Below, piece after piece: positions 1 through 64,000 of a DNA stretch of 64,000 bases (its first letter is position 1; each line of letters begins with the position of its first letter). The notes below the pieces were generated by a model that was not told the DNA's origin, did no database searches, and saw nothing but the letters and a program-made list of their open reading frames with translations. The translations under genes were made by a program, and so were the position numbers. Source of the stretch: Bryobacterales bacterium (GTDB lineage Bacteria; Acidobacteriota; Terriglobia; Bryobacterales; Bryobacteraceae); contig PLOR01000010.1 in the NCBI GenBank assembly GCA_003142185.1, positions 1 to 64,000 of the forward strand, in the 5' to 3' direction.

Positions 1-204
1 GGCCAGAAGGGTTTTTGCGATCCAATCGGCGCGAGGGAGCCCAGACTGGCCGAGTGCTTTGATTTCCCTTTCGATGTCATATTCGACGCGGCGAATAGAG
101 AGTGTGGCGCCATCGATCAAGAGGTATGATGCAAACTTACCAACAATGATTTGCGCCAACAGACTCGCGCCCGCCGTGCTCTTCTCGATTGGCTGCGCAG
201 GCTT
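1..204 (-). pseudogene. Degraded IS66-family transposase (TnpC) fragment, cut by window edge
   Basis: The minus strand is open from about 204 to the window edge. It reads a peptide containing QPIEKSTAGASLLAQIIVGK, which resembles the linker before the catalytic core of IS66 TnpC transposases (typically PIEKG-PGLLA-VSKYADHLPL). After that stretch similarity fades, no DDE residues are visible, and there is a stop just upstream. I infer an old, decayed IS66 remnant. Two further IS66-like fragments lie at 2721-3044 and 6159-6296, which supports the reading. It could instead be a chance match in a short open frame. Confidence 0.4.
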
Positions 205-542
205 GCCTGCCGCAACTCATCGGTGTTGCGATCCTAGCGCGGCGGCAACGAGCGAAATATCACCAAGTCACTCGCCGACAGGTTCTGGGCGGATGACGCG
301 GTACTCGGAAACAGCGTGGCGGGCCAGGTTGCCGGCGGAGTTGGCTTCCGATATTTCCAAATAACGCCCGCGTTGGTTGGGTGCCGCTCTTGGCTGGGCG
401 AGGCCCACTCGACGGCTTGGCGACAATACCGCCGGGTGACCTACCAGTCTGCGATGACGCTGCGATGACGCCATGTCGTTCCTTGCGGTCTTCTGTTCTC
501 TGATTTCCAAATTCGCCAAAATTCTATGGGCGAAGTCCTTGG
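205..542. other. Intergenic stretch, no gene recognised
   Basis: Short open frames exist on both strands, but none resembles a known family, has a convincing ribosome binding site or continues the IS66 remnant. It is probably decayed mobile-element sequence between the remnant and the TIGR03435 gene. Confidence 0.4.
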
Positions 543-1310
543 CTAGTTCTCCGTAGGAGCCCTCTCGATGTGGTCGATCACGAGGACCTCGACCGGGGCC
601 TTACGCGCTTCCATTTTCAATCCGAGCTGCTCCTGGATGGCGGTGAAAAGTGAGGAGCCGGTGCGAGGGTCCGCGGGTGTGGACAGGTCATCGGGGCGAG
701 CCGATGATGCGTCCGGCTCCCATTCCAGCCTAAAATCGAAGACTCCCTTGAGCCCCGTCTGGTCTTGGACGGAGCGGCTGAGCTGATCGGACAAGACCTT
801 GGCCAGCATTTCGGCCGAGACCTGGGTGCCTATTAGGCGGCCCTGGCCGGGCATGCTGAAAGGCGTTTGGCCCATTACCGCAGGGGCTTCCGTCAGACGG
901 AACTTAGGCCCCCCTTTGGTCACCACCAGCGCGTACATCGGAAGCTCCCTAGTTTCGCGGTGTATGATTAATCTAAAGCGCTCGGCGAGCAACGCCTGCA
1001 TCATCACCTGAAGCTCGGTGGGCTGGCCGGGCCGCCGCGGGGCCGGTGGATTGTCCTGCGGTGCGTTGGCTACGATGTCATAGCGGACCGAGTCCAGCCA
1101 ATTCGGTTTTCCATAAAGGCGGTCGCTGTGGACGTCATAGGCCCATGTGATCAGAAACTGCAGTGATGTGCTCGTAGTCGCGATCCGGTAGCCTGAGCGG
1201 CGAATGGCGACGGTCCCGGCTGGATCGGATGGTCTAATAGACGCGACCTCGAATGCTGGGGATTGGGCGTAGGCTACGGCTAGAGCCGCAACCAGGAATG
1301 CAGATTTCAT
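543..1310 (-). CDS. TIGR03435 family secreted protein
   Basis: A 255-residue protein of the TIGR03435 family, an uncharacterised paralogous family greatly expanded in Solibacter-type Acidobacteria. It starts with a hydrophobic signal peptide (MKSAFLVAALAVAYAQS), so it is exported. The family hallmarks follow: FEVASIRPSDP near residue 20, a central ITWAYDV segment, RYDIVANAP near 77, LLAERFRL near 109, the REL-YALVV-KGGPK segment near 120-135, and a C-terminal GLKMEARKAPVEVLVIDHIERAPTEN-like tail in which the VxVLVIDH motif is typical. The ATG is preceded by GGAG about 10 nt upstream. Function is unknown; no neighbour indicates a pathway. The family name is a taxonomic marker for this window. 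Confidence 0.9.
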   Translation of the reverse strand: MKSAFLVAALAVAYAQSPAFEVASIRPSDPAGTVAIRRSGYRIATTSTSLQFLITWAYDVHSDRLYGKPNWLDSVRYDIVANAPQDNPPAPRRPGQPTELQVMMQALLAERFRLIIHRETRELPMYALVVTKGGPKFRLTEAPAVMGQTPFSMPGQGRLIGTQVSAEMLAKVLSDQLSRSVQDQTGLKGVFDFRLEWEPDASSARPDDLSTPADPRTGSSLFTAIQEQLGLKMEARKAPVEVLVIDHIERAPTEN

Positions 1311-1629
1311 AATCCGAATCTCCTTGGCACTAGTGTACGCCCCAGGTACTGGTGGATCGGCTTGCCTGCCACTTGGTCGAAAAACGCCCTAACCGCGGAT
1401 GTGGCCGAGCGCCGGAATCCGCCGAGCCGTCGGCCTCCGGTGCACGCACGCGCATCGCTGGCGCTTCGCTGCCGCAAAACAGTGTCCGATAATAGCGAAT
1501 AACGCTCGCCGAGCACGCCTGCCGGGCAGAAGCCACCCGAAGGATTTCTCGGAAACTGCACGACGTGGTCAGAAGTTGGTCCCGTTCGGCCGACTCCGTG
1601 GCGGAAAAGCAACCGCACTGCCGGAACGC
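1311..1629. other. Intergenic stretch, no gene recognised
   Basis: Overlapping short frames on both strands show no recognisable domain. It probably holds the promoter of the TIGR03435 gene and the 3' end of the REC-PilZ transcript. Confidence 0.4.
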
Positions 1630-2373
1630 TCAGCCGATCGATTCCTGCTGTGGCACACCCTCCAGTCCCGTACGGCACGTTCTGAATTTGTGTCGCTGGA
1701 TTTCCAGTGCGGTCGCTGTGCCGTTAGTCCGGACGACCACGCCCCAGAGGTTCAGTTGGATTTTTACGCTACCGTCGAGCAGGACGGGCCAGTCGATCGA
1801 TATGTCAAGCTCCTGTCCGGTCACGAGCGCTCTATCGGCGGTGAAGCATAGACCAGAGCTGCTCAGGTCGATGGTGCGGCCTGAGCCCGTGTTCTGCACT
1901 TGCGCACGGCGCCCTGGGACCGCGTAGCGTACCTCCAGCGTCAGCCGGAAGCGACCGCGGGTGCGGCGCTCCGCGCCCACTTCCCTCGGCTGTTGCGCCG
2001 GCCCATCGGTCGCACACACCCGAGGGTCAAGCGCCTTCTCCACAATTGAATACAGATCGGTCGCTAAGAACGGCTTGCTGATGAACGCGGCGCCCTCGGG
2101 AAGCGTCTCGGCAGCAATGTGCCCCGACATCAGGATGACGGCTGCTGTGGGGCATAGCTGGGCGATCCTTTTGACCAACTCCGGCCCGCACATCTCCGGC
2201 ATGATGACATCCGACACCACCAAATCGAAACAGGGCGTGTCGTGCGCAAGGAGCAGTGCTTCCAGGGGACTGCTGACCGCATGGACGTCATAACCCTTGC
2301 GCGAAAGCGCTCTCGACACCCAGCCTAGCACTGCGGGCTCGTCATCGACGACCAGTACCCGTGCCGTCGCCAT
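1630..2373 (-). CDS. Response regulator with REC and PilZ domains
   Basis: A 247-residue two-domain regulator. Residues 4-118 form a receiver domain with the acidic pair D10/D11, phosphoacceptor D55 (LVVSDVIMPE), S83 and K100 (FISKPF). Residues about 130-240 form a PilZ domain with the c-di-GMP binding signature: RRTRGR at 136-141 and DLSSSG at 169-174. The protein therefore probably couples phosphorylation by an unlinked histidine kinase to c-di-GMP sensing. The start is set at the ATG preceded by CTGGAGG, 8 nt upstream; an in-frame ATG 11 codons earlier lacks a binding site. No kinase, cyclase or output partner lies alongside, so it is an orphan. Confidence 0.85.
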   Translation of the reverse strand: MATARVLVVDDEPAVLGWVSRALSRKGYDVHAVSSPLEALLLAHDTPCFDLVVSDVIMPEMCGPELVKRIAQLCPTAAVILMSGHIAAETLPEGAAFISKPFLATDLYSIVEKALDPRVCATDGPAQQPREVGAERRTRGRFRLTLEVRYAVPGRRAQVQNTGSGRTIDLSSSGLCFTADRALVTGQELDISIDWPVLLDGSVKIQLNLWGVVVRTNGTATALEIQRHKFRTCRTGLEGVPQQESIG

Positions 2374-2720
2374 CCAGCCCCTCCAGAGTCCACAGCCTGT
2401 ACTCAACTATACGCCGAAGCAGCCTTTCTCTCGCTCTCTCGGTACGTCACAAAGGTTAAGTTAAAACGGCCCAGCAACCGAACTCTGCGCGACTGCTTCG
2501 TGCGGGACTTGCAACCAGCCCGCGGCCCGGAGTCGAGCGCCGCACGCAAAACGCAACCGCTGGTGTGACGGTGAGATGGTTGGCACGGCTACAGCGGCGT
2601 GCATTCGTTTCGGGCCGGTTCCCGGCACCCCGCCGTGTTCGCGCGGCTAGCTACCGATATTGAACCATAACAGCCTGCTACGCCACTGAGCCCGAAGTTC
2701 CGTGACTTACTCAACCAGTT
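2374..2720. other. Intergenic stretch containing a 15-bp repeat
   Basis: No gene is recognised. Positions 2648-2662 read TAGCTACCGATATTG, repeated exactly at 9288-9302. Both copies lie upstream of a truncated mobile-element gene, so it may be part of an element end. Confidence 0.35.
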
Positions 2721-3044
2721 ATGAAAAAGAACATCCCACGGCGCCGGCGGCTGGACATAGATGTGGAAGAGTTGGACCGCATCATCGATGACGCCAAGAC
2801 GCCTCCGCTGAGTGAAGCCGACAGCCAGAAGCTCAAAACGGCTCTGCATGCGCTGGCCGAGAATCTTCTGCCACAGCGAAACACGGAGAAGACCAGCTCG
2901 GTATTCGGCGATGCCGAGAAGGCTGCCTTGCAAGACATGCCGGCAGAAACAGACCAGCCTTCAGGCCACGGGCGCAACGGCGCAGTGGTGTATCGCGGCG
3001 CAGAGAAGGTTCGCATCATATACGGCCTGAAATTCAGGGCCTGA
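2721..3044 (+). pseudogene. IS66-family transposase (TnpC), 5' fragment
   Basis: The 107-residue product matches only the N-terminal part of IS66 transposases: a basic start, DIDVEELDRIIDDAKTPPLS (family pattern EL-LL-A-PL), a helical LKTALHALAENLLP stretch, then GHGRNGAVVYRGAEKVRI, which corresponds to the family segment GHGRNGA-AYxGAEK just before the zinc-binding region. A full IS66 TnpC is roughly 500 residues, so the zinc motif and the whole DDE catalytic domain are missing. After KVRI the reading frame runs into unrelated sequence and stops. It is a non-functional remnant; whether the short peptide is made is unknown. Confidence 0.65.
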
Positions 3045-3248
3045 ACTCCGCTACTGGCGGGGCTGCGAATCGACCGGGATTGGCGCCTGCGGCGTTTCTC
3101 GTCGCAGGCGCAACTGAAACGTCGACGTCATAGCGGTCCCGCCCTTCGGGAATCCCGCCGGATCTCCGGGATAAGAGGACCTCACCCCATTTCCATGTTG
3201 CTGGGTGCGCGGCCTGCGGAGGCCGTGAGTCCCGCCCCGGAGCCCACC

Positions 3249-5789
3249 TCACTCCGCGCGAAGCGCTTGAACGGTGTCCACGCGAGCAGCCCTCGCCGCT
3301 GGGACCGCCGACGCCAGGACTGCCGACGTGAGGATGAGTACCGCCGATCCGATCAACGGAAGCGGCCCTGGAAGTTGGAGTTCGGCAACGTAATTACCAG
3401 CCAGGCGCGACAGCCCCCAACCCACGAGGCCGCCTAACGCAATGCCAATCGCTGCAAGCCTCGCGCCGTCGATTAGCACTCCAGCCAGAATCCGGCGCGG
3501 CTGGGCGCCCAGCGCGAGCCGTATTCCAAACTCGCGCATACGCCAGCTCACCGAAAAGGCCAGCACGCCGGCAACTCCGATCACGGAAATCGCTAGCGCG
3601 AGGACAGCGAACCCGCCGAACACGATGGCATTGACACGGTTGTTGGCCAGAATTTCGGTGCGCACATCGTCCAGGGTGGCGGCGTGCTCGACGGGTTGGG
3701 TAGCAGCCGCAGCGCGAATGGTTTTCGTGATGGTTGTGACGAGCGCGTAAGGATCGTTTTTCGCGCGTACAACCAGGCAAGCGCCGAATATCGGCCCCTG
3801 CGCGAAGGGTTCATAGATCGTCAGGTTGCGTTGGGGGATGATGTCCGCGTCGTCCATATTCGCCACCACACCCACGATGCGCTGGGGATCGGGGCTTATC
3901 ATGCCGGCGGCATACTTGAGCATAGGATCGGTCCACAGGATGTGCCGGTCTACGGCGGATTGGCCGGGGAACAACCGCTCCGCGACGCTCTTGCTGACGA
4001 TCACTACCGGCTCGGCATCCCTCCGATCGGCCTGGGTGAAGTCGCGCCCCTCGAGAAGCGGAATCCCCAGCGTGCCGAAGTAGCCCGGGGAAACGCTGCG
4101 GAACCGTGCACGCAGATCTTCCTTGCCGCTCTCACTGGTTCTCCCCTCGACCGCGAATTGCAGAGTGAACTTGAGCATCCCGGTATCGCGCCACGGGGCC
4201 ATAAAGCCGGTTGCGGCGCCTTCCACACCCGGCAATGCACTCACCATGCGCTGGGTCTCCTGGTAGAACTGGGCCGCTTGTTTTAGCGTCCGGCCGTCGG
4301 GAATCAAAGGCAGGTTTGCGATCAGGACATGCCCGGTTTCAAAGCCCGGTTGCGCATTCTGCAGTGAAAGCAACGTCCTCACCAGCACGCCCGCGCCGGC
4401 CAGCAACAGGAACGAGGCGGCAATCTGGGTAACGGTGAAAACGCGAATCCGGCGGCGACTGCCGGTGACACGGCTGGAGCCGCTGGTGAGACCCAGCCCC
4501 CGAGAGGCATCCGTGGAAGGCAGGCGGGGAACCAGGGCGAGAAAGACCGCCGCCGCCAACGCCAGAACCAGGCCCATCCAAAGCACGCTGAAATCGACGG
4601 TCAGATCCGCCGCCCGGATCGAGTATCGCAAGGCGTAACGCGCGAGCACCGTGACCATCGGGACGGCCAACGCTACACCCGCCAAGCCGCCGCTGCCGCA
4701 CAGGACCAGGGCCTCCGCCAGCAGCGACCGGCGGATGGCGGCGGAGCTTGCTCCCAGCGCGGTGCGGAGCGCCAGCTCCGATTCGCGGCGAACGGTCCGG
4801 GCCAAGATCAGGTTCGCCACGTTCGAGCAGGCAATCACGAACAGCAAGCCGGAGGCACCCACAAGCAGCCACAGTACGGTGCTGGCCTCCGCATTGATCT
4901 GGTCCCGCATCAGTCTGGCGTCGATCTGGAAGTGATCCTGAGGCTTATACACCCCAGGATGCGCCGCCGTCACCGCCGCGTACACGGCGCGAAGCTCCGT
5001 GCGCGCGGACTTAAGGCTTGCGCCGGGCGCCAACCGGCCGAACACTTCGGTCATGCGGTGCTCGCGGCCCTGTACCATCGTTGCGGACAGGTGGTGCGGG
5101 CTGGTGACAACGTTGGCGATGATATCCGTATCGGCGGGGTATGGAATCGATGGTTCCAGAACTCCGACGATGGTTGCGGGGCGAACCTCCCCCATGCTAC
5201 CCAGCCGAATCACCTTTCCTACTACCTTGGGATCGCCACCGAGCGCGGTGGCCCAGAACTTGTAAGCGAGCACGACCGCGCCAGCGGCGCCCGGCCCATC
5301 GTCTCGCGCGTCGAGCAGGCGCCCCAGCACCGGCTTGAGACCCATCACTTCGAAGTAGCCGCCATCGACCACGCCGGCGTGGATTTCGCGCGTTTCGCTG
5401 CCGAACCCCTGCGCCGTGAAGCCGATGGTGGAAAAAGTGCCGAGTTTGCCGATGGTCTTTAAGTTGGCGCCTATGTCCGAGATCTCGGGAATCGAGAACG
5501 TGGCATCCTTCACCTGTAACCCGGGCGCGCTCTGCTGGATATAGATCAGGCGATCTTCGTCGCGATTCACCAGTGGTCGCAACAGCACCCCTCGCACTAC
5601 GCTGAAAATGGCCGCGTTCGCGCCGATGCCGAGCGCCAAGGCGAGCGCCACCGTAGCCCACAAAGCAGGAGTTCGCCGGAGGGAGCGGACCGCTACCCGA
5701 ATGTCGCCCAGAAATATGGCTGCCCACTGCAACGGGTACGAAACTCCTTCTCGTTTGCGTTCTGACTTGTCAACGGCACTGGTTGTCAT
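3249..5789 (-). CDS. ADOP-type ABC transporter permease (MacB/FtsX-like)
   Basis: An 846-residue permease of the acidobacterial duplicated orphan permease family (TIGR03434). After a short cytoplasmic N-terminus comes TM1 (residues about 43-66, ending GIGANAAIFSVVRGVLLRPL), then a MacB-like periplasmic domain, a first FtsX domain (around 315-440, with ACSNVANLILARTVRRESEL and ALRTALGAS), a second periplasmic domain (RARFRSVSPGYFGTLGIPLL), and a C-terminal FtsX domain (ISVIGVAGVLAFSVSWRMRE, IRLALGAQPRRIL). The internal duplication gives about eight membrane spans. There is no ATP-binding subunit nearby, as usual for this family. The start is the ATG 6 nt after GGGAGG; an earlier in-frame ATG has no such site. 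Substrate unknown; probably lipoprotein, peptide or drug efflux-like mechanotransmission. Confidence 0.9.
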   Translation of the reverse strand: MTTSAVDKSERKREGVSYPLQWAAIFLGDIRVAVRSLRRTPALWATVALALALGIGANAAIFSVVRGVLLRPLVNRDEDRLIYIQQSAPGLQVKDATFSIPEISDIGANLKTIGKLGTFSTIGFTAQGFGSETREIHAGVVDGGYFEVMGLKPVLGRLLDARDDGPGAAGAVVLAYKFWATALGGDPKVVGKVIRLGSMGEVRPATIVGVLEPSIPYPADTDIIANVVTSPHHLSATMVQGREHRMTEVFGRLAPGASLKSARTELRAVYAAVTAAHPGVYKPQDHFQIDARLMRDQINAEASTVLWLLVGASGLLFVIACSNVANLILARTVRRESELALRTALGASSAAIRRSLLAEALVLCGSGGLAGVALAVPMVTVLARYALRYSIRAADLTVDFSVLWMGLVLALAAAVFLALVPRLPSTDASRGLGLTSGSSRVTGSRRRIRVFTVTQIAASFLLLAGAGVLVRTLLSLQNAQPGFETGHVLIANLPLIPDGRTLKQAAQFYQETQRMVSALPGVEGAATGFMAPWRDTGMLKFTLQFAVEGRTSESGKEDLRARFRSVSPGYFGTLGIPLLEGRDFTQADRRDAEPVVIVSKSVAERLFPGQSAVDRHILWTDPMLKYAAGMISPDPQRIVGVVANMDDADIIPQRNLTIYEPFAQGPIFGACLVVRAKNDPYALVTTITKTIRAAAATQPVEHAATLDDVRTEILANNRVNAIVFGGFAVLALAISVIGVAGVLAFSVSWRMREFGIRLALGAQPRRILAGVLIDGARLAAIGIALGGLVGWGLSRLAGNYVAELQLPGPLPLIGSAVLILTSAVLASAVPAARAARVDTVQALRAE

Positions 5790-6158
5790 TCTGCCTCCCT
5801 CAGCGGATTCGGCCTGCGGGTCTAACCGGCTCACTCAGCCGGCAGCATGGCCCCCTCACCTGGCGGGAGGATGTGTTCGCGGTCCGGCGTTGGTGGTCAC
5901 GCCGCCCGCATTCGACCATGAGAAAACCGCGCTTCGTGGTTGCCGGCCGCGCTTCCCGGTCAGGACGGCCCCCGAAGCGCCTTTGCAACTTGCATGTCGG
6001 TTGCCAGTTCCAGGCTATTCGTAAGTCATTGGAAATCAGGCTAATTGCGGCTGAATCAGAGTCTTACCGCGCGGGTGGCAGTGTTCGCTCGCGATACTCG
6101 CGTTCCCAAAAGCGAACAGCCCGCGCGGCTGAGGGATGCGAATGATTGAGGCTCGACG
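5790..6158. other. Intergenic stretch, no gene recognised
   Basis: Upstream region of the ADOP permease. No convincing gene; it should contain that gene's promoter. Confidence 0.35.
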
Positions 6159-6296
6159 GGGGCTAACGCCACCCCGTCGGGCCACCGCCGCCGCCGACCA
6201 CAACTCCTCCGGGATGGCGGTCTCACCCTGGCGGATCTGTCGCCATCGCTCGAAACGGGAGCGCACCTCATCAATGCTGGGAGTGCGGGAACTCCG
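6159..6296 (-). pseudogene. IS66-associated TnpA-like helix-turn-helix remnant
   Basis: The minus strand reads ...SIDEVRSRFERWRQIRQGET followed by AIPEELWSAAAVARRGGVSP. This matches the start of the small DNA-binding proteins that accompany IS66-type elements (pattern R-FE-WR-R-IP-LW-A-LA-G). The family then continues with a TALRL-YY-LKKR helix, but here the frame changes after VSP and that helix cannot be read in any frame. I infer a truncated or frameshifted remnant. Together with the TnpC fragment at 2721-3044 it brackets the ADOP permease gene. Confidence 0.5.
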
Positions 6297-6744
6297 GCCA
6301 CAGGTATTTGAATGCCTCCCGCCGACTCTGCCGGCGAAAGAACGACCCTACCACCCCTGCGCGCCAACTTTCACGCACCCTTGCGGAAAACTCACGTTGC
6401 ATCTGATGAGGACAACCTGGATAGATCCCGCATGACGCCGCAGTGTTTAGAGAACCACTCAATACTCCCAAAGACAGCTGCCGATATGGCGCGATAACAG
6501 CGTCGGTTCCGGCGCAGCCGCGCCGAAACAATGCAGTCTGGAGTTTGGCGACTTTGCTCTCACGTGAAAGGCGAATCACCGGGAGAAAGCGCGTTGACCA
6601 GGACCGATCTCCCAAGCGGACAGTCAGTCTGCAGAGTGTCGCTTGCGACGTTAATTTCGTCCGTAACGACGCGATTGCCGCCGCCTGTCCAGCCGTCGAA
6701 TCCGAACTTGGAGCGCGAGAGATGGCCCCTCCACACCCCGGGTA
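6297..6744. other. Intergenic stretch, no gene recognised
   Basis: Several short open frames, none with recognisable similarity or a binding site. Probably decayed sequence adjoining the IS66 remnant. Confidence 0.35.
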
Positions 6745-6970
6745 CTACTTTTTGTCGTAGAGCAACGGAGTGTTCTTGAACGAAACGGCGGCCAACCTAT
6801 TCTCATGCATGAGAAACGTCGCGTTCGATAAGTGGAGCACCCCGTCCACGACGTCCAACGAACAACTCTCCACGCCGTCCTTGAGAACTTCCACGCACTT
6901 CGCCGCATGGCTTGACACGTCAAGTTCGAGATCTTTGAGACGCGTTCCAATACTCGATGTTGCCAGAGGT
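6745..6970 (-). other. Probable frame-shifted 3' continuation of the CheD-like gene
   Basis: In the -1/+1 frame relative to the CheD-like gene an open frame reads RLKDLELDVSSHAAKCVEVL and continues to SFKNTPLLYDKK before stopping at 6745. The stretch has coding-like composition and directly continues the CheD-like frame, which stops at 6920. The simplest reading is a single ancestral gene of about 190 codons split by one indel between about 6930 and 6980. A separate overlapping gene (ATG at 7023) would need an overlap of about 100 nt, which is unusual. Confidence 0.4.
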
Positions 6971-7330
6971 CTTGCTCGCAAAGTCCAGTCCGAATTTTCC
7001 AATCGCACTTGAGCTGGAGGCATTCTTGGCGGCGCCGCTTCCCGCAAAAATAACGACGTCCCAGTTCCTTCCTTTACTCGAGATTCCGAGCGCGTTCAAC
7101 TCCTTGGCGATACTCTCGAAGCTCGAACGAATCGCCTGATGGCTCATGAAATGAGCCACAACACCCGCCTTTTGCCCGGCATTATGCATGGCTACGCCGA
7201 CGCATGTTCCGAATCCAGTGGATTTCAGATAGCGCTTCTGGCCGTCCGCCACCACAATGCTGAATGTCCCCATCGGAACGTACTTCGAGTCTTCCGTTGC
7301 CCCGGCATCCGCGCCTATTTTGACTTCCAT
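6920..7330 (-). CDS. CheD-like chemoreceptor glutamine deamidase homologue (orphan)
   Basis: A 136-residue protein with the CheD fold signature. KSTGFGTCVGVAMHNAGQKA matches the CheD active-site loop: the catalytic Cys is followed 17 residues later by the catalytic His in VVAHFM, exactly the spacing in Thermotoga CheD. A Ser sits where CheD has Thr (6 before Cys), with a Thr at -5. Further on, ELNALGISSKGRNWDVVIFA and GSGA correspond to the CheD AKIFGGA strand and SAIGKFG to its IGERN segment. The ATG follows AGGGGG. No chemotaxis genes are adjacent, so deamidation of receptors is unproven. The reading frame probably breaks near its end (see the out-of-frame continuation at 6745-6970). Confidence 0.55.
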   Translation of the reverse strand: MEVKIGADAGATEDSKYVPMGTFSIVVADGQKRYLKSTGFGTCVGVAMHNAGQKAGVVAHFMSHQAIRSSFESIAKELNALGISSKGRNWDVVIFAGSGAAKNASSSSAIGKFGLDFASKTSGNIEYWNASQRSRT

Positions 7331-7579
7331 TAGGCCCCCCTGGCTAAGTCTGACACAATTCCGGCTCGACTAGGACCGCACCGTCACAAGGTCAAAAACA
7401 CTGGTCGTGGTATGCGACGAAGTGCGTTCGGATTAGGAGCGTGAGTCGGCTCCCCGACAGTGATCCGCAGGCGCGCATGATCTGACGGGCCGCCCTGCTC
7501 GCCGAGGGGGAAATCCGCAAACCCGCTTCCGATAACCCGAAATAACGCCGTCTCCATACATAAAGACATAGCGGCATCG

Positions 7580-8110
7580 TTATTCGTCCGGAAGTTTAGC
7601 TTCGAGTTCACTGGCCAGCTTGTGAACGTCCGTCGTGTTACTAAATGACTGAACCTCTTGCTTAGAAGAGTCTACGTTCACGCCCATGTGTTGACAGAGT
7701 TTCTGCAACATTTCGAGGATTGTTGTCAGTTCCTGTTCGGAAAGCATGCCGACTTGAAGATCCAGATGCGAGCGCCGTTCGGACTGACGGGCCATTCGAC
7801 TTTGACTGATGAGCACGAAGATAGTCAAGAACACGCTTTCGGAAGAGACGACGAGGGCCAGGACACCAAAAGGAAATGGATCAAAAACTTTGAGCCCTCG
7901 GATCATGTGGAGATTGACCAGGCTCCATCCGGAGATCAGAATCAAATGAGCCAGCAGGAATCCCACATTGCCTACAAGTCGTGTAATTACGTCGCTGACT
8001 CGCTCAGTGGGAGTCCGACGATCAAGGGCGTCACGCTCTAGCTTTGCGATTGCATCAATGTTGTACTGCGTAGGATTCGCGGCAGCTCGGCGTGGCAATT
8101 GATTGGCCAT
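7580..8110 (-). CDS. DUF1003 domain membrane protein
   Basis: A 176-residue inner-membrane protein of the DUF1003 family. It has the family's N-terminal helix (NIDAIAKLERDALDRRTPTE), two membrane spans (about 45-67, VGNVGFLLAHLILISGWSLV, and about 80-102, PFGVLALVVSSESVFLTIFV), and the conserved ISQSRMARQSERRSHLDLQV segment that follows TM2. The C-terminus is soluble and helical. The start is the ATG preceded by AGGAAC about 8 nt upstream. The function of DUF1003 proteins is not known. It stands alone between intergenic stretches. Confidence 0.85.
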   Translation of the reverse strand: MANQLPRRAAANPTQYNIDAIAKLERDALDRRTPTERVSDVITRLVGNVGFLLAHLILISGWSLVNLHMIRGLKVFDPFPFGVLALVVSSESVFLTIFVLISQSRMARQSERRSHLDLQVGMLSEQELTTILEMLQKLCQHMGVNVDSSKQEVQSFSNTTDVHKLASELEAKLPDE

Positions 8111-8524
8111 GAGTTAGTTCCTAGAAACCGTCCTTAAAGACATCGCGTCATCGAGAGAACTGCAGACATCTCTACTTTCCCACGAAAGGTGACAGCCTGT
8201 CCTGCTAGCGGGTCAATCCGGGGAAGGCGGTCGAATCGGCCCCGGCGCGACGCTCAAACAGGGGACCGTAGCCTAACCGGGGATGCGGCCGTTCGCGAGA
8301 TTTTGGCGATTGTGCGTGTCTGTTGGCCTATGGAAGTTGGGTCGCAACTCATACCGATAACACCACATAACGCCGCCTCGTTCGCCGGACTGGTCGAAAG
8401 AGGTGGTGCTCCCCAGCTCGCTCGACTGAGCCGGGCATGGAGCGTGATAGACACAGCCATGCAGAGGGGATGGACAGCGCGCTAAACTCGGATGGAGAAC
8501 GCTTCTTAAGGCTAAGGAGAGACG
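8111..8524. other. Divergent intergenic region, no gene recognised
   Basis: Lies between the divergent DUF1003 and YtxH genes. A 98-codon open frame at 8189-8485 has no family resemblance or binding site. The region should hold both promoters. Confidence 0.35.
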
Positions 8525-8860
8525 ATGAGCGAAACAAGAGCGGGAGACCGAGCGGCATTCTTCCTGCTGGGAGCCGCGATCGGCGCGGCGGCAGCACTAC
8601 TAATGGCACCGGCGTCAGGCGCACGAACTCGCCGGAGATTAGTCGGCAAAGGAGAAGAAGTCGCGGATTACCTGATCGATACGGGCAAGGAACTGGTAGA
8701 GAAATGCGAGGATCTTTACGAGCGCAGCGGGGAACTTGGGGTGGATGCGACGCGCGAGTTGTCTGGGAAGTATCGCGCGCTGCTTGAGCACAGCAAGCAA
8801 TTGCTGGACGAGGCCAAAACGACCCTCCGCCGTGCAAAAAGCGCCGTCACGGGCCAGTAA
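8525..8860 (+). CDS. YtxH domain-containing protein
   Basis: A 111-residue protein with the YtxH-type organisation. A single N-terminal membrane span (about 12-28, FFLLGAAIGAAAALLMAPAS) ends in the family motif APxSGxxTRRRL. It is followed by a long amphipathic helix of about 75 residues rich in Lys, Glu and Ala. Such proteins are general-stress or envelope proteins of unknown mechanism. AAGGAGAG lies a few bases before the ATG, a strong ribosome binding site. Confidence 0.8.
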   Translation: MSETRAGDRAAFFLLGAAIGAAAALLMAPASGARTRRRLVGKGEEVADYLIDTGKELVEKCEDLYERSGELGVDATRELSGKYRALLEHSKQLLDEAKTTLRRAKSAVTGQ

Positions 8861-9321
8861 TTGCGAAGGCGCGCCGGCTGGATAATATTTCGGGACTGGC
8901 AGCGGTGGCAGCCGCCAAAAGCCGGCGGGTTCGTGCTGACGATTCATAGCCCAGCATCGGGCTACCTCACGCGGGGCGTGCCCTTGGGCCCGCGCGGGAC
9001 TCCACTTCCGTACGGCCGCGGCTCCGATTCTGCGCTTTGCCACGCTTCGCCACTCTCCAGAAACTCACCTGCAAGCTATTGATTCCACTTGCAGCCGCTC
9101 AAGTGAGTTTCTGGCTCTATGGACCCGGCGGCCGCCTGGTCTAGGCTTCTATGTCGCGCACCCGGCAAGAATCGCGCCATTCTGCTCGACGCCTAAGTTC
9201 GGGGCTTCACAAGCTATTGAATCCGGAGAGTGGCTCATCCGTCCCAGTTTTGCTTGATGTCTCCGCCGCTCCGAGGTAATGTTCACATAGCTACCGATAT
9301 TGCCCATTATGAGGACCCTAA
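8861..9321. other. Intergenic region with inverted repeat, no gene
   Basis: No coding sequence is recognised. It contains the inverted repeat at 9057-9114, two similar copies of a CAAGCTATTGA(A/T)TCC motif (about 9072-9087 and 9210-9225), and the second copy of the 15-bp TAGCTACCGATATTG repeat (9288-9302) just before the integrase fragment. Confidence 0.45.
9057..9114. repeat. Long inverted repeat (hairpin)
   Basis: Outer arms CCAGAAACTCAC (9057-9068) and GTGAGTTTCTGG (9103-9114) are perfect complements, and inner TGCAAG (9070-9075) pairs with CTTGCA (9088-9093). There is no T-tract, so it is not a simple terminator. It could be an element end or a structured RNA. Confidence 0.6.
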
Positions 9322-9740
9322 ATGAGTGATTTGATTGTGGTTCCGCAAACGAGCCACTGGCACAAGCTCAAGGCGTTGGTCCTGGACAGCGTCTCTTCCC
9401 CGATCACGCGCCGCGTGTACAATCTCGGGCTCGACGAGTTCTTCGCCTGGCTGTCCGTCCAAGAGCCCCGGCCCGGGTTCACCAAAGCCACTGTGAGCGC
9501 CTGGCGGGTGGCGCTGGAGGCGCGCGGGCTCGGCTCAGTCTCGATCAACGTGCGGATCACGGCGGTGCGCAAGCTGGCGGTGGAGGCGGCCGACAACGGG
9601 CTGCTGGCGCCGGAGCTGGCGAACGGAATTACGCGCGTGAAAGGGGTCGCTTCTAAAGGTGTCCGCCTGGGGAACTGGCTTTCGCTCCGGCAGGCGCAGG
9701 CGCTCCTCAACGCACCGGATATTGCCACCATGAAGGGAAT
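9322..9740 (+). pseudogene. Tyrosine-type integrase, N-terminal domain only
   Basis: The product starts with a phage-integrase SAM-like core-binding domain: residues 1-105 include SSPITRRVYNLGLDEFFAWL and TKATVSAWRVALEARGLGS, then SVSINVRITAVRKLAVEAA. It continues to LGNWLSLRQAQALLNAPDI, the linker that normally leads into the catalytic domain. Shortly after, sequence identity is lost and the frame stops at 9783. The catalytic R-H-R-Y domain (about 170 residues) is absent, so it cannot recombine DNA. GAGGA precedes the ATG. The junction with the next fragment is near 9735-9745. A 15-bp repeat lies 20 nt upstream. Confidence 0.75.
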
Positions 9741-10016
9741 CCCCCGTTCGACGTGGAACGGGACTACAAAGGTGTCCACGTAACCGCAGTCATCGAGCAG
9801 AACGGGAAAGTCGTGTTCGCTGGCGAGGCTTACGATTCGCTATCGACCGCCGGTGGGATGGCGCGCAAACAAGTCGTTGGCGCTCCGCCAGATCGCCCGT
9901 ATCCCCAGACGAATGGGTGGCAGTTTTGGCAGTATCGCGACGAGCACAGCGAGTTGCACGCGGTCGAGCACCTTCGGAAGCGATATCTTGACCGTGGCCG
10001 GGAAACGGGTGTGTGA
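9741..10016 (+). pseudogene. RAMA/DUF4357-like domain fragment fused out of frame to the integrase
   Basis: The frame reads PPFDVERDYKGVHVTAVIEQ, then NGKVVFAGEAYDSLSTAGGM and TNGWQFWQYRDEHSELHAVE. This is the compact RAMA/DUF4357-type domain found at the C-termini of restriction enzymes, methylases and related proteins: a ligand-like strand pair, a YDS-S-A helix, and a NGWxFW motif. The similarity begins before the only in-frame ATG (9753), so the N-terminal part of the parent gene is missing. Its 5' side is joined to the truncated integrase in a different frame. I infer a deletion or recombination that fused two gene fragments. A short functional protein from 9753 cannot be excluded. Confidence 0.5.
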
Positions 10017-10127
10017 CCGGCGCCGGGCAGAACGGTCAAGGATTAACTAGGACCCCAGATGAATGCGGATGACTTCATGAATTTCTAAATCCGCATCCCT
10101 CCGGGCCATATTTCTCCCTCGGCCGAA

Positions 10128-10862
10128 CTAAGCGGTCCGCCGCCGGAAACGGAAGATACAAAGGGCCAACGCGCCAGCCATGGTGCCGAACGTGGCAGGT
10201 TCCGGAACGCCCGACCCCGAACCCGAGCCCGCCGAGTCGCTCAAAGCAATCCCCGTGAAGTCGAGCTCGGAAGGTTCGTAGGGAGACCCGGTACCCAAAG
10301 TTTCCAATACGATCTCCAATGGCTGTCCTAACCCGGCAGGGTTTGCGCCGGTGGTAAAGCTGATCGTGAATTGCGTGAAGGTGCCCAGGGTGCAGCCCGA
10401 GCCGTTGATATTTCCGCCGACCACCGGCGCATTCAACACGTTCCCGCCTGCCTCCACCATGGCATTGCCGTTACACGCGTCAAGGCCAGCCCCGAAAATG
10501 TTGGTATCTAACCGAAAACCTGCGTAACCGGTGAGCGTGTAGGTGTCGTTGGCCTGCAAGTCGGTAGCGAGGAATTGCCAGATGCTCGCCGTCGTCCCAT
10601 CCGAGAAGACATCCGCTACGTTATTCCCGCCCGGAACACCACCCGGATAGCTCGTTGCCACCGGGTTATACACACTGTAACCCGTGTTGACCACATCGTT
10701 CTGATTCCAGTCGGTAATCGGGTTAAAGCCAGCCCCAGACCCCGTGGCGGTGCCCGGCGCGAGGACCTGGGCGTCGAAGTTCGGGTTGAGAATCGTGATG
10801 GTTGAGGCGGACAGGTTTGCCGCCAGGCCACAAATAACGAACGCGATCGGTAAGTACTTCAT
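10128..10862 (-). CDS. PEP-CTERM sorting domain protein
   Basis: A 244-residue secreted protein. Signal peptide: MKYLPIAFVICGLAANLSAS. The body is Gly-, Asn- and Thr-rich with an all-beta look (ITILNPNFDAQVLAPGTATG onward), resembling the carbohydrate-binding-like ectodomains common among PEP-CTERM proteins. The C-terminus carries the tripartite sorting signal: VPEPAT, a hydrophobic helix (FGTMAGALALCIF), and a basic tail RFRRR. It should be processed by an exosortase/archaeosortase-like system, none of which is in this window. The start is the ATG with GGAGG about 8 nt upstream; a longer in-frame reading has no site. Two Cys near 110-150 may form a disulfide. Confidence 0.88.
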   Translation of the reverse strand: MKYLPIAFVICGLAANLSASTITILNPNFDAQVLAPGTATGSGAGFNPITDWNQNDVVNTGYSVYNPVATSYPGGVPGGNNVADVFSDGTTASIWQFLATDLQANDTYTLTGYAGFRLDTNIFGAGLDACNGNAMVEAGGNVLNAPVVGGNINGSGCTLGTFTQFTISFTTGANPAGLGQPLEIVLETLGTGSPYEPSELDFTGIALSDSAGSGSGSGVPEPATFGTMAGALALCIFRFRRRTA

Positions 10863-11132
10863 CGAATCTCCTCCAAGATTGCCTGCGCCACCTTGGCGGG
10901 CAAGCAGATTGCTGCACATCGCAGGCGAGTTCTGTGAATATGGCCCAGGAGTCCGCCCTACTGAATACGGCGCAAGACGAGCGAGAACTCCGCCGAATTT
11001 TCTTCCAACCTCCTTATTCAAGGCCATCGGCGGCGAAGAAAATCGCATTCCGGTGGCGGAGTCTCCGGTCCGATTGCGCCGCCACCATTGAGGGGTGTAT
11101 TTCAGCCACTCCGGTTGTGGTAATTATGAAGG

Positions 11133-11702
11133 TTGCAAAATCCCGCGCAGGGAGAAATCACGCAACTGCTGAGCCGTTGGGAACGAGGCGAGCCGGAAGC
11201 GTTGGAGTCGCTGGCTCCACTAGTCTACGATCAGTTGCGCGCCATCGCCCAAGGCTTTCTCCGCAACGAACGTCCCGACCATACCTTGCAGCCGACGGCG
11301 GTGGTCAACGAGGTCTTCCTGGATCTGCTGCGCCTGCGGCGGCTGGCCCTCAACGATCGCGCCCACTTCTTCGCTTTCTCCGCGCAACTCACCCGCCGCG
11401 TGCTGATCGATTCGGCGCGCAAAGCCAAAGCCGAAAAGCGCGGCCTGGGATGGACCCGCGTTCCCCTGGACGCGGAGCTGGCATGGCTTTCCCATGAAGG
11501 CCCCGAATCGCTCGACCTTTCGGCGGCGCTCAACGAATTGCGCGAATTCGATCCGCTTAAAACCCGCGCCGTGGAACTGCACTACTTTCTTGGCTGCACG
11601 GTGGAGGAGACCGCGGATGTTTTGCAAATCTCCAAGAGAACTTTGGAGCGGAGCCTGCGGTTTTCCCTGGCGTGGCTGCGCCGGCGTCTCTATCGCGTCT
11701 GA
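11133..11702 (+). CDS. ECF-like RNA polymerase sigma factor (TIGR02999 type)
   Basis: A 189-residue sigma-70 family protein of the acidobacterial/planctomycete ECF-like group. Residues 8-85 form region 2 (ITQLLSRWERGEPEALESL, LVYDQLRAIAQGFLRNER, LQPTAVVNEVFLDLLR). The conserved HFFAFSAQLTRRVLIDSARK follows. Residues about 130-185 form region 4 (TRAVELHYFLGCTVEETADV, LQISKRTLERSLRFSLAWLR). The start is a TTG because a TGA lies immediately upstream in frame and no ATG or GTG precedes the conserved N-terminus. It is 12 nt from the downstream kinase, so they are cotranscribed; the kinase probably regulates it, as in other such pairs. No anti-sigma factor is visible. Confidence 0.9.
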   Translation: MQNPAQGEITQLLSRWERGEPEALESLAPLVYDQLRAIAQGFLRNERPDHTLQPTAVVNEVFLDLLRLRRLALNDRAHFFAFSAQLTRRVLIDSARKAKAEKRGLGWTRVPLDAELAWLSHEGPESLDLSAALNELREFDPLKTRAVELHYFLGCTVEETADVLQISKRTLERSLRFSLAWLRRRLYRV

Positions 11703-11714
11703 AGGACCACACCG

Positions 11715-14204
11715 GTGACCGCAAACGAAATCGACCGATTTCGGCGGATCGAAGCCATTTTCGACGCAGTGCTCGAGTGTCCGTCCGGGCCGGAACGGGA
11801 CGCCTTTTTGCGCCGGCAGGAAGCGACCACCGATGCGAGCCTGTTGGCCGAGGCTCGCCAACTGCTGGAAGACCATGAAGCGGTGACGGCGGCCGTTCCC
11901 ATGCCTCCCGAGACCCTCCCCCGTTTCGGACCCTGGCAGGCAATCCGGGTGCTGGGCCGTGGAGGAATGGGCGAGGTCTATCTGGCCGAACGGGCGGATG
12001 GCGCGTTTCAGATGGAGGTGGCGGTGAAGGTGGCGCCGCTGGCCCTGGCATCGCCGGATATCGAGGAACGTTTCCGTCGGGAACGCCAGTTTCTGGCCAG
12101 CCTGGACCATCCCAAGGTGGCCCGCCTGCTCGACGGCGGTGGCGGCGGTTCCGGGCTTCCGTACCTGGTGATGGAGTTTGTCGACGGCCTGACAATCGAT
12201 CGCTACTGCGAATTGCAGAAGTTGGATGCGAACTCGCGCATCGGGCTGATGCGGCAGGTGCTGGAGGCGCTAATCTACGTCCACGGGCGCGGTGTGATTC
12301 ATCGCGACCTCAAGCCGTCGAATATCCTGGTGGACGCGGCGGGAAACGCCAAGCTTCTGGATTTCGGCACCGCGCGCCTGGTGGATGCCAGCGGCGACAG
12401 CGCCATTACCAAGACGGGCGTTTTCGCATTCACACCGGATTTTGCCAGCCCGGAGCAGACGCTGGCGAAGCCGCTCACGGTGGCAACCGATATTTATTCG
12501 GCGGGGGTGCTGTTTTATCGCCTGCTGACCGGCCGGCCTCCGTACCGATTTACCGATTATTCCGCTAGCGCGGTGGCCCAGACCATCAACCACACCGAGC
12601 CGGAATCTTCGGGTTTGGATCGGCCGCTCGATGCCATCCTTTTGAAAGCCCTGCGCAAGAACCCGGAAGAGCGCTACTCGTCGGCGGCGGAGATGGATGC
12701 CGACCTGGCGCGCTATCTGGAGGGCCAACCGGTGCGGGCGCGGCGGCCGCGGAAGCTCGGTCCGATCGCCATAGTGGCCGGGCTCATTGCCCTCTCAGCG
12801 GCAGCCGTCATCGACTGGCGATTCGGCGTCCGGACTGCTGCGCCCCGGCCATCCGCTTCCATCGCGGTGCTGCCGTTCACCAACGTGGGAGGGAATCCCG
12901 ACAATCAATACTTCAGCGACGGCGTGCCCTCCGAAATCACGGATACGCTGACGCATCTCAAAGGTCTGCGGGTGACCGCCCGGTCCTGGGCCTTCCAGTT
13001 CCGAGGGAAGGAAAACGATCCCCGCGATATCGGTAAGCAGCTGAACGTGAACTACGTGCTGGAAGGCAGTATCGAGCGCTCCGGCGATCGCGTCAAAACG
13101 GTCGCGTCCCTCGATCGCGCGACCGATGGTGTGCGGCTCTGGACGAACACCTATCAGCGCCCGGCCGCGGACACCAGCGCCGTGGAAGCAGATCTGGAAA
13201 CGGCGATCCTCGCCAGCCTGGGCCTTTCAGCCTCGGCCCAGCCGAAAATGCATGTGCCTCCCGAGCAAGCTCACGAATACTTCCTCAAGGCGCGGTTCCA
13301 GGGCGACCAGATCTCTATGGCGGCCAATACCTTGTCGCAAGAGTACTATCGGCGCGCCGTGGAACTGGACCCGGATTACGCGGCGGCCTGGGACGGGCTA
13401 GGGAGCGCCATCTGGAACCGCGGGAATGCGGACGGCGAGCCGTTTCGACCGGCGGAGATTCGAAAGGCCGCGCAACTGATTGAAAAAGCCGTCCAACTCG
13501 ATCCCAAACTGGTGCGGGCGCACGTGGGGCTGGCCATGTTCGCGATGCGCTACGATTTCGATTGGAACCGGGCGGACCGCGAACTGCACACGGCGTTAGC
13601 CCTCAGCCCTTTCGTCGGCGCCGAGCTGAATTACGCCAACCTGTGTCTGGTGCTGGGCAAACGGCAGGAAGCCGATCTACATTTTCAGCGCGCGCGGGAT
13701 CTGGACTCGTTGAGTTCCCAGTCGGTGCTGAACGATGTGCAGTACCTCACGGTGGAAGGCCGGTTCGAGGAAGCGCGCGAGGAGACCCGCAAAATCGCTG
13801 CCAGGAGTCCCACTAACGAACGGTTACAGGTTCGCCTCAATTTTCTGGAAGCATGGTTCGGAAGCGCGGCGGCTATGGCGAATCTGCGGAACTGGTCGCC
13901 GCAACGTCCCTATGCACGCGTGTTTCTGGCAGGGGCGGAGGCCCACAATGGCAATCGCGAGGAGGCGCTCAGGCTTCTCATTCCGCTCGAACGGGAGCAC
14001 CTGGAAAGACATGTGGCGGTGTACGGGCTTGCTACCATTCGCGCGGCCTTGAACGATGAGCCAGGCACCGTCAGATTGCTGGAAAGGGCCATAGACGCGC
14101 GCGAAGATTGGGCGCCCTACATCCACGTTGATGTGGCGTTCGCCAAAATGCAGAACACGCCGGAATTTCACCGGCTAAAGAAACGCATGGGCCTGGACTG
14201 GTAG
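11715..14204 (+). CDS. Membrane Ser/Thr protein kinase with TPR C-terminal region
   Basis: An 829-residue kinase. A 70-residue N-terminal helical region precedes a Hanks-type kinase domain (about 71-335): P-loop GRGGMGEV at 81-88, catalytic K105, HRDLKPSN at 196-203, DFG at 216-218, SPEQ near 245. One membrane span is at about 348-367. Outside it lies a domain of the adenylate-cyclase-associated TolB-N/FlgO type (SIAVLPFTNVGGNPDNQYFS, GLRVTARSWAFQFRGK, VLEGSIERSGDRV), then TPR-like repeats to the end. It starts at a GTG 12 nt after the sigma-factor stop. The arrangement suggests an envelope signal relayed to the sigma factor. The substrate is not known. Confidence 0.92.
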   Translation: MTANEIDRFRRIEAIFDAVLECPSGPERDAFLRRQEATTDASLLAEARQLLEDHEAVTAAVPMPPETLPRFGPWQAIRVLGRGGMGEVYLAERADGAFQMEVAVKVAPLALASPDIEERFRRERQFLASLDHPKVARLLDGGGGGSGLPYLVMEFVDGLTIDRYCELQKLDANSRIGLMRQVLEALIYVHGRGVIHRDLKPSNILVDAAGNAKLLDFGTARLVDASGDSAITKTGVFAFTPDFASPEQTLAKPLTVATDIYSAGVLFYRLLTGRPPYRFTDYSASAVAQTINHTEPESSGLDRPLDAILLKALRKNPEERYSSAAEMDADLARYLEGQPVRARRPRKLGPIAIVAGLIALSAAAVIDWRFGVRTAAPRPSASIAVLPFTNVGGNPDNQYFSDGVPSEITDTLTHLKGLRVTARSWAFQFRGKENDPRDIGKQLNVNYVLEGSIERSGDRVKTVASLDRATDGVRLWTNTYQRPAADTSAVEADLETAILASLGLSASAQPKMHVPPEQAHEYFLKARFQGDQISMAANTLSQEYYRRAVELDPDYAAAWDGLGSAIWNRGNADGEPFRPAEIRKAAQLIEKAVQLDPKLVRAHVGLAMFAMRYDFDWNRADRELHTALALSPFVGAELNYANLCLVLGKRQEADLHFQRARDLDSLSSQSVLNDVQYLTVEGRFEEAREETRKIAARSPTNERLQVRLNFLEAWFGSAAAMANLRNWSPQRPYARVFLAGAEAHNGNREEALRLLIPLEREHLERHVAVYGLATIRAALNDEPGTVRLLERAIDAREDWAPYIHVDVAFAKMQNTPEFHRLKKRMGLDW

Positions 14205-14378
14205 CGATAACGGACTCGCCGGCGGAAACCACGTGGGACGAGAAGTTGATATTTTAAGTTGCATAGCTATAATGGCTGGCCGGGCGTTTTTCTTCCGGGC
14301 CTGCTTGTAGCCCTTGCTGCAGGCGCTGCCGACAACGTAGAAAGCCGCGGCATTCCAATTGTGGAAGTAGGGTCGCCG

Positions 14379-17300
14379 TCAGGCCTCCGCAGCGCGCGAT
14401 TTGGCGTCTTGCTGGATGCGGGCGTAAACCTGGTTGCGCATGAGGCGCGTGACGAATTCGCGGACTTCGGCATTGTCGAGAAAGCGTACGACCTGCCCGC
14501 TGTTGCGGTCCATGCGGCCAATGACGATCTCTTCCAGCTTGCGGTCGAAGATGTGAGCGAAGTTGTCGATGGTGTTGGCTTCGCCTGCGTCGCGTACGGC
14601 TTCGTCAGCGGTGGCGTCGGCGCGGACCTGGTCCCAGAAGAGTTCGTCGGCGACGGTGAATTCGGTTCCGAAGCGTTCGTTGAGAACATCCACGACACGC
14701 GATAGGGGAACCTGTTCGTCTTCGATGTGGCCGGTGCCGACGTCGGACGGCCCTTTGAGGGTTCCGGGCGCGCTGGGATCGAGCGCGATGCTGCCTTCGC
14801 TGACCTTCTGCAACCGGTAGAACTTCAGTTTGACCTCGTCGTCGAGGTCGAGGTGTCCGGCGCCTTCGCGGGCGGGGAGCTTGGTTTCGAGGAACCGTAG
14901 GTAGGCGTCGAACTTTTCCAGTTTGCTGTCTCCGAACGGGATGACCTGCGAGAGGAACGAGTAGAGACGGCGGAACGACTCCAGCCGGTTGCGGAGCTCT
15001 TCTTTGCCGTCTTCCGTGGCCTCTGCAAAGCGGCCCACGGCCTTGTCGACGATGGAGTTCATCAGCGCATTATCGGTGGGAGTCCCCTTACGCCGTGGCT
15101 TGAAGAAGACGGCGGCGAACTGCTCTACTTCGACCTCCTGGACAATGAACGACCCGTAGATTTCGGCGCGCAACGAATAGAGCTGACGGGCATCCGGTTT
15201 GCCGGTAACGATGGGAGCGGTGTCGTAATACCGCTGGAAAGCGCGCTGGATCTCCTCGGGATCGTTGACGAAGTCGAGAACGAATGTATCTTCCTTGCCA
15301 GGACAAACCCGGTTGAGCCGAGAAAGCGTCTGGACAGCCTGCACGTCGGCCAGACGCTTATCGACGTACATGGTATGGAGCAGCGGCTGGTCGAATCCGG
15401 TTTGATATTTGTCGGCGGCGATGAGGATGCCGTATTCCAGTTTCTTGAATTCTTCGGGAAGCCGCTTTTCGCTGATTTTGCCGCCGTTCATTTTGACTTC
15501 GGTGAGTTCTTCCTGAGTCGGGTCGTCGGGATCGATCAGGGTGCCGGAGAAGGCGACCAGGGTGCGCAGATCGGCGTAGCCGTGGGCCAGGATGTACTCA
15601 TCGGCGGCCTTTTTGTAACGCACGGCTTCCAGGCGGGAACCGGTGACCACCATGGCTTTGGCGCGCCCGCCTATACGGTGGCGGACGTGCTGGCGAAAGT
15701 GTTCGATGATGACTTCGGTCTTCTGGGCGATGTTGTGGGGGTGCAGGCGCATGAAGCGGGCGAGCGCTTTGGCGGCCTTTTTCTTTTCCACTTCGGGATC
15801 GGCTTGGGCGGATTTGAGGAGCCGGTAATAGGTACTGTAGACGGTGTAGTTCTTCAGCACATCGAGGATGAAACCTTCCTCGATGGCCTGGCGCATACTG
15901 TATTCGTGAAACGGTTGGGGCTCGCCGTTGGCGTCGCGCTGGCCGAAGACTTCGATGGTCTTGTACTTGGGCGTCGCCGTGAAGGCGAAGAAGCTGAGAT
16001 TAGGCTGTTGTTTGCGCCCTTCCACAACGCGGATCACTTCCTCTTCGTAATCGGGTAGCTGCTCTTCTTCCGCTTTCTTGCGGGCGATGGCGCGGATGCG
16101 TTCGCCGGCGAGGACGGCTTTCATTTTGGCGGCGCTCTCGCCGGATTGGGAGGAGTGTGCTTCGTCGACGATGACGGCGTAGCGGCGTTCGGGGAGGTCG
16201 CCCGCGTGCTTAGTGACGAACGGAAACTTCTGGAGGATGGTAATGATGATGGGGACGGCGTTGCGCAGCGCGTCGGCGAGTTGCTTGGAATCGTCATCGA
16301 TTTTCATCACGACGCCGGTCTTGTGCTCGAACTGGTAGATGGTGTCCTGGAGTTGCTTGTCGAGAACCAGGCGATCAGTGATGACGATGACAGAATCGAA
16401 TACTTTTCGGTCCTGCGCGTCATGCAGGCTGGAGAGGCGATGGGCCAGCCAGGCGATGCTGTTGCTTTTGCCGCTTCCGGCAGAATGCCAGACCAGGTAG
16501 TTCTTACCAGTGCGGGACGTTCGCGCGTCGGCGACGAGTTTGCGGACGGCATCGACCTGGTGGTAGCGGGGGAAGATGAGGCGCTCCTGCTTGTCCGCCT
16601 TGTCGTTCCCTGAGTTAGCGACATGGAGGAAACGTCCGAGAAGGTCAAGCCAGCTATCCCGTTTCCAGATCTGTTCCCAGAGGTAGTAAGTGCGGTAGCC
16701 GTCGGGGTTTTCGGGGTTGCCCGCGCCGTGGCGATTGCCCTGGTTGAACGGCAGGAACCGCGTCTCCGCGCCTTCCAGGCGGGTGGCCATATAGCATTCA
16801 TCGGTATCGACGGCGAAATGAACCAGCGCGCGTTTCTTGAATGCGAAGAGGAGTTCGCGGTGGTCGCGGTCGCGGTATTGCTGAATGGCGATGCGAACGG
16901 TCTGGCCGGTGAAGGCGTTCTTGAGTTCGGCTGTGGCGACGGGGAGGCCGTTCAGGCTGAGCAGGAGATCGATGGATTGCTCGTTCTGCAGGCTGAAATG
17001 GACCTGGCGGGTAACGGTGAGGCGGTTGGACTTATAGAGCTTCGCGGTTTCGGGATTAAGCCCGCTGGCGGGCGCGAAGTAGGCGAGAGCGAAAGTTTGG
17101 CCGAAGAAGTCGAGGCCATGGCGAATCACGTCGAGGGTACCACGCGACTCCAGCGCCAGGACGAGTTCGCCAAGGAAGGCATCACCGGCGCTCGCACCGT
17201 AGTAGTCGGCGAGAACCTTCCATGGTTTGGGCTGAGTGGTTTGGACGAATTCGAGGACGATGTGGGGATGGAGGGCGCGTGTGCGGTCGTACAGCGCGGG

Positions 17301-17381
17301 GTCGCCTTTCTCGTAACCGCCGGAGGTGGTGAGGGAGTGCTCGATGGCGTCTTCGAAGGCGATCTCGCGATGGTCAACCAT
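14379..17381 (-). CDS. hsdR: Type I restriction enzyme, R (endonuclease/translocase) subunit
   Basis: A 1000-residue HsdR, close to full length for the family. The N-terminal nuclease domain has the PD-(D/E)xK signature (SIDLLLSLNGLP with D138, then AELKNAF with E152 and K154). The superfamily 2 helicase motor follows: Walker A HSAGSGKS at 299-306, DEAH at 406-409, FTATP near 475, and a GILIAADKYQTGFDQPLL motif V region, with the QTLSRLNR segment of motif VI. The C-terminal region is helical and binds the MTase core. The start ATG overlaps the hsdS stop by one base (TGATG), so translation is coupled. It cleaves unmodified DNA after ATP-driven translocation. No inactivating change is visible. 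Confidence 0.97.
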   Translation of the reverse strand: MVDHREIAFEDAIEHSLTTSGGYEKGDPALYDRTRALHPHIVLEFVQTTQPKPWKVLADYYGASAGDAFLGELVLALESRGTLDVIRHGLDFFGQTFALAYFAPASGLNPETAKLYKSNRLTVTRQVHFSLQNEQSIDLLLSLNGLPVATAELKNAFTGQTVRIAIQQYRDRDHRELLFAFKKRALVHFAVDTDECYMATRLEGAETRFLPFNQGNRHGAGNPENPDGYRTYYLWEQIWKRDSWLDLLGRFLHVANSGNDKADKQERLIFPRYHQVDAVRKLVADARTSRTGKNYLVWHSAGSGKSNSIAWLAHRLSSLHDAQDRKVFDSVIVITDRLVLDKQLQDTIYQFEHKTGVVMKIDDDSKQLADALRNAVPIIITILQKFPFVTKHAGDLPERRYAVIVDEAHSSQSGESAAKMKAVLAGERIRAIARKKAEEEQLPDYEEEVIRVVEGRKQQPNLSFFAFTATPKYKTIEVFGQRDANGEPQPFHEYSMRQAIEEGFILDVLKNYTVYSTYYRLLKSAQADPEVEKKKAAKALARFMRLHPHNIAQKTEVIIEHFRQHVRHRIGGRAKAMVVTGSRLEAVRYKKAADEYILAHGYADLRTLVAFSGTLIDPDDPTQEELTEVKMNGGKISEKRLPEEFKKLEYGILIAADKYQTGFDQPLLHTMYVDKRLADVQAVQTLSRLNRVCPGKEDTFVLDFVNDPEEIQRAFQRYYDTAPIVTGKPDARQLYSLRAEIYGSFIVQEVEVEQFAAVFFKPRRKGTPTDNALMNSIVDKAVGRFAEATEDGKEELRNRLESFRRLYSFLSQVIPFGDSKLEKFDAYLRFLETKLPAREGAGHLDLDDEVKLKFYRLQKVSEGSIALDPSAPGTLKGPSDVGTGHIEDEQVPLSRVVDVLNERFGTEFTVADELFWDQVRADATADEAVRDAGEANTIDNFAHIFDRKLEEIVIGRMDRNSGQVVRFLDNAEVREFVTRLMRNQVYARIQQDAKSRAAEA

Positions 17382-18685
17382 CAGACCAGGGCCTCCATTT
17401 TCTTTTCGTGCTTGCGGATGTCGAGCTGTCCGGTAACGGCGGCGGTGATGAGGGTGGAGCGGTATTCGCGGAGAAGGCCAATCGATTCCTGCAATTCTGA
17501 TGTCGCCCTCTTAAAAGTGTCTGACTGCTGGGAGGCCCACCGAGCGATCTCAAGTTGTTCCTGCACCTCGGGAATCGCACAGCGGATATTCCGAATTGTG
17601 TCTTGCCCGACGTTCTGCATTGAGCCGCTCGCGCCGGTGGCCTCGCGCTCGATTTGGTACCGAACGTGACCGCATTGTAGTAGAAGCGCGACGAATTGCG
17701 GAGCGATTGCCTTGCCGGCCCTCGCCCGGTACAGTTTGTCGCAGAGCAACAGCTTGGGTCGCACGGACACGACCAACGCTGCACTTCCAACTAGCTCGCG
17801 CGTGTTCGCGCGGCTGATCAGCACGTCGCCAGGTCTGATCTCGAGCCGGTCGTCTGCTTCAAGATCAGGTGGCAGCGATTTGTTCTCGGATTGCTCGAAT
17901 GTCCCTCCGTTAACACACCCGACCTTCAGGACTCCCCACTCTTCGAGCTCGGCGGGCCGCGAATCACACTGCGGTGACCATCCCTGCTCGATGTTCGCCA
18001 ACGTAAACTTCAGCCGAGTCACACGCCATCGTGCTGGAACAGGGCCGAGCCATCGTACACCCGAGTCTTTCATGGGGACACTGGGATCGAGGCCCTGGGT
18101 AACAGCGCGGCTGATTAGGGCGGCGTGCTTTTCGTCGAGCAGCTCGATCAGCCGCTGTTTTTTCTTCAGCAGGCTATCGATCTGCAATGTTTCGCGGTCA
18201 AGAAACGCCGCGATGCCTCGCTGCTCCGGTTTCTCGGGAAGGGCTAGGCAGAAATCTCTTACAAAGTCGGTTGGAACGCGTTTCTGGCCGGCTGCCCCGT
18301 ACATCTGCGCCTCGCCGGGTTCGCGGAATGCATTTGAAACGCATACGTAGAAGAGAAACCTCGGAAACACCGCCGAACTCGGCCTGATTACATGAAATTC
18401 GGTGCTGCCCAACGCCCGCCCGCCCGGCACGTTCGCGGCGAGTGCGCACTTCCCGTTTTCAAAGCACGGAGTTATTTTGGCGACGATCACGTCGTCTTCT
18501 TCGAAGTAGCTGAGGCCGGTTGAAGCGTCGGACTGCTCGATAACTTGGTCGAATCTGATATCGCCAAGCACGCCGACGGCATCCATGGGTACGAAGGCTA
18601 TCGGCCCGGCTATCCGGCGTGCCGCTGGGTTAATCTTGCAGAGGTAGCGAAGTCGAACGGACCGCCAGCCTGGAGGTGTCTTCAC
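17381..18685 (-). CDS. hsdS: Type I restriction-modification specificity subunit
   Basis: A 434-residue HsdS with two target-recognition domains and two conserved helical regions. TRD1 spans about 1-165 (start GWRSVRLRYLCKINPAARR, then IVAKITPCFENGKCAL). The first helical region (FLDRETLQIDSLLKKKQRLI and ELLDEKHAALISRAVTQGLD) covers 165-215. The MKDSGVRWLGPVPARW linker leads into TRD2 (about 220-380). The second helical region ends in LREYRSTLITAAVTGQLDIR. It begins at a GTG that overlaps the hsdM stop as GTGA. The TRDs set the bipartite recognition sequence, which cannot be read from the protein. Such genes often vary between strains. Confidence 0.95.
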   Translation of the reverse strand: MKTPPGWRSVRLRYLCKINPAARRIAGPIAFVPMDAVGVLGDIRFDQVIEQSDASTGLSYFEEDDVIVAKITPCFENGKCALAANVPGGRALGSTEFHVIRPSSAVFPRFLFYVCVSNAFREPGEAQMYGAAGQKRVPTDFVRDFCLALPEKPEQRGIAAFLDRETLQIDSLLKKKQRLIELLDEKHAALISRAVTQGLDPSVPMKDSGVRWLGPVPARWRVTRLKFTLANIEQGWSPQCDSRPAELEEWGVLKVGCVNGGTFEQSENKSLPPDLEADDRLEIRPGDVLISRANTRELVGSAALVVSVRPKLLLCDKLYRARAGKAIAPQFVALLLQCGHVRYQIEREATGASGSMQNVGQDTIRNIRCAIPEVQEQLEIARWASQQSDTFKRATSELQESIGLLREYRSTLITAAVTGQLDIRKHEKKMEALV

Positions 18686-20700
18686 CTGCGCACCGCCGCG
18701 AGCATACTCATGATCTCGCCTTCGAGTTCTCGAATCTCCTTCTCGATCACCTCCAGAGGCCGCGGCGGCGTGTACTTATAGAAGTGTCGCGTCAGCGGAA
18801 TCTCGTAGCCGACCTTCGTTTTATCCTCGTCGATCCAGGCATCGGAGACATGCGGCTTCACTTCGCGCTCAAAGTAAACGTGAATGGCCTCATTCAGCGG
18901 AACACTCTCGGTATCGCGCAACTCAGGATCGGGCTCGACGTTGCCGTCTGCGTCCTTACAGATTGCGGCGCTCTCGTCTCGCTCGCTGAAGCTTGCCAGG
19001 ATCGCTCTTCGTACCGGCGCGGCGATTGTCACAGGCAGCCGGTCCAGCGCGGCGCTGAATTCCTCGCGATCCATCCAGACCCGATCCATCGGCAGCGTCC
19101 GAAGCGCGGCGAGTAACTCTGCCTGCAAAGCCTGCCCGCGTTCGATTTCCTTGCGCCCCTCTTTGCCCGATTTGCGTGAGGTCGCCATCGCTTCGAAGGC
19201 CCGCGAGGCTTCAAAGGCGGTGAGATGCTCCGGGGTCGCGGAGAAACTCAGTCGAAGGGGCCGTTCGACGGTGATTTTGCGGTATCCAAAGTCGTCGTTA
19301 TCGAAGATTTTCGAATGCTCGGCTTCGGCGAAGTCGCCGTAAGTGCGGACGATTTCCACGATCTGCCGCTCGGCCAGTTCGTTGCGCTTGTTGCCGAGGC
19401 TCTTGCGCATCTTTGTGTAGAAATCGACGGCGTTAACGAGTTGGACCTTGCCTTTGCGCTGGCGCGCTTTGCGATTGGTCACGATCCAGATATAGGTATT
19501 GATGCCGGTGTTGTAGAAGAGTTGGTCGGGCAGAGCGACGATGCCTTCCAGCCAGTCGTTCTCGATGATCCACTTGCGGATGTTGCTTTCGCCGGAGCCG
19601 GCGTCGCCGGTGAAGAGGGGCGAGCCGTTGAAGACGATACCGATGCGCGAGCCGGTCTGATCGGCGTGGGAGTAGGGCTTCATCTTCGAAATCATGTGCT
19701 GGAGGAAGAGGAAGGAGCCGTCGTTGATGCGGGGAAGGCCGGCGCCGAAGCGGCCGTCGTAGCCTTCGTTTTCGTGTTCCTTCCTGACGTATTCGTCCTC
19801 CGATTCCCACTTCACGCCGAAGGGGGGATTGGCCAGCATGTAATCGAACTTCTTGCCGGGGAAGGCGTCGAAGGTTTTGCCGTCGCCCAGGGAGTCGCCG
19901 AATTGGATATTGTCGATCTCCTCGCCCTTGATGAGCATGTCGGAACCGCAGATGGCGTAGGCCTCGGCGTTGTAGTCCTGGCCGAAGATGACGAGTTTGG
20001 CGTCCGGGTTGAGTTCGCGGAGGTACTTGGCGGCTTCCGAGAGCATTCCGCCAGTGCCGGCCGCGGGATCGAAGAGGGTGCGGACCGCGCCTTTTCTGCG
20101 GAGAAGGTCGTTATCGGGCAGGAAGATGAGATCGACCATCAGGCGGATGACTTCGCGGGGGGTGAAGTGGTCTCCGGCTTCTTCGTTGGCGGCCTCGTTG
20201 AATTTGCGGACCAGTTCTTCGAAGCTGCGGCCCATTTCAAGATTGGAGACGACGTTGGGGTGGAGGTCGACTTCGGAGAATTTCTGGACGAGCTTGAAGA
20301 GGCGGTTGGATTTGTCGAGCTTCTGAATTTGCTGATCGAAGGCGAAGTTGCTGAAGAGGGCGCGGGTCTCGGGGGAGAAGGCCTGGATGTAGTGGAGCAG
20401 GTTCTGCGCGAGGCCTTCGGGGTCTGCCAGGAGTTTGGCGAAGTCGTACTTGCTAGTGCTGTAGAACTGCTGCTTCGCCGCGCGGCGGAGCATTTTATCG
20501 ACGATGGTGGCGTTCTGGCCCTTGAGCCTTTTATGCTCTTCGAGAACCTTAGCCTTGGTGGATTCGAGGACGCAATCGAGCCGGCGCAGGACGGTCATGG
20601 GGAGCATGACTTTGCGATACTCGGGCGGCCGGTAGGGGCCGCGCAGAAGATCGGCAACGTCCCAGATGAAACTGACGAGGTTATCGGCGTAGTTGGTCAA
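18682..20700 (-). CDS. hsdM: Type I restriction-modification DNA methyltransferase subunit
   Basis: A 672-residue N6-adenine methyltransferase. The HsdM N-terminal helical domain (residues about 5-130, LVSFIWDVADLLRGPYRPPE) precedes the catalytic domain: DHFTPREV at 177-184, SAM-binding motif I DPAAGTGG at 211-218, and catalytic motif IV NPPF at 291-294. It is about 150 residues longer than EcoKI HsdM because of a C-terminal extension. The start is a TTG that overlaps the stop of an upstream small frame as TTGA; AAAGGA lies about 12 nt before it. It is the first recognised gene of hsdM-hsdS-hsdR, and the complex methylates hemimethylated host sites. Confidence 0.96.
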   Translation of the reverse strand: MTNYADNLVSFIWDVADLLRGPYRPPEYRKVMLPMTVLRRLDCVLESTKAKVLEEHKRLKGQNATIVDKMLRRAAKQQFYSTSKYDFAKLLADPEGLAQNLLHYIQAFSPETRALFSNFAFDQQIQKLDKSNRLFKLVQKFSEVDLHPNVVSNLEMGRSFEELVRKFNEAANEEAGDHFTPREVIRLMVDLIFLPDNDLLRRKGAVRTLFDPAAGTGGMLSEAAKYLRELNPDAKLVIFGQDYNAEAYAICGSDMLIKGEEIDNIQFGDSLGDGKTFDAFPGKKFDYMLANPPFGVKWESEDEYVRKEHENEGYDGRFGAGLPRINDGSFLFLQHMISKMKPYSHADQTGSRIGIVFNGSPLFTGDAGSGESNIRKWIIENDWLEGIVALPDQLFYNTGINTYIWIVTNRKARQRKGKVQLVNAVDFYTKMRKSLGNKRNELAERQIVEIVRTYGDFAEAEHSKIFDNDDFGYRKITVERPLRLSFSATPEHLTAFEASRAFEAMATSRKSGKEGRKEIERGQALQAELLAALRTLPMDRVWMDREEFSAALDRLPVTIAAPVRRAILASFSERDESAAICKDADGNVEPDPELRDTESVPLNEAIHVYFEREVKPHVSDAWIDEDKTKVGYEIPLTRHFYKYTPPRPLEVIEKEIRELEGEIMSMLAAVRR

Positions 20701-20951
20701 AGGCGCGCGTCCTTTGCTTGGGAATGCGAGTTTGCCTGTGAAACGATGATCTTAGCAGAGCGTGCGGCCGGTGGCTGTTGCGCGGAACTCTCCTCGCGCG
20801 GTCGGCGATCAGCCTCTTTGATCGCCGCATTCAATCGCGCAGCCTCGCCAGCCAGCGGATCGGCCTCCGCCCGGCGCGCGAATGAACGGCCAGTTAACCA
20901 AACGCTCGGCCTTATCGGAGAGTCTGAGAAACGGGCGCAGACCGACTCCAC
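20697..20951 (-). CDS. Possible small upstream ORF coupled to hsdM
   Basis: An 84-codon frame ends in TGA that overlaps the hsdM TTG start (TTGA), the same type of coupling seen at the other two junctions of the operon. The C-terminal half (AGEAARLNAAIKEADRRPRE) is helical and charged, but the product resembles no family I know and no clear ribosome binding site is visible. It may be a translated leader, a regulator, or chance. Confidence 0.25.
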   Translation of the reverse strand: MESVCARFSDSPIRPSVWLTGRSFARRAEADPLAGEAARLNAAIKEADRRPREESSAQQPPAARSAKIIVSQANSHSQAKDARL

Positions 20952-21090
20952 ATACGGACCTCCGGGCTAGTCGACAACTCTCTGGGCAACTGCCGAGAGA
21001 GCCCATATTCGCACAGTATTGGCCATTCCCAGCAATTTCCAGGATGGCTGGGAGTTAACCGGAAGGAACGGGAGTTCGCGGCGAGGGATC

Positions 21091-21165
<75 letters not shown>

Positions 21166-21310
21166 GCAATGAGTTAACTTCATTAGAACAAACGGACTGG
21201 CAGGTGTCAAATACCACTCGTTTCTCATGCAAGATGAGCCTGGTCGATACGGCATGCTGGGGCGGGCATAGCGGCCGAAAAGCTCGCAGCAAGCGCTTTT
21301 CAAGAGGCTC

Positions 21311-22420
21311 TCAGAACTCGCGCAGCAACTCCAGCATCCGCCGGTCGAGTTTGTGGCCGCGCCAGTTTTCGTAAGCCACGTCGCTGCGATTGCTGTCCAG
21401 AATCCCAAAGGAGCCGCGAAAGCACCACAGCGCCCAGCCCCAGTTGACGCCTTTCCAAAGCGACAGGAAATCCCGCATCCAGCTTAGCGTCACCGCGTGT
21501 GGCGTGCGGTTCCAACAGCCCCACTCGCCGACAAACACGGTCGCGCCGCGATCGGCCAATTCCCGGTAGGGCTGGATGCACCAGCGCTCCAGCATGGCGC
21601 GGTTCCACTCCACGGTTTCCGAGATGCGCATCGGCCAGGTTGGCATCTGCCGCGGCGTGCCCGCCCAGGGCGCCAGGTAGTGCGTGAGCGCGAATGGCGC
21701 ATAGCCGCGCGTCGCGTGCACTGCGTTGGGAATGTCGGCCAGCCCGTTTACCGGCAGGATCGCTTCGCCGAACAAGCCGTCGATCAGAACCATGCGAGCA
21801 GGGTCGGCTTGCCGGATGGCGTCAACGCCCGCGCGAATCACCTTCTCATATTGCGCCGCGGTGCAATGGCTCGGTTCGTTGATCAAATTGAAGCTCAGGC
21901 GCCGGCTCGGAATCCCGCGGTACCGCTCCGCGAAATGGCCCCAGTAGAAACGAAAGATGTCCACGGCATGTTGGTCGGTCCACAGGTTCCAAGGTTCGGC
22001 AACGAGCGCACCGCTGACCGAGTACCCCGGAGCGCGGTGAAAATTCAGGCACACGTGCACGCCATACTGCCTGCCCCAATCGACCGCCTGGTCGATTTCG
22101 CGCAGCGTGCTTTCCGCCATGTGAAATGGATCCTTCGGGTCGGCCCAGCAACGGTAGGACATCGGCAGGCGCGCGAAGTTGAACCCCCATCGCGACATCC
22201 ATTCAAAATCGGTTTCCACGAACGGCTCGTTGTGCCGTCCCCATTCCGGGTCGAGCGCCGCCCATTCCTCCGGCGTTGCCGTGAACTTCTCTTGCAGGTT
22301 GAAGCCGCGCCATTTTGCCGGGGCCTCTGCCGCACGGCCGCAGCCGCCGAGCGCCGCCGCCCCAATCAGCCCTGCAAAAACGCGCCGGCCGATCGATGCG
22401 CCGATATCCACCTTGACCAC
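21311..22420 (-). CDS. Glycoside hydrolase family 5 (cellulase-like), probable lipoprotein
   Basis: A GH5 (beta/alpha)8-barrel enzyme of about 370 residues. The GH5 landmarks are in order: GFNFARLPMSYRCW (strand 2 region), GVHVCLNFHRAPGYSV, acid/base Glu in FNLINEPSH, FALTHYLAPW, nucleophile Glu in VFVGEWGCWN, and the aromatic WALWCFRGSFGILDS at the last strand. It should hydrolyse beta-1,4 or related glucan/mannan bonds. The N-terminus RRVFAGLIGAAALGGCGRAA has a short hydrophobic segment and a lipobox-like LGGC, so it is probably a lipoprotein. The start is uncertain: GTG candidates at 22420 and 22411 fit the signal, while a longer frame begins at 22492. It is divergent from the REC-PP2C gene. 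Confidence 0.88.
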   Translation of the reverse strand: MVKVDIGASIGRRVFAGLIGAAALGGCGRAAEAPAKWRGFNLQEKFTATPEEWAALDPEWGRHNEPFVETDFEWMSRWGFNFARLPMSYRCWADPKDPFHMAESTLREIDQAVDWGRQYGVHVCLNFHRAPGYSVSGALVAEPWNLWTDQHAVDIFRFYWGHFAERYRGIPSRRLSFNLINEPSHCTAAQYEKVIRAGVDAIRQADPARMVLIDGLFGEAILPVNGLADIPNAVHATRGYAPFALTHYLAPWAGTPRQMPTWPMRISETVEWNRAMLERWCIQPYRELADRGATVFVGEWGCWNRTPHAVTLSWMRDFLSLWKGVNWGWALWCFRGSFGILDSNRSDVAYENWRGHKLDRRMLELLREF

Positions 22421-22605
22421 GCCGCTTATTCTACCCGATCGTCTTGCCGGGGAACACACACCCGCGCGTTTCATCTGCGGACGCCGTCCCACAGCGCGAC
22501 GCTCCGTCCCGCAAACGGACAGTCGCCGGTTGACGAAGCCGCTGTGTTAAAAAGGCTTGTGAAGGGCACGCGGCGTGCAACCATGGGTATGTGGGAACAC
22601 CGGCT

Positions 22606-23745
22606 ATGAATGCTCCCGAAACCGTGGCTCCGCTGCTTGCCGATTTTCGGGTGCTGGTGTGCGACGACCAGTCGGACGTCTGCGAGGCGCTGCGGCTGCT
22701 TCTGAAGAGTCAAGGCTGGCAGGCGGTGACGGTGGAAACGCCGGCCGCCCTGCTGGATCGGGCGCGCGGCGAGGCCTTCGACCTGGTCCTGCTGGACCTC
22801 AACTATGCGCGCGATACGACTTCGGGCGCGGAGGGCATGGATCTCTTGGCCAGCCTGGAGGCCCAGGGCAACGCCGCTCCGGTGATGGTGATGACCGCGT
22901 GGAGCAGTTTCGATCTGGCGGTGGAAGCCATGCGGCGCGGCGCGTGCGATTTCATTCAGAAGCCTTGGGAGAACCAGCGGCTGATCGCGGCCATTCGCAA
23001 GCAGGCCGATTCGGGCCGGCGGCGGAAGTCGGAATTGGAAATCGCCGCCGCCGTGCAGCAGAAGCTGTTCCCCGGCGATCCGCCGCGGCTGGACACATTG
23101 GAGTGCGCCGCCCAGTGCCTGGCCGCGCGCGAAGTGGGCGGTGACTACTACGATTTTCTCCCCGCCGGCGGCGGCCACGAAGTGTTTCTGCTGGCCGATG
23201 TTTCGGGTAAGGGTGTGCCGGCTGCTCTGCTGATGGCGAACTTGCAGGCCGCTTTCCGCAGCCAGGCGGAGGAGGCGCTGTGCGCGCCGGCGGCGCTGCT
23301 CGAAAGCATCAATCGCCATTTCTTCCATTCCACCGCCGCCGAGCGCTTCGCCACCTTATTCTATGGGCTCTATGACGACCGCGCGCGCCGCTTGCGCTAC
23401 GTCAACTGCGCCCACAATGCGCCGCTGCTGCTGCGTTCGTCGGGCGCGCTGGAGCGCCTGGACGCCACGGCGCTCATGCTGGGAGCCTTCGCGCAGTGGA
23501 GTTGCGCGGTGGCCGAGGTGGCGCTTGAGCCCGGCGACGCGCTGGTGATCTATTCCGATGGCGTTACCGAAGCCGCCTCCGCTTCCGGCGACGAATTCGG
23601 CGAAGCGCGCCTCGAGCGCGTGGTGCGGGGCCGGCAGGGACAGCCCGCCGCCCAGGTGGTCGACGCCATCCTCGATGCGGTCGCCGCATTCAGCAGCGGA
23701 CCGCGTAGCGACGACGTCACCGTGATGGCCCTCCGGGCGCTATGA
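22606..23745 (+). CDS. Response regulator with PP2C-type (SpoIIE/RsbU) phosphatase domain
   Basis: A 379-residue regulator. The receiver domain (1-125) has D20/D21, phosphoacceptor D64 in LVLLDLN, T97 and K119 (FIQKPW). A short coiled linker (KSELEIAAAVQQKLFPGDPP) precedes the SpoIIE-type PP2C domain (about 150-379), with GGDYYD at 178-183, DVSGKG at 198-203, CAHNAPLLL, VIYSDGVTEA and a terminal DDVTVMALRA. These Asp/Gly residues bind the Mn/Mg pair. It probably dephosphorylates an anti-sigma antagonist, as RsbU or RssB-like proteins do, under phosphorelay control. The ATG is chosen; a GTG 15 nt upstream is also possible. No partner switch genes are adjacent. Confidence 0.93.
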   Translation: MNAPETVAPLLADFRVLVCDDQSDVCEALRLLLKSQGWQAVTVETPAALLDRARGEAFDLVLLDLNYARDTTSGAEGMDLLASLEAQGNAAPVMVMTAWSSFDLAVEAMRRGACDFIQKPWENQRLIAAIRKQADSGRRRKSELEIAAAVQQKLFPGDPPRLDTLECAAQCLAAREVGGDYYDFLPAGGGHEVFLLADVSGKGVPAALLMANLQAAFRSQAEEALCAPAALLESINRHFFHSTAAERFATLFYGLYDDRARRLRYVNCAHNAPLLLRSSGALERLDATALMLGAFAQWSCAVAEVALEPGDALVIYSDGVTEAASASGDEFGEARLERVVRGRQGQPAAQVVDAILDAVAAFSSGPRSDDVTVMALRAL

Positions 23746-23834
23746 AGCGGCGCATGCTTCCCGGCCATTTTTGGGCCGATTCGCCCGCCGCGGTAGCAAG
23801 CCCTGGAGCGCCCTGTTTTGCTACACTGAAGGTT

Positions 23835-24044
23835 ATGGCGATCCCGAATGTGAAACGGTTCCGGCCGTTCTGCCCGACCTGCAATGAGAGCTTCACGGTG
23901 ATGGCGGTTCTGCCGAAGGCTACCGACGTTTCCAAGTACCTGGAGGATACCGTGGCGCGCCACGATCACAAGGCGTTCCAGGAAGCCAAACAGTTGCACT
24001 TCAAGGTCCGCGTCGGCCAGCAGAAACAGAAGAAAGCCAAGTAA
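23835..24044 (+). CDS. Small hypothetical protein with a CxxC pair
   Basis: A 69-residue basic protein, MAIPNVKRFRPFCPTCNESF onward, ending in a Lys-rich tail (VRVGQQKQKKAK). The single CPTC knuckle is half of a zinc ribbon, so it could dimerise around zinc or bind nucleic acid, but I know no characterised relative. GAAGG lies 4 nt before the ATG; the frame extends upstream without a better start. It follows the PP2C regulator by 90 nt and converges on the HEAT-repeat gene. Confidence 0.55.
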   Translation: MAIPNVKRFRPFCPTCNESFTVMAVLPKATDVSKYLEDTVARHDHKAFQEAKQLHFKVRVGQQKQKKAK

Positions 24045-24078
24045 GCCCGCACCGGTTTCGCCGGTTGGGTTCCTTACA

Positions 24079-25347
24079 TTACATCCGGGCCTGGATGCTG
24101 CGTGTGGCGGCGATGGCCGCCTGCGCTACGGCCGGGTCCTGGTCGTCAATCAGTTTTTTCAACCGCGCAATGGTTTCGGCATCGCCGCTGGCCCCGAGCG
24201 CTCGCGCCAGGCCGATCTTCTCGTCCTTGGTCCCACTCTCGATCGCTCCATAAAGCGCCGTGCGCACCCGCGCATCCCGCGCCAACTCTACTAGCAACGG
24301 CAGCGCAGAGCCGTTATAAGCCGCCAGGTTCAGATTGTTGATGAGGAACTGCAAGGGGCTGAATTGGCTAAGCTCGGTCGCCCCCAGCATCACCTGGGCA
24401 AAAGCCAGCGACAGCCGCGGCCCGGGCCTGCCCTCTTCCTTCCAGGCCTGCTGCAGCACGGGCAGGTCGAGCGGATTCTTCAGCCGCCCCAACCCCTCGG
24501 CCGCCGCCCCGCGCAGTTTCTCGTCCTTATCGTGGAAATACCGCTGATAGATGCCGCGATAGGCCGGGTCGGGCAGCATGGCGAGCGAGGTCAACGCGGC
24601 GCGCTTTACCTTGAGATTGTCCGTCTGGCCGGTGACGTCCGCCAGCGCCGGCACGGCGCCTGCGTCGCGCAGCAGGCCCACCGTTTCGATCGCCGCGATT
24701 TGCACCTTGGGATCGAAGTCGTGCAGCAGGAATTCCACCGCCGGCCCCGCCGATAGGTCGCCGATCTTCTGCAGGGCCACCAGCGATTCGTAGATCAACG
24801 TGGAATCCTTGGTCCGTAACGCGGCAACCAGATCCTCAACCACCGCCTTGCCGCGCAGGACGCCTTCGGCACGCGCCGCGTTGGCGCGCACATCCAGGTT
24901 GCCCGACCGCAACTGCGCGTCGAGCGCGGCGATCACATCGGGGCGCACCGCGATGTAGGCGTCAATCACCTGGTCGTTGGTGTCGGTGAACTTGCTCTTG
25001 ATGCCCGTCCCCACGCGCTCGATGGTCCCGCTGACGCCCCGTTTCACGTAACCCGGCACATAGAAATTCACCAGGCCATCGGCAGCCAGCATCTGGACCG
25101 CGGGATCGCCGTCGCGGCTGGCTTGGATCAGCGGATCCAGGCTGTGCGGCGGCCCAATCTCGGTGATCTGCCGGACCGCTTCGGCTCGCACCTCGGGCGA
25201 CGGATTAGAAAGCAATTCCTGCAACTTCGGAATCGCGCTGGAACCGGCGCGAGCGATGTCGCGAACGTCCTTGGGCCGCAGATTCGCTTGCCCGCACGCA
25301 CCGGACACCGCCAGAAATGCCAGAAACCAGGCTGAGAAAACGCGCAT
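24079..25347 (-). CDS. Secreted HEAT-repeat protein
   Basis: A 422-residue exported protein. The N-terminus MRVFSAWFLAFLAVSGACGQ is a signal peptide, with a Cys near the cleavage site that may or may not be lipidated (SGAC is a weak lipobox). The rest is built of HEAT-like helical pairs, for example AIPKLQELLSNPSPEVRAEA, DPLIQASRDGDPAVQMLAAD, LLHDFDPKVQIAAIETVGLL, and a last ETIARLKKLIDDQDPAVAQA. Such solenoids are protein-binding scaffolds. The start is the ATG before the signal peptide. A palindromic repeat (25371-25394) separates it from the M48 gene upstream. The partner is unknown. Confidence 0.8.
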   Translation of the reverse strand: MRVFSAWFLAFLAVSGACGQANLRPKDVRDIARAGSSAIPKLQELLSNPSPEVRAEAVRQITEIGPPHSLDPLIQASRDGDPAVQMLAADGLVNFYVPGYVKRGVSGTIERVGTGIKSKFTDTNDQVIDAYIAVRPDVIAALDAQLRSGNLDVRANAARAEGVLRGKAVVEDLVAALRTKDSTLIYESLVALQKIGDLSAGPAVEFLLHDFDPKVQIAAIETVGLLRDAGAVPALADVTGQTDNLKVKRAALTSLAMLPDPAYRGIYQRYFHDKDEKLRGAAAEGLGRLKNPLDLPVLQQAWKEEGRPGPRLSLAFAQVMLGATELSQFSPLQFLINNLNLAAYNGSALPLLVELARDARVRTALYGAIESGTKDEKIGLARALGASGDAETIARLKKLIDDQDPAVAQAAIAATRSIQARM

Positions 25348-25370
25348 ACTTCTACTGTATCGCGCTCCCT

Positions 25371-25394
25371 GGTAGGGCACGCTTAGCTTGCCCG
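25371..25394. repeat. Short dispersed palindrome (REP-like)
   Basis: GGTAGGGCACGCTTAGCTTGCCCG-like palindrome between two genes; relatives lie at 45502-45525 and 54760-54786. Confidence 0.6.
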
Positions 25395-25413
25395 TGTTTT
25401 TGAACGAGTAAGA

Positions 25414-26157
25414 TCAGCGGCTGCGCGACAACAACGTCGCCAGCATCGCATGGGCCTCCACGAACTCGGAGCTTTCGATCCGGTATCCGCCCGGCGGTAT
25501 GGCTTCCGCCTCCGTCTTCACACGCAGCGCGAGCAGATCTTCGGGGACAATTGCCTTGGCCCAAACGGGGTGCTCGTAGGCCAGTTTTGAAAAGAGGTCC
25601 AAAACGCCGGCTGGATCGTAACCGGCGGCTTTCAGGTAGCCGATGGCCGCCACAGTCGCCTGCAACTCGTGCTCGCGCGCATTTTCGTTTCCGGCCGGTG
25701 CCGGCTTGGACTGAAGGACACAGCCCTCCCGCATGGTCCCGTTCCCTTGGCCTTCAAGCGCTGCCGCTCTTTCCGCCTGCGCATGCGCCAGCTCATGCGC
25801 CAACAAACCAGCCAGCTCCGCCTCGTTTTCGATCCGTTGCAACAGACCGCCGCTGATGTACAGAACACGATCGGCCGGCACCGATACATACAGATCGGAA
25901 CTCCGCGTCAGGCGGACTTCCGCCGGCGGCGCGCTAATCGCGCTCGCGAGCTTGTTCTCGAGTCGTTGCAGGTACCGGATGATAGTCGGCGAGTCGATCT
26001 TGCCGTCGCTTTTTTCCAAGTCCCGGCCAGGGCGCGAACCGGGTGCCCATTCTTTTCCAATCTGAGTTGCGGCGTCGCTCGACGTCGCCTGGCAACTCGC
26101 CACGTGAGCGAGCACGGTGAGAAACGCGGCACAGGCGACAATGCTGTGAGCTCGCAT
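25414..26157 (-). CDS. M48-like metalloprotease, exported
   Basis: A 247-residue protein with a signal peptide (MRAHSIVACAAFLTVLAHVA) and a zinc-protease core: VLYISGGLLQRIENEAELAG leads to HELAH at 121-125, the two zinc His and catalytic Glu of gluzincins. Downstream EHELQATVAAIGYLKAAGYD holds the likely third ligand (Glu of ELQAT; the usual ExxAD Asp is Thr here). It lacks the TPR extension of BepA and is short for an M48 peptidase. GGAGG lies 7 nt before the chosen ATG. Role unknown, probably turnover of envelope proteins. Confidence 0.8.
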   Translation of the reverse strand: MRAHSIVACAAFLTVLAHVASCQATSSDAATQIGKEWAPGSRPGRDLEKSDGKIDSPTIIRYLQRLENKLASAISAPPAEVRLTRSSDLYVSVPADRVLYISGGLLQRIENEAELAGLLAHELAHAQAERAAALEGQGNGTMREGCVLQSKPAPAGNENAREHELQATVAAIGYLKAAGYDPAGVLDLFSKLAYEHPVWAKAIVPEDLLALRVKTEAEAIPPGGYRIESSEFVEAHAMLATLLSRSR

Positions 26158-26182
26158 GGCGAACCTCCATTCCAACGCCGAC

Positions 26183-26210
26183 CGTAGGGGCCGGGCATGC
26201 CCGGCCCGTT
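26183..26210. repeat. Short dispersed palindrome (REP-like)
   Basis: GGGCCGGGCATGCCCGGCCC-type perfect palindrome between two minus-strand genes. Related sequence occurs inside the start of both pilin genes (about 44812-44834 and 45403-45425). Confidence 0.6.
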
Positions 26211-26229
26211 TCGCCACGAAGCCCCGCCC

Positions 26230-27075
26230 TTAGCGCACGAATTCCACTTCCACCCGCTTGGGGATGAAGCCGGCCTCGAAGCCCATATCGAGCAGCTTTT
26301 GCGCGGCCTTCGGAACCACCTCTCCGGCGTCCAACGTGTAGTGGTTGACGTACATGCCGATGAATTTTTCGGCCAGCCGCGGCTCCATGTCGCGCGCGAA
26401 CTGCAACGCGTACTCGAGCGCTTCGTCGCGGTTGTCGAGCGCGTACTGGATACTCTCCCGCATCAACCGGCAGCACTCGCTCTGCATTTCGGCGCCGAGC
26501 GAGCGCAGCAGCACGTTGCCGCCCAGCGGCAGCGGCAGGCCGCTGGCCGCCTTGAACCAGCGCCCCAGGTCCACGATGCGGTGAAATCCCTCGCGGTCAT
26601 AGGTCAACTGGGCTTCGTGAATGATCAGGCCGCAATCCACCGCGCGGTCGCGCACCGCGTTGGTGATCTGGTCGAATGGCGTCACCACGGCTTCGAAATC
26701 CGGCTCAAACAGCTTCGCCGCCAGATAGGCGGTCGTGAGCGTGCCCGGTATGGCGATGCGCTTGCCCTTCAGCTCCTCCGGTTCCATCGGCCGCATGGCG
26801 ATGATCATCGGACCGTATCCATCGCCGATGCTCGACCCGCTGGCCATCAACACATATTTATCGGCTACATACGGATACGCGTGATAGGAGATCGCGCTCA
26901 AGTCGTAAAGCCCTTCCATGGCCTTCCGGTTGAGGCTTTCGATATCCTCCAACACGTGGCGGAACGTCACTTTCGACGAGCGCACCTTCTTGGTGGCCAG
27001 CCCGTAAAACATGAAGGCATCATCGGAATCGGGGCTGTGCGCGCTGACAATTTCCCTGGGAGCAACCGAAGTCAT
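26230..27075 (-). CDS. mqnD: 1,4-dihydroxy-6-naphthoate synthase (futalosine menaquinone pathway)
   Basis: A 281-residue periplasmic-binding-protein fold enzyme of the MqnA/MqnD family. The motifs HSPDSDDAFMFYGLATKK near the start, LSAISYHAYPYVADKYVLM, SGSSIGDGYGPMIIA and HEAQLTYDREG are those of MqnD, which converts cyclic de-hypoxanthine futalosine to 1,4-dihydroxy-6-naphthoate. The organism therefore probably makes menaquinone by the futalosine route, though no other mqn gene is in the window. The start is set at the ATG before TSVAPRE; a GTG five codons upstream is an alternative and neither has a strong binding site. It is divergent from the Ser/Thr kinase. Confidence 0.88.
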   Translation of the reverse strand: MTSVAPREIVSAHSPDSDDAFMFYGLATKKVRSSKVTFRHVLEDIESLNRKAMEGLYDLSAISYHAYPYVADKYVLMASGSSIGDGYGPMIIAMRPMEPEELKGKRIAIPGTLTTAYLAAKLFEPDFEAVVTPFDQITNAVRDRAVDCGLIIHEAQLTYDREGFHRIVDLGRWFKAASGLPLPLGGNVLLRSLGAEMQSECCRLMRESIQYALDNRDEALEYALQFARDMEPRLAEKFIGMYVNHYTLDAGEVVPKAAQKLLDMGFEAGFIPKRVEVEFVR

Positions 27076-27429
27076 AGAGAGAAGCAACACCCAGTTTACA
27101 CTACCCGGCGCCGCAACCCGTATCGCGCGCGTGCGAGAGCCCTCGGCAATGGTGAGTGCGCGCCTTTTCCACGCCGCACACTCTTACGGATTTAACAGAT
27201 GTTTCTCCGCCTTGTGGCGCGGCCCCCGGCCTGCGAACCGCCCGTATCGATGAAATCGCGGGTTGCGCCGTGGCCCATGTCGCGGACACGCGTATCCGAA
27301 AAGTGTCAGGTACTGTACAATAGCGGCTGAAACTGCGGTACGGCTAGATACGAAACCGGATGAAGCGAAAGCCAGGAGGGCAGTCGCAACGAAGCCCCCT
27401 GAACTTTCACAATTGAGACGGGAGCCGCG
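27076..27429. other. Divergent intergenic region (mqnD / kinase)
   Basis: No gene is recognised in 354 nt. It must carry the promoters of mqnD and of the kinase gene; GTACTGTACAATAG near 27310 has a TACAAT-like -10 for the kinase side, but I see no matching -35. Confidence 0.35.
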
Positions 27430-29148
27430 ATGTCAGCGGAAGATCAGAAACTGCACGCGCCCAATCCGGCGTTGCCGGACGACACGGCAGCGTCGATGCG
27501 GATCGGGCGTTACGCGGTGGCGCGCGAACTGGGGCGGGGCGGCATGGGAATCGTTTACGAAGCCACCGATCCCGCCATCGGGCGAAGGGTCGCGATCAAA
27601 GTCATCAACCTGCAATTCCTGACGGGAGCGGGCGAAGCGCAGATTTTGCGGGAACGGCTTTTCCGCGAAGCACGCTCGGCCGGGGCGCTCTCCCATTCCG
27701 GGATCGTGGTGGTCTACGACGTAGGAGAGGACCGTGAGATGGCGTTTATCGCCATGGAGTATGTCGACGGACCGTCCTTGCAGCAGGTGGCACAATCGGG
27801 CAGAAAGCTGCAACCGGCCGAGGTGGTGGACATACTCCGGCAAATCGCCGCAGCCCTCGATTACGCCCATGAGAACGGCGTCGTGCATCGCGATATCAAG
27901 CCACCTAACATCATGCTGCACAAGGGGAGCCAAGTGAAGATCGCGGATTTCGGCATCGCCAAGATCACCACGGCGCCGAAATACACGGTCACCGGCATGG
28001 TGATGGGCACGCCCGCATACATGTCTCCGGAACAGATCGAGGGGCGCGAAGTGGATGGCAGGTCCGACCAGTTTTCGCTGGCGGTGGTTGCCTATGAGCT
28101 GTTGACTGGCGCGGGTCCGTTCCATGGGGGGACGTACGCCTCGATGGTGCACAGCATCGTTTACGGCCAGCGGCCTTCGGCGCACGCGGCCAACCCGCTG
28201 CTGCCGGCGACGATCGACGTGCCGTTGGGACGCGCAATGGCGGCGCTGCCGGAGAATCGCTTTGCGAATTGCACGGAATTCGTTTCCGCGCTGGACACTG
28301 CGCTGCGCGCCACGGTGCCCGTGGCCGCGCAGCCATCGCCGGTTCCTCCTGCCCGCAGCGCTCGCAGACCGATAACCCTCCTGGCGGTGTTGCTGGTTCT
28401 GGCCCTGGCTGGGGCGGCAGGCTACCGATTCTGGCCTGAATTGCGAAACCTCGCGGGGAATCAGGCGCAGGAGGTGCGGCCTTCGGCCGGCAGTCCAAGT
28501 GCGGGGACGGCGAGCGGAACAGCGGCTCCGGCCGTCCTGCCAAAAGAGAAAGAGAGTAAAGCGCCTGCACCGGCTACGCATCCGCCTTCCCGTACCGAAG
28601 TTGTGCCGAAGGCTGAAACGCCGGTGAAAACGGGCGAGGCGCCGGCAACGAAGAAGCCCGCCGCGCACGCGGAGAGCGCCGTGCGCACGGACGAGCAACC
28701 AGCGCCGCCTCCGGCCGAGAGCGCGCGCCAGTCGCTGGCGCCAGTTCTGGCGCCAACCATGCTGACGGTCAGTGTCGATTCGAACCGGGCGTGGACCGAT
28801 ACGGGGATCGACCTGCGCGCCAGTGACACGGCCGCGATCATAGCCGACGGAACGATCCGGGTCGCGGCAGACCGGCGGATTGGCATACAGAAACCGGGCG
28901 GCTTCTATCCAAACTGCATCCGCGCTAAGCAACTGTTTGGCCAACCGGCCGGGCCGGTCCCCGCGTCGCAACTGAGTTGCTGGTCGTTGCTCGGCCGCGT
29001 GCGCGCGGGAGGGACGATCTTCGAAATTGGCAAGCAAGGAACCGTGCCGCCAGGGTCCGCCGGCCGCCTCTATCTTGGTGTGAACGACGACGACTACACG
29101 GACAACTCCGGGTACTGGCAGGCAGTGATTACCGTCGAGCACCATTGA
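27430..29148 (+). CDS. Ser/Thr protein kinase with LecA-like C-terminal domain
   Basis: A 572-residue membrane kinase. The Hanks kinase domain is at about 27-290: GRGGMG at 35-40, K57, HRDIKPPN at 153-160 (the usual S/E before N is Pro), DFG at 173-175, MSPEQ near 200. One membrane span is at about 314-332. A 110-residue Pro/Ala/Lys-rich linker follows. The C-terminal 130 residues (LTVSVDSNRAWTDTGIDLRA, SCWSLLGRVRAGGTIFEIG, GRLYLGVNDDDYTDNSGYW) match the LecA/PA-IL-like lectin fold, where the Asp/Asn-rich NDDDYTDNSG loop is the calcium-binding site. It may sense extracellular sugars. GGGAG precedes the ATG. No sigma factor is adjacent. Confidence 0.9.
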   Translation: MSAEDQKLHAPNPALPDDTAASMRIGRYAVARELGRGGMGIVYEATDPAIGRRVAIKVINLQFLTGAGEAQILRERLFREARSAGALSHSGIVVVYDVGEDREMAFIAMEYVDGPSLQQVAQSGRKLQPAEVVDILRQIAAALDYAHENGVVHRDIKPPNIMLHKGSQVKIADFGIAKITTAPKYTVTGMVMGTPAYMSPEQIEGREVDGRSDQFSLAVVAYELLTGAGPFHGGTYASMVHSIVYGQRPSAHAANPLLPATIDVPLGRAMAALPENRFANCTEFVSALDTALRATVPVAAQPSPVPPARSARRPITLLAVLLVLALAGAAGYRFWPELRNLAGNQAQEVRPSAGSPSAGTASGTAAPAVLPKEKESKAPAPATHPPSRTEVVPKAETPVKTGEAPATKKPAAHAESAVRTDEQPAPPPAESARQSLAPVLAPTMLTVSVDSNRAWTDTGIDLRASDTAAIIADGTIRVAADRRIGIQKPGGFYPNCIRAKQLFGQPAGPVPASQLSCWSLLGRVRAGGTIFEIGKQGTVPPGSAGRLYLGVNDDDYTDNSGYWQAVITVEHH

Positions 29149-29268
29149 CCTGCGCGAATTCTCAGCTCTTCTTGGGCTCGCGGTCCCGTCGGGAAACAAC
29201 CACGCCAAATCCTGGCGCCGGCGTGGCGCACGCACTCCACGGCGCACCGGCCCTGGTGTGATACTGGG

Positions 29269-30192
29269 GTGGTGAGCCTGAGGACCCGCTTGTATTGGCT
29301 GGGGGCGGCGCTGGCCGCCGCCGCGCTTTTGATCGCCGGCGTTGACTGGTACCGATCGCAGCCTTTCACCACCACCCGGCTGCTCCAACGGCTGCCCGCC
29401 GATAATGCGCTGATTCTCTCGGTCGATTTCCGGGCGCTGCGGCGCGCCGGAATTCTGCAAATGCTGGACGGCTCCCAGGCGGGCCAGGACCCCGAATACA
29501 AGACCTTCGTGCGCAAGACCAACCTCAACTACCAGCGGGACCTGGATCGGGCTCTGGTAGCCTTCGCGCCCACCGGCAAATTCCTGCTCATCGAGGGGCG
29601 TTTCGATTGGCCCCGGCTGCGTGCCTATGTGGCGGAGCAGGGCGGCCGCTGCGAACGCGACCTGTGCCGCATGCAAGGCACTCTCCCGGAGCGCCAGATT
29701 TCGTTCTTCCCCCTGCGGCCCGGCCTGATGGCGCTGGCGGTCAGCCCGGATGCGTCGGCCGCCTTGCGCCTGGCCACGCCGGCGCCCGGCACGCCCGCCG
29801 TCCCGTCTGCATCGCCAGTGTGGGTTTCGGTGCCGATTTCGATGCTGCGTTCCGGCGACAATCTGCCCGCCGGCACTCGAATGTTCGCGCACAGCCTGAG
29901 CGAGGCGGAAAGCGTCACCCTGGCTTTCACGCCCGAAGGCCGCCGCATGGCCGCCAAACTGGACGTGCTTTGCCGCGATGAAATCGATGCAGCGGACGCG
30001 GCGCTCGAACTGACCCGTGTCACCAGCGTGCTCCGCCAGATGATTGCCCGCGAGAATCAGAACGCCAACCCGGCCGACCTGAGCGGCGTGCTTGCGGCGG
30101 GCAGATTCTCGAGCGGCGGCAAGCGGGTTTACGGCTATTGGCCCATCGAACCGAGCTTCGTCGAAAACCTCCTCGGTGCCCAACGCCCGTGA
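29269..30192 (+). CDS. Membrane-anchored hypothetical protein
   Basis: A 307-residue protein with one N-terminal anchor (about 6-22, LYWLGAALAAAALLIAGVDW) and an exported remainder. The ectodomain begins LLQRLPADNALILSVDFRAL and contains LDRALVAFAPTGKFLLIEGR, a layout seen in acidobacterial hypothetical proteins that resemble substrate-free DUF3352-type domains. I cannot assign a function. Two Cys (GGRCERDLCRMQ) may form a disulfide. Tandem GTG codons at 29269 and 29272 follow GGGG, so the exact start is ambiguous. It follows the LecA-kinase gene by 120 nt on the same strand. Confidence 0.6.
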   Translation: MVSLRTRLYWLGAALAAAALLIAGVDWYRSQPFTTTRLLQRLPADNALILSVDFRALRRAGILQMLDGSQAGQDPEYKTFVRKTNLNYQRDLDRALVAFAPTGKFLLIEGRFDWPRLRAYVAEQGGRCERDLCRMQGTLPERQISFFPLRPGLMALAVSPDASAALRLATPAPGTPAVPSASPVWVSVPISMLRSGDNLPAGTRMFAHSLSEAESVTLAFTPEGRRMAAKLDVLCRDEIDAADAALELTRVTSVLRQMIARENQNANPADLSGVLAAGRFSSGGKRVYGYWPIEPSFVENLLGAQRP

Positions 30193-30328
30193 TCGCCGGG
30201 CCAAAGCGGCGACTGGGTACGCACATAACTTTCGTCAACGTCCTGCTACTTGCCAAATTCGGGCTCGTAACACTGTCCTCAATCGGCTATTTTTAAAGTG
30301 TATTCGTCCGTGTTTTATTGAGAATGTT

Positions 30329-30994
30329 ATGCCAAAGGTCTCGTGTGTCCTGATTTGCCTGATGGCTGGCTGGCTCGCCATTGCGGCGGAATCGCCAGAC
30401 CGGCCGAAAACCGCGCCCTCCCCGGTGCCGCCGGTTCTGCGCAACCAGGACGCTGATCCAGATGATGTGGTTGTATTCCTACCGGGAGCGCCCGTGAGCA
30501 AGCCGGAGGCCGCCAAACCCGCGCCGGCGGCTTCGACCAAGCCCGGTGGTCTCGCCACTCCCACCGAAACCGCTCCACGCAACTCCACGAAGGTCAGTTA
30601 TCCCCCGGCCTTCGAACAAAACAGCGCGCTTTTCTGCCAGAAGATGATCGGCCAGTGGTCGGCCGACGATGCCAGTTTTCTGCTCGGCCAGCCGCTCCGC
30701 CAGCGCCCGGCTTACGGCGATAACCAGAGCGTCAACGGCCAGATTTACGCGTTCGCCGATCCAACTGGCCGCTACAGGGAACTGGAACTCGACTTTGAAT
30801 CCGGAAGCGGCTTGCTGAGAACCGTCTTCGTCTATCCGCAGAACATGAGCTGGCAGGACTGCCGGCGCCAGTGGAGCGGCGCGGTCAGCGCCACCGAGGC
30901 CAACAAAGGCCGCAAGTTCTACTCCTACATGGACCGGCGGCTGGACGTCCTGGTGGATTCAGCCGGTAAAGTCATCAGCCTGGGCCTGTATTGA
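30329..30994 (+). CDS. Secreted hypothetical protein
   Basis: A 221-residue protein with a signal peptide (MPKVSCVLICLMAGWLAIAA), a Pro/Ala-rich linker (about 30-85) and a compact C-terminal domain beginning FCQKMIGQWSADDASFLLGQ. The latter includes YAFADPTGRYRELELDFESG and the end DRRLDVLVDSAGKVISLGLY, a beta-rich domain I do not recognise. The longer open frame upstream (from 30092) overlaps the preceding gene and is not used. The ATG has only a weak GAGAA upstream. Confidence 0.6.
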   Translation: MPKVSCVLICLMAGWLAIAAESPDRPKTAPSPVPPVLRNQDADPDDVVVFLPGAPVSKPEAAKPAPAASTKPGGLATPTETAPRNSTKVSYPPAFEQNSALFCQKMIGQWSADDASFLLGQPLRQRPAYGDNQSVNGQIYAFADPTGRYRELELDFESGSGLLRTVFVYPQNMSWQDCRRQWSGAVSATEANKGRKFYSYMDRRLDVLVDSAGKVISLGLY

Positions 30995-31104
30995 AAACAC
31001 TCCGCCTGGGGTGAAACCACATCCCCCGCCGACACGTTAAATGATTGTGCAGTTCGCTGCTGCGCCGCGTTCGGGCGTATAGTGTATGTAGAGGGAGTCC
31101 CCCC

Positions 31105-32139
31105 ATGAAGCGCCGATTCACGTCTCTTGTGACATCTTTCGCCGCCCTCAGCCTGCTGGCTGGTGGCGCGTATGGCGACGACAGCAAGAACAAAAACAAC
31201 GATCCTGACGCGATTGGGGATCGCGACGTCGGCAGCGGCATCAACTTCTACTCGCTCGAGAAGGAGATCGCGCTTGGCAAGCAGTTGGCAACCGAGGTGG
31301 AGCGCCAGGCCAAGATCGTCGACGACCCGATCATTGCCGAGTACATAAACCGCGTCGGCCAGAATATCGTGCGCAACTCCGACGCCAAAGTGCCGTTCAC
31401 CATCAAAGTGCTGGACACCGAAGAGGTAAACGCCTTCGCTCTTCCGGGCGGATTCTTCTTCGTCAACTCCGGCCTGATTCTCAAAGCCGACACCGAAGCC
31501 GAACTGGCCGGCGTCATGGCTCATGAAATTGCCCACGTTGCCTGCCGCCATGCCACGCGCCAGCAAACCAAGGGCGACCTGATGGAGATTGGCGCGATCG
31601 CCGGCTCGATGTTAACCGGTTGGACGTGGACCGGCTACGCCATCCGCCAGGGCATGAGCCTGGCGATTCCCCTGACCATGTTGCAATTCACGCGCGCCGA
31701 AGAGAGGCAAGCCGACCATTTCGGTTTGCAGTACCTCTATAAGTCGGGCTACGACCCGAGGTCATTTGTCGACTTCTTCGAAAAAATCGAGACCATGGAG
31801 AAGCGGAAGCCGGGATCGATCGCCAAAGTGTTCATGACCCACCCAATGAACGACGACCGGATCAAGGCGGCGCAGCAGGAAATCCAGACAGAGCTGAAGC
31901 CCAAGGACGAGTACGTGGTCAACACGTCGGAATTCAACGACGTCAAGGGCAGACTGGCCATGTTGCATAACCGCCATAAGGTTGATTCCAAGGAAGATCC
32001 GAACCGGCCGCGCCTGCGCCGCGCTCCCGGCACCGGCAACGGCCCGGTGGACGACGGCACCGGCTCGAGTACGAGTACCGATGACAGCGACCGCCCGACC
32101 TTGAAGCGCCGGCCAGACAGCGGCCAGCAGCAGCCATAG
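31105..32139 (+). CDS. M48 family metalloprotease (BepA/LoiP-like core)
   Basis: A 344-residue exported zinc protease. A signal peptide (MKRRFTSLVTSFAALSLLAG) precedes the M48 domain: EVNAFALPGGFFFVNSGLIL is the family signature, HEIAH at 140-144 gives two zinc His and catalytic Glu, and E200 of EERQAD is the third ligand. There is a hydrophobic MLQFTRAEERQADHFGLQYL region and an FMTHPMNDDRIKAAQQEIQ segment typical of BepA-like enzymes, but no TPR domain. The C-terminal 60 residues are disordered and Arg/Pro/Ser/Gly-rich. GAGGGAG lies before the ATG. The likely role is outer-membrane protein quality control. Confidence 0.92.
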   Translation: MKRRFTSLVTSFAALSLLAGGAYGDDSKNKNNDPDAIGDRDVGSGINFYSLEKEIALGKQLATEVERQAKIVDDPIIAEYINRVGQNIVRNSDAKVPFTIKVLDTEEVNAFALPGGFFFVNSGLILKADTEAELAGVMAHEIAHVACRHATRQQTKGDLMEIGAIAGSMLTGWTWTGYAIRQGMSLAIPLTMLQFTRAEERQADHFGLQYLYKSGYDPRSFVDFFEKIETMEKRKPGSIAKVFMTHPMNDDRIKAAQQEIQTELKPKDEYVVNTSEFNDVKGRLAMLHNRHKVDSKEDPNRPRLRRAPGTGNGPVDDGTGSSTSTDDSDRPTLKRRPDSGQQQP

Positions 32140-32217
32140 CAGCCGGTTCTTGCGCCCTTCTTTGTAACGCCGCCGGTCTTTGCCGCCGGTCCTCTGCGAG
32201 CCACCCACAGCCACAAG

Positions 32218-32271
32218 AAATGTCGAGATGACTCTCGACACATCAGGCTGGACAGCCCGCGCCACGGCTGC
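32218..32271. repeat. Dispersed hairpin repeat, copy 1
   Basis: TGTCGAGATGACTCTCGACA hairpin followed by CAGCCCGCGCCACGG; a close relative lies at 36280-36333 with the same order. The stem resembles one arm of the 110-nt elements at 44227 and 63159. Confidence 0.6.
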
Positions 32272-32276
32272 TGGGC

Positions 32277-33311
32277 CTATCCCAGCAGCCGGTTCAATTC
32301 CCTCACCACGGCGAAGGCGTCGGCTACGTAAACCACGTCGGCTTTGCCGCGGGACCAGCCGCAGTTGGGATCGAGATTTACGGCGCGACGTTCGGTGACG
32401 AAGCGCCAGCCGACCACGTGGGGCTCTTCGCCGTGGCAGCAGGTGGAGAGTCCCTTTTGATGGCGCGGCGTGGAGCCGGTTTGGCCCACCTGGTTGAGAT
32501 GTGTCATAAAGGGCAGCACGGCTTGGCCTTCACCGCTCAAATCGACCAACGATTTGCTGCCGCCGAGCGAGGCTTGGGCGCCGCGCAACGCACCGAGGAT
32601 GAGCAGCTGCGCTTCCTCCACATGCACCGCGCCATCGGGCTGCTTCTTGGTCCAGCCGGCGCCGGCTACGAAAAGCAGCTTGGCATCGGGACGGATGGTC
32701 TGCTCATCGGCCTTGGGCGCCTGAATGCCGGTGACGGTGGTGCGCGACTGCGGCGCTTCGACCGCGACAAACTCTACCTGCGCCGAGCCGGCCGCCCTCG
32801 CCGGCGTTGCTTGAGGTGTCGCTTCGCTCCATGGCGCGAAGCAGCCGGCATCGAGAAGCACCAGCCAGGGGCGCGCGGTGCGCGTCAAAACCGCTTCCAT
32901 GCGCTGCCGGTAGAACCAGCGATTGACGGCCGGGGCGCCATCGCGCTCGGCCAGGCCCGTGGCGTGCGTGTCGATTCTGCCGCCCAACCGGTATGCCACG
33001 CCGGGAAGCGCGCGCGCCCATCGCGCGGTGGCGGGCGCCAGCACAATGGCGGCGCCGGCGGCGCGGGCAATCGCCTCTGCCGCGGCGGCATCGGTCGAGT
33101 AGCGCGGCTGGGTGAACGGCTCGCCGGTGACGGCCAGTATTCGCCGCGCTCCCGCGGCAGCGGCCAGGTTGGCGGCGGGTTCCACCGCGCCGCCCACCAG
33201 TCCGACGGTCAATTCACCGCCCAGCTCGAGCGCGGCAGTGAGAGCCTCCAGGGCCGGCTTGGCCAGCGTGCCATCGGCTTCGGTATGGGCCAAAAGTAAA
33301 ATGGATTCCAT
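32277..33311 (-). CDS. etfA: Electron transfer flavoprotein alpha subunit
   Basis: A 344-residue EtfA. The N-terminal domain (MESILLLAHTEADGTLAKPA, LAAAAGARRILAVTGEPFTQ) is the Rossmann-like ETF fold. The C-terminal FAD domain contains GAGWTKKQPDG, LGGSKSLVDLSGEGQ and VGQTGSTPRHQKG, which correspond to the family's GRG, GASRAAVD and IGQTG motifs. The region after VGQTG is divergent (STCCHGEEPHVVGWRF instead of GISGAIQHLAGM), so cofactor details may differ. It lies 1 nt after etfB. Their electron donor and acceptor cannot be told from the context, which is the end of the his operon. Confidence 0.85.
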   Translation of the reverse strand: MESILLLAHTEADGTLAKPALEALTAALELGGELTVGLVGGAVEPAANLAAAAGARRILAVTGEPFTQPRYSTDAAAAEAIARAAGAAIVLAPATARWARALPGVAYRLGGRIDTHATGLAERDGAPAVNRWFYRQRMEAVLTRTARPWLVLLDAGCFAPWSEATPQATPARAAGSAQVEFVAVEAPQSRTTVTGIQAPKADEQTIRPDAKLLFVAGAGWTKKQPDGAVHVEEAQLLILGALRGAQASLGGSKSLVDLSGEGQAVLPFMTHLNQVGQTGSTPRHQKGLSTCCHGEEPHVVGWRFVTERRAVNLDPNCGWSRGKADVVYVADAFAVVRELNRLLG

Positions 33312-33312
33312 G

Positions 33313-34125
33313 TTATTCCTCCCGTATCCAGGCGACGATTTCGCGCGCGATCTGTTCCGGCGCCATGTTCTTTTCGATGCGCGTCTCGCGCTGCTGCTTG
33401 GGCAGGCTGACCGAAACGAAACGCAGGCCCGCATCGGCCGCGGTAGCTGCTTTTGCCCGCTGCAATGCCGGCATGACGGTCTTCATATTGGCCATGCCAA
33501 CCTGCGGATTGTTGCGCGGCTCGGGCAGGAAACCGGTGGCCCAGCCCAACGCCGCGGGCGGCGCGGTGCACACCGAAACCTGGTGGCGGCCGCCTTCGAT
33601 ACGTTCCAGCACCTCGAAGCTGCCATCCTCGCGCACCGCGATCCGGTCCACGCCCTGAAACTGTTCGGTGATGCCGAGCCGTTCGGCTGTCATCTGTATG
33701 GTGGAACCGGCGCCGCGCGACGCCGATTCCCATCCGCCGAACAGCAGCAGCCGCGATTTATCGAGCCCGGGAATGGCTTCGATGGCCCCTGCCAGCGCCG
33801 CCGCGGTGGCAAAGGAATCGGTGAAGCCAGAGGCCGAGCCATCCAGAGCCACCAGCTCGAACGGCACCTTCTGCGCCACCGTCATCATCACTTGTTGCAG
33901 CTTGGCTTTGGGCCCCATGCTGACCAGCCAGACTTTGCTGCCCGGCTGCGCCAGCGCCAGGTGCGCGGCTTCATAGAGCGCGTGCGCGGCCCACGGGTCC
34001 AGCACCGCCGGCAACATCATTTCATTCTTGAGAGCGGGACCACCAGGACTGGTTACCGGCTCGAGGGTTTGTAACGGGTCGGGGACAATGCTGCCGCTGA
34101 CCACGATCTGAAGGGAGGTGTTCAT
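33313..34125 (-). CDS. etfB: Electron transfer flavoprotein beta subunit
   Basis: A 270-residue EtfB with the ETF alpha/beta fold: LDPWAAHALYEAAHLALAQP matches the family's N-Y-ALEEAL region, VWLVSMGPKAKLQQVMMTVA matches the V-GP-A--LR--LA motif, and GLDKSRLLLFGGWESASRGA matches D--L-G-Q--DG-. QFQGVDRIAV and the later PRNNPQVGMANMKTVMPALQ complete the pattern. It begins 40 nt after the hisA stop on the same strand, so it is probably transcribed with the his operon. EtfAB shuttles electrons between a dehydrogenase and a quinone oxidoreductase. Confidence 0.85.
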   Translation of the reverse strand: MNTSLQIVVSGSIVPDPLQTLEPVTSPGGPALKNEMMLPAVLDPWAAHALYEAAHLALAQPGSKVWLVSMGPKAKLQQVMMTVAQKVPFELVALDGSASGFTDSFATAAALAGAIEAIPGLDKSRLLLFGGWESASRGAGSTIQMTAERLGITEQFQGVDRIAVREDGSFEVLERIEGGRHQVSVCTAPPAALGWATGFLPEPRNNPQVGMANMKTVMPALQRAKAATAADAGLRFVSVSLPKQQRETRIEKNMAPEQIAREIVAWIREE

Positions 34126-34165
34126 TAGGCTGATCTCCAGTATAATCGGGCTCGTCCGTCTCGAT

Positions 34166-34864
34166 CTACGCGGCCAGCTTCGCCAGTTCGTCCAGGCTCA
34201 AGCGGCCGGTGTAGATGGCCATGCCGAGCGCCGCGTTCACGTTCATGTCGAGCAGCGCGCGCACTTCGTCCAACGTGGTGATGCCGCCGGCGGCGGTGAG
34301 TTCGAGCGTGGTGGCCGCGCGCAGACGGCGAAACCACGCGAGGTCGGTGCCCTGCATCATGCCTTCCCGATCCACCCAGGTGGCCAGGAAGCCGCCGCAA
34401 TAGGGTTCGAGCAAGCCCAGCATCCGCTCGGCGGTGAACTCCGTGGCTTCCTGCCAGCCCTTGACCACGATGCGGCCGTCTTTCGAATCAACCGCGATCA
34501 GCAGCCGTTCGCGGCCGATGGCGCGCCCGAGTTCGCTCAGAAACGCTTCGTCGATTCCTTGCGCAGTGAAGGCCGCGGTGCCCACGATCACCTTGTGCGC
34601 ACCCTGTTCGAGGAGCGCCCGCGCGCGCTCCACCGTGCGCACCCCGCCGCCCACGCGCGTAACCGCGCGCGCCGCCAGCATGCGGACCGACTCCGCATTG
34701 GAACCGCGGCCCATCGCGGCGTCCAGATCGATCACCTGGATTTCCGGAAACTTGGCGAAGCGGCGCAGCATCTCTTCCGGGGAATCGGCTTCGAGCGCCT
34801 TCTCGCGGCCCTGCACCAGTTGCACCACCTTGCCGTCCATCAGATCGATGCAAGGGAAAATCAT
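34166..34864 (-). CDS. hisA: 1-(5-phosphoribosyl)-5-[(5-phosphoribosylamino)methylideneamino]imidazole-4-carboxamide isomerase
   Basis: A 232-residue (beta/alpha)8 barrel that isomerises ProFAR to PRFAR in histidine synthesis. Catalytic Asp candidates are in [12 protein letters not shown] (strand 1) and in the second half near [14 protein letters not shown]. Phosphate loops are RVGGGVRT and TAAGGIT. The ATG overlaps the hisF stop as ATGA, so translation is coupled. Length and motifs are normal. Confidence 0.96.
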
Positions 34865-35625
34865 CCGCTCATCCTCATCGGAATGCCGTGCCGGTCGAGC
34901 TCTTCCTTCAACTGGTTCACGGTATAAGTTCCGTAATGGAAGATGGAGGCCGCTAGCGCCGCGTCGGCGCAGCCTTCCGTCAGCACGCGCACGAAATGCT
35001 CCGGCTTGCCGGCGCCGCCGGAAGCGATGATGGGGATTCGGGTGGCGGAGGAAACCGCACGGGTCAGCGCGCAATCGAAACCGTCCTGCACGCCATCTGT
35101 GTCCATGGAAGTGAGCAGGATTTCGCCCGCGCCCAGGGCTTCGCCCCGCGCCGCCCATTCGATGACATCGGTGCCCTCATCGTCGCGGCCGCCGCGCGTG
35201 AATACGTGCCACTGCCCGGGCGCGTGGCGGCGCGCGTCGATCGCCAGCACCACCGCCTGCGCGCCGAATTCCAGGCTCAATTCGGTGATCAGCTCCGGCC
35301 GCCGCACCGCGGCCGTGTTGACGGAGACTTTGTCGGCGCCCGCCATGAGAATGCCGCGCGCATCCGCCACCGAGCGGATGCCGCCGCCCACCGCCAGCGG
35401 GATAAACACTTTCCGCGCCGTGCGTTCGACCACGCCCGCCATGATTTCGCGCGCGTCGCTGGACGCCGTGATATCGAGAAACACCAGTTCGTCGGCGCCG
35501 TCGCGGTTATAACGATCCGCCAACTCGACCGGGTCGCCGGCATCGCGCAGATTTACGAAATTGACGCCCTTGACCACGCGGCCGCCAGTGACATCGAGAC
35601 AGGGAATGATCCGTTTCGCCAGCAC
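34861..35625 (-). CDS. hisF: Imidazole glycerol phosphate synthase, cyclase subunit
   Basis: A 254-residue (beta/alpha)8 barrel. [20 protein letters not shown] carries the catalytic Asp of strand 1; the second catalytic Asp is in [16 protein letters not shown]. Phosphate-binding loops are AVGGGIRS and [12 protein letters not shown]. It uses ammonia from HisH to convert PRFAR to imidazole glycerol phosphate and AICAR. The start is a GTG that directly follows the hisH stop (TGAGTG). Confidence 0.97.
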
Positions 35626-36219
35626 TCACATCTCCACAAAATTCCGCACAATCTTCAATCCGACCGGCCCGGACTTCTCCGGATGGAATTGCACGCCGAA
35701 GACGTTGCCGGCTTCGAGCGCCGCCGTGTATGGGGCGGCGTAGGTGCAGATCGCAGCCGCGCGTGCGTCCACCGGCACGTAATAGCTGTGCGCGAAGTAC
35801 ACAAACGGCCGGCCGGGCAAATCGCGCACCAGCTTCGACTCCGGTTTCACTTCCAATTCGTTCCAACCCATGTGCGGTACGCGTGCGTCACTCGGGAAGC
35901 GGCGCACAACGCCGGCGTACAGTCCCAAGCCGCGCACCTCAGGCGCTTCTTCGCTGGCTTCAAACAGCGCCTGCAAACCGAGGCAGATCCCCAGAAACGG
36001 CACACCGGCGCGGATGCGTTCCACCAGCGCCGCGCGCACATCCAGCTCATCCAGCGCCCGCATCATCTGGCCAAAATGACCCACGCCGGGGAGCAGAATC
36101 TTGTCCGCCCGCCGCAAGCCCTCGCAGTCCCGCACCAGCGTGTAGGCGCAGCCCAACTCCGCCAGCGTGTTTTCGACCGACCGCAAATTGCCTGCCCCGT
36201 AATCGAAGATGGTGATCAT
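35626..36219 (-). CDS. hisH: Imidazole glycerol phosphate synthase, glutaminase subunit
   Basis: A 197-residue class I glutamine amidotransferase. The nucleophile Cys is in FLGICLGLQALFEASEE; the His-Glu dyad is in GVQFHPEKSG near the C-terminus. The N-terminus MITIFDYGAGNLRSVENTL is typical. It supplies ammonia to HisF. GGAG precedes the ATG. A 121-nt gap with a hairpin repeat separates it from hisB, the only sizeable gap within the his genes. Confidence 0.97.
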   Translation of the reverse strand: MITIFDYGAGNLRSVENTLAELGCAYTLVRDCEGLRRADKILLPGVGHFGQMMRALDELDVRAALVERIRAGVPFLGICLGLQALFEASEEAPEVRGLGLYAGVVRRFPSDARVPHMGWNELEVKPESKLVRDLPGRPFVYFAHSYYVPVDARAAAICTYAAPYTAALEAGNVFGVQFHPEKSGPVGLKIVRNFVEM

Positions 36220-36279
36220 GAAAGCTCCGTCGCGGCGAGGGCAGTCGTGCCGACATTTCTTGAAGTTCGCTGAGCGAAG

Positions 36280-36333
36280 AAACGTCGAGACGACTCTCGA
36301 CGCTGCAGGCAAGACTGCCCGCGCCACGGCCAC
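36280..36333. repeat. Dispersed hairpin repeat, copy 2 (inside the his operon)
   Basis: CGTCGAGACGACTCTCGACG hairpin followed by the TGCCCGCGCCACGG segment, matching 32218-32271. It lies in the hisB-hisH gap and could affect mRNA processing. Confidence 0.6.
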
Positions 36334-36340
36334 GCCCGCT

Positions 36341-36928
36341 TCATAGCAACCCCTTCGTCGAAGGCAACTGCCCCTTCAACCGCGCATCTTTCGAGCACGC
36401 ATACTGCATCGCCCTGGCCCAGCATTTGAAAATCGCCTCGACCTTGTGATGGCTCGACCGGCCGTACATCACCTTGGCGTGCAGATTCGCGCCCGCGTGA
36501 TTCACGAAGCCGCCAAAGAAATCTTCCAGCAGTTCGGCCTGCAAATCTCCCACCAGCCGCACACGCACCAGGTCTTTGTAGACCAGCGTCGGCCGGCCGC
36601 CCAGATCCACCGCCACCACCGCCAGCGTTTCGTCCATCGGCAACACAAAATACCCGGCGCGATTGATGCCTCTGCGGTCGCCCAGCGCCTGCGCGAAAAG
36701 CTGGCCCAGAACGATCCCCACGTCTTCCACCGTGTGGTGCTGGTCGACATCCAGGTCGCCTTCGGCGTGAAGCTTCAGGTCGAAGCCGCCGTGCTTGGCG
36801 AACAGCTCCAGCATGTGATCGAGAAAACGAACGCCGGTCGATATCTCATAACGGCCGAGGCCTTCGATCTTCAACCGGCCCGCGATGCGCGTCTCCTTGG
36901 TGTCGCGGCGAATAGCGGCCTGTCTCAT
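36341..36928 (-). CDS. hisB: Imidazoleglycerol-phosphate dehydratase
   Basis: A 195-residue monofunctional dehydratase with the Mn-binding His motifs: [20 protein letters not shown], the [17 protein letters not shown] motif, and the second-half copy [20 protein letters not shown] followed by HKVEAIFK. It lacks the fused HAD phosphatase of enterobacterial HisB, so histidinol-phosphatase must come from another protein, probably its neighbour. The ATG overlaps the stop of the HAD gene as ATGA. Confidence 0.97.
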
Positions 36929-37605
36929 TCTGCGAACACCTCTTCGAGATAGTTGATGTCATCGACAATGGCGTACGCGCCCTGCTCCTGAAAAAGAAAG
37001 ACCAGGTCGATGTAGAGCGGGTTGGAGGGCGGCGCAATTCCGATGAACGGCGCGCCGGCTGCGCGCGCGCATCGCGCGTCATCCACCGTGTCGCCCACGT
37101 AGTAAGCTTTCGCGCCGGGGTTCGCGTCGAGTATTTGCAGCAAGCCCTCCGGATCCGGCTTGTGCCGCCGCACCTCATCCATGCCGACGATGGGCGAAAA
37201 CTCGAGCTCCGGCGCGAACCGCTGTAGGGTCAGCTCGGCTTCCCACTTCGGCCGCCCGGTGAAGAGCGCGAAACGAAATTGCCGGTTGAGTTTTTCGAGC
37301 GTCCCCGGCCGTGCCACCCACTGCTCGCGCAGCATCAGGCCATCCGTTCCATTGCCATGGAAAATCGACTGGAAGTGCACCTTCACTTGCTCAAATGGCG
37401 TGTCGACGCCCGCTTCGGCGACGATGTGGTGCGACAATTTCCAATCGTCGTTCCAACCGCCCTGGTTCTTGAACTGCTGAATTTCGGCGGGCGCGAGCCG
37501 GCGGCCGGTGAAATGCTCCACCGTGCGCGCGATGGTCTCGCGGTAGGATTCCGTGACGTCCACCAGCACGCCGTCCATATCGAAAATCAGGATCGGTTGA
37601 CTCAT
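36925..37605 (-). CDS. HAD phosphatase, likely histidinol-phosphatase
   Basis: A 226-residue HAD subfamily IA protein of the TIGR01548 type. Motif I is FDMDGVLVD (D9, D11), motif [13 protein letters not shown], motif III Lys in RRHKPDPEG, and motif [14 protein letters not shown]. The cap lies between residues about 17 and 90 ([20 protein letters not shown]). It is wedged between hisC and hisB with 4-nt ATGA overlaps on both sides, and no PHP or HisB-N phosphatase is present. I therefore infer that it performs the histidinol-phosphate to histidinol step. The family itself is not biochemically assigned. Confidence 0.85.
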
Positions 37606-38687
37606 CGTTGCCAGATCTTCTCGAGCGCTTCCAGCAAACGCCGGGTCTGCTCGCGCGTGCCAACCGTGATGCGGACGCACCCGGGCGCTTCGTAGCTGCG
37701 GTCGCGCACCAGGATGGCCTGCGCGCCCAGCGCCTTGCACACCTCCAGCGCACGCGCGCCAAAGCTCCCCAAAACGAAATTCGCCGAGCTGGGGATGTAA
37801 CGGATGCCCAGCTTTTCCAGGCCATAGCACAACAGTTCGCGCGCGGCCAGCACTTCGGCCACGTAGGTCCGGACATAGTCCGCGTCCGCCACCGCCGCCT
37901 GCGCCGCAATCACCGCCAGCGAGTTCACGCTGTAGGGCGATTGCGCCTTGTGCAGCAAGCGAACATTCGCCTCGTGCGAAAACAGGCAGCCCAGCCGCAT
38001 GCCCGCCATGCCGAACACTTTCGAAAACGTGCGGCTCACGAACAGGTTCGGCACGCGCTCGATTTCGCCGAGCGCCGTCACGCCGCTGAACTCGAAGTAT
38101 GCTTCGTCGACCAGCACCACACACTTGCGCGCGCGGTGCAGAATGCGCTCGATCCCTAATAGCGAAACGCCGGTTCCGGTTGGGTTGTTGGGATTCGCCA
38201 GCAGGATGGCGCGCGTTTCCGGCGTGATCGCCTCCAGCAGCGCATCCAGCGGAAACTCCATCCCCGGCGGCGCGTATTCCACTTCGCGAATCCGCGCGCC
38301 CGCAACTTCCGCGTAGAAGCGATACATGGCGTAGGCCGGCTTCAGCAGCAGCACTTCCTGGTGATCGTCCACGTAGGTGTTGATGAAAACCTGGATCGCC
38401 TCATCGGTGCCGTTGGTAAAAACGAACTGCTCCGGCCGCACGCCGAAATAACTCGCAATCGTCTGTTTGGCGTCGCCGTATTCCGGATACACTGCCAGGC
38501 TCGCCGCATCGAGCGCTTGAGCCAGCGCTTCGATCACGCGCGGCGAGCAGCCCACCGTGTTTTCGTTGAAGTCCAGCCGCAGTTTGCCCGCGCGCCCCGC
38601 CGTGGGCGGCGAATAGGGCGCCATGGCCAGCACGGCCGGCCGCGGCTGAATGGCGCCTCGCGGCAGCTTGGGCGGTTTACCGCGCAT
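37602..38687 (-). CDS. hisC: Histidinol-phosphate aminotransferase
   Basis: A 361-residue fold-type I PLP enzyme. RLDFNENTVGCSPRVIEALA is the N-terminal signature; FTNGTDEAIQVFINTYV, LANPNNPTGTGVSL and VVLVDEAYFEFSG follow; the PLP Lys is in SRTFSKVFGMAGMRLGC and an Arg for the carboxylate is in GCVRITVGTREQTRR. Its stop overlaps the HAD start (ATGA), and its own start overlaps the 3' end of hisD by 11 nt. It transaminates imidazole acetol phosphate. Confidence 0.97.
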   Translation of the reverse strand: MRGKPPKLPRGAIQPRPAVLAMAPYSPPTAGRAGKLRLDFNENTVGCSPRVIEALAQALDAASLAVYPEYGDAKQTIASYFGVRPEQFVFTNGTDEAIQVFINTYVDDHQEVLLLKPAYAMYRFYAEVAGARIREVEYAPPGMEFPLDALLEAITPETRAILLANPNNPTGTGVSLLGIERILHRARKCVVLVDEAYFEFSGVTALGEIERVPNLFVSRTFSKVFGMAGMRLGCLFSHEANVRLLHKAQSPYSVNSLAVIAAQAAVADADYVRTYVAEVLAARELLCYGLEKLGIRYIPSSANFVLGSFGARALEVCKALGAQAILVRDRSYEAPGCVRITVGTREQTRRLLEALEKIWQR

Positions 38688-39945
38688 TGGTCCGCACCTC
38701 CACCGATCGCGCGTGCGCTTCCAAGCCTTCGGCGCGCGCCAGGGTGACGATCGCCGGCTTGATTCGCGCCAATCCCGCCGCGCTCAATTGCTGCACGGAA
38801 ATCACTTTGACGAAATCCGTCACCGCCAGGCCGCCGCGCACACGGGCCGCGCCGCTGGTGGGCAGCACGTGATTCGGTCCGGACGCATAGTCGCCCGCCG
38901 CTTCGGGGCTGTACGGTCCGACGAAGACGCTGCCAGCGTGCTCGATCCCAGCGAGCAGCCGCGCATCCGGGATGCTCAGGTGTTCCGGCGCGAAGCGGTT
39001 GGATATTTCCACCGCTTCCTCGATCGACCGCACCAGCACGATGGCGGAATTGCGCGCGATCGATTGCGCCGCCACGGCCGCGGTCGGCAGCGTGGCAAGC
39101 TGCCGCTCCACTTCTTTCGCCACCGCCGCCGCCAGCCGCCGCGAAGTCGTCAGCAGCAATGCCGTTGCGTCCACATCGTGCTCCGCCTGCGCGAGCAAAT
39201 CGGCGGCCAGATAGCGTGGATCGCTCTCGGTTGCGATAATCAAAATCTCCGTCGGCCCGGCCACGAAGTCGATGCCCACTTCTCCCGCCAGCAGTTTTTT
39301 CGCCGCCGCCACGTAGATGTTGCCCGGCCCCACGATGCGGTCGGCCTTGGGCACGGTGCGCGTGCCGTATGCAAATGCCGCGATGGCTTGCGCGCCGCCC
39401 ATTTCAAAGACGCGCGTGAGGCCCAGCATTGCCGCCGTTCCCCACACCTGGTCCACCGGTTTGGGCGAGGCCACGCAGATGTTCGCGACCCCCGCCACCT
39501 GCGCCGGCACGGCTGTCATCAGAATCGTCGAAGGCAAGGGATAGCGCCCGGCCGGAACATAGGCGGCGACCGTCCCGAGTGGCCGGACCACTTGCCCTAC
39601 GCGCACGCCGCCCGATTGCCGCATCCATGCCCGCGGCATCTGCCGCCGCGCGAAATCGCGTATGTTGGCGGCAGCGGTCCGCACCGCGCGCCGGAATTCC
39701 GGGCTCAGCCGCCGCCGCGCGGCCGCCAGATCCTCTTCGGAAACGCGCACCGTGCGCCGTGCCAAGCCGTCGAACTTGCGCGCGTATTCGAGCAGCGCCC
39801 GGTCGCCGCGCTTGCGGACGTCTTCGAGGATCGGCCGCACCACCGCCTCCGCCGCCTCCATCCGCGCCGCCCGCCGCGCAAACAGTGCGCTCGAATCTTC
39901 ACTTTTGATAATGCGAATCACGGGGCTCTTGATAATCCGAATCAC
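38677..39945 (-). CDS. hisD: Histidinol dehydrogenase
   Basis: A 422-residue HisD, catalysing the last two oxidations to histidine. [20 protein letters not shown], the [16 protein letters not shown] motif, [12 protein letters not shown], and [20 protein letters not shown] with its base His and Zn ligands are all present. Its GTG start overlaps the hisG stop as GTGA. Odd: the first 16 codons are a tandem duplication (MIRIIKSP, then VIRIIKSE), so there are two GTG starts 24 nt apart, at 39945 and 39921. Confidence 0.97.
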
Positions 39946-40811
39946 AGCACGATCTTGTTGAGCGGGTACTCCACGATTCCTTGCCCGCCCGCCTGCTTGA
40001 GCCGCGGAATGATATCGCGCACCGTCGATTCATCGAGGATGGTGTTCACCGCCAGCCATTCCTCGTCGCTCAATTGTGAAATGGTGGGCCGCTTCAGCGC
40101 CGGCAGCACCGCCAGCACGGCCTTGAGGTCGTCCCGGTGTACGTTCAGCATCAGCCCCACTTTGCCCAGCGCGTTGATGGCGCCCTGCAGCAGCATCGTC
40201 ATGTCTTCCAGCTTTCGCCGCTTGGCCGCGTCCTCCCACGACGCGCGGTTGGCGATCAATTGCGTGTTCGATTCCATCACCGTGTCGATGATTTTGAGCT
40301 TGTTGGCGCGCAGCGACGAGCCGGTTTCCGTCACCTCGACGATGGCATCGGCCAGCACCGGCGGCTTCACCTCCGTGGCGCCCCAGCTAAATTCCACTTT
40401 CGCCGCCACGCCGTGCCCGGCCAGGTAGCGCCGCGTGGTCTCCACCAGCTCGGTCGCGATGATCTTGCCTCCCAGGTCTTTCACGCTGAGGAACGGCGAG
40501 GCCTCCGGCACCGCCAGCACCCAGCGCACTTTGCCGAAGCTCTGCTTGGCGTAGATCAGGTCCGCCACCGCGACCACTTGCGCGCCGTTCTCTTCGATCC
40601 AATCGCGGCCGGTCAGGCCCGCATCGAGAATGCCGTCCTCCACGTAGCGCGCCATTTCCTGCGCCCGGATCAGCATGCACTCGATCTCCGGATCGTCGAT
40701 GCCGGGAAAATACGACCGGCTGCTGGTGGTGATGACATACCCGGCGCGGCGGAACAGATCCACCGTGGCGTTTTCGAGGCTGCCTTTGGGGATGCCCAGT
40801 TTCAGTTTCAC
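39942..40811 (-). CDS. hisG: ATP phosphoribosyltransferase, long form
   Basis: A 289-residue long-form HisG, the committed step from PRPP and [23 protein letters not shown] starts the catalytic domain; [18 protein letters not shown] and the PRPP loop region [16 protein letters not shown] follow. The C-terminal ACT-like regulatory domain (about 215-289) confers histidine feedback and makes HisZ unnecessary. It begins at a GTG that overlaps the hisI stop (GTGA), with GGAGG about 7 nt upstream. Confidence 0.97.
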
Positions 40812-41188
40812 GCCTTGCCTCCGTAGACCGCTTTGGGATCGTAGGTCCGCTGGTCCACGACTTTCCAAACGCCCGAATCCAGGCGCCGGAAGAAGCAGCT
40901 TTCGTAGCCTTCATGGCAGACGCCGGGGCCCTGCGCTTCCACCTTCACCAGCACCGCATCGCGGTCGCAATCGACGGCGATTTCCTTCACCAGCAGCCGG
41001 TGGCCCGAGCTTTCGCCCTTCAGCCACAGCTTCTGCCGCGAACGGCTCCAGAAGGTCGCAAAGCCGCTTTCCACCGTCTTGCGAAAGGCCTCCTCATTCA
41101 TGAAGCCGACCATCAGCACGCGGCCGCTCGAGTGGTCCTGGATAACGGCGGTGATTAGGCCGCCGGATTTTTCGAAATCGAGATTCAT
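40808..41188 (-). CDS. hisI: Phosphoribosyl-AMP cyclohydrolase
   Basis: A 126-residue monofunctional cyclohydrolase. The signature runs [53 protein letters not shown], then the zinc/magnesium ligands in [12 protein letters not shown] and the Cys pair [13 protein letters not shown]. There is no fused HisE domain and no hisE in the operon. It is the first structural gene of the his operon. The start is the ATG directly after the terminator-like hairpin; an in-frame ATG at 41236 would translate through that hairpin and is not used. Confidence 0.96.
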
Positions 41189-41196
41189 CGGTAAAC

Positions 41197-41225
41197 AAAA
41201 AAAGCCCGCCGTTTTCGCGGCGGGC
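41197..41225 (-). terminator. Intrinsic terminator of the his leader (attenuator)
   Basis: On the transcript, GCCCGCCG and CGGCGGGC form a perfect 8-bp GC stem with loop CGAAAA, followed at once by seven Ts. It ends 8 nt before the hisI ATG, so if it forms no his mRNA is made. It is helix 3:4 of the attenuator. Confidence 0.85.
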
Positions 41226-41250
41226 GTCCTTTCCATGTGTTTAGTGGAAA

Positions 41251-41313
41251 TTATTGCAGCGCCCGTCGCGTGGAGAGATGGTGATGATGCCGCGCGAGGG
41301 TGACGCTTGCCAT
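41251..41313 (-). CDS. hisL: his operon leader peptide with four consecutive His codons
   Basis: A 20-codon frame, MASVTLARHHHHLSTRRALQ, then TAA. Residues 9-12 are CAT CAT CAC CAT (41278-41289). It sits 62 nt before the hisI start and immediately upstream of the intrinsic terminator, the position of the E. coli his leader peptide (which has seven His). There is no clear Shine-Dalgarno sequence before the ATG; if TGCTACACT is the -10, the message would be leaderless or nearly so. Confidence 0.8.
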   Translation of the reverse strand: MASVTLARHHHHLSTRRALQ

Positions 41314-41396
41314 AAGAAAGTAGTGTAGCACAGCGGCGGATGGCTATACTCAGAGGGAGGTGAATCGATAGGGTGCGCCCGCCGAAACGCCGTCGA

Positions 41397-41475
41397 GGTA
41401 GGACAGTCGATCGTTTTTTGTTGACTGTCGTTAGCCGGCATTGACAGGCCGCAAGAACCGATGGCCTGTCCTACC
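41397..41475. repeat. Composite palindromic repeat (BIME-like), copy 1
   Basis: Outer arms GGTAGGACAG and CTGTCCTACC enclose two hairpins (GACAGTC/GACTGTC and GACAGGCC/GGCCTGTC). The same architecture recurs at 42852-42943. It lies between the his leader and the antitoxin gene. Confidence 0.65.
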
Positions 41476-41511
41476 GTAGACCTCACCCTGCAACGGCGGA
41501 GCGGAAGCTAT

Positions 41512-41931
41512 ATGAGGAAGGCTAAGAAACCGGCTGCTGCCCAAGTTCGTTCCGAATACAAACGCTCGGATTTCGGTCCGTTGGTCCGCGGGAAGTACAT
41601 TCACCGGCTCCGGGCGAGTTCGAACGTGGTAGTGAAGAACCCCGTGCATCCCGGTCGCATTGTCCGGCACGATTGCCTCGAGCCTTTGGGTCTGTCTGTG
41701 ACCGCCGGAGCAAAGATCCTCGGCGTCACCCGGCAGACTCTCACCAAGATCGTTAACGGCAAGTCCGGCATCAGCCCGGAGATGGCGATCCGGCTAACGA
41801 AGGCATTCGGCAGCACGGAGGAGACCTGGTTACGGATGCAACTAGCCTGCGACCTTGCCGCCGCCCGCAAAGACGAGAGCAAAATCAAGGTGCGCCGCCA
41901 GTTCGTCCCGCAAGAATTGCACGTGCAATGA
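41512..41931 (+). CDS. Chimeric HigA-family antitoxin (orphan)
   Basis: A 139-residue protein that joins two antitoxin modules. Residues about 14-41 (SEYKRSDFGPLVRGKY, HRLRASSNVVV) are the conserved N-terminus of small toxin-linked proteins that normally continue LxPxVAxxFP. Here the sequence switches at residue 42 to KNPVHPGRIVRHDCLEPLGL, the start of HigA antitoxins, followed by an XRE helix-turn-helix (VTAGAKILGVTRQTLTKIVN) and SPEMAIRLTKAFGSTEETWL. There is no HigB toxin gene on either side. GGAG lies upstream of the chosen ATG. It may regulate its own promoter or a distant toxin; that is inference. Confidence 0.85.
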   Translation: MRKAKKPAAAQVRSEYKRSDFGPLVRGKYIHRLRASSNVVVKNPVHPGRIVRHDCLEPLGLSVTAGAKILGVTRQTLTKIVNGKSGISPEMAIRLTKAFGSTEETWLRMQLACDLAAARKDESKIKVRRQFVPQELHVQ

Positions 41932-42023
41932 GGCAGGAGGCGGCGCTTGGCCGGGGACTGCCCGTGGGTCCAGATCACCCATACGGGTAGAATGGTGCAA
42001 TTGGTTGCTGTCTCCCCGATTTC

Positions 42024-42827
42024 CTATTCCGCCACGGAGCGCATCGAGAACGTCACGTACGGGAACACCTCCGGAATGTGCGAATCGTAGTGGCCGTGCC
42101 GGTTCCAGGTCCAGCCGGCGCAGGGCTCCAGGCTTTCTCGATGGCGGCCGATCTTTTCGAATCGCGAACAATCGATGCGCCATACATCGCCATCGGCGGG
42201 CGGCAACGATCGGCCATCCGCGATCAGCTCCAGCCCTTTCCACGGAAATGCCAGCTCGACTGTCCAGCCGCGGTCCGTGTTCGTGCGGCTGTTGACGACA
42301 CCGTCCACATGTACCGCGGTTTTCAGCCCCGGGAAATCCCAATCGAGAAATCCCCAACGCTCGCCCCGCGGATGCACGTGGCCGCCCACGCCATCGAGCA
42401 CCATGATGCGTGCGCACGCGGCATCGAACTCCGGCCGCCCGTAATAACGCCCGCCTGGCTGGTGAATGTCTTTCCAGATCCAGAAGGCTTCATAAACCGT
42501 GTTGAGCGCGTTGATTTCGAACTCGTAATAAGCGTCGCGCCCGGCGATGAACAGCTCGATGTCATTCTCTTCCCAGATTTTGGAATCGCGCCCGGTGAGC
42601 GTACCCCAAACGTCGGTCTCCTCGATCCAGAAACCGAAGTAGAGGTAAACGTCATCCCACAGCAGCGCCACGCGCGTATCGAACCAGGCCGGCTCGCCGG
42701 TCACGATGTCGACGAACGGCGCGGACTTGGGCGCGAGGCGCCAGGAAGGCTCATCCAGCTTGCCATCGATCGAGATCGGCCCAGCCGCGCGATAGCACGT
42801 GTAACGGGCAGGTTGAATTTCGGCCAT
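42024..42827 (-). CDS. CBM9/DOMON-like carbohydrate-binding protein
   Basis: A 267-residue protein of the carbohydrate-binding family 9-like group: ISIDGKLDEPSWRLAPKSAP, a VALLWDDVYLYFGFWIEETD strand pair, the EENDIELFIAGRDAYYEFEI core, and a C-terminal GWTVELAFPWKGLELIADGR strand with RIDCSRFEK. The typical motif DGxLDExxW and the NDxxEvfidP-like strand are clear. No signal peptide is seen, so it may be cytoplasmic or the start may be misplaced. No catalytic domain is attached. It probably binds a sugar or a similar ligand. Confidence 0.85.
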   Translation of the reverse strand: MAEIQPARYTCYRAAGPISIDGKLDEPSWRLAPKSAPFVDIVTGEPAWFDTRVALLWDDVYLYFGFWIEETDVWGTLTGRDSKIWEENDIELFIAGRDAYYEFEINALNTVYEAFWIWKDIHQPGGRYYGRPEFDAACARIMVLDGVGGHVHPRGERWGFLDWDFPGLKTAVHVDGVVNSRTNTDRGWTVELAFPWKGLELIADGRSLPPADGDVWRIDCSRFEKIGRHRESLEPCAGWTWNRHGHYDSHIPEVFPYVTFSMRSVAE

Positions 42828-42851
42828 GCTTTATTGTGCGGCATTCCCACT

Positions 42852-42943
42852 GGTAGGACAGACCATCGCCGTTCGTGGTCTGTCATTCGCGCCAGAGTGC
42901 GACAGCTTGACAGACGACAAAAACCGATCGTCTGTCCTACCGG
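42852..42943. repeat. Composite palindromic repeat (BIME-like), copy 2
   Basis: GGTAGGACAGACC...GGTCTGTC hairpin, then GACAGACGA...TCGTCTGTCCTACC hairpin; the outer arms GGTAGGACAG/CTGTCCTACC match the element at 41397-41475. Confidence 0.65.
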
Positions 42944-42951
42944 CTTCCCAA

Positions 42952-44190
42952 TCAGACCGTCTCTCCGCGCATCAGATCGAGGTAAGTCTCGCGCCGGCGA
43001 ATCACCCGGTAGCCGGCGCCTTCCACCAGCACTTCCGGCGCGCGCGGCCGCGAGTTGTAATTCGACGACTGCACGAATCCGTAAGCGCCCGCCGCGCACA
43101 CCGCCAGGTAATCGCCCGGCATGGCGTTGGCCATCAGGCGGTCGCGCGCCAGAAAATCGCCGCTCTCGCAGATCGGGCCCACCACGTCCGCGGTCACCGG
43201 CGGCAGCCCGTTCTTGCGCAACGGCACAATCTCGTGGTGCGCGTGATACAGCGCCGGGCGGATCAGGTCGTTCATGGCCGCATCCACCACAATGAATTCC
43301 TTCGCGCCGTTCTGTTTGCGGTAGAGCACGCGGGTGAGCAACATGCCCGCCGCGCCCACGATGGAGCGGCCCGGTTCCACCATCACCTCAAGCCCGGTAT
43401 CGCGCAGCTTGGCATGCAGCCCCTCGACGAACTGGGCGACCCCGGGCGCCTTTTCGCCAGGCCGATAAGAGATACCCAGCCCGCCGCCCAAATCCAGATG
43501 ACGAACCGGTGCGCCCTCCGCGCGAAGCTGCCGGGCCAGCTCCACCAGCATGTCCACCGCTTCCAGAATCGGGCTCGCGTCCAGAATCTGCGAGCCGATG
43601 TGGCAGCTCACACCCTCGGCCGACAGATTGGTGTAGGCGCGTGCCCGTTCATAGACCGCGCGCGCCCGCTCGATCGCAATGCCGAACTTGTGTTGGCCGA
43701 GGCCGGTGGCGATGTAGGGGTGGGTGACGGCGTCCACATCCGGATTGACGCGAATCGAAAATCCCGCCTTCACGCCGCGCCGCGCGGCCATGGCGTCCAG
43801 CAGCACCAGTTCCGGTTCGGATTCGCAATTGAAACTGTGAATGCCGTGGCCGAGCGCGTACTCCACTTCCGCGGCGGTCTTGCCCACGCCCGAAAATACC
43901 ACTCGAGAAGCGTCCCCGCCAGAGGCCAGCACGCGCGCCAGCTCGCCGCCGGAAACGATGTCGAAGCCGGCCCCCGCTTTGGCTAGCAGCGCCAGCACCG
44001 CGAGCGACGAATTCGCTTTTACCGCGTAGCAAACCGTGTGCGGCAGCGCGCCGAATGCCTCGTCATAGGCGCGGTAATTGGACAGAATCGTCTGGCTGGA
44101 ATAAACGTAGGCGGGCGTACCCACGTGCGCCGCCAGATCGGCCAGAGCGACTTGTTCGCAATAAAGATCGTTGTCGGAGTAGGAGAACAT
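42952..44190 (-). CDS. lysA: Diaminopimelate decarboxylase
   Basis: A 412-residue fold-type III PLP enzyme, last step of lysine synthesis. The PLP Lys is K58 in YAVKANS. Further landmarks: FDIVSGGELARVLASGGDAS, HIGSQI, HLDLGGGLGISY (phosphate loop), VEPGRSIVG, the CESGDFLARDR motif with its active-site Cys of the partner subunit, and AYGFVQSSNYNSRPRAPEVL at the C-terminus. The start is the ATG before FSYSDND; a TTG six codons earlier has no better site. No lysine riboswitch is visible upstream, only the 110-nt inverted repeat. Confidence 0.96.
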   Translation of the reverse strand: MFSYSDNDLYCEQVALADLAAHVGTPAYVYSSQTILSNYRAYDEAFGALPHTVCYAVKANSSLAVLALLAKAGAGFDIVSGGELARVLASGGDASRVVFSGVGKTAAEVEYALGHGIHSFNCESEPELVLLDAMAARRGVKAGFSIRVNPDVDAVTHPYIATGLGQHKFGIAIERARAVYERARAYTNLSAEGVSCHIGSQILDASPILEAVDMLVELARQLRAEGAPVRHLDLGGGLGISYRPGEKAPGVAQFVEGLHAKLRDTGLEVMVEPGRSIVGAAGMLLTRVLYRKQNGAKEFIVVDAAMNDLIRPALYHAHHEIVPLRKNGLPPVTADVVGPICESGDFLARDRLMANAMPGDYLAVCAAGAYGFVQSSNYNSRPRAPEVLVEGAGYRVIRRRETYLDLMRGETV

Positions 44191-44226
44191 CGGCAAGAAT
44201 ACCTTCAAATTGTCTCACGGGCGAAT

Positions 44227-44340
44227 GTGGCGCACGCACTCATGCGTGCCGCGTCGGCACTCCTGCCGACGCTAGGTGCCGCGAGGGCGCAGATACGTCG
44301 AGAAGAGTCTCGACGCGGCACGCACGAGTGCGTGCGCCAC
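44227..44340. repeat. 110-nt MITE-like inverted-repeat element, copy 1
   Basis: Outer arms of about 30 nt (start GTGGCGCACGCACTCATGCG, and its complement ending GTGCGCCAC) enclose two smaller hairpins, GTCGGCAC...TGCCGAC and GTCGAGA...TCTCGAC. A second copy in the opposite orientation lies at 63159-63268. It is non-coding, between lysA and the pilin gene. Confidence 0.8.
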
Positions 44341-44357
44341 GCCCGGGCCGCGCCACG

Positions 44358-44846
44358 CTAGCGCAGTTCCTTGCTTTGCGCGGTGGCTGGCTCCGGACCG
44401 TAGTTTTCGCGAACCACCATCGACTGGTCGGAGTAAAAGCTGCGGCTGCCGCTGCTGCCATACGCCACCGGGACGGCGTTGACCGTATACCCGCCGGGGA
44501 CGGGCGCGACGGTGAATTTGTAGCCCTGCTTTTCGCCATTGGCCAGATCGTTGCCGATCAGGTCGGCGGCCGAAGTGTTCGCCGCCCCACTGGCCGGCGG
44601 CCCGAGCTCGGTGAGCGATGCCGCATAGCGGCCGAACTGCGATTGGTATTGGACTTCGGCCGTGTGAATGGCCTTGATCGCCTGAATGGCCGCGGTTTCC
44701 CGCGTATACTTCTGGGCGTTTGTGAACTTAGGCACGGCGATGGTGATGAGGATCAGAATGATCGATACCACGATCAGCAATTCAATCAGGGAGAATCCCT
44801 TTTGGCGATGGGGCCTGGTATGCCCGGCCCAGGGCAGTTTCCGCAT
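44358..44846 (-). CDS. Type IV pilin / prepilin
   Basis: A 162-residue prepilin. The leader MRKLPWAGHTRPHRQKG ends at the prepilin peptidase site G17/F18, followed by FSLIELLIVVSIILILITIA with Glu at +5 (E22), the class III signal and polymerisation helix. The C-terminal head has AIKAIHTAEVQYQSQFGRYA, ASLTELGPPASG and a terminal REN--GPEPAT-QSKEL region, resembling PilA-like pilins of Acidobacteria. The first residues of the leader are encoded by a palindrome like that at 26183. It lies 91 nt downstream of a degenerate paralogue on the same strand. No pilin assembly genes are in view. Confidence 0.92.
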   Translation of the reverse strand: MRKLPWAGHTRPHRQKGFSLIELLIVVSIILILITIAVPKFTNAQKYTRETAAIQAIKAIHTAEVQYQSQFGRYAASLTELGPPASGAANTSAADLIGNDLANGEKQGYKFTVAPVPGGYTVNAVPVAYGSSGSRSFYSDQSMVVRENYGPEPATAQSKELR

Positions 44847-44937
44847 ACGTGTATCCCTTTATATTATGACGCGCCGGCGCCGCGCGGCGTGCAGGCAGGT
44901 TGCACGTGAAGGTAGAGCCCTCGGAGACCGCGGCGGC

Positions 44938-45435
44938 TTAGCGCAACTCCTTGCTTTGCGCGGTAGCCGGCTCTGGACCGTAGTTTTCGCGAACCACCAT
45001 CGTCTGGTCGGAGTAGAAGCTGCGGCTGCCGCTGATGCCATATGACGCCGGGACCGCATTGATTACATAACCGCCGGGGACGGCCGCGACGGTGAACTTG
45101 TAGCCCGCCTTTTCGCTGTTAGCCAGGTCGTTACCGATCAATTCGGCGGCCGAGGCGTTCGGCGCTCCGCTCGCGGGCGGCCCGAGTTCCGTGAGCGATG
45201 CCGCATAGCGGCCGAACCGCTCTCGATACTGGACCTCAGCCGTGTTGACGGCCTTGATCGCCTGTATGGCCGCAATTTCCCGCCCGTACATCCGGGAGCG
45301 CGTGAATATGGGCACGGTGAGGGAGACGAGGACGGGGATGACGAACAGGACGATAGATATCAGGATCGGCAGTTTAGGGGAGAAGAGCCAGCGGCGATGG
45401 TGTCTGGCATGTCCGGCCCGAGGCAGCGTACACAT
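44938..45435 (-). CDS. Degenerate pilin-like paralogue lacking a prepilin motif
   Basis: A 165-residue tandem paralogue of the following pilin. The heads are nearly identical (AIQAIKA.NTAEVQY, FGRYAASLTELGPPASGA, SRSFYSD, MVVRENYGPEPATAQSKELR). The N-terminus has diverged: RRWLFSPKLPILISIVLFVI replaces KGFSLIELL, so there is no G/F cleavage site and no Glu at +5. The hydrophobic helix is kept, so it may be an uncleaved membrane protein. It could be decaying, or a capping or regulatory pilin-like protein. The head is well preserved, which argues for selection or a recent duplication. Confidence 0.8.
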   Translation of the reverse strand: MCTLPRAGHARHHRRWLFSPKLPILISIVLFVIPVLVSLTVPIFTRSRMYGREIAAIQAIKAVNTAEVQYRERFGRYAASLTELGPPASGAPNASAAELIGNDLANSEKAGYKFTVAAVPGGYVINAVPASYGISGSRSFYSDQTMVVRENYGPEPATAQSKELR

Positions 45436-45501
45436 CCGCGAATTCCTTCAGCATGGTGACGGGCCGGCGGCGCACGGCGTGCAGTCGGGTTGAACAAAAA
45501 C

Positions 45502-45525
45502 GGGCAAGCTAAAGCATGCCCTACC
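45502..45525. repeat. Short dispersed palindrome (REP-like)
   Basis: GGGCAAGCTAAAGCATGCCC-type palindrome just after the feoB stop; a relative of those at 25371 and 54760. Confidence 0.55.
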
Positions 45526-47414
45526 TACACGTATCGCAGCAGGTGCGCGGCCAGAAAGGCGCCGCCGTAAGCCAGCGCGCTCATGTAGGCGAACTGGGCC
45601 AGCGGCCACTTCCACCCGCCGGTCTCGCGCCGCACCACGGCCACGGTGGAAACGCACTGCATGGCGAATGCGAAGAAGATCAGCAGCGCCACCGCCGAGG
45701 CGGGTGTCAGGTCGTGACGCAGCGCGCTCTGAAGGTCCATGCTGGTCGAATCCGGATGGTCCATGCCATAGATCGCGCCCAGCGTGGCAATGATGGTCTC
45801 GCGCGCCGCGAAAGAAGTGATGATGCCGATGCCAATCTTCCAATCGAAGCCCAGCGGCTTGATGACCGGCTCGATGCTGCGGCCCAGCGTGCCCGCCAGG
45901 CTGTCCCGAATGGCCGGAGGATGGCCGTGCGTGTAAGGCACGTGCGCCGCCGTCCATAACAGCACCGTCACCAGCAGGATCACCGTGCCGGCGCGGCGCA
46001 GAAAGACCTTCGAGCGGTCGAGCAGCCGCAGCCCGAGCGATTGCACCGTCGGCCAGCGGTAAGCCGGCATCTCCAGCACAAACGGCGTGCGGCCGCTCTT
46101 CAGAATCGACGATTTCAAAATCCGCGCCGTCAGCACCGCGACCACGAATCCCAGCGCATAGAGGCCGATCATGGCCACCGTGCGGACACTGAGAAAACCC
46201 AGCAGTTGCCGGTTGGGCAAAAAGGCGGCGATGATCAGCGTGTAGACCGGGAAGCGCGCCGCGCACGTCATGAAGGGCGCGATCAGGATGGTGGCGGTGC
46301 GGTCGCGCTTGTTTTCGATGGTGCGCGTGGACAGAATCGCCGGCACCGCGCAGGCGTAAGCCGACAGCAGCGGGATGAACGACTTGCCTTGCAGCCCGAA
46401 GCGCGCCATGGTGCGATCGGCAATCAGCGCCGCGCGCGCCAGATAGCCGGAATCTTCCAGGATGCCGATGAACAGAAACAACAGCAGCACCTGCGGCAGG
46501 AACACGATCACCGAGCCCACGCCCCTCCATACGCCATCGACGACGAGCGAGCGGACGAGCGAGGGCGGCAGCGTAGTTGCAATCCAGTTGCCGGAAACCT
46601 CAAACAGCCACTTCACGCCATCCATCAGCGGCGTGACGTAGCTGAAGATGGATTGAAAGACGAGGATGACCACGAAGGCAAAAACCAGCGGCCCGGCCAC
46701 CGGATGCAACATCACGCGATCCAGGCGGCGCGTCCACTTGGGGGCGATCGGCGCACGATAGTCGGCCTGGCTGCCTACCTCCCCGGCCCACTCGCGGCAC
46801 TTGGGAATGTCGTGCAGCACCGGCAGCGACCTGGGCGTGGGCAGCGCCATAGCCCCGGCGAGAAAATCGCGCACCTGCTCGATGCCCTCGTCCTGTCGCG
46901 CGCTCACCAAAGCCACCGGCGCACCCAACTCCCTCGAGAGCGCTTTGGTGTCGAGCGTGCCGCCGCGGTTGCGCAGGTCGTCGGCCATATTGAGAATAAT
47001 CAGCGTCGGCAGACCCAGCGCCAGGATCGGCGCCGCCAGCATCAGGTGGCGGCGCAGATTGGTCGAATCGAGCACCAGCAGGATGGCTTCGGGCTTGGGC
47101 GTGTCCTCACGCCGGCCGGTCAGCACGTCGTACGCCACCTGTTCGTCTTCCGAATGCGGCGAAAGGCTGTAAACACCCGGCAAATCGATCAATTCGACGG
47201 ATTGGCCACCGGCAAGTTCGGCGACGCCGGTGTGCTGCTCCACCGTCACGCCGGGAAAATTGGCGACCTTTTGCCGCAAGCCGGTGAGCCGGTTGAAAAG
47301 CGTGGTTTTACCGGAGTTGGGCGGCCCGATGACGGCGACTGCCTTAACCGCGGCACTGGGAAATATGGCAACCGCCGCCGGGCGGCAGCCGGCGCAGTCC
47401 GCGCATTCGCTCAT
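45525..47414 (-). CDS. feoB: Ferrous iron transporter FeoB
   Basis: A 629-residue FeoB. An N-terminal Cys-rich CADCAGC is followed by the G domain: G1 GPPNSGKTT at 30-38 (usually GNPNSGKT), FPGVTVE, DLPGVYSL and LNMADDL. A linker leads to the membrane domain (about 235-629), with LPQVLLLFLFIGILEDSGYL, the YACAVPAILSTRTIENKRDR gating region, SFAARETIIATLGAIYG and FFAFAMQCVSTVAVVRRETG. It is shorter than E. coli FeoB (773) because the cytoplasmic segments are compact. Translation is coupled to feoA through ATGA. It imports Fe2+ using GTP hydrolysis as a switch. Confidence 0.96.
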   Translation of the reverse strand: MSECADCAGCRPAAVAIFPSAAVKAVAVIGPPNSGKTTLFNRLTGLRQKVANFPGVTVEQHTGVAELAGGQSVELIDLPGVYSLSPHSEDEQVAYDVLTGRREDTPKPEAILLVLDSTNLRRHLMLAAPILALGLPTLIILNMADDLRNRGGTLDTKALSRELGAPVALVSARQDEGIEQVRDFLAGAMALPTPRSLPVLHDIPKCREWAGEVGSQADYRAPIAPKWTRRLDRVMLHPVAGPLVFAFVVILVFQSIFSYVTPLMDGVKWLFEVSGNWIATTLPPSLVRSLVVDGVWRGVGSVIVFLPQVLLLFLFIGILEDSGYLARAALIADRTMARFGLQGKSFIPLLSAYACAVPAILSTRTIENKRDRTATILIAPFMTCAARFPVYTLIIAAFLPNRQLLGFLSVRTVAMIGLYALGFVVAVLTARILKSSILKSGRTPFVLEMPAYRWPTVQSLGLRLLDRSKVFLRRAGTVILLVTVLLWTAAHVPYTHGHPPAIRDSLAGTLGRSIEPVIKPLGFDWKIGIGIITSFAARETIIATLGAIYGMDHPDSTSMDLQSALRHDLTPASAVALLIFFAFAMQCVSTVAVVRRETGGWKWPLAQFAYMSALAYGGAFLAAHLLRYV

Positions 47415-47698
47415 GCCTTCCTCGAAAGCCGTCCCTCATGGTGGATTTTGAGACGCCGCGCGGTTTCGCGCCGCACCGCGATTTCCGATCCATCCACCTG
47501 AAACACCCGCGGATCGCCGCCCGGCGCGCTTTGCCCGGCCACCACACGCGCTCCGGGCAGAAAGCCGAGCTCCATCAAACGGCGTGCATCCTCGACCGGC
47601 AAGTCGATCTCGCTCAATACCGCTTCGTCGCCCCGGCGCAAGTCCATCAGGCTCGCCGGCAGAATTTCCGCTCCGCCCTTGTTGCCACTCAGTTGCAT
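47411..47698 (-). CDS. feoA: Ferrous iron transport protein A
   Basis: A 95-residue SH3-like FeoA partner of FeoB: PASLMDLRRGDEAVLSEIDL, RRLMELGFLPGARVVAGQSA, DPRVFQVDGSEIAVRRETAR. The MELGFLPG motif is diagnostic. The longer open frame upstream includes no recognisable sequence, so the start is placed at MQLSGNK, with only a weak GAG before it; another ATG at MDLRRGD is possible. The stop overlaps the feoB start. No Fur box was identified upstream. Confidence 0.9.
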   Translation of the reverse strand: MQLSGNKGGAEILPASLMDLRRGDEAVLSEIDLPVEDARRLMELGFLPGARVVAGQSAPGGDPRVFQVDGSEIAVRRETARRLKIHHEGRLSRKA

Positions 47699-47819
47699 CT
47701 CAATATCAGTATGCGCGCCTCTGAAATTCTTGTCAAGATGCCGTTCGCCGGGTTTCCGCTTGGGTTTCTTCACGCCCCGCCCCCAAGGTGCTAAGTATAG
47801 CAAAATAGCACTTAGGACC

Positions 47820-48278
47820 ATGAAGCCTGAGTACTATATCCGGCCCTTTCGAATGTCCGACCTGGACGCCGTGCTGCTCATCGAGCGCGCCAGTTTCGGC
47901 GCCGACGCTTACGATCGCAACTTGTTTGCAGAGCTCTTCGTGAAATGCGGGCGCCTATTTCTGGTGGCCGCCGCGCGAACCGGCATCAGCGCCTACATGG
48001 TCACCTCGACCGCGCTCGGCAGGGCTACGCCCTCGGCCGAGCTGGTTTCCGTGGCGGTTGGCCCGGCGTGCCGCGGCCAGGGCATTGCCTCCTCGCTGAT
48101 GCGAAGCACGCTGCGCCGTTTACGGCTGCGCCGCGTCCGCCAGTTCACCCTGGCGGTGCGCGCGTCGAACCGGCAAGCCCAGGCGCTCTATGCGAAATTC
48201 GGGTTTGCCAGGCTGCGCCAGATCCGCCGCTATTACGAGGACGGGGAGGACGCGCTGGTGCTGCGCAAACTGCTGTAG
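47820..48278 (+). CDS. GNAT N-acetyltransferase (RimI-like)
   Basis: A 152-residue GNAT protein: YYIRPFRMSDLDAVLLIERA at the start, a central AELVSVAVGPACRGQGIASS containing the acetyl-CoA V-V-x-Q/R-GxG/A loop, LRRVRQFTLAVRASNRQAQA, LYAKFGFARLRQIRRYYEDG and DALVLRKLL. The ending YYxDGEDALVL is typical of RimI-like protein N-terminal acetyltransferases. AGGA precedes the ATG by 3 nt. It starts divergently from feoA. The substrate is not known. Confidence 0.9.
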   Translation: MKPEYYIRPFRMSDLDAVLLIERASFGADAYDRNLFAELFVKCGRLFLVAAARTGISAYMVTSTALGRATPSAELVSVAVGPACRGQGIASSLMRSTLRRLRLRRVRQFTLAVRASNRQAQALYAKFGFARLRQIRRYYEDGEDALVLRKLL

Positions 48279-48316
48279 CGCGGCTCGGCGTTTGATCGCG
48301 TGATGGAGAAAATCAG

Positions 48317-48343
48317 TTGGCAGGCGGAAGCGCCTGCCCCACC
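48317..48343. repeat. Short dispersed palindrome (REP-like)
   Basis: TTGGCAGGCGGAAGCGCCTGCC, followed by CCACC; relatives at 54790-54813, 59345-59373 and 61836-61862. Confidence 0.65.
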
Positions 48344-48438
48344 CGACTGCAAATCCTTCGACAGCAAAGTGGAACAGACGCCCGGGTTTCGGGTCCGAAG
48401 CGGACTTTCGTCTGTCAACCCATCCGCCCGCCCGGTCC

Positions 48439-50409
48439 CTACCGCGGCGTGCCGCCGGGCGAGCCACAACGGGCGAAAATATCGAGCTCGAATGTGGCAT
48501 CGGGCGTGCGATTGTCGCGCAATGCCTGCGCCAGTTCGCCGGCGGCGGCGCAATACCGGGCCGGGTCGGGCGCGCGTCCTTCGGCCAGTGCTTGTCCGGC
48601 CCGTGCTACGGCCTCTCCCTGCGCGTCGCCCAGCCCGCGATAGGCAGCCGCCATGGCCTCGTATAGCGGCGGAAAACGAGGCGTGAGAATGCGCGCGTAG
48701 CGGAGCGCATCCAGCGCTTCGGCAAAGCGGCCCAGGCTCAGGTAGTCGTCGGCCAAGTAAAGATAGAGCAACACGAATGCCTGGCGCGGCGCGGGCGGCC
48801 TGTCGTGCCCCAATTGCGCATTATCGAAAGCTTGTTCGGCGGCGAGCGAAATCTTGCGCGCCTCCAGCAGCACGGCAAGCGATTTTTCGCGCCAGGCCCG
48901 GCGTTCGGCCTCCGGGGCGAGCCCCGCTCGCTCCGCGTAGTAAATGCCCAGGCGGGCCGGAATCAGCTCCGAGGATTGGCCAGGATCCAGGGGGCGCACC
49001 AGTTCCCACGCGGTCTCCTGTTCGGCGATCGCGCGGTCGAGGTTCGCGCGCGGGTCCCGGTCGAACCACGCCTTCGCCAGCATGTCGTGCAAGCGCGCGC
49101 TGCGCGGCGCGGTTTCGACGTCGGCCAGGCCCAGCGTGAGGTTGTCGCGCCAGTCCGCGTTGCGCGCCCAGGTGCGTCCGGTATAGAGCAACGCCAGCGC
49201 CCCCAGCGTAGCCCACGCCACGCGCGGACTCAGGTAGCGCCACGCCAGGCCCGCCACTGCCATGGCGAATGCCACCGAGGGAAGGTAGAGGAAGCGCTCC
49301 GCCATCGCGCTCGCAATCGGGATAACCAGGTTCGACGTGGGCAGTAGCGCCAGTCCAAAAAAACCAACCAGCCAGAACACCAGCGGGTGGCGCCAGCGCA
49401 TGGCCAGGGCCAGCACGAGCAGCGCCAGGAGTACCAACAGCGAAATCCACGCGCCCGCATCCGTCCATGCCGCCGGGCGGAGCGCGTCAAAGGAGCGGTC
49501 CGACACCAGGCGCACCGGCCACGCCAGCAGCCACAGGTCCATCCCTTCGACTTTTTGGACGCTGAACATACGCTCCCAGCGCGGGAGATAGCGCAACACA
49601 TTATCCATGTAGAACACGGGCGGCGACGGCAGCGGCGCAAACACCGCGGCGCGCGCCACCAATAGCATCACGAGCGATCCGAGGGCCGCCGCATATGCCG
49701 CCAGCCGCTGGCGCGCGCGGATGCCGCCCGGCACGCCGAACGCCAGGTCGGACAGCAGCATCAACGCGGCCAGCATCACGGCGTTTTCTTTCGAGAACGC
49801 ACCCGCGGCTGCCACCGCGAATAACGCCAGCCAGCGCCGCGCGCCGGATTGAGCGGTGGCTCGGCCGTAAATCAAAAGGCCCGCCAGCACCGCCAGGGCC
49901 GCCAGCAGATCGGCGCGACCCACCACGTTATCCACCGCTTCGGTGGCGATGGGGTGAACCGCAAACAGCGCCGCCGCGAACCACGCCGCGCGCGAGCTAA
50001 GCAGGCGGGCGGCCAGTTTCCACACCAGCCAGACGTTGAGCGCGTGCAGCAGCAGATTCACCAGGTGATACCAAAAGGCGCCCCCAGCCGCGCCGGCCAG
50101 AGCGTGGTTGAACAGCAAGGAAGCCGTGGTGATCGGGCGGTAGATCAAGTCGGCTGTGACGGGCCACCAGTAGCTCTTGGAAAGAATCAGCCACAGATTC
50201 TGCGCCGTCAGGCTTTGCAGGCGGGGGTTTTGGGTCAGCAGGAACTGGGAATCCTCGGCCAAATCGAGGCCCAGCGAGTTGGCGTAAGCCAGCAGAGTGA
50301 GCGCGAACAGGCCAGCCGGAGCGAGCCACCGGGGATACCGCCCGCCGGTTTCTTCACCCGCGCCGCGGCCGCGCGGGCCCGCTGGCTCATTTCGCGAGGG
50401 CCGAACCAT
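48439..50409 (-). CDS. TMTC-like multi-pass membrane protein with C-terminal TPRs
   Basis: A 656-residue protein. About eleven membrane spans fill residues 25-430. Its features match TMTC/DUF1736-type GT-C fold proteins: AYANSLGLDLAEDSQFLLTQ in the first loop (with an acidic residue), YRPITTASLLFNHALAG, FWYHLVNLLLHALNVWLVW, HPIATEAVDNVVGRADLLAA and FSKENAVMLAALML. The last 220 residues are soluble TPR-like helices (LARLGIYY, FVLLYLYLADDYLSLGRFAE, EALDALRYARILTPRFPPLY). In eukaryotes such proteins transfer O-mannose; whether this one is a glycosyltransferase is inference. The start is the ATG two codons after a GTG. Confidence 0.8.
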   Translation of the reverse strand: MVRPSRNEPAGPRGRGAGEETGGRYPRWLAPAGLFALTLLAYANSLGLDLAEDSQFLLTQNPRLQSLTAQNLWLILSKSYWWPVTADLIYRPITTASLLFNHALAGAAGGAFWYHLVNLLLHALNVWLVWKLAARLLSSRAAWFAAALFAVHPIATEAVDNVVGRADLLAALAVLAGLLIYGRATAQSGARRWLALFAVAAAGAFSKENAVMLAALMLLSDLAFGVPGGIRARQRLAAYAAALGSLVMLLVARAAVFAPLPSPPVFYMDNVLRYLPRWERMFSVQKVEGMDLWLLAWPVRLVSDRSFDALRPAAWTDAGAWISLLVLLALLVLALAMRWRHPLVFWLVGFFGLALLPTSNLVIPIASAMAERFLYLPSVAFAMAVAGLAWRYLSPRVAWATLGALALLYTGRTWARNADWRDNLTLGLADVETAPRSARLHDMLAKAWFDRDPRANLDRAIAEQETAWELVRPLDPGQSSELIPARLGIYYAERAGLAPEAERRAWREKSLAVLLEARKISLAAEQAFDNAQLGHDRPPAPRQAFVLLYLYLADDYLSLGRFAEALDALRYARILTPRFPPLYEAMAAAYRGLGDAQGEAVARAGQALAEGRAPDPARYCAAAGELAQALRDNRTPDATFELDIFARCGSPGGTPR

Positions 50410-50534
50410 GCACACAATCTAACACCTGTTCATCGGGCGGCTTCTTCTTTTTCGGCGGTCCTGAGTGGGCTAGTCTTCCCATCCAGGCTGCCGCCGTAAT
50501 TCAAGAAATATCCGGCGGCGGCGATAAGGTTTTT

Positions 50535-50846
50535 GTGAATGCGTTTCTCAGGAATGCCGAAGAGTTGTTTGCGACCGCCCGGCAGGACGCCGGCGAAGAT
50601 TGCCAGTTCTCGGTGCTGGTAGGGCCGGATGGCGGCATCCACATGGTGTTCGGCTCGGACTGGGACCTGGAACCGCTACGCCAGCAGCATGGCGCGCGGG
50701 CGGCTTACCGGGTAACGCGTTCGGCGGGGTCTGTGGCCCTCGAAGGGCGCTCCGTAGGCGCATCCTGCCGGCTGGAGGCGGTGCGCCCGGCGCGCGCCCT
50801 CCTCGGCCTGCTGGCCGATAGCCGCTGTTACCAGACGGTCGCCTGA
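50535..50846 (+). CDS. Small hypothetical protein
   Basis: A 103-residue protein, AFLRNAEELFATARQDAGED, then CQFSVLVGPDGGIHMVFGSD, WDLEPLRQQHGARAAYRVTR and a Gly/Arg-rich tail. It resembles conserved acidobacterial hypothetical proteins; I know no function. AAGG lies about 6 nt before the GTG. It precedes flaG by 100 nt on the same strand. Confidence 0.6.
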   Translation: MNAFLRNAEELFATARQDAGEDCQFSVLVGPDGGIHMVFGSDWDLEPLRQQHGARAAYRVTRSAGSVALEGRSVGASCRLEAVRPARALLGLLADSRCYQTVA

Positions 50847-50946
50847 GCGCGGCTCGCGTTTCTTCAATTTGGGCCGATGAGGAACATGACAACTGGATAA
50901 CACCGGCAAGTCCGCTCGCCGGGATGAATCTGGCTGAGGAGCCGTT

Positions 50947-51225
50947 ATGGAGATCAGCGCCGTCAACCGCACAGACGCGGCCCAACCCGTGACCGCAGTG
51001 AGCGTCCCATCCGAAATCGCCAGCCAGAACCGCGAGGTGGTCCAGGCCGTCAAGGCCGTGAACGGATCGGAGATGTTCGGCCAGGACGAAGAGTTGGCCT
51101 TTCAAATGGATTCGTCGACCAAGCACCTGGTGGTCCAGATCATCAACCGCAACACCAAAGAGGTAATCTCGCAGGTGCCGCCGGAATACGTGTTGCGCAT
51201 GGCCCAAAACCTGAAGTCCCCTTAA
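50947..51225 (+). CDS. flaG: FlaG flagellar protein
   Basis: A 92-residue FlaG. The variable N-terminus is followed by the conserved C-terminal domain LAFQMDSSTKHLVVQIINRN, TKEVISQVPPEYVLRMAQNL. FlaG affects flagellar filament length. GAGGAG is 6 nt before the ATG. It is followed by fliS after 54 nt, so they form a small operon; fliD, which usually lies between them, is absent. Confidence 0.92.
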   Translation: MEISAVNRTDAAQPVTAVSVPSEIASQNREVVQAVKAVNGSEMFGQDEELAFQMDSSTKHLVVQIINRNTKEVISQVPPEYVLRMAQNLKSP

Positions 51226-51279
51226 GAAACGGCTCAACCCCCTAGTTTTGGGCCGATAAGTGGTTGGGAGAACGAACCA

Positions 51280-51738
51280 ATGTGGAATCACGCGCAAGAC
51301 GCTTACCTGGAGAGCAGGGTGCTCTCGGCGGATCCGGTGGAACTGATCCGCTTGCTCTATCAGACCGGAGTAAGCGCGGTGCAGGATGCGCGGCGGTGCC
51401 TGGCCGATGGAAAAATCATGGAGCGGTCCCAGGCGATTACCAAGGCCGGCCGGGTATTGATCCAGTTAATCACTGCGCTCGATCACGAGCGCGGCGGCGA
51501 AATCAGCCGGCGTCTGGCGGCGCTGTACGACTATATGCTGCGCCGGCTCACCGAGGCCAACTCCCGGCAGCGCGACGAACCGCTGGCCGAGGTGCTGAGC
51601 CTGCTTGCCACATTGGCCGAAGGCTGGGAATGGGTCCGTCCCGCGCCTAAGCCGGAGCCGGCCGCCGCTAATCCGTGGAATCCCGAGGTGACGCCGGAAC
51701 CCGCCGCCGCCAGCGCGGAGCACGCCTGGAGCTTCTGA
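51280..51738 (+). CDS. fliS: Flagellar export chaperone FliS
   Basis: A 152-residue FliS. AYLESRVLSADPVELIRLLY is the diagnostic N-terminus. A four-helix bundle follows (SAVQDARRCLADGKIMERSQ, AITKAGRVLIQLITALDHER, GGEISRRLAALYDYMLRRLT, EANSRQRDEPLAEVLSLLAT), then a 30-residue Pro/Ala-rich tail not needed for the fold. It keeps flagellin from polymerising in the cytoplasm. GGGAG precedes the ATG. No flagellin gene is in the window. Confidence 0.92.
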   Translation: MWNHAQDAYLESRVLSADPVELIRLLYQTGVSAVQDARRCLADGKIMERSQAITKAGRVLIQLITALDHERGGEISRRLAALYDYMLRRLTEANSRQRDEPLAEVLSLLATLAEGWEWVRPAPKPEPAAANPWNPEVTPEPAAASAEHAWSF

Positions 51739-51822
51739 CGGCTCAGCACTGTTTGCACCCACACGCGAAGCGAGCCACGGCGGTTGTCCGGTTCATAATG
51801 CACCCTCGTCCGCCGCCCGGGC

Positions 51823-52665
51823 TCACCTGTCGACGGTCACGTCGATTGTGTTCGAGCAGACGGTGGTGTTGAGATACTCGAGCGGCCCGCCGAGGCTGAC
51901 GCGGTAAACGCCGGGGGCGGACATATCGAAATCCTCACCGACCTTCCACATCGAAGAGATTTCCTCGTTAGGCAGGAGGGGCACCAGCGCCGGTGGAATG
52001 AAAGCAAGGGTGAGGGACGCCATGCCATGCCCGTATAGCCACTCTCGCTCCTTTGCAATCGCGGCGTGGCTCCCAGCCGGATCTAACACCGTCACAGGAA
52101 AGGTCGGACCCGCCAACTCCAACTGTAGGAGCGCGAGCGGTTCCTGGGTGAGGTTCCGCAGCCTTGTGCGAATCAGGGGCCCGGTGCCGGGAGCCCGCGG
52201 CACCGGCTCGATACTCAGCGACAATGTCGGCGGCTCCGAAGGTGTGCATGGCTGAAAGGGAGCAGCGAGCGTCTGACCGCCTCGATGCGCCAGGGTAAGA
52301 GCGTACACTGGCTTCCCGAGCGACGCCAATGCCAAGCGCATGCCAAGGTGGGCGCAGTGGTTCTCTTCCCCTGCCATAGCTGCTAGGATCACGGGAATGG
52401 CCGAGATTCCTTCTGACGTCGCCAGCCTCGCGGCCGCTACGGACCTTAGGTCCACCGAAGGGTCGCCGAGAGCGGCGGTCAGGCTCGCCCTAGTCGAGGC
52501 GTAACCAGCGTCTCGGAGAATGTGGTCCAGAGTCGCCGGAGCCTCAGCGGATGGGGCGCGCTGCGCCCAGCAGCCACCCGCCGAATTTTGCGCGTTGGCG
52601 CACGTCAAAGCCACCGACAACGAGGCCACGGCCAGCAGCGCGATCGTAATCCAAAGTCGGTTCAT
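51823..52665 (-). CDS. Secreted hypothetical protein, tandem paralogue 1
   Basis: A 280-residue protein with a signal peptide (MNRLWITIALLAVASLSVAL). The N-terminal half is helical, HEAT-like (STRASLTAALGDPSVDLRSV, RLATSEGISAIPVILAAMAG). The C-terminal half is beta-rich: PFQPCTPSEPPTLSLSIEPV, LIRTRLRNLTQEPLALLQLE, and an ending DFDMSAPGVYRVSLGGPLEY, LNTTVCSNTIDVTVD. Two Cys may pair. The same ending is found in the neighbouring broken copy at 52709-53411. I do not recognise the family; a bacterial Ig-like or intracellular proteinase inhibitor-like fold (BsuPI type) is possible for the C-terminal half. Confidence 0.7.
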   Translation of the reverse strand: MNRLWITIALLAVASLSVALTCANAQNSAGGCWAQRAPSAEAPATLDHILRDAGYASTRASLTAALGDPSVDLRSVAAARLATSEGISAIPVILAAMAGEENHCAHLGMRLALASLGKPVYALTLAHRGGQTLAAPFQPCTPSEPPTLSLSIEPVPRAPGTGPLIRTRLRNLTQEPLALLQLELAGPTFPVTVLDPAGSHAAIAKEREWLYGHGMASLTLAFIPPALVPLLPNEEISSMWKVGEDFDMSAPGVYRVSLGGPLEYLNTTVCSNTIDVTVDR

Positions 52666-52708
52666 ACCGGGGCTGGCTTCAGTGTAGCTCGCCCTCCGCC
52701 GTGCGGGT

Positions 52709-53411
52709 TCACTTGTCGGTGGTCACGTCGATTGTGTTCGAGCAGACGGTGGTGTTTAGATACTCGAGCGGCCCGCCGAAGCTGACGCGGTACATTCCGG
52801 GGGCGGACATATCGAAATCGCTCCCCACCCTCCAGTCCCAGGCGAACTCCTCACCGGGCGCCAAGGCCCTGCCCATTGGGCCGTGGCCGCCCCCGATCAT
52901 GCCGGCTGGAAGCTCGGAGGCGGGGTGGTACAGCCATTCCTGCGCCTTCGGGATTCGGGCCTTGCCACCACCCGGCTCCAGGAGGGTCACGGAGAAGAGT
53001 TGTCCGGGCGACGCGGTCCAGACGAACGGGATCACCCGGCCCGAGACGTTTCGCGCCGAGATGTGGACCACCGGTCCGTTGGTCACATAAGAGGGACGAG
53101 GCCCCTGCTCGATGCTGAGCGTCAGAACCGGCGTCCCCGAGGGCGTGCACGACTGGAAAGGCGTGACGTACCACTGATCGCCAGCGTGTTGTTTGCCGGG
53201 CCCCTTGGACAGCCGCCACCCCAGAGACCCGATCGCAAATCCCATCGCCCCTCGCGCGGTTGCGGTCACGCGTTTCAGCCGGCATGCCGCGAAAGGTCCA
53301 CGAGTGGCCATCGGCAGAGGGGGTCTTCGCTCCGCAGCCGTCCAGCCTCTGCGCTCCAGCCCAAGCCGCTGCCGTCATTAGAATCACGCTAATCATGAAA
53401 AGTCGGTTCAT
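52709..53411 (-). pseudogene. Frameshifted tandem paralogue 2 of the secreted protein
   Basis: The gene starts MNRLFMISVILMTAAAWAGA (signal peptide) and continues QRLDGCGAKTPSADGHSWTF in one frame. The homologous remainder (AACRLKRVTATARGAMGFAI, then PFQSCTPSGTPVLTLSIEQG and the conserved C-terminus DFDMSAPGMYRVSFGGPLEY) is in another frame. The shift must lie at about 53285-53310. The 3' 110 nt are close to those of the 51823 gene. It is either a real disrupted copy or a sequencing error; a single base change would restore it. Confidence 0.75.
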
Positions 53412-53423
53412 GCGTGGGCTGGC

Positions 53424-53470
53424 TTTCAGTGTAGCTCGCCCTCCGCCGTGCGGATTCACTTGTCGGTGGC
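53424..53470 (-). repeat. 3' stub of a third tandem copy
   Basis: AGTGTAGCTCGCCCTCCGCC and the following TTCACTTGTCGGTGG repeat the sequence at 52679-52720, which is the 3' end and spacer of copy 2. The rest of copy 3 is gone, replaced by the lhgO upstream region. It shows that the array formed by tandem duplication and later lost a unit. Confidence 0.7.
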
Positions 53471-53549
53471 CCGTGATAGCCGGAAGCAGAGCATCGATCG
53501 GCAGCCGCGCGCTCTCCCTGTTGGCACGAAGCCGCAGCGCCGGGGCACA

Positions 53550-54758
53550 ATGAGAGGAGTGAGCAACCAACGGTTTCTGATCATCGGCGGCGGTATTGTG
53601 GGGCTGGCCACGGCTTACCGCCTGGGCGAACGGTTTCCCGGCGCATCCATCACGGTGCTTGAAAAGGAAAGCCAGGTGGGACAGCACCAGACCGGCCACA
53701 ACAGCGGTGTGCTGCACTGCGGGTTGTATTACAAACCCGGCTCGGTGAAGGCGCGGCTGGCAGTTACGGGGATCCGCCAAATGGTGGAGTTCTGCCGCGA
53801 AAACGGCGTGGCGCATGAAATCTGCGGCAAGCTGGTGGTGGCCGCCGACGAGAGCGAAGTGCCGCGGCTGCGCGACCTGGAACAACGCGGCGCGGCCAAC
53901 GGTCTGGAAGGCCTGCGCTGGCTCGGCCGCGAAGCGATGATCGAGATCGAGCCGCACGTCGGCGGTGTGGCCGCTCTGCGCGTGCCGCAAGAGGGCATCG
54001 TCGATTATCCGGCGGTGTGCGCGGCGATGGTGAAGCGCCTCGAGGAACGCGGCGCGCGCGTCGCCGTGGGAGCCCGCGTGCTGCGCTTGCGGCGCGGCTC
54101 GGGCGAATGGATCGCCGAGACTCCCGCCGGCGAATTCACCGGCAGCTTCATTGTCAATTGCGCCGGCCTGCACTCGGACCGCGTCTCCCAACTGGCCGGC
54201 GAGCGGCGCAGCGTGCGCATCCTGCCCTTCCGCGGCGAGTATTACAAAATCCGACCCGAACGGCAGCACCTGGTGCGCAATCTCATCTACCCCGTGCCCG
54301 ATCCGGCCTTCCCGTTTCTCGGCGTCCATTTCACGCGCCTGATTCATGGCGGCGTCGAGGCCGGTCCCAACGCCGTGCTGGCGCTCGCGCGCGAAGGTTA
54401 TCGCAAAACCGACTTCCGGCCCGCCGACCTGTTCGACGTGCTCAGCTATGGCGGCTTCTGGCGTTTTCTGCGGCGCTACCCTTCGATGGCCTGGTACGAG
54501 CTGCGCCGCTCCTTCAGCCGCGAGCTGTTCTGCCGCGCGTTGCAGCGCCTGGTCCCGGAGATTCGACCCGCCGATCTCACAACCGGCGGCTCCGGCGTGC
54601 GCGCCCAAGCTATCACACCGGAAGGTGAGCTGGTACAGGATTTCCAGTTGATCGCGCGCCCCGACGCGCTGCACGTGCTGAACGCTCCCAGCCCCGCCGC
54701 CACCGCATCGCTCGCCATCGGCGCCGAGATCGCCGCCAACGTAGCCGCCGCGCTGTGA
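53550..54758 (+). CDS. lhgO: L-2-hydroxyglutarate oxidase
   Basis: A 402-residue FAD enzyme of the DAO family. The dinucleotide fold is RFLIIGGGIVGLATAYRLGE; EKESQVGQHQTGHNSGVLHC and GLYYKPGSVKARLAVTGIRQ are LhgO signatures, with GKLVVAADESEVPRLRDLEQ next. The C-terminus holds RGEYYKIRPERQHLVRNLIY, PFLGVHFTRLIHGGVEAGPN and GGSGVRAQAITPEGELVQDF. It oxidises L-2-hydroxyglutarate to 2-oxoglutarate, repairing a metabolic side product, and passes electrons to quinone. The ATG at 53550 is chosen; the longer upstream frame runs through the repeat stub. Confidence 0.94.
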   Translation: MRGVSNQRFLIIGGGIVGLATAYRLGERFPGASITVLEKESQVGQHQTGHNSGVLHCGLYYKPGSVKARLAVTGIRQMVEFCRENGVAHEICGKLVVAADESEVPRLRDLEQRGAANGLEGLRWLGREAMIEIEPHVGGVAALRVPQEGIVDYPAVCAAMVKRLEERGARVAVGARVLRLRRGSGEWIAETPAGEFTGSFIVNCAGLHSDRVSQLAGERRSVRILPFRGEYYKIRPERQHLVRNLIYPVPDPAFPFLGVHFTRLIHGGVEAGPNAVLALAREGYRKTDFRPADLFDVLSYGGFWRFLRRYPSMAWYELRRSFSRELFCRALQRLVPEIRPADLTTGGSGVRAQAITPEGELVQDFQLIARPDALHVLNAPSPAATASLAIGAEIAANVAAAL

Positions 54759-54759
54759 A

Positions 54760-54830
54760 GGTAGGGCACGCTTCAGCTTGCCAACGTTAGGTGGGGCAGG
54801 TTTCAACCTGCCAACGCCCGCTTGCGGGCG
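54760..54830. repeat. Cluster of three short palindromes (REP-like)
   Basis: Three hairpins in a row: GGTAGGGCACGCTTCAGCTTGCC-type (54760-54782), GGTGGGGCAGGTTTCAACCTGCC-type (54790-54813), and CGCCCGCTTGCGGGCG (54815-54830). They lie between lhgO and tRNA-Leu and may act as a terminator region. Confidence 0.65.
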
Positions 54831-54901
54831 CGTTCTTCGGCTTCGTGTTTTTTCGCTTCGCTCACGCATGCCGCGGACCTTGCTAGACTAACGGGCGTAG
54901 C

Positions 54902-54990
54902 GGCGGGATGGCGTAATTGGCAGCCGCACCGGACTTAAAATCCGGTAGTCCGCAAGGACTGTGTGGGTTCGACCCCCACTCCCGCCACCA
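54902..54990 (+). tRNA. tRNA-Leu (TAA)
   Basis: Class II tRNA: acceptor GGCGGGA/TCCCGCC, discriminator A, encoded CCA. The anticodon stem CCGGA/TCCGG encloses loop CTTAAAA with anticodon TAA. A long variable arm (TAGTCCGCAAGGACTGT) and T-arm GGGTTCGACCCCC complete the fold. Confidence 0.97.
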
Positions 54991-55023
54991 CTGTAGCTAC
55001 GCAGCCTGCGGCTGACCATCGGA

Positions 55024-55371
55024 TCAGGAGGCAAGAGCAGCCAGTTCAGCCGCCGCGACACCTCGAAGCGCAGCGAGGTCGTGCCGCACCGTGTGCCAGA
55101 TCAGGGACTCGTCGACTGCTTCATACTCATGCCTGTAGACGTTGCCGGCGGCGGCGATCGCCACCCAGTCTATCTCGGCGCGCCGGCTGGTGATCTCCGC
55201 GGGAAGGCGGCGTGACGCCTCCGAGATAATCTCCAGCGCCCGGACCACGGCATAAACTGTCTTCCGGTCCCGAGTGAAAGCCGCCAGGTCGAGTTCGGCT
55301 GTGAACGCCTCGATTGCGTCGACGTTGTCGACGATGTCGCGCAGGCGTTGGGCCGGGCTCTTAGAAGGCAT
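55024..55371 (-). CDS. hepT: HepT-like (HEPN, DUF86) toxin
   Basis: A 115-residue helical HEPN protein: AQRLRDIVDNVDAIEAFTAE, RALEIISEASRRLPAEITSR, then AGNVYRHEYEAVDESLIWHT. In classical HepT the active site is R-x4-H-x-Y; here the Arg position 5 before the His is Gly and an Arg sits directly before the His (GN-YRHEY), a known sub-group of DUF86 proteins. It would act as an RNase or as an AMPylation target. The start overlaps the end of the upstream antitoxin gene by 11 nt. It lies 34 nt from tRNA-Leu. Confidence 0.9.
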   Translation of the reverse strand: MPSKSPAQRLRDIVDNVDAIEAFTAELDLAAFTRDRKTVYAVVRALEIISEASRRLPAEITSRRAEIDWVAIAAAGNVYRHEYEAVDESLIWHTVRHDLAALRGVAAAELAALAS

Positions 55372-55663
55372 GGATTGCGTCGCGGAGGATGTTATCGCGC
55401 AGCAGTGGCTTGAGGGTCCGGCGGCTTACCACGTCCCCGGCGCCGTCGAGGAGTTCGTTGATGTAGAGCTTCAGCCTGGCGTACGCGAAAATCCCCATGG
55501 GCCGATCTTGATCGAGGTCAACCAGCACATCGATGTCGCTCGCCGCCGTGGCTTCACCCCGTGCGACGGAGCCGAATACCGCGGCGTGAGACACGCCCAG
55601 ATTCCGCAGCTCGCTCTCGTGAGCGCGTAGCGTTCGAAGAACGTCGTCAAGTGCGCCAGTCAT
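55361..55663 (-). CDS. mntA: MntA-like minimal nucleotidyltransferase antitoxin
   Basis: A 100-residue nucleotidyltransferase: VSHAAVFGSVARGEATAASD, then IDVLVDLDQD. The GSxARG and SDIDVLVD motifs give the two catalytic Asp of the pol-beta fold, and a third acidic residue is likely further on. MntA neutralises HepT by adding AMP residues to a Tyr near the HepT active site. The gene order (MNT then HEPN, overlapping) is the standard type VII module. It begins with ATG; no site is clear. Confidence 0.92.
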   Translation of the reverse strand: MTGALDDVLRTLRAHESELRNLGVSHAAVFGSVARGEATAASDIDVLVDLDQDRPMGIFAYARLKLYINELLDGAGDVVSRRTLKPLLRDNILRDAIHAF

Positions 55664-55734
55664 CTTTCACCACGAGTCTACCAAACGGGCACCGGCAAGC
55701 GGCAGTCTCGGCCACGTGACACTGGTAATGGGGC

Positions 55735-56451
55735 CTACCGGCTCGCTTTCACCGCTTTGCCCCGCAACTCGCGCAGGGCGTCTTTGGCGATCCAGCGGGC
55801 CGAGCGGGAATCCAGGCGCTCGATCTTTTCGGCTGCGGCGATGGCTTTCTTGAGCAGCCGCGCGTTGCGTTTGCCGGTCTGCCGCAGCGCCCAGTTGACG
55901 GCTTTCTTCACCATGTTGCGGTCGTCGGTGGCAGCGCCGGCGATCAGCTTCAGGAAGGCTTCGAACTGGGCGTCTTCCATTTCGCTGCGCTGCGCCGCCA
56001 GACCCGCCATCAACGCGAAACCGGCGCGGCGTACGAACTCTCGCTTTGCGCCCGACCATTGCATGGCCTTGGCGCAGGCAAATGGCGTGCAGCGGAACAG
56101 GTTCTGGCAAGCCTGGTCGCACACGTCCCAGGAATCGAAGTCGCGGGCCCAGCGGTCCATTTGGGCGGAAGTCATGCGCGCCGGATCTTCGACCATGGTG
56201 GCCAGGATGCGCGCCTCGTGAATCCCGGAGGCCCACAATTCGCCGGCCAGCCGGTGATCCATTCCGGCCCGCTTGGCCATTGCGCGCAGCACCGGAATCG
56301 GCACCCCCAGCGCGTGTTCGGTCGCGATGCCGTAGCGCGCCATGCCGGCGACGTTGGCGGGATTGGAGCGCGCCTTCAATTCCGCAAGCAACTCTGCCAC
56401 GCGCTCCTTCACGGTCGCGGCTTTGAAGGCGTTTTGTCCGGCCGGGAACAT
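55735..56451 (-). CDS. DNA alkylation repair (AlkD-like) protein
   Basis: A 238-residue HEAT-like solenoid of the AlkD family: NVAGMARYGIATEHALGVPI, PVLRAMAKRAGMDHRLAGEL, WASGIHEARILATMVEDPAR, MDRWARDFDSWDVCDQACQN, LRQTGKRNARLLKKAIAAAE. The WD-x-D/C motif in DSWDVCDQ is the AlkD active-site region. Proteins of this family excise bulky or positively charged alkylated bases. The start ATG has no clear binding site; a GTG 14 codons in (56409) is an alternative. Confidence 0.9.
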   Translation of the reverse strand: MFPAGQNAFKAATVKERVAELLAELKARSNPANVAGMARYGIATEHALGVPIPVLRAMAKRAGMDHRLAGELWASGIHEARILATMVEDPARMTSAQMDRWARDFDSWDVCDQACQNLFRCTPFACAKAMQWSGAKREFVRRAGFALMAGLAAQRSEMEDAQFEAFLKLIAGAATDDRNMVKKAVNWALRQTGKRNARLLKKAIAAAEKIERLDSRSARWIAKDALRELRGKAVKASR

Positions 56452-56785
56452 AAGGTTTTGTGCACGGACACGGGCAATAGTTTCCCGGAATCCGTTCTGA
56501 GGCTCCTAGTGATTATATGGGCAATCGCCGTGCGCGCGGGAATGCGGGAATCGCGGCAGAGGCCCAGCCACCAGGGGCTGAGGCCCAAACCTTTCTCTCG
56601 ATCCTTCGGCACGGCTGAAGCCGTTGCCCTGGATACAAAGCCTCCTGAAAGAGGGAAGCGTGCGTACCCCTACGTTCAGATTCGTTCGAATTTACTAGGA
56701 ATGGAGAGTTTAGCCATTACTGTGTCGCGCACCCTTGAACCGGTCATTTCCCGACAGGCGCTTACCCCGGCTATATGATGGAGGG
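56452..56785. other. Divergent intergenic region with a dispersed palindrome
   Basis: No gene is recognised. Positions about 56605-56643 read a palindrome GGCACGGCTGAAGCCGTTGCC followed by CTGGATACAAAGCCT, a pattern that looks like another dispersed repeat. The region should carry the promoters of the alkD-like gene and the phosphoesterase gene. Confidence 0.45.
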
Positions 56786-59341
56786 GTGTCCGGAACCCGC
56801 CGTCTGCCGATGGCGCTGATGGTCTTCGGGGCCGCGATCTCGGCGCAATCCTACACGGCGCCCGCCGGCGACCGCCCCGCTTTGCGCCGCAGCGGGCCGT
56901 CGATTCTGCCCGGCGGAAGAATCATCGCGCCGCTGGGCGAAGAGTACGCGACCGGGCCGGGCGCGTTCGGCATCGCCGTGAGCGCGTCGGGCAGAACCGT
57001 GGTCACCGCCGATGGCGGCCCGTTTCGCTACTCCTTCACAGTGCTGGAACGCGCATCGCGGGAAGCCCGCTGGCAAGTGCAGCAGGCGGTGGCGCCGCCG
57101 CTTGACGCTGCCGGACAGTCGAGCCCGGCCGGCTGGCACGGCGTTTCCCTGGGAGTTGCGCTGGCTGGCGACCGCACTATCTACCTGGCGGAGGGCGAGA
57201 GCGGCCGGGTGAGTCTGTTCGACTCAACGGCCGAGCGGCGGCGGGTCTTCGATCTCAACCAGGCAGGCTTCACCGACAGCTTCACCGGCGACTTGGCGCT
57301 GGATGCGGCGCGCGGAATCCTCTACGTCGCCGATCAGGCGAACTTTCGCATCGCCGCCATCGACCTGCGGTCGCACCAGGTGGTCGGTTCGGTGCGCGTG
57401 GGGTGGCTGCCCTTCGCGATCGCGCTGGCGCCAGGCAAACTGTACGTCGCCAACTGCGGAATGTTCGAATACCGCGCGCTCGCGGGAACGCCCGAAGCCG
57501 GCCTCTCGTTTCCGGCATTCGGCTTCCCCAGCGCGGAGGCCGTCCGCGGCGCCGCGCAAGGCGGCATCGCGGTGCCTGGGTTAGGCGAGACCAACGCGCG
57601 CGAGGCCGATTCGGTTGCCGTGGTGGATGTGACGAATCCAGCCGCGATGAAGGTGGAGACGTTCGTCCGCACCGGCCTCGATTTCGGCGGGACGGTGCGT
57701 GGCGGCAGCGGTCCGGCGGGCATCCTCGCCGCGGCCGGCCATGTGTTCGTTGCCAACGCGAACGACGACTCGGTGAGCGTGCTGGACCCCGCCACCAACC
57801 GCGTCGAGGCGGAGATCCCCATCCGCATCCCCGGCCTCGACGGGCTGCGCGGCGTGATCCCCATCGGCCTGGCCTATCACGAAGCGTCCGGCTGGCTGCT
57901 GGTGGCGGAGGCAGGCATCAACGCGGTGGGCGTGATCGACGTGCGCCAGCGGCGCGTCATCGGGCACTTGCCGGCGGCCTGGTTCCCCACGCGGGTGGCG
58001 CTCGATGGCGATACCGTGTTCGTCACCAACGCGCGCGGCCATGGCGTGGGGCCGAACGCGCCGGGAGTTTTCGCGGGCGGCCTGCTGCCGGGACACTTGT
58101 ACCAGGGGACCATTTCGGTATTCCCTCTGCCGGCTCGCGAGCAACTGCAAGCGCATACCGATGCGGTGCTGGAGATGAATGGCTTCCGGCCGCGGATGGA
58201 AGCCGCGCCGGCGCTGCCACCCATCCGCCACGTGGTGGTGATCGTGAAAGAGAGCCTGAGCTACGACGAAGTGCTGGGCGATATCGCGACCGCCCGCAAT
58301 GGGCCGGTGATGGGCGACCGCAGGCTGGCGCGTCTGGGCTCCCACGGTTTCGCCGACGGCCAGCGGCAGCGGCTGAGCATCAAGGACGTGGACATCACGC
58401 CCAACCACCACGCCCTGGCGAGCCGCTGGGCCTCGAGCGACAACTTCTATGCGGATGGCGAAGCCAGCGTGGAAGGGCACCACTGGCTGGCGGGCGTCTA
58501 TCCCAACCCGTGGGTAGCGAGCTCGGTGGCCGCGGCATACGGAGAGCGCAAGGCCTTCCGCCTGGGCGCCGCTCCCGGCCGGTTGGGTTTCGCCGGCATG
58601 GCGGCTTCGGTCGCGCCGGAAGACATCGGCGAAGCCGGTACGTTATGGGATCACCTGGCGGCGAGCGGCGTTTCGTTCCTCAACTTCGGCGAAGGATTCG
58701 AGCTGGCCGGAGCGCGTGAAGGCCCCGGCCTGGGGCCCACCGGAGTGCGCCTGCCGACCAACATGCCCATGCCCGAAGCGCTGTTCCGCAACACCTCGCG
58801 CCAGTATCCGGGCTTCAACCTCGCCATCTCCGACCAGCAACGCGCAGCGCGTTTCATCGAAGAAATCGAAACGCGCTACCGGAAGCCCGGCGCGGCGCTG
58901 CCCTCGCTCTTGTTCGTCCACCTGCCCGGCGACTACCTGGCGGAAGCGCGTCCCGAGGATGGATACCCGTTCCCGGAATCGCACGTGGCCGACAACGATT
59001 ATGCGCTTGGCCGTATCGTCGAATACCTTTCCGGAACGCCCTGGTGGCGCGACATGGCGATTTTCGTTACCGAGGCCGATACGCACGGCGGCGTGGACCA
59101 CGTGGATGCTCACCGCACCGTTCTGCTGTGCGCCGGGCCGTGGGCGAAGTCAGGCTACGTCTCGCACCGCAACGTGAGCTTTCCGGGATTGCTGAAGACC
59201 GTCTTCCGCTTGTTGCAGCTTCCGCCCCTCAACCTGTTCGATGCCGCCGCCGCGGATCTGACCGACTGTTTCGCCAAATCCGCCGCCGCCGCCCGCTATC
59301 AGGCCGTCCCCGAGGACGTGCGCATTTTCGACCCGAAGTAA
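56786..59341 (+). CDS. YncE-like beta-propeller fused to an alkaline-phosphatase-like phosphoesterase
   Basis: An 851-residue exported protein. The signal peptide region is SGTRRLPMALMVFGAAISAQ. Residues about 30-470 form a YncE-like seven-bladed propeller (AFGIAVSASGRTVVTADGGP, ARGILYVADQANFRIAAIDL, HVFVANANDDSVSVLDPATN, RVALDGDTVFVTNARGHG). From about 480 a phosphoesterase/phospholipase C-like domain begins: IRHVVVIVKESLSYDEVLGD (usually KENRTYDQVLGD, with the metal-binding motif changed here), ITPNHHALASRWASSDNFYA, EGHHWLAG, FVTEADTHGGVDHVDAHRTV. The start is uncertain: a GTG at 56786 gives a good signal peptide, while ATG at 56810 and TTG at 56735 are possible. The substrate is unknown. 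Confidence 0.85.
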   Translation: MSGTRRLPMALMVFGAAISAQSYTAPAGDRPALRRSGPSILPGGRIIAPLGEEYATGPGAFGIAVSASGRTVVTADGGPFRYSFTVLERASREARWQVQQAVAPPLDAAGQSSPAGWHGVSLGVALAGDRTIYLAEGESGRVSLFDSTAERRRVFDLNQAGFTDSFTGDLALDAARGILYVADQANFRIAAIDLRSHQVVGSVRVGWLPFAIALAPGKLYVANCGMFEYRALAGTPEAGLSFPAFGFPSAEAVRGAAQGGIAVPGLGETNAREADSVAVVDVTNPAAMKVETFVRTGLDFGGTVRGGSGPAGILAAAGHVFVANANDDSVSVLDPATNRVEAEIPIRIPGLDGLRGVIPIGLAYHEASGWLLVAEAGINAVGVIDVRQRRVIGHLPAAWFPTRVALDGDTVFVTNARGHGVGPNAPGVFAGGLLPGHLYQGTISVFPLPAREQLQAHTDAVLEMNGFRPRMEAAPALPPIRHVVVIVKESLSYDEVLGDIATARNGPVMGDRRLARLGSHGFADGQRQRLSIKDVDITPNHHALASRWASSDNFYADGEASVEGHHWLAGVYPNPWVASSVAAAYGERKAFRLGAAPGRLGFAGMAASVAPEDIGEAGTLWDHLAASGVSFLNFGEGFELAGAREGPGLGPTGVRLPTNMPMPEALFRNTSRQYPGFNLAISDQQRAARFIEEIETRYRKPGAALPSLLFVHLPGDYLAEARPEDGYPFPESHVADNDYALGRIVEYLSGTPWWRDMAIFVTEADTHGGVDHVDAHRTVLLCAGPWAKSGYVSHRNVSFPGLLKTVFRLLQLPPLNLFDAAAADLTDCFAKSAAAARYQAVPEDVRIFDPK

Positions 59342-59344
59342 GCC

Positions 59345-59373
59345 GTGGCGCAGGCGGTTCAAGCCTGCTGAAC
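59345..59373. repeat. Short dispersed palindrome (REP-like)
   Basis: GTGGCGCAGGCGGTTCAAGC, then CTGCTGAAC: a member of the GCAGG...CCTGC palindrome family, just after the phosphoesterase stop. Confidence 0.55.
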
Positions 59374-59529
59374 CGAGAGTCATGGCGGCTTTTCTTCGAT
59401 CCGTTCGGTACCGCGAACGTACATAGGTGCTATACTTTTGGCGCGACGTAACACTCGCAAATCATCCGGTTGGGGGCCGGCTTCTCGCGATCCCTGCCGG
59501 CAGCATAAGTTCACCCTAAAGGGGATGTC

Positions 59530-60612
59530 ATGGGGCTCGATCTTATTTTTGTTCGCGCATTTTTCGTTCTGATTCTCTCCCTGTGCGCTTTTCTCCTCCA
59601 TCCGGCTCAGGTGTCGCCATGGGTTTCGACTTTGGGCGGCCTGGTGCTGGGCGGTGGCATCATTTATTTCGAGATCCGTCTGGAAAAAGTCAGTCTCACT
59701 CGCCTGATTGGGGCTGCCGTCGGCTCGATCCTGGGAATTGCAGGCGCGTTCCTGATGTCCCTGGTGGTGGAGAAGGCCTTGCCCGGCCAGCCGATTCTGC
59801 CGGTCTGCCTGCTGTTGTGGATGACCTACGTGGGGCTGGTGGTGGGCGCCAGGAAGGGCGACATGCTCAACCTGGCGGCGCTGGGCGGCGTCTTCGGCGG
59901 CGAGAAAAGCTCGCAGAAGTCGTTCAAGATTCTCGACACCAGCGTGATCATCGACGGCCGCATCGCCGATATCGCCGAAACCGGCTTCCTCGATGGCGTG
60001 CTGGTGATTCCGCAGTTCGTCCTGCGCGAGCTGCAACTGGTGGCGGATTCGGCCGATTCGATGAAGCGCAACCGCGGCCGCCGCGGCCTGGATATCCTGC
60101 AACGTATCCAGAAGATGACCCACCTGGCGGTGCAGATCGTGGAAGAAGATTTTCCCAACGTCCGTGAAGTGGATATGAAGTTGATCGAACTGGCCAAGAT
60201 CTACGATTGCAAGGTGGTCACCAACGATTTCAACCTCAACAAAGTGGCCCAACTGCACGGCGTGGAAGTGCTCAACATCAACGAGCTGGCCAATTCCCTG
60301 AAACCGATTGTGCTGCCCGGCGAGACCATGCGCGTCTTCATTCTCAAAGAGGGCAAGGAATACAACCAGGGCGTGGCTTACCTCGACGATGGCACCATGG
60401 TGGTGGTAGACAACGCCAAGCGCCTGATCTCGAAGACCATCGATATCACCGTGACCAGCGTGTTGCAGACCACCGCCGGGAAGATGATCTTCGGCAAGTA
60501 CGATGAACGGCTGCATGGCGCAGGCACCGCCGGGCATGAGCGGCCCGTGCGGAAGGCCGAGCCGCTGCCGATAGCCGGCGTCGCGGCCGAGAAAACCACG
60601 ATAGAATCGTAG
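59530..60612 (+). CDS. PIN-TRAM domain membrane protein (YacL-like)
   Basis: A 360-residue protein with four N-terminal membrane spans (about 1-115), a PIN nuclease domain (about 135-260: FKILDTSVIIDGRIADIAET, GVLVIPQFVLRELQLVADSA, VVTNDFNLNKVAQLHGVEVL; the acidic quartet D-E-D-D is present) and a TRAM domain (PGETMRVFILKEGKEYNQGV, DGTMVVVDNAKRLISKTIDI). It matches YacL-like proteins, which are probably RNases. It precedes ispD by 5 nt, an arrangement conserved in many bacteria. AAAGGGG is about 6 nt before the ATG. Confidence 0.92.
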   Translation: MGLDLIFVRAFFVLILSLCAFLLHPAQVSPWVSTLGGLVLGGGIIYFEIRLEKVSLTRLIGAAVGSILGIAGAFLMSLVVEKALPGQPILPVCLLLWMTYVGLVVGARKGDMLNLAALGGVFGGEKSSQKSFKILDTSVIIDGRIADIAETGFLDGVLVIPQFVLRELQLVADSADSMKRNRGRRGLDILQRIQKMTHLAVQIVEEDFPNVREVDMKLIELAKIYDCKVVTNDFNLNKVAQLHGVEVLNINELANSLKPIVLPGETMRVFILKEGKEYNQGVAYLDDGTMVVVDNAKRLISKTIDITVTSVLQTTAGKMIFGKYDERLHGAGTAGHERPVRKAEPLPIAGVAAEKTTIES

Positions 60613-60617
60613 AACAC

Positions 60618-61355
60618 ATGAGAGTCGCCGTCATATTGCCCGCAGCAGGGCTTGGCACGCGCATGGGCAAGGGTGCGGCCGAAAAGACCGGCACCAGCCG
60701 CAAGCAGTTCATGCTGCTCGAAGGTTCGCCCATCCTGCTGCACACGGTGCGCAAATTCGCCGCCTCCGACCGCGTCAACGAGCTGGTGGTGGCGGTGCGC
60801 GCGGAAGACATGGAATGGGTCGGCGCCATGCTGGCCGGCGAGTTTCACGGCCGCAAGGTGCGCGTGGTGGAGGGCGGCAACAGCCGCCAGCAATCGGTCG
60901 AAAACGCGCTGCGCTCGTTGGGGCCGGAGACCGACCTGGTAGCCGTGCACGACGCGGTGCGGCCGTTCATCGATCTCGAAATCATCCATCGCGCTTTCGA
61001 CGAAGCGGCCGAAAGCGGCGCCGCCATCGTCGGCCTGCCGGCGGTGGACACCGTGAAGCAGGTGAATCGCGGCACCGGCAAGACACGTGTCCGCACCACC
61101 CTGCCGCGCGACAAACTGGTGCTGGCGCAGACCCCGCAGGTTTTCCGCTACGAGTTGCTGGTGCGCGCCTACGAAGCGGCGCGCCGCGACGGATTCATCG
61201 GCACCGACGAATCCAGCCTGGTCGAGCGGCTGGAGGACGCGGAAGTGACGGTGGTGCTGGGCAGCGACCGCAATATCAAAATCACCCGGCCCGCCGACAT
61301 GGAACTGGCCCGCCTCTTCCTCCACGAAGACACCGCCAAGGAAGCCATCGGTTGA
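60618..61355 (+). CDS. ispD: 2-C-methyl-D-erythritol 4-phosphate cytidylyltransferase
   Basis: A 245-residue IspD of the MEP isoprenoid pathway: ILPAAGLGTRMGKG is the CTP loop, RKQFMLLEGSPILLHTVRKF contains the conserved Lys, EGGNSRQQSVENAL, VAVHDAVRPFI, LPAVDTVKQV and the Asp-rich TDESSLVERL segment follow. A 10-residue insertion after GKG (AAEKTGTS) is slightly unusual. It is translated 5 nt after the PIN-TRAM gene and overlaps ispF by 4 nt (TTGA). Confidence 0.96.
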   Translation: MRVAVILPAAGLGTRMGKGAAEKTGTSRKQFMLLEGSPILLHTVRKFAASDRVNELVVAVRAEDMEWVGAMLAGEFHGRKVRVVEGGNSRQQSVENALRSLGPETDLVAVHDAVRPFIDLEIIHRAFDEAAESGAAIVGLPAVDTVKQVNRGTGKTRVRTTLPRDKLVLAQTPQVFRYELLVRAYEAARRDGFIGTDESSLVERLEDAEVTVVLGSDRNIKITRPADMELARLFLHEDTAKEAIG

Positions 61356-61831
61356 GCGAGATCCGCACCGGTCTGGGCTGGGATGTGCACCGGCTTGCCG
61401 CCGGGCGCGCCTTGATCCTGGGCGGCGTAACCGTTCCCAGCGAGATGGGCCTGGAGGGTCACTCCGACGCAGACGTGCTGGCCCACGCCATCACCGACGC
61501 CATTTTGGGCGCCGCCGCGCTGGGCGATATCGGCATGCACTTCCCGGATTCCGATCCCCGTTGGAAAGGCGCCGACAGCCTGGTCTTTCTGCGCCACGCG
61601 CGGCAAATGGCGGAAGCCGCCGGCTTCCGCATCGTCCACGTCGATTCGACGGTGATTCTGGAGCGCCCCAAGCTGAAGGATTACCGCGACGCCATTCGCG
61701 AGCGGCTGGCCGCCACGCTCGGCCTCACGCTCGACCGCGTCTCGGTGAAGTTCAAGACCGCCGAGAAGATGGGACCGGTCGGGGAAGGCCGTTCCGCCGA
61801 AGCGCAAGTCATCGTAACGTTAGAGCGCTAG
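61352..61831 (+). CDS. ispF: 2-C-methyl-D-erythritol 2,4-cyclodiphosphate synthase
   Basis: A 159-residue IspF: RTGLGWDVHRLAAGRALILG holds the zinc ligands Asp and His, then VPSEMGLEGHSDADVLAHAI (third zinc His in GHSDAD), TDAILGAAALGDIGMHFPDS, and KFKTAEKMGPVGEGRSAEAQ at the active-site lid. The start is a TTG inside the ispD stop (TTGA), the only start in frame that keeps the conserved N-terminus. It closes CDP-ME 2-phosphate to MEcPP. Confidence 0.96.
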   Translation: MSEIRTGLGWDVHRLAAGRALILGGVTVPSEMGLEGHSDADVLAHAITDAILGAAALGDIGMHFPDSDPRWKGADSLVFLRHARQMAEAAGFRIVHVDSTVILERPKLKDYRDAIRERLAATLGLTLDRVSVKFKTAEKMGPVGEGRSAEAQVIVTLER

Positions 61832-61835
61832 CGCC

Positions 61836-61862
61836 GTGGGGCAGGCGCTTTCGCCTGCCAAC
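61836..61862. repeat. Short dispersed palindrome (REP-like)
   Basis: GTGGGGCAGGCGCTTTCGCC then TGCCAAC: the same hairpin as at 48317-48343 in the other orientation; it follows ispF. Confidence 0.65.
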
Positions 61863-61974
61863 CCGCCACCCGGATTCTCCACGTGACACGGCTCACACTC
61901 CGACGTGCTTTCGGAGCCGCGACCATAGGGAGCGGTTGTTGCCGGCGAGTGAGCTTGCTGATTCGCTGCCCGGG

Positions 61975-62142
61975 CTAACTGGCCAGCAGGCACATCCGGC
62001 GGGCGGCGCGGCGGGCCTTCAGGCGCTCATTGGCCTTCTTCTGCTTTTCCGCCGAAACCACCGTCTGGCATGCGTCACAGCGTTTCCGTATGCGCGACCG
62101 CGTCACGAATTCCGCGCCGCAGCGGCGGCACTGCTTCTTCAT
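61975..62142 (-). CDS. Small zinc-ribbon protein
   Basis: A 55-residue basic protein: MKKQCRRCGAEFVTRSRIRK, RCDACQTVVSAEKQKKANER. Two CxxC pairs (CRRC and CDAC) about 20 residues apart form a treble-clef or zinc-ribbon site, followed by a Lys/Arg-rich helix. It probably binds nucleic acid or ribosomes. GAGGAG lies 4 nt before the chosen ATG; a longer frame from 62214 is possible. The family is not known to me. Confidence 0.6.
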   Translation of the reverse strand: MKKQCRRCGAEFVTRSRIRKRCDACQTVVSAEKQKKANERLKARRAARRMCLLAS

Positions 62143-62557
62143 GGTCTCCTCGAGCGGGAGAATGCCCGGTTTCTTGGGCAGCAGATGTGAATAATGGAAA
62201 TCGCAATGATTCATTACCGGAACCTCGCAATCTTGAGTGAAAAAGGGAACCTGGCGACAGACACGCTAACCGCAAGCGTTGTGGCCCGGGAGGGTGGCGC
62301 CGCAACGCGGGCGAAAAAGGTGTCGGATCGCATTTCCCCGTAACTGGGTGATACCGCGCTAATAGGCATCGAACTGGGGGAAAAGCCCACACCTGTCATG
62401 AAACGCAAACTCCTGGGGCGAATCGGGAGGGTGTGTGCAATGTATTGAGCAGCAGGTACTTGAAAGGACGCGCGGGCTTCCCTGGGACCACCCTCGCCGA
62501 CTGCCAACAACCCACGCCTGTCATGAATTCCATATTGAGTGCACGCCACCGGCCAGT
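62143..62557. other. Intergenic region with a repeated 16-nt motif
   Basis: No gene is recognised. CCCACACCTGTCATGA near 62386-62401 and CCCACGCCTGTCATGA near 62511-62526 are near-identical, 125 nt apart in the same orientation; they might be protein-binding sites or part of a small RNA. Confidence 0.4.
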
Positions 62558-63031
62558 TCACGCCGCCGGCGCCGCTTCAGGACGGTACAACTCTTCCGCC
62601 TTCAGCAATTCCCAACGCAAATGGTTAATGTAAAAAACCAGCACCGTTTCAGGTGCCGTAGTCCGAAACTTTTCGTAAACGCGCCCTTCCCACCCTTCAG
62701 TGAAGTGTGGTTTCGGGTCCATATCTTTCGCAAAAAATCCGTTCTCATGCGGCACGCCCAGGAAATCCAGCACGGCGATGATCAGGTCCAGGTGCGAAAC
62801 CAGCACCGCCTGTGCCAGGTCGGTGCCAAACGCCGTATCGCCTTCCATGATCCGCGCCCACAGACGCGGCGCCGCTTTGCGCAGAGTCTCGGTGTTCAAC
62901 TTGTGCAGGTGCGCCCGCACTTTGAAGCCTTCGTAAATCTGGTAGGTCCTCAGCTTACCGATTGAGATGCCGCGCAGCAGTTGGGCGAAACCCTCCTCAC
63001 CCAACCCGCGATACAGGTCCGAAATCTCCAT
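62558..63031 (-). CDS. Conserved hypothetical protein
   Basis: A 157-residue helical protein, MEISDLYRGLGEEGFAQLLR, LRTYQIYEGFKVRAHLHKLN, SHLDLIIAVLDFLGVPHENG, FFAKDMDPKPHFTEGWEGRV. No signal peptide or membrane span is seen. I recall similar hypothetical proteins in Acidobacteria but no function. No binding site precedes the ATG. It stands alone between a possible regulatory region and the second MITE-like element. Confidence 0.65.
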   Translation of the reverse strand: MEISDLYRGLGEEGFAQLLRGISIGKLRTYQIYEGFKVRAHLHKLNTETLRKAAPRLWARIMEGDTAFGTDLAQAVLVSHLDLIIAVLDFLGVPHENGFFAKDMDPKPHFTEGWEGRVYEKFRTTAPETVLVFYINHLRWELLKAEELYRPEAAPAA

Positions 63032-63158
63032 GAATTGTCAGGCTATCATGAACGGCGCGCTGGCGGAGCAGGGGGTCCGATAATCCACTACCCCCGTTTG
63101 CGGGCGTCGGCGGGCGGTTTGGTACCAAGTGTAACGTGCCAAAAGCCGGGCGGGCACT

Positions 63159-63268
63159 GTGGCGCACGCACTCGTGCGTGCAGCGTCGAGACTCATCTCG
63201 ACGCGTCTTGGCTCCGGGCCGGGCGTCGGCACGATTGCCGACGCGGCACGCACGAGTGCGTGCGCCAC
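63159..63268. repeat. 110-nt MITE-like inverted-repeat element, copy 2
   Basis: Outer arms begin GTGGCGCACGCACTCGTGCG and end with its complement; inner hairpins are GTCGAGA...TCTCGAC and GTCGGCA...TGCCGAC, in the opposite order to 44227-44340, so the two copies are inverted relative to one another. Confidence 0.8.
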
Positions 63269-63282
63269 CTCCTGTGTGCCCC

Positions 63283-64000
63283 TCAGAACGAGAGCGAAGC
63301 GATCATCTCATCCAGCTCGTGCTGCAACGCGGTCTTCTTCTTTTGCAGTTCCGCCTGGCGGTCGCCCACGCCGGTCAACTTCTGCTCCAACCCGCCAAGT
63401 TGCTTCGCGTAGTCCTGCACCTGCTGATACTGGCCGCTGACGCTGTTGAGGCTGGAGATGTTCCGGCGCAGTCGGTCCTCCGTCGTGCTCAGGTCCTTCA
63501 TCTGGCGCTCGGCGTCATCGAGGGCGGCGTTGTTATCGACGATCTGCTGTTTCTGATTGGCGATCCGCTCGAGTTGCTTGCGGCCGTCCGCATTCAGGTC
63601 GCGGTTGTGGATGTAGGTCAGCAGGAAATCCGGCGATAAATTAGTGATCACATAGCTGCTATCGAACACGTGTTCTTCCGAGACGGCGAATGTCTTGGTC
63701 GCCCCCGCCGCGAGTGGCACTTCAAAACGGTAGTTATCCGCGGTCTTCTCCATCGGCTTCTGGTTGAGCAGCGTGTAGCCGGCGCGCAGCGGATGTTCGA
63801 TGATGAGCGTCTTAGCCTTTTGATCCACATTGCGCGCGGTGTAAGTCGCGGTCTCTTCCGTGGCGGACTTGGTGAAGAAGACGCCGTGGTTCAAGTGAAT
63901 CTCGCGCACCACGGCCTGCTTGCTGTCGAACGCCGTTGTAATCCGCGTGCCCAGGTCCACCGCGTAACTGATGAGCCGCTTATCGCCGGCCTTGAGCGTC
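63283..64000 (-). CDS. DUF4139 domain protein, C-terminal part (runs off the window)
   Basis: The frame is open to the right edge, so the N-terminus is missing. What is seen begins LKAGDKRLISYAVDLGTRIT and is the DUF4139 domain: NHGVFFTKSATEETATYTAR, TLIIEHPLRAGYTLLNQKP, RFEVPLAAGATKTFAVSEEH, ITNLSPDFLLTYIHN. The last 100 residues are a long coiled coil (RKQLERIANQKQQIVDNNAA, LDDAERQMKDLSTTEDRLRR, then a second heptad stretch). DUF4139 proteins are secreted or mucoidy-linked with unknown function. The gene ends 15 nt after the MITE-like element. Confidence 0.85.
   Translation of the reverse strand, partial: TLKAGDKRLISYAVDLGTRITTAFDSKQAVVREIHLNHGVFFTKSATEETATYTARNVDQKAKTLIIEHPLRAGYTLLNQKPMEKTADNYRFEVPLAAGATKTFAVSEEHVFDSSYVITNLSPDFLLTYIHNRDLNADGRKQLERIANQKQQIVDNNAALDDAERQMKDLSTTEDRLRRNISSLNSVSGQYQQVQDYAKQLGGLEQKLTGVGDRQAELQKKKTALQHELDEMIASLSF

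Follow-up and report, generated by a model that had tools for sequence, protein, structure and literature searches.

A predicted, probably leaderless His leader-peptide attenuator before the his operon of a Bryobacterales bacterium and its relatives in Acidobacteria

Known histidine leaders and the leader before hisI

Ribosome-mediated attenuation is a textbook mechanism, and the his leader of E. coli carries seven His codons in a row. In hisL of E. coli and Salmonella and in the his leaders of other Proteobacteria, consecutive His codons, 1:2, 2:3 and 3:4 helices, and a terminator precede the first his gene, as given in the part of PMC9413887 drawn on here. According to the same part of that paper, his leader-peptide attenuators are also predicted in Firmicutes lineages, 17 species in three lineages being named for his operons, and the leaders of the Bacillus cereus group, Peptostreptococcaceae and relatives, and Erysipelotrichales carry three to five consecutive His codons with terminator and antiterminator hairpins. 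Leaders before hisS/hisZ in Firmicutes are reported in the sections used of PMC2965389. Thus, the statement in a preliminary description of the locus treated here, that his attenuation is described mainly in Gammaproteobacteria, is out of date. For Acidobacteria, almost none of the attenuators predicted by the 2010 survey had an associated function, as far as the sections used go (PMC2965389), and no report of a his attenuator in this phylum was found among the literature matches listed, earlier mention in older surveys being possible.

We analyzed a window of 64,000 nucleotides from a Bryobacterales bacterium (positions 1 to 64,000 of contig PLOR01000010.1, assembly GCA_003142185.1), in which a short leader frame, MASVTLARHHHHLSTRRALQ (MASVTLAR-HHHH-LSTRRALQ; 20 codons), runs on the minus strand from an ATG at 41313–41311 to a TAA stop codon at 41253–41251, leaving a gap of 62 nt before the hisI ATG (41188–41186). 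Its four consecutive His codons, CAT CAT CAC CAT (41278–41289), constitute the presumed ribosome stall site. Further downstream, the terminator scan returned a hairpin (C:D; GCCCGCCG-CGAAAA-CGGCGGGC, 41204–41225) with eight pairs, all of them G-C, and a 6-nt loop, followed by the tract TTTTTTT (41197–41203), which ends 8 nt from the hisI start. Both elements had been claimed in the preliminary description; the frame with its four His codons 62 nt before hisI proved exact to the base, and the scan agreed on the 8-bp GC hairpin (41225–41204) and the seven Ts behind it (41203–41197). Within the 601 nt scanned there were two terminator-like sites, the second on the plus strand, compared with 0.6 expected, and the 142-nt leader region folded with a z of −3.1.

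Three segments, all on the minus strand, make up the alternative folds. Segment 1 (A; TCGCGCGG, 41290–41297) is paired with 41266–41273 at 7 of 8 positions (41297–41290 with 41273–41266) by sequence and fold. Segment 2 (B; CGCGACGGGCG, 41260–41270), the putative antiterminator strand, lies inside the codons of ...STRRAL, and its partner, segment 3 (C; CGCCCGCCGCG, 41216–41226), contains the terminator 5′ arm. The core 2:3 helix (41265–41260 with 41226–41221) is paired at all six positions, and the extended 2:3 helix (41270–41260 with 41226–41216), as read from the window sequence, at 10 of 11. The helices 1:2 and 2:3 first described are therefore both present, but they do not exclude each other as originally written, because 41266–41273 and 41260–41265 have no base in common; the 1:2, 2:3, 3:4 scheme holds because the extended 2:3 helix overlaps both helix 1:2 and the terminator 5′ arm. 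The sequence contains a segment behind the stall codons that can pair with the terminator 5′ arm and would then exclude the terminator, together with two further features by which ribosome-mediated attenuators are classed, repeated codons for the amino acid that the operon makes and a predicted intrinsic terminator before the first gene.

Compared with E. coli hisL, whose general layout it shares, the locus has hisI as its first gene, four His codons in a row, an antiterminator strand within the final leader codons, and a leader that looks leaderless; no sequence relation was seen, in that no Rfam leader family matched. The likeness to the Firmicutes his leaders lies in the number of consecutive His codons and in the terminator and antiterminator hairpins (PMC9413887, in the part drawn on); the difference is that the present leaders belong to another phylum, in which they occur in most sampled families of the class and in 11 of 26 loci from other classes. 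Independent evolution relative to Proteobacteria is plausible. An Rfam scan of the whole window placed only two tRNAs at or above the gathering threshold and no leader family. At E values up to 10, the region 41100–41450 gave eleven weak matches, none of them a His leader, and the best of these, isrD at 23.3 bits (threshold 37) and Thr_leader at 21.4 bits (threshold 55), fall below threshold; no known Rfam element was found at this site.

Conservation of the leader and covariation of B with C

To the 80 best of 559 confirmed hisI matches in named genomes we added 30 loci of a family sample (hisI being present in 59 of its 61 genomes) and the window itself, giving 111 loci with 93 distinct upstream regions as judged by the last 200 nt. 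A His leader was defined as an ATG frame 8–45 codons long that contains at least 4 His within a stretch of 8 codons and stops 40–200 nt before hisI. Such a frame was found in 82 of the 93 distinct regions of this best-match set, compared with 3 of 1860 dinucleotide shuffles and none of the 93 antisense strands, and no His-rich frame with a terminator occurred on either strand of 98 control loci (trpE-, leuA-, ilvB-, and pheA-family matches). The shuffles, antisense strands, and control loci rule out a chance origin of the His leader. In 72 of the 82, the stretch between leader and hisI contained a hairpin of less than −8 kcal/mol followed by a T-rich tail, the tail being required by the scan itself; the other 10 had no hairpin passing the scan. 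His codons were used in both forms (287 CAT and 189 CAC over the 82 leaders), which fits selection on His and not on nucleotides.

The 11 regions failing the His definition were inspected by eye. In L029, a His-rich frame begins with GTG; four (L047, L087, L104, and L112) have weaker clusters of 3 His in 8 codons, and the frame of L113 is very short and contains 2 His; in the upstream regions of L021 and L043, no His leader was seen. In the remaining three (L037, L054, and L096), the TATACT box of the promoter and the GCCCGCC hairpin are retained, but the His leader between them is absent. These are possible natural cases of leader loss; the hairpin of L054 has no good T-tract, and L037 and L096 may represent a single event.

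Outside the His run, the C-terminal ends of the leader peptides vary: many first-set leaders have RRA there and some have MGG or VGG, and in the wider families described below, CQR or CQW (groups f4 and f6) and VSAAVSG or VSAE (group f9) occur. The terminator 5′ arm likewise changes across lineages (GCCCGCCG compared with CCCGCTGGCA or CCCGCTGAC), and complementarity to the leader is retained. Shuffling at single loci gave weak results: at the 5% level, 30 of 82 loci surpassed their shuffles in B:C pairing and 13 of 80 in A:B pairing, the latter statistically weak, with the A:B helix present in the window. Because of these weak per-locus results, we also applied a permutation across loci, and both are given here. 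As related sequences are not independent, the permutation figures that follow are inflated and are not probabilities: the pairing of each B with its own C was 2.58 kcal/mol better than predicted from row and column means over 122 loci (permuted S.D. 0.23; 0/5000 permutations) and 1.51 kcal/mol better over the 82 hisI leaders alone (0/5000 permutations), and with six groups as the permuted units, the true pairing ranked 4 of 720. The 122 loci are the 82 plus 40 of the 50 wider leaders (left out were L120, L169–L172, L182, L184, L193, L194, and L198), and the group label f1 in this test covers all 82, of which at least L068, L076, and L088 are filed under other taxa.

Covariation was also followed base by base in 55 of the 82 leaders, after 13 without the motif, 9 without a terminator, and 5 without an anchor had been dropped. 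Outside the GGGC core, position +1 was paired in 33 of the 55, compared with 21.3 in shuffled pairings (0/5000; 17 T-A, 6 G-C, and 5 C-G), position +2 in 22 compared with 15.6 (111/5000), and position +3 in 35 compared with 23.8 (1/5000). The four inner B:C positions are uninformative in this respect because C hardly varies there, and position −2 inside the helix was unpaired in 41 of the 55 loci. Of the 82 leaders, 50 had the B core in frame 0, 8 had it in frame 2, and 7 had it in frame 1; it was missing from 17. These figures were obtained with GGGC preferred as the anchor, since the last GGG[CT] misses the pairing core in six RRAGF leaders; with the last GGG[CT] as the anchor, the frame counts were 44/15/6, and the preference for GGGC improves positions +2 and +3 and leaves +1 unchanged. 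The covariation of B with C and the occurrence of the B core in different reading frames indicate selection on the RNA in addition to that on the His run. The check proposed at the outset, conservation of His run and helices among relatives, has come out in favor of the element, with the 1:2 helix its weakly supported part.

Promoter, proposed mechanism and rival explanations

When the 82 leaders were aligned on the ATG, the sequence TGnTATACT appeared mostly 8–9 nt upstream, with TTC or TTT immediately before the ATG. In the window, the corresponding extended −10 element is TGC-TACACT (41322–41330, minus strand), 8 nt before the leader ATG. TGnTAnnnT was present in 71 of the 82 leaders and in none of the 82 at control positions, and the −10 box stood 8–9 nt from the ATG in 61 of the 70 leaders with a 5-of-6 match. 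The alignment contains no conserved −35, and a standard σ70 scan, which requires one, found no promoter at the leader of the window. Shine-Dalgarno-like sequences preceded 1 of the 82 leaders compared with 17 of the 82 hisI starts. Among 40 of the wider leaders of the class and phylum, TAnnnT lay within the last 20 nt in 33, compared with 2378 of 8000 mononucleotide shuffles; its distance was scattered and most often 8–9 nt (18 of 33), and a Shine-Dalgarno-like sequence was seen in 3 of the 40.

The usual spacing between −10 box and start site puts an RNA start shortly downstream of the box and so, at these loci, at the ATG or up to about 2 nt before it. The extended −10 element at a near-fixed distance and the near absence of Shine-Dalgarno sequences lend support to the earlier guess that the leader peptide is translated leaderless, which it probably is. 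A precedent is the trpL RNA of Sinorhizobium meliloti, which begins at the leader ATG as the RNA of the window appears to do from its −10 box, unlike which it belongs to tryptophan and to Alphaproteobacteria and has a 5′ end that the part of PMC7298713 drawn on states from earlier work.

Judged from its sequence features, the his element is very probably a classical ribosome-mediated transcription attenuator with a leaderless, or nearly leaderless, leader peptide. The start site, translation, stalling, termination, and histidine response that we infer would run as follows. RNA polymerase would start at the leader ATG, or within ∼2 nt of it, from the extended −10 promoter, and ribosomes would load onto the emerging 5′ end of the RNA and translate the leader. 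With ample His-tRNA, the ribosome would reach the stop codon and cover B, allowing the terminator C:D to form and the RNA to end after ∼117 nt. With charged His-tRNA scarce, the ribosome would stall on the four His codons, leaving B free to pair with C before D is made, so that no terminator would form and the whole his operon would be transcribed.

This course was compared with a fold model of 72 leaders, in which the parts covered by the ribosome were blocked, the blocked length to 9 nt past the A site being an assumption. In the model, the terminator was favored in 70 of 72 with the ribosome at the stop codon, where B is blocked by construction, and in 66 of 72 with the full RNA and no ribosome. 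Before synthesis of D, B:C was favored in 63 of 72 when a ribosome was stalled at the second His codon of the cluster, and already in 35 of 72 when the RNA carried no ribosome. At equilibrium with a stalled ribosome and the full terminator, B:C was favored in just 12 of 72; the predicted switch must therefore be kinetic and decided during RNA synthesis, as in the classical model.

Other readings of the element were weighed against the same data. The strong conservation of the His-rich frame could point to a functional micropeptide, for example one that binds metal, with an ordinary terminator behind it and no attenuation. However, the residues other than His change freely, 15 of the 82 leaders have the terminator-complementary motif in a different reading frame, B covaries with C, and the element heads his operons that begin with different genes (hisI, or hisG or hisD in L184, L193, and L198), which makes a micropeptide highly improbable. 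We regard as no more credible an attenuator served by another sensor, such as a T-box, a riboswitch, or a protein binding the leader RNA, with the His run as a secondary feature: a terminator and alternative helices would be present there too, but tRNA alone reaches its Rfam threshold within the window, and the His run is retained in 82 of the 93 regions.

A slim chance is left to translational or mixed control, in which the leader would act on hisI translation by reinitiation or by sequestration of the site. It is in line with the closeness of hisI to the T-tract (8 nt), with a frame from 41236 that crosses the hairpin in frame with hisI, and with a reported peak of leader-gene distances close before structural genes (10–11 bp in Actinobacteria), which includes Acidobacteria in the part of PMC4833913 drawn on; against it stand the T-tailed hairpin in 72 of the 82 relatives (the tail being required by the scan), the seven Ts of the window, and a leader stop codon that, at 62 nt from hisI, is too far away for the reported reinitiation peak. 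A His sensor of the proposed kind, if as widespread as it appears below and readable from sequence, predicts a histidine-responsive short RNA. The leaderless layout, if true, raises the question of whether ribosomes can load at a bare 5′ terminus quickly enough to match the pace of RNA polymerase, as attenuation requires.

Distribution of the leaders and genes around them

Beyond the best-match set, hisI was present in 78 of 81 genomes of a class sample and 72 of 119 of a phylum sample, and a part of these matches, 80 loci with up to 10 kb of upstream DNA each (four from the family of the window), was searched for leaders. A His-rich frame with a scanned terminator was found at 42 of the 80, compared with one in the antisense of the same 719,554 bases. 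Eight loci with a well-placed leader and a hairpin failing the scan (L123, L131, L145, L154–L156, L173, and L184) were added by eye, which brings the count to 50 of 80, including two with an unsettled link to his. Leaders were present in groups f1 (4/4), f2 (1/1), f4 (9/11), f5 (8/8), f6 (7/7), f9 (9/9), and f10 (1/1) and in other classes of the phylum (11/26); none was found in f3 (0/5), f7 (0/5), and f8 (0/3), which together comprise 13 loci, three of them very short stretches, nor in 2 of the 11 f4 loci and 15 of the 26 loci of other classes. Absence is not firm in L138, L161, L163, and L191, whose stretches are shorter than 1.5 kb, or in L183, where the stretch stops right at hisG. Where hisG or hisD comes first in the operon, the leader sits before that gene (L184, L193, and L198); in L182 and L194, it lies 1.2–1.5 kb upstream of the hisG match, and its membership of a his operon is provisional. 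The element is therefore not peculiar to the source organism; many of the lineages sampled across the phylum have one as well.

Two loci from Chthoniobacterales MAGs (L068 and L076) have a hisI ∼73% identical to that of the window, terminators, and short His leaders (MHHHRHRHVL and MTDRIHHRHHHAI). Possible origins are transfer of operon and attenuator to or from Verrucomicrobia and misbinning of the contigs.

Ile/Leu/Val-rich leaders with a terminator were found before ilvB at 15 of 24 ilvB loci above the family cut-off in the family sample, which includes the genome of the window (for L273, one of these 24, upstream DNA is missing). All 15 lie on the ilvB strand about 180–330 nt upstream of the match, and eight more such frames without a terminator occur in the 26 ilvB loci counted. 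In the genome of the window (G000:C39, locus L268, upstream of ilvB at 2744–4423), the leader is MSFACTGRSAFAHLAGIPVRIVIISLVIVAGPA, with the Ile/Val-rich part ...RIVIISLVIVAGPA, followed by the terminator GGCCATCAG...CTGGTGGCC and a T-tract; from its sequence, it appears to be a further attenuator of the his type. Corresponding searches at trpE- (at least 3 W of 8), leuA- (at least 5 L), and pheA-family (at least 3 F) matches returned no such leader in the right place, these being loose controls in that a trpE match lay above the family cut-off in 0 of 26 genomes and a leuA match in 5 of 26. Two W-rich frames, one inside a gene (L213) and one on the opposite strand (L224), look like chance.

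Putting these distributions together, we hold it slightly better than an even chance that the following is true as a whole: an old and largely unnoticed family of leaderless attenuators would control histidine synthesis, and the ilvB operon through Ile/Leu/Val codons, across much of Acidobacteria, with −10 box, start codon, stall codons, antiterminator, and terminator forming one module of ∼130 bp before whichever gene leads the operon; it would perhaps have entered Verrucomicrobia together with the his genes, and some species would have lost the leader and kept a bare promoter and terminator. The regulation of amino acid synthesis in Acidobacteria, which are common soil bacteria, is little charted; the covarying sequences are on hand for a possible new Rfam entry, and the candidate cases of leader loss offer a natural comparison.

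Behind the leader, the gene content claimed earlier (his genes plus etfBA) was confirmed by NCBIfam and Pfam models, with hisA below its cut-off, as a predicted operon on the minus strand. The first structural gene, hisI (40808–41188), matched NF000768 at 155.2 bits, above the cut-off, and is followed by hisG (39942–40868; TIGR00070 and TIGR03455; the longest frame was taken and the start is provisional), hisD (38677–39945; TIGR00069), hisC (37602–38687; TIGR01141), a HAD-family hydrolase (36925–37602; PF13419 and PF00702; start provisional), hisB (36341–36928; NF002111), hisH (frame 35626–36333, with the domain beginning at residue 40; TIGR01855), hisF (34861–35625; TIGR00735), and hisA (34166–34861, the matched part of the frame 34166–35158; best match TIGR00007 at 166.8 bits, under the cut-off of 228.95). 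The HAD hydrolase between hisC and hisB is a possible histidinol phosphatase. Directly behind hisA lies a pair of ETF-domain genes (32277–34125; PF01012), etfB-like at 33313–34125 and etfA-like at 32277–33434, which known etf subfamilies match weakly; judging by spacing only, they are possibly the end of the his transcript.

Just upstream of the his promoter, we observed an inverted repeat (41397–41475) with 33-nt arms that are 79% complementary (GGTAGGACAGTCGATC...GGCCTGTCCTACC). A search with the region gave at least 25 further matches in the genome (40 of 75 candidates were scored), all within 41377–41460, which makes this a dispersed REP-like element. The divergent gene at 41461–41931 on the plus strand encodes a helix-turn-helix protein (HTH_3, 43.4 bits) with a weak match to YdaS_toxin below the cut-off, which we take to be perhaps HigA-antitoxin-like.
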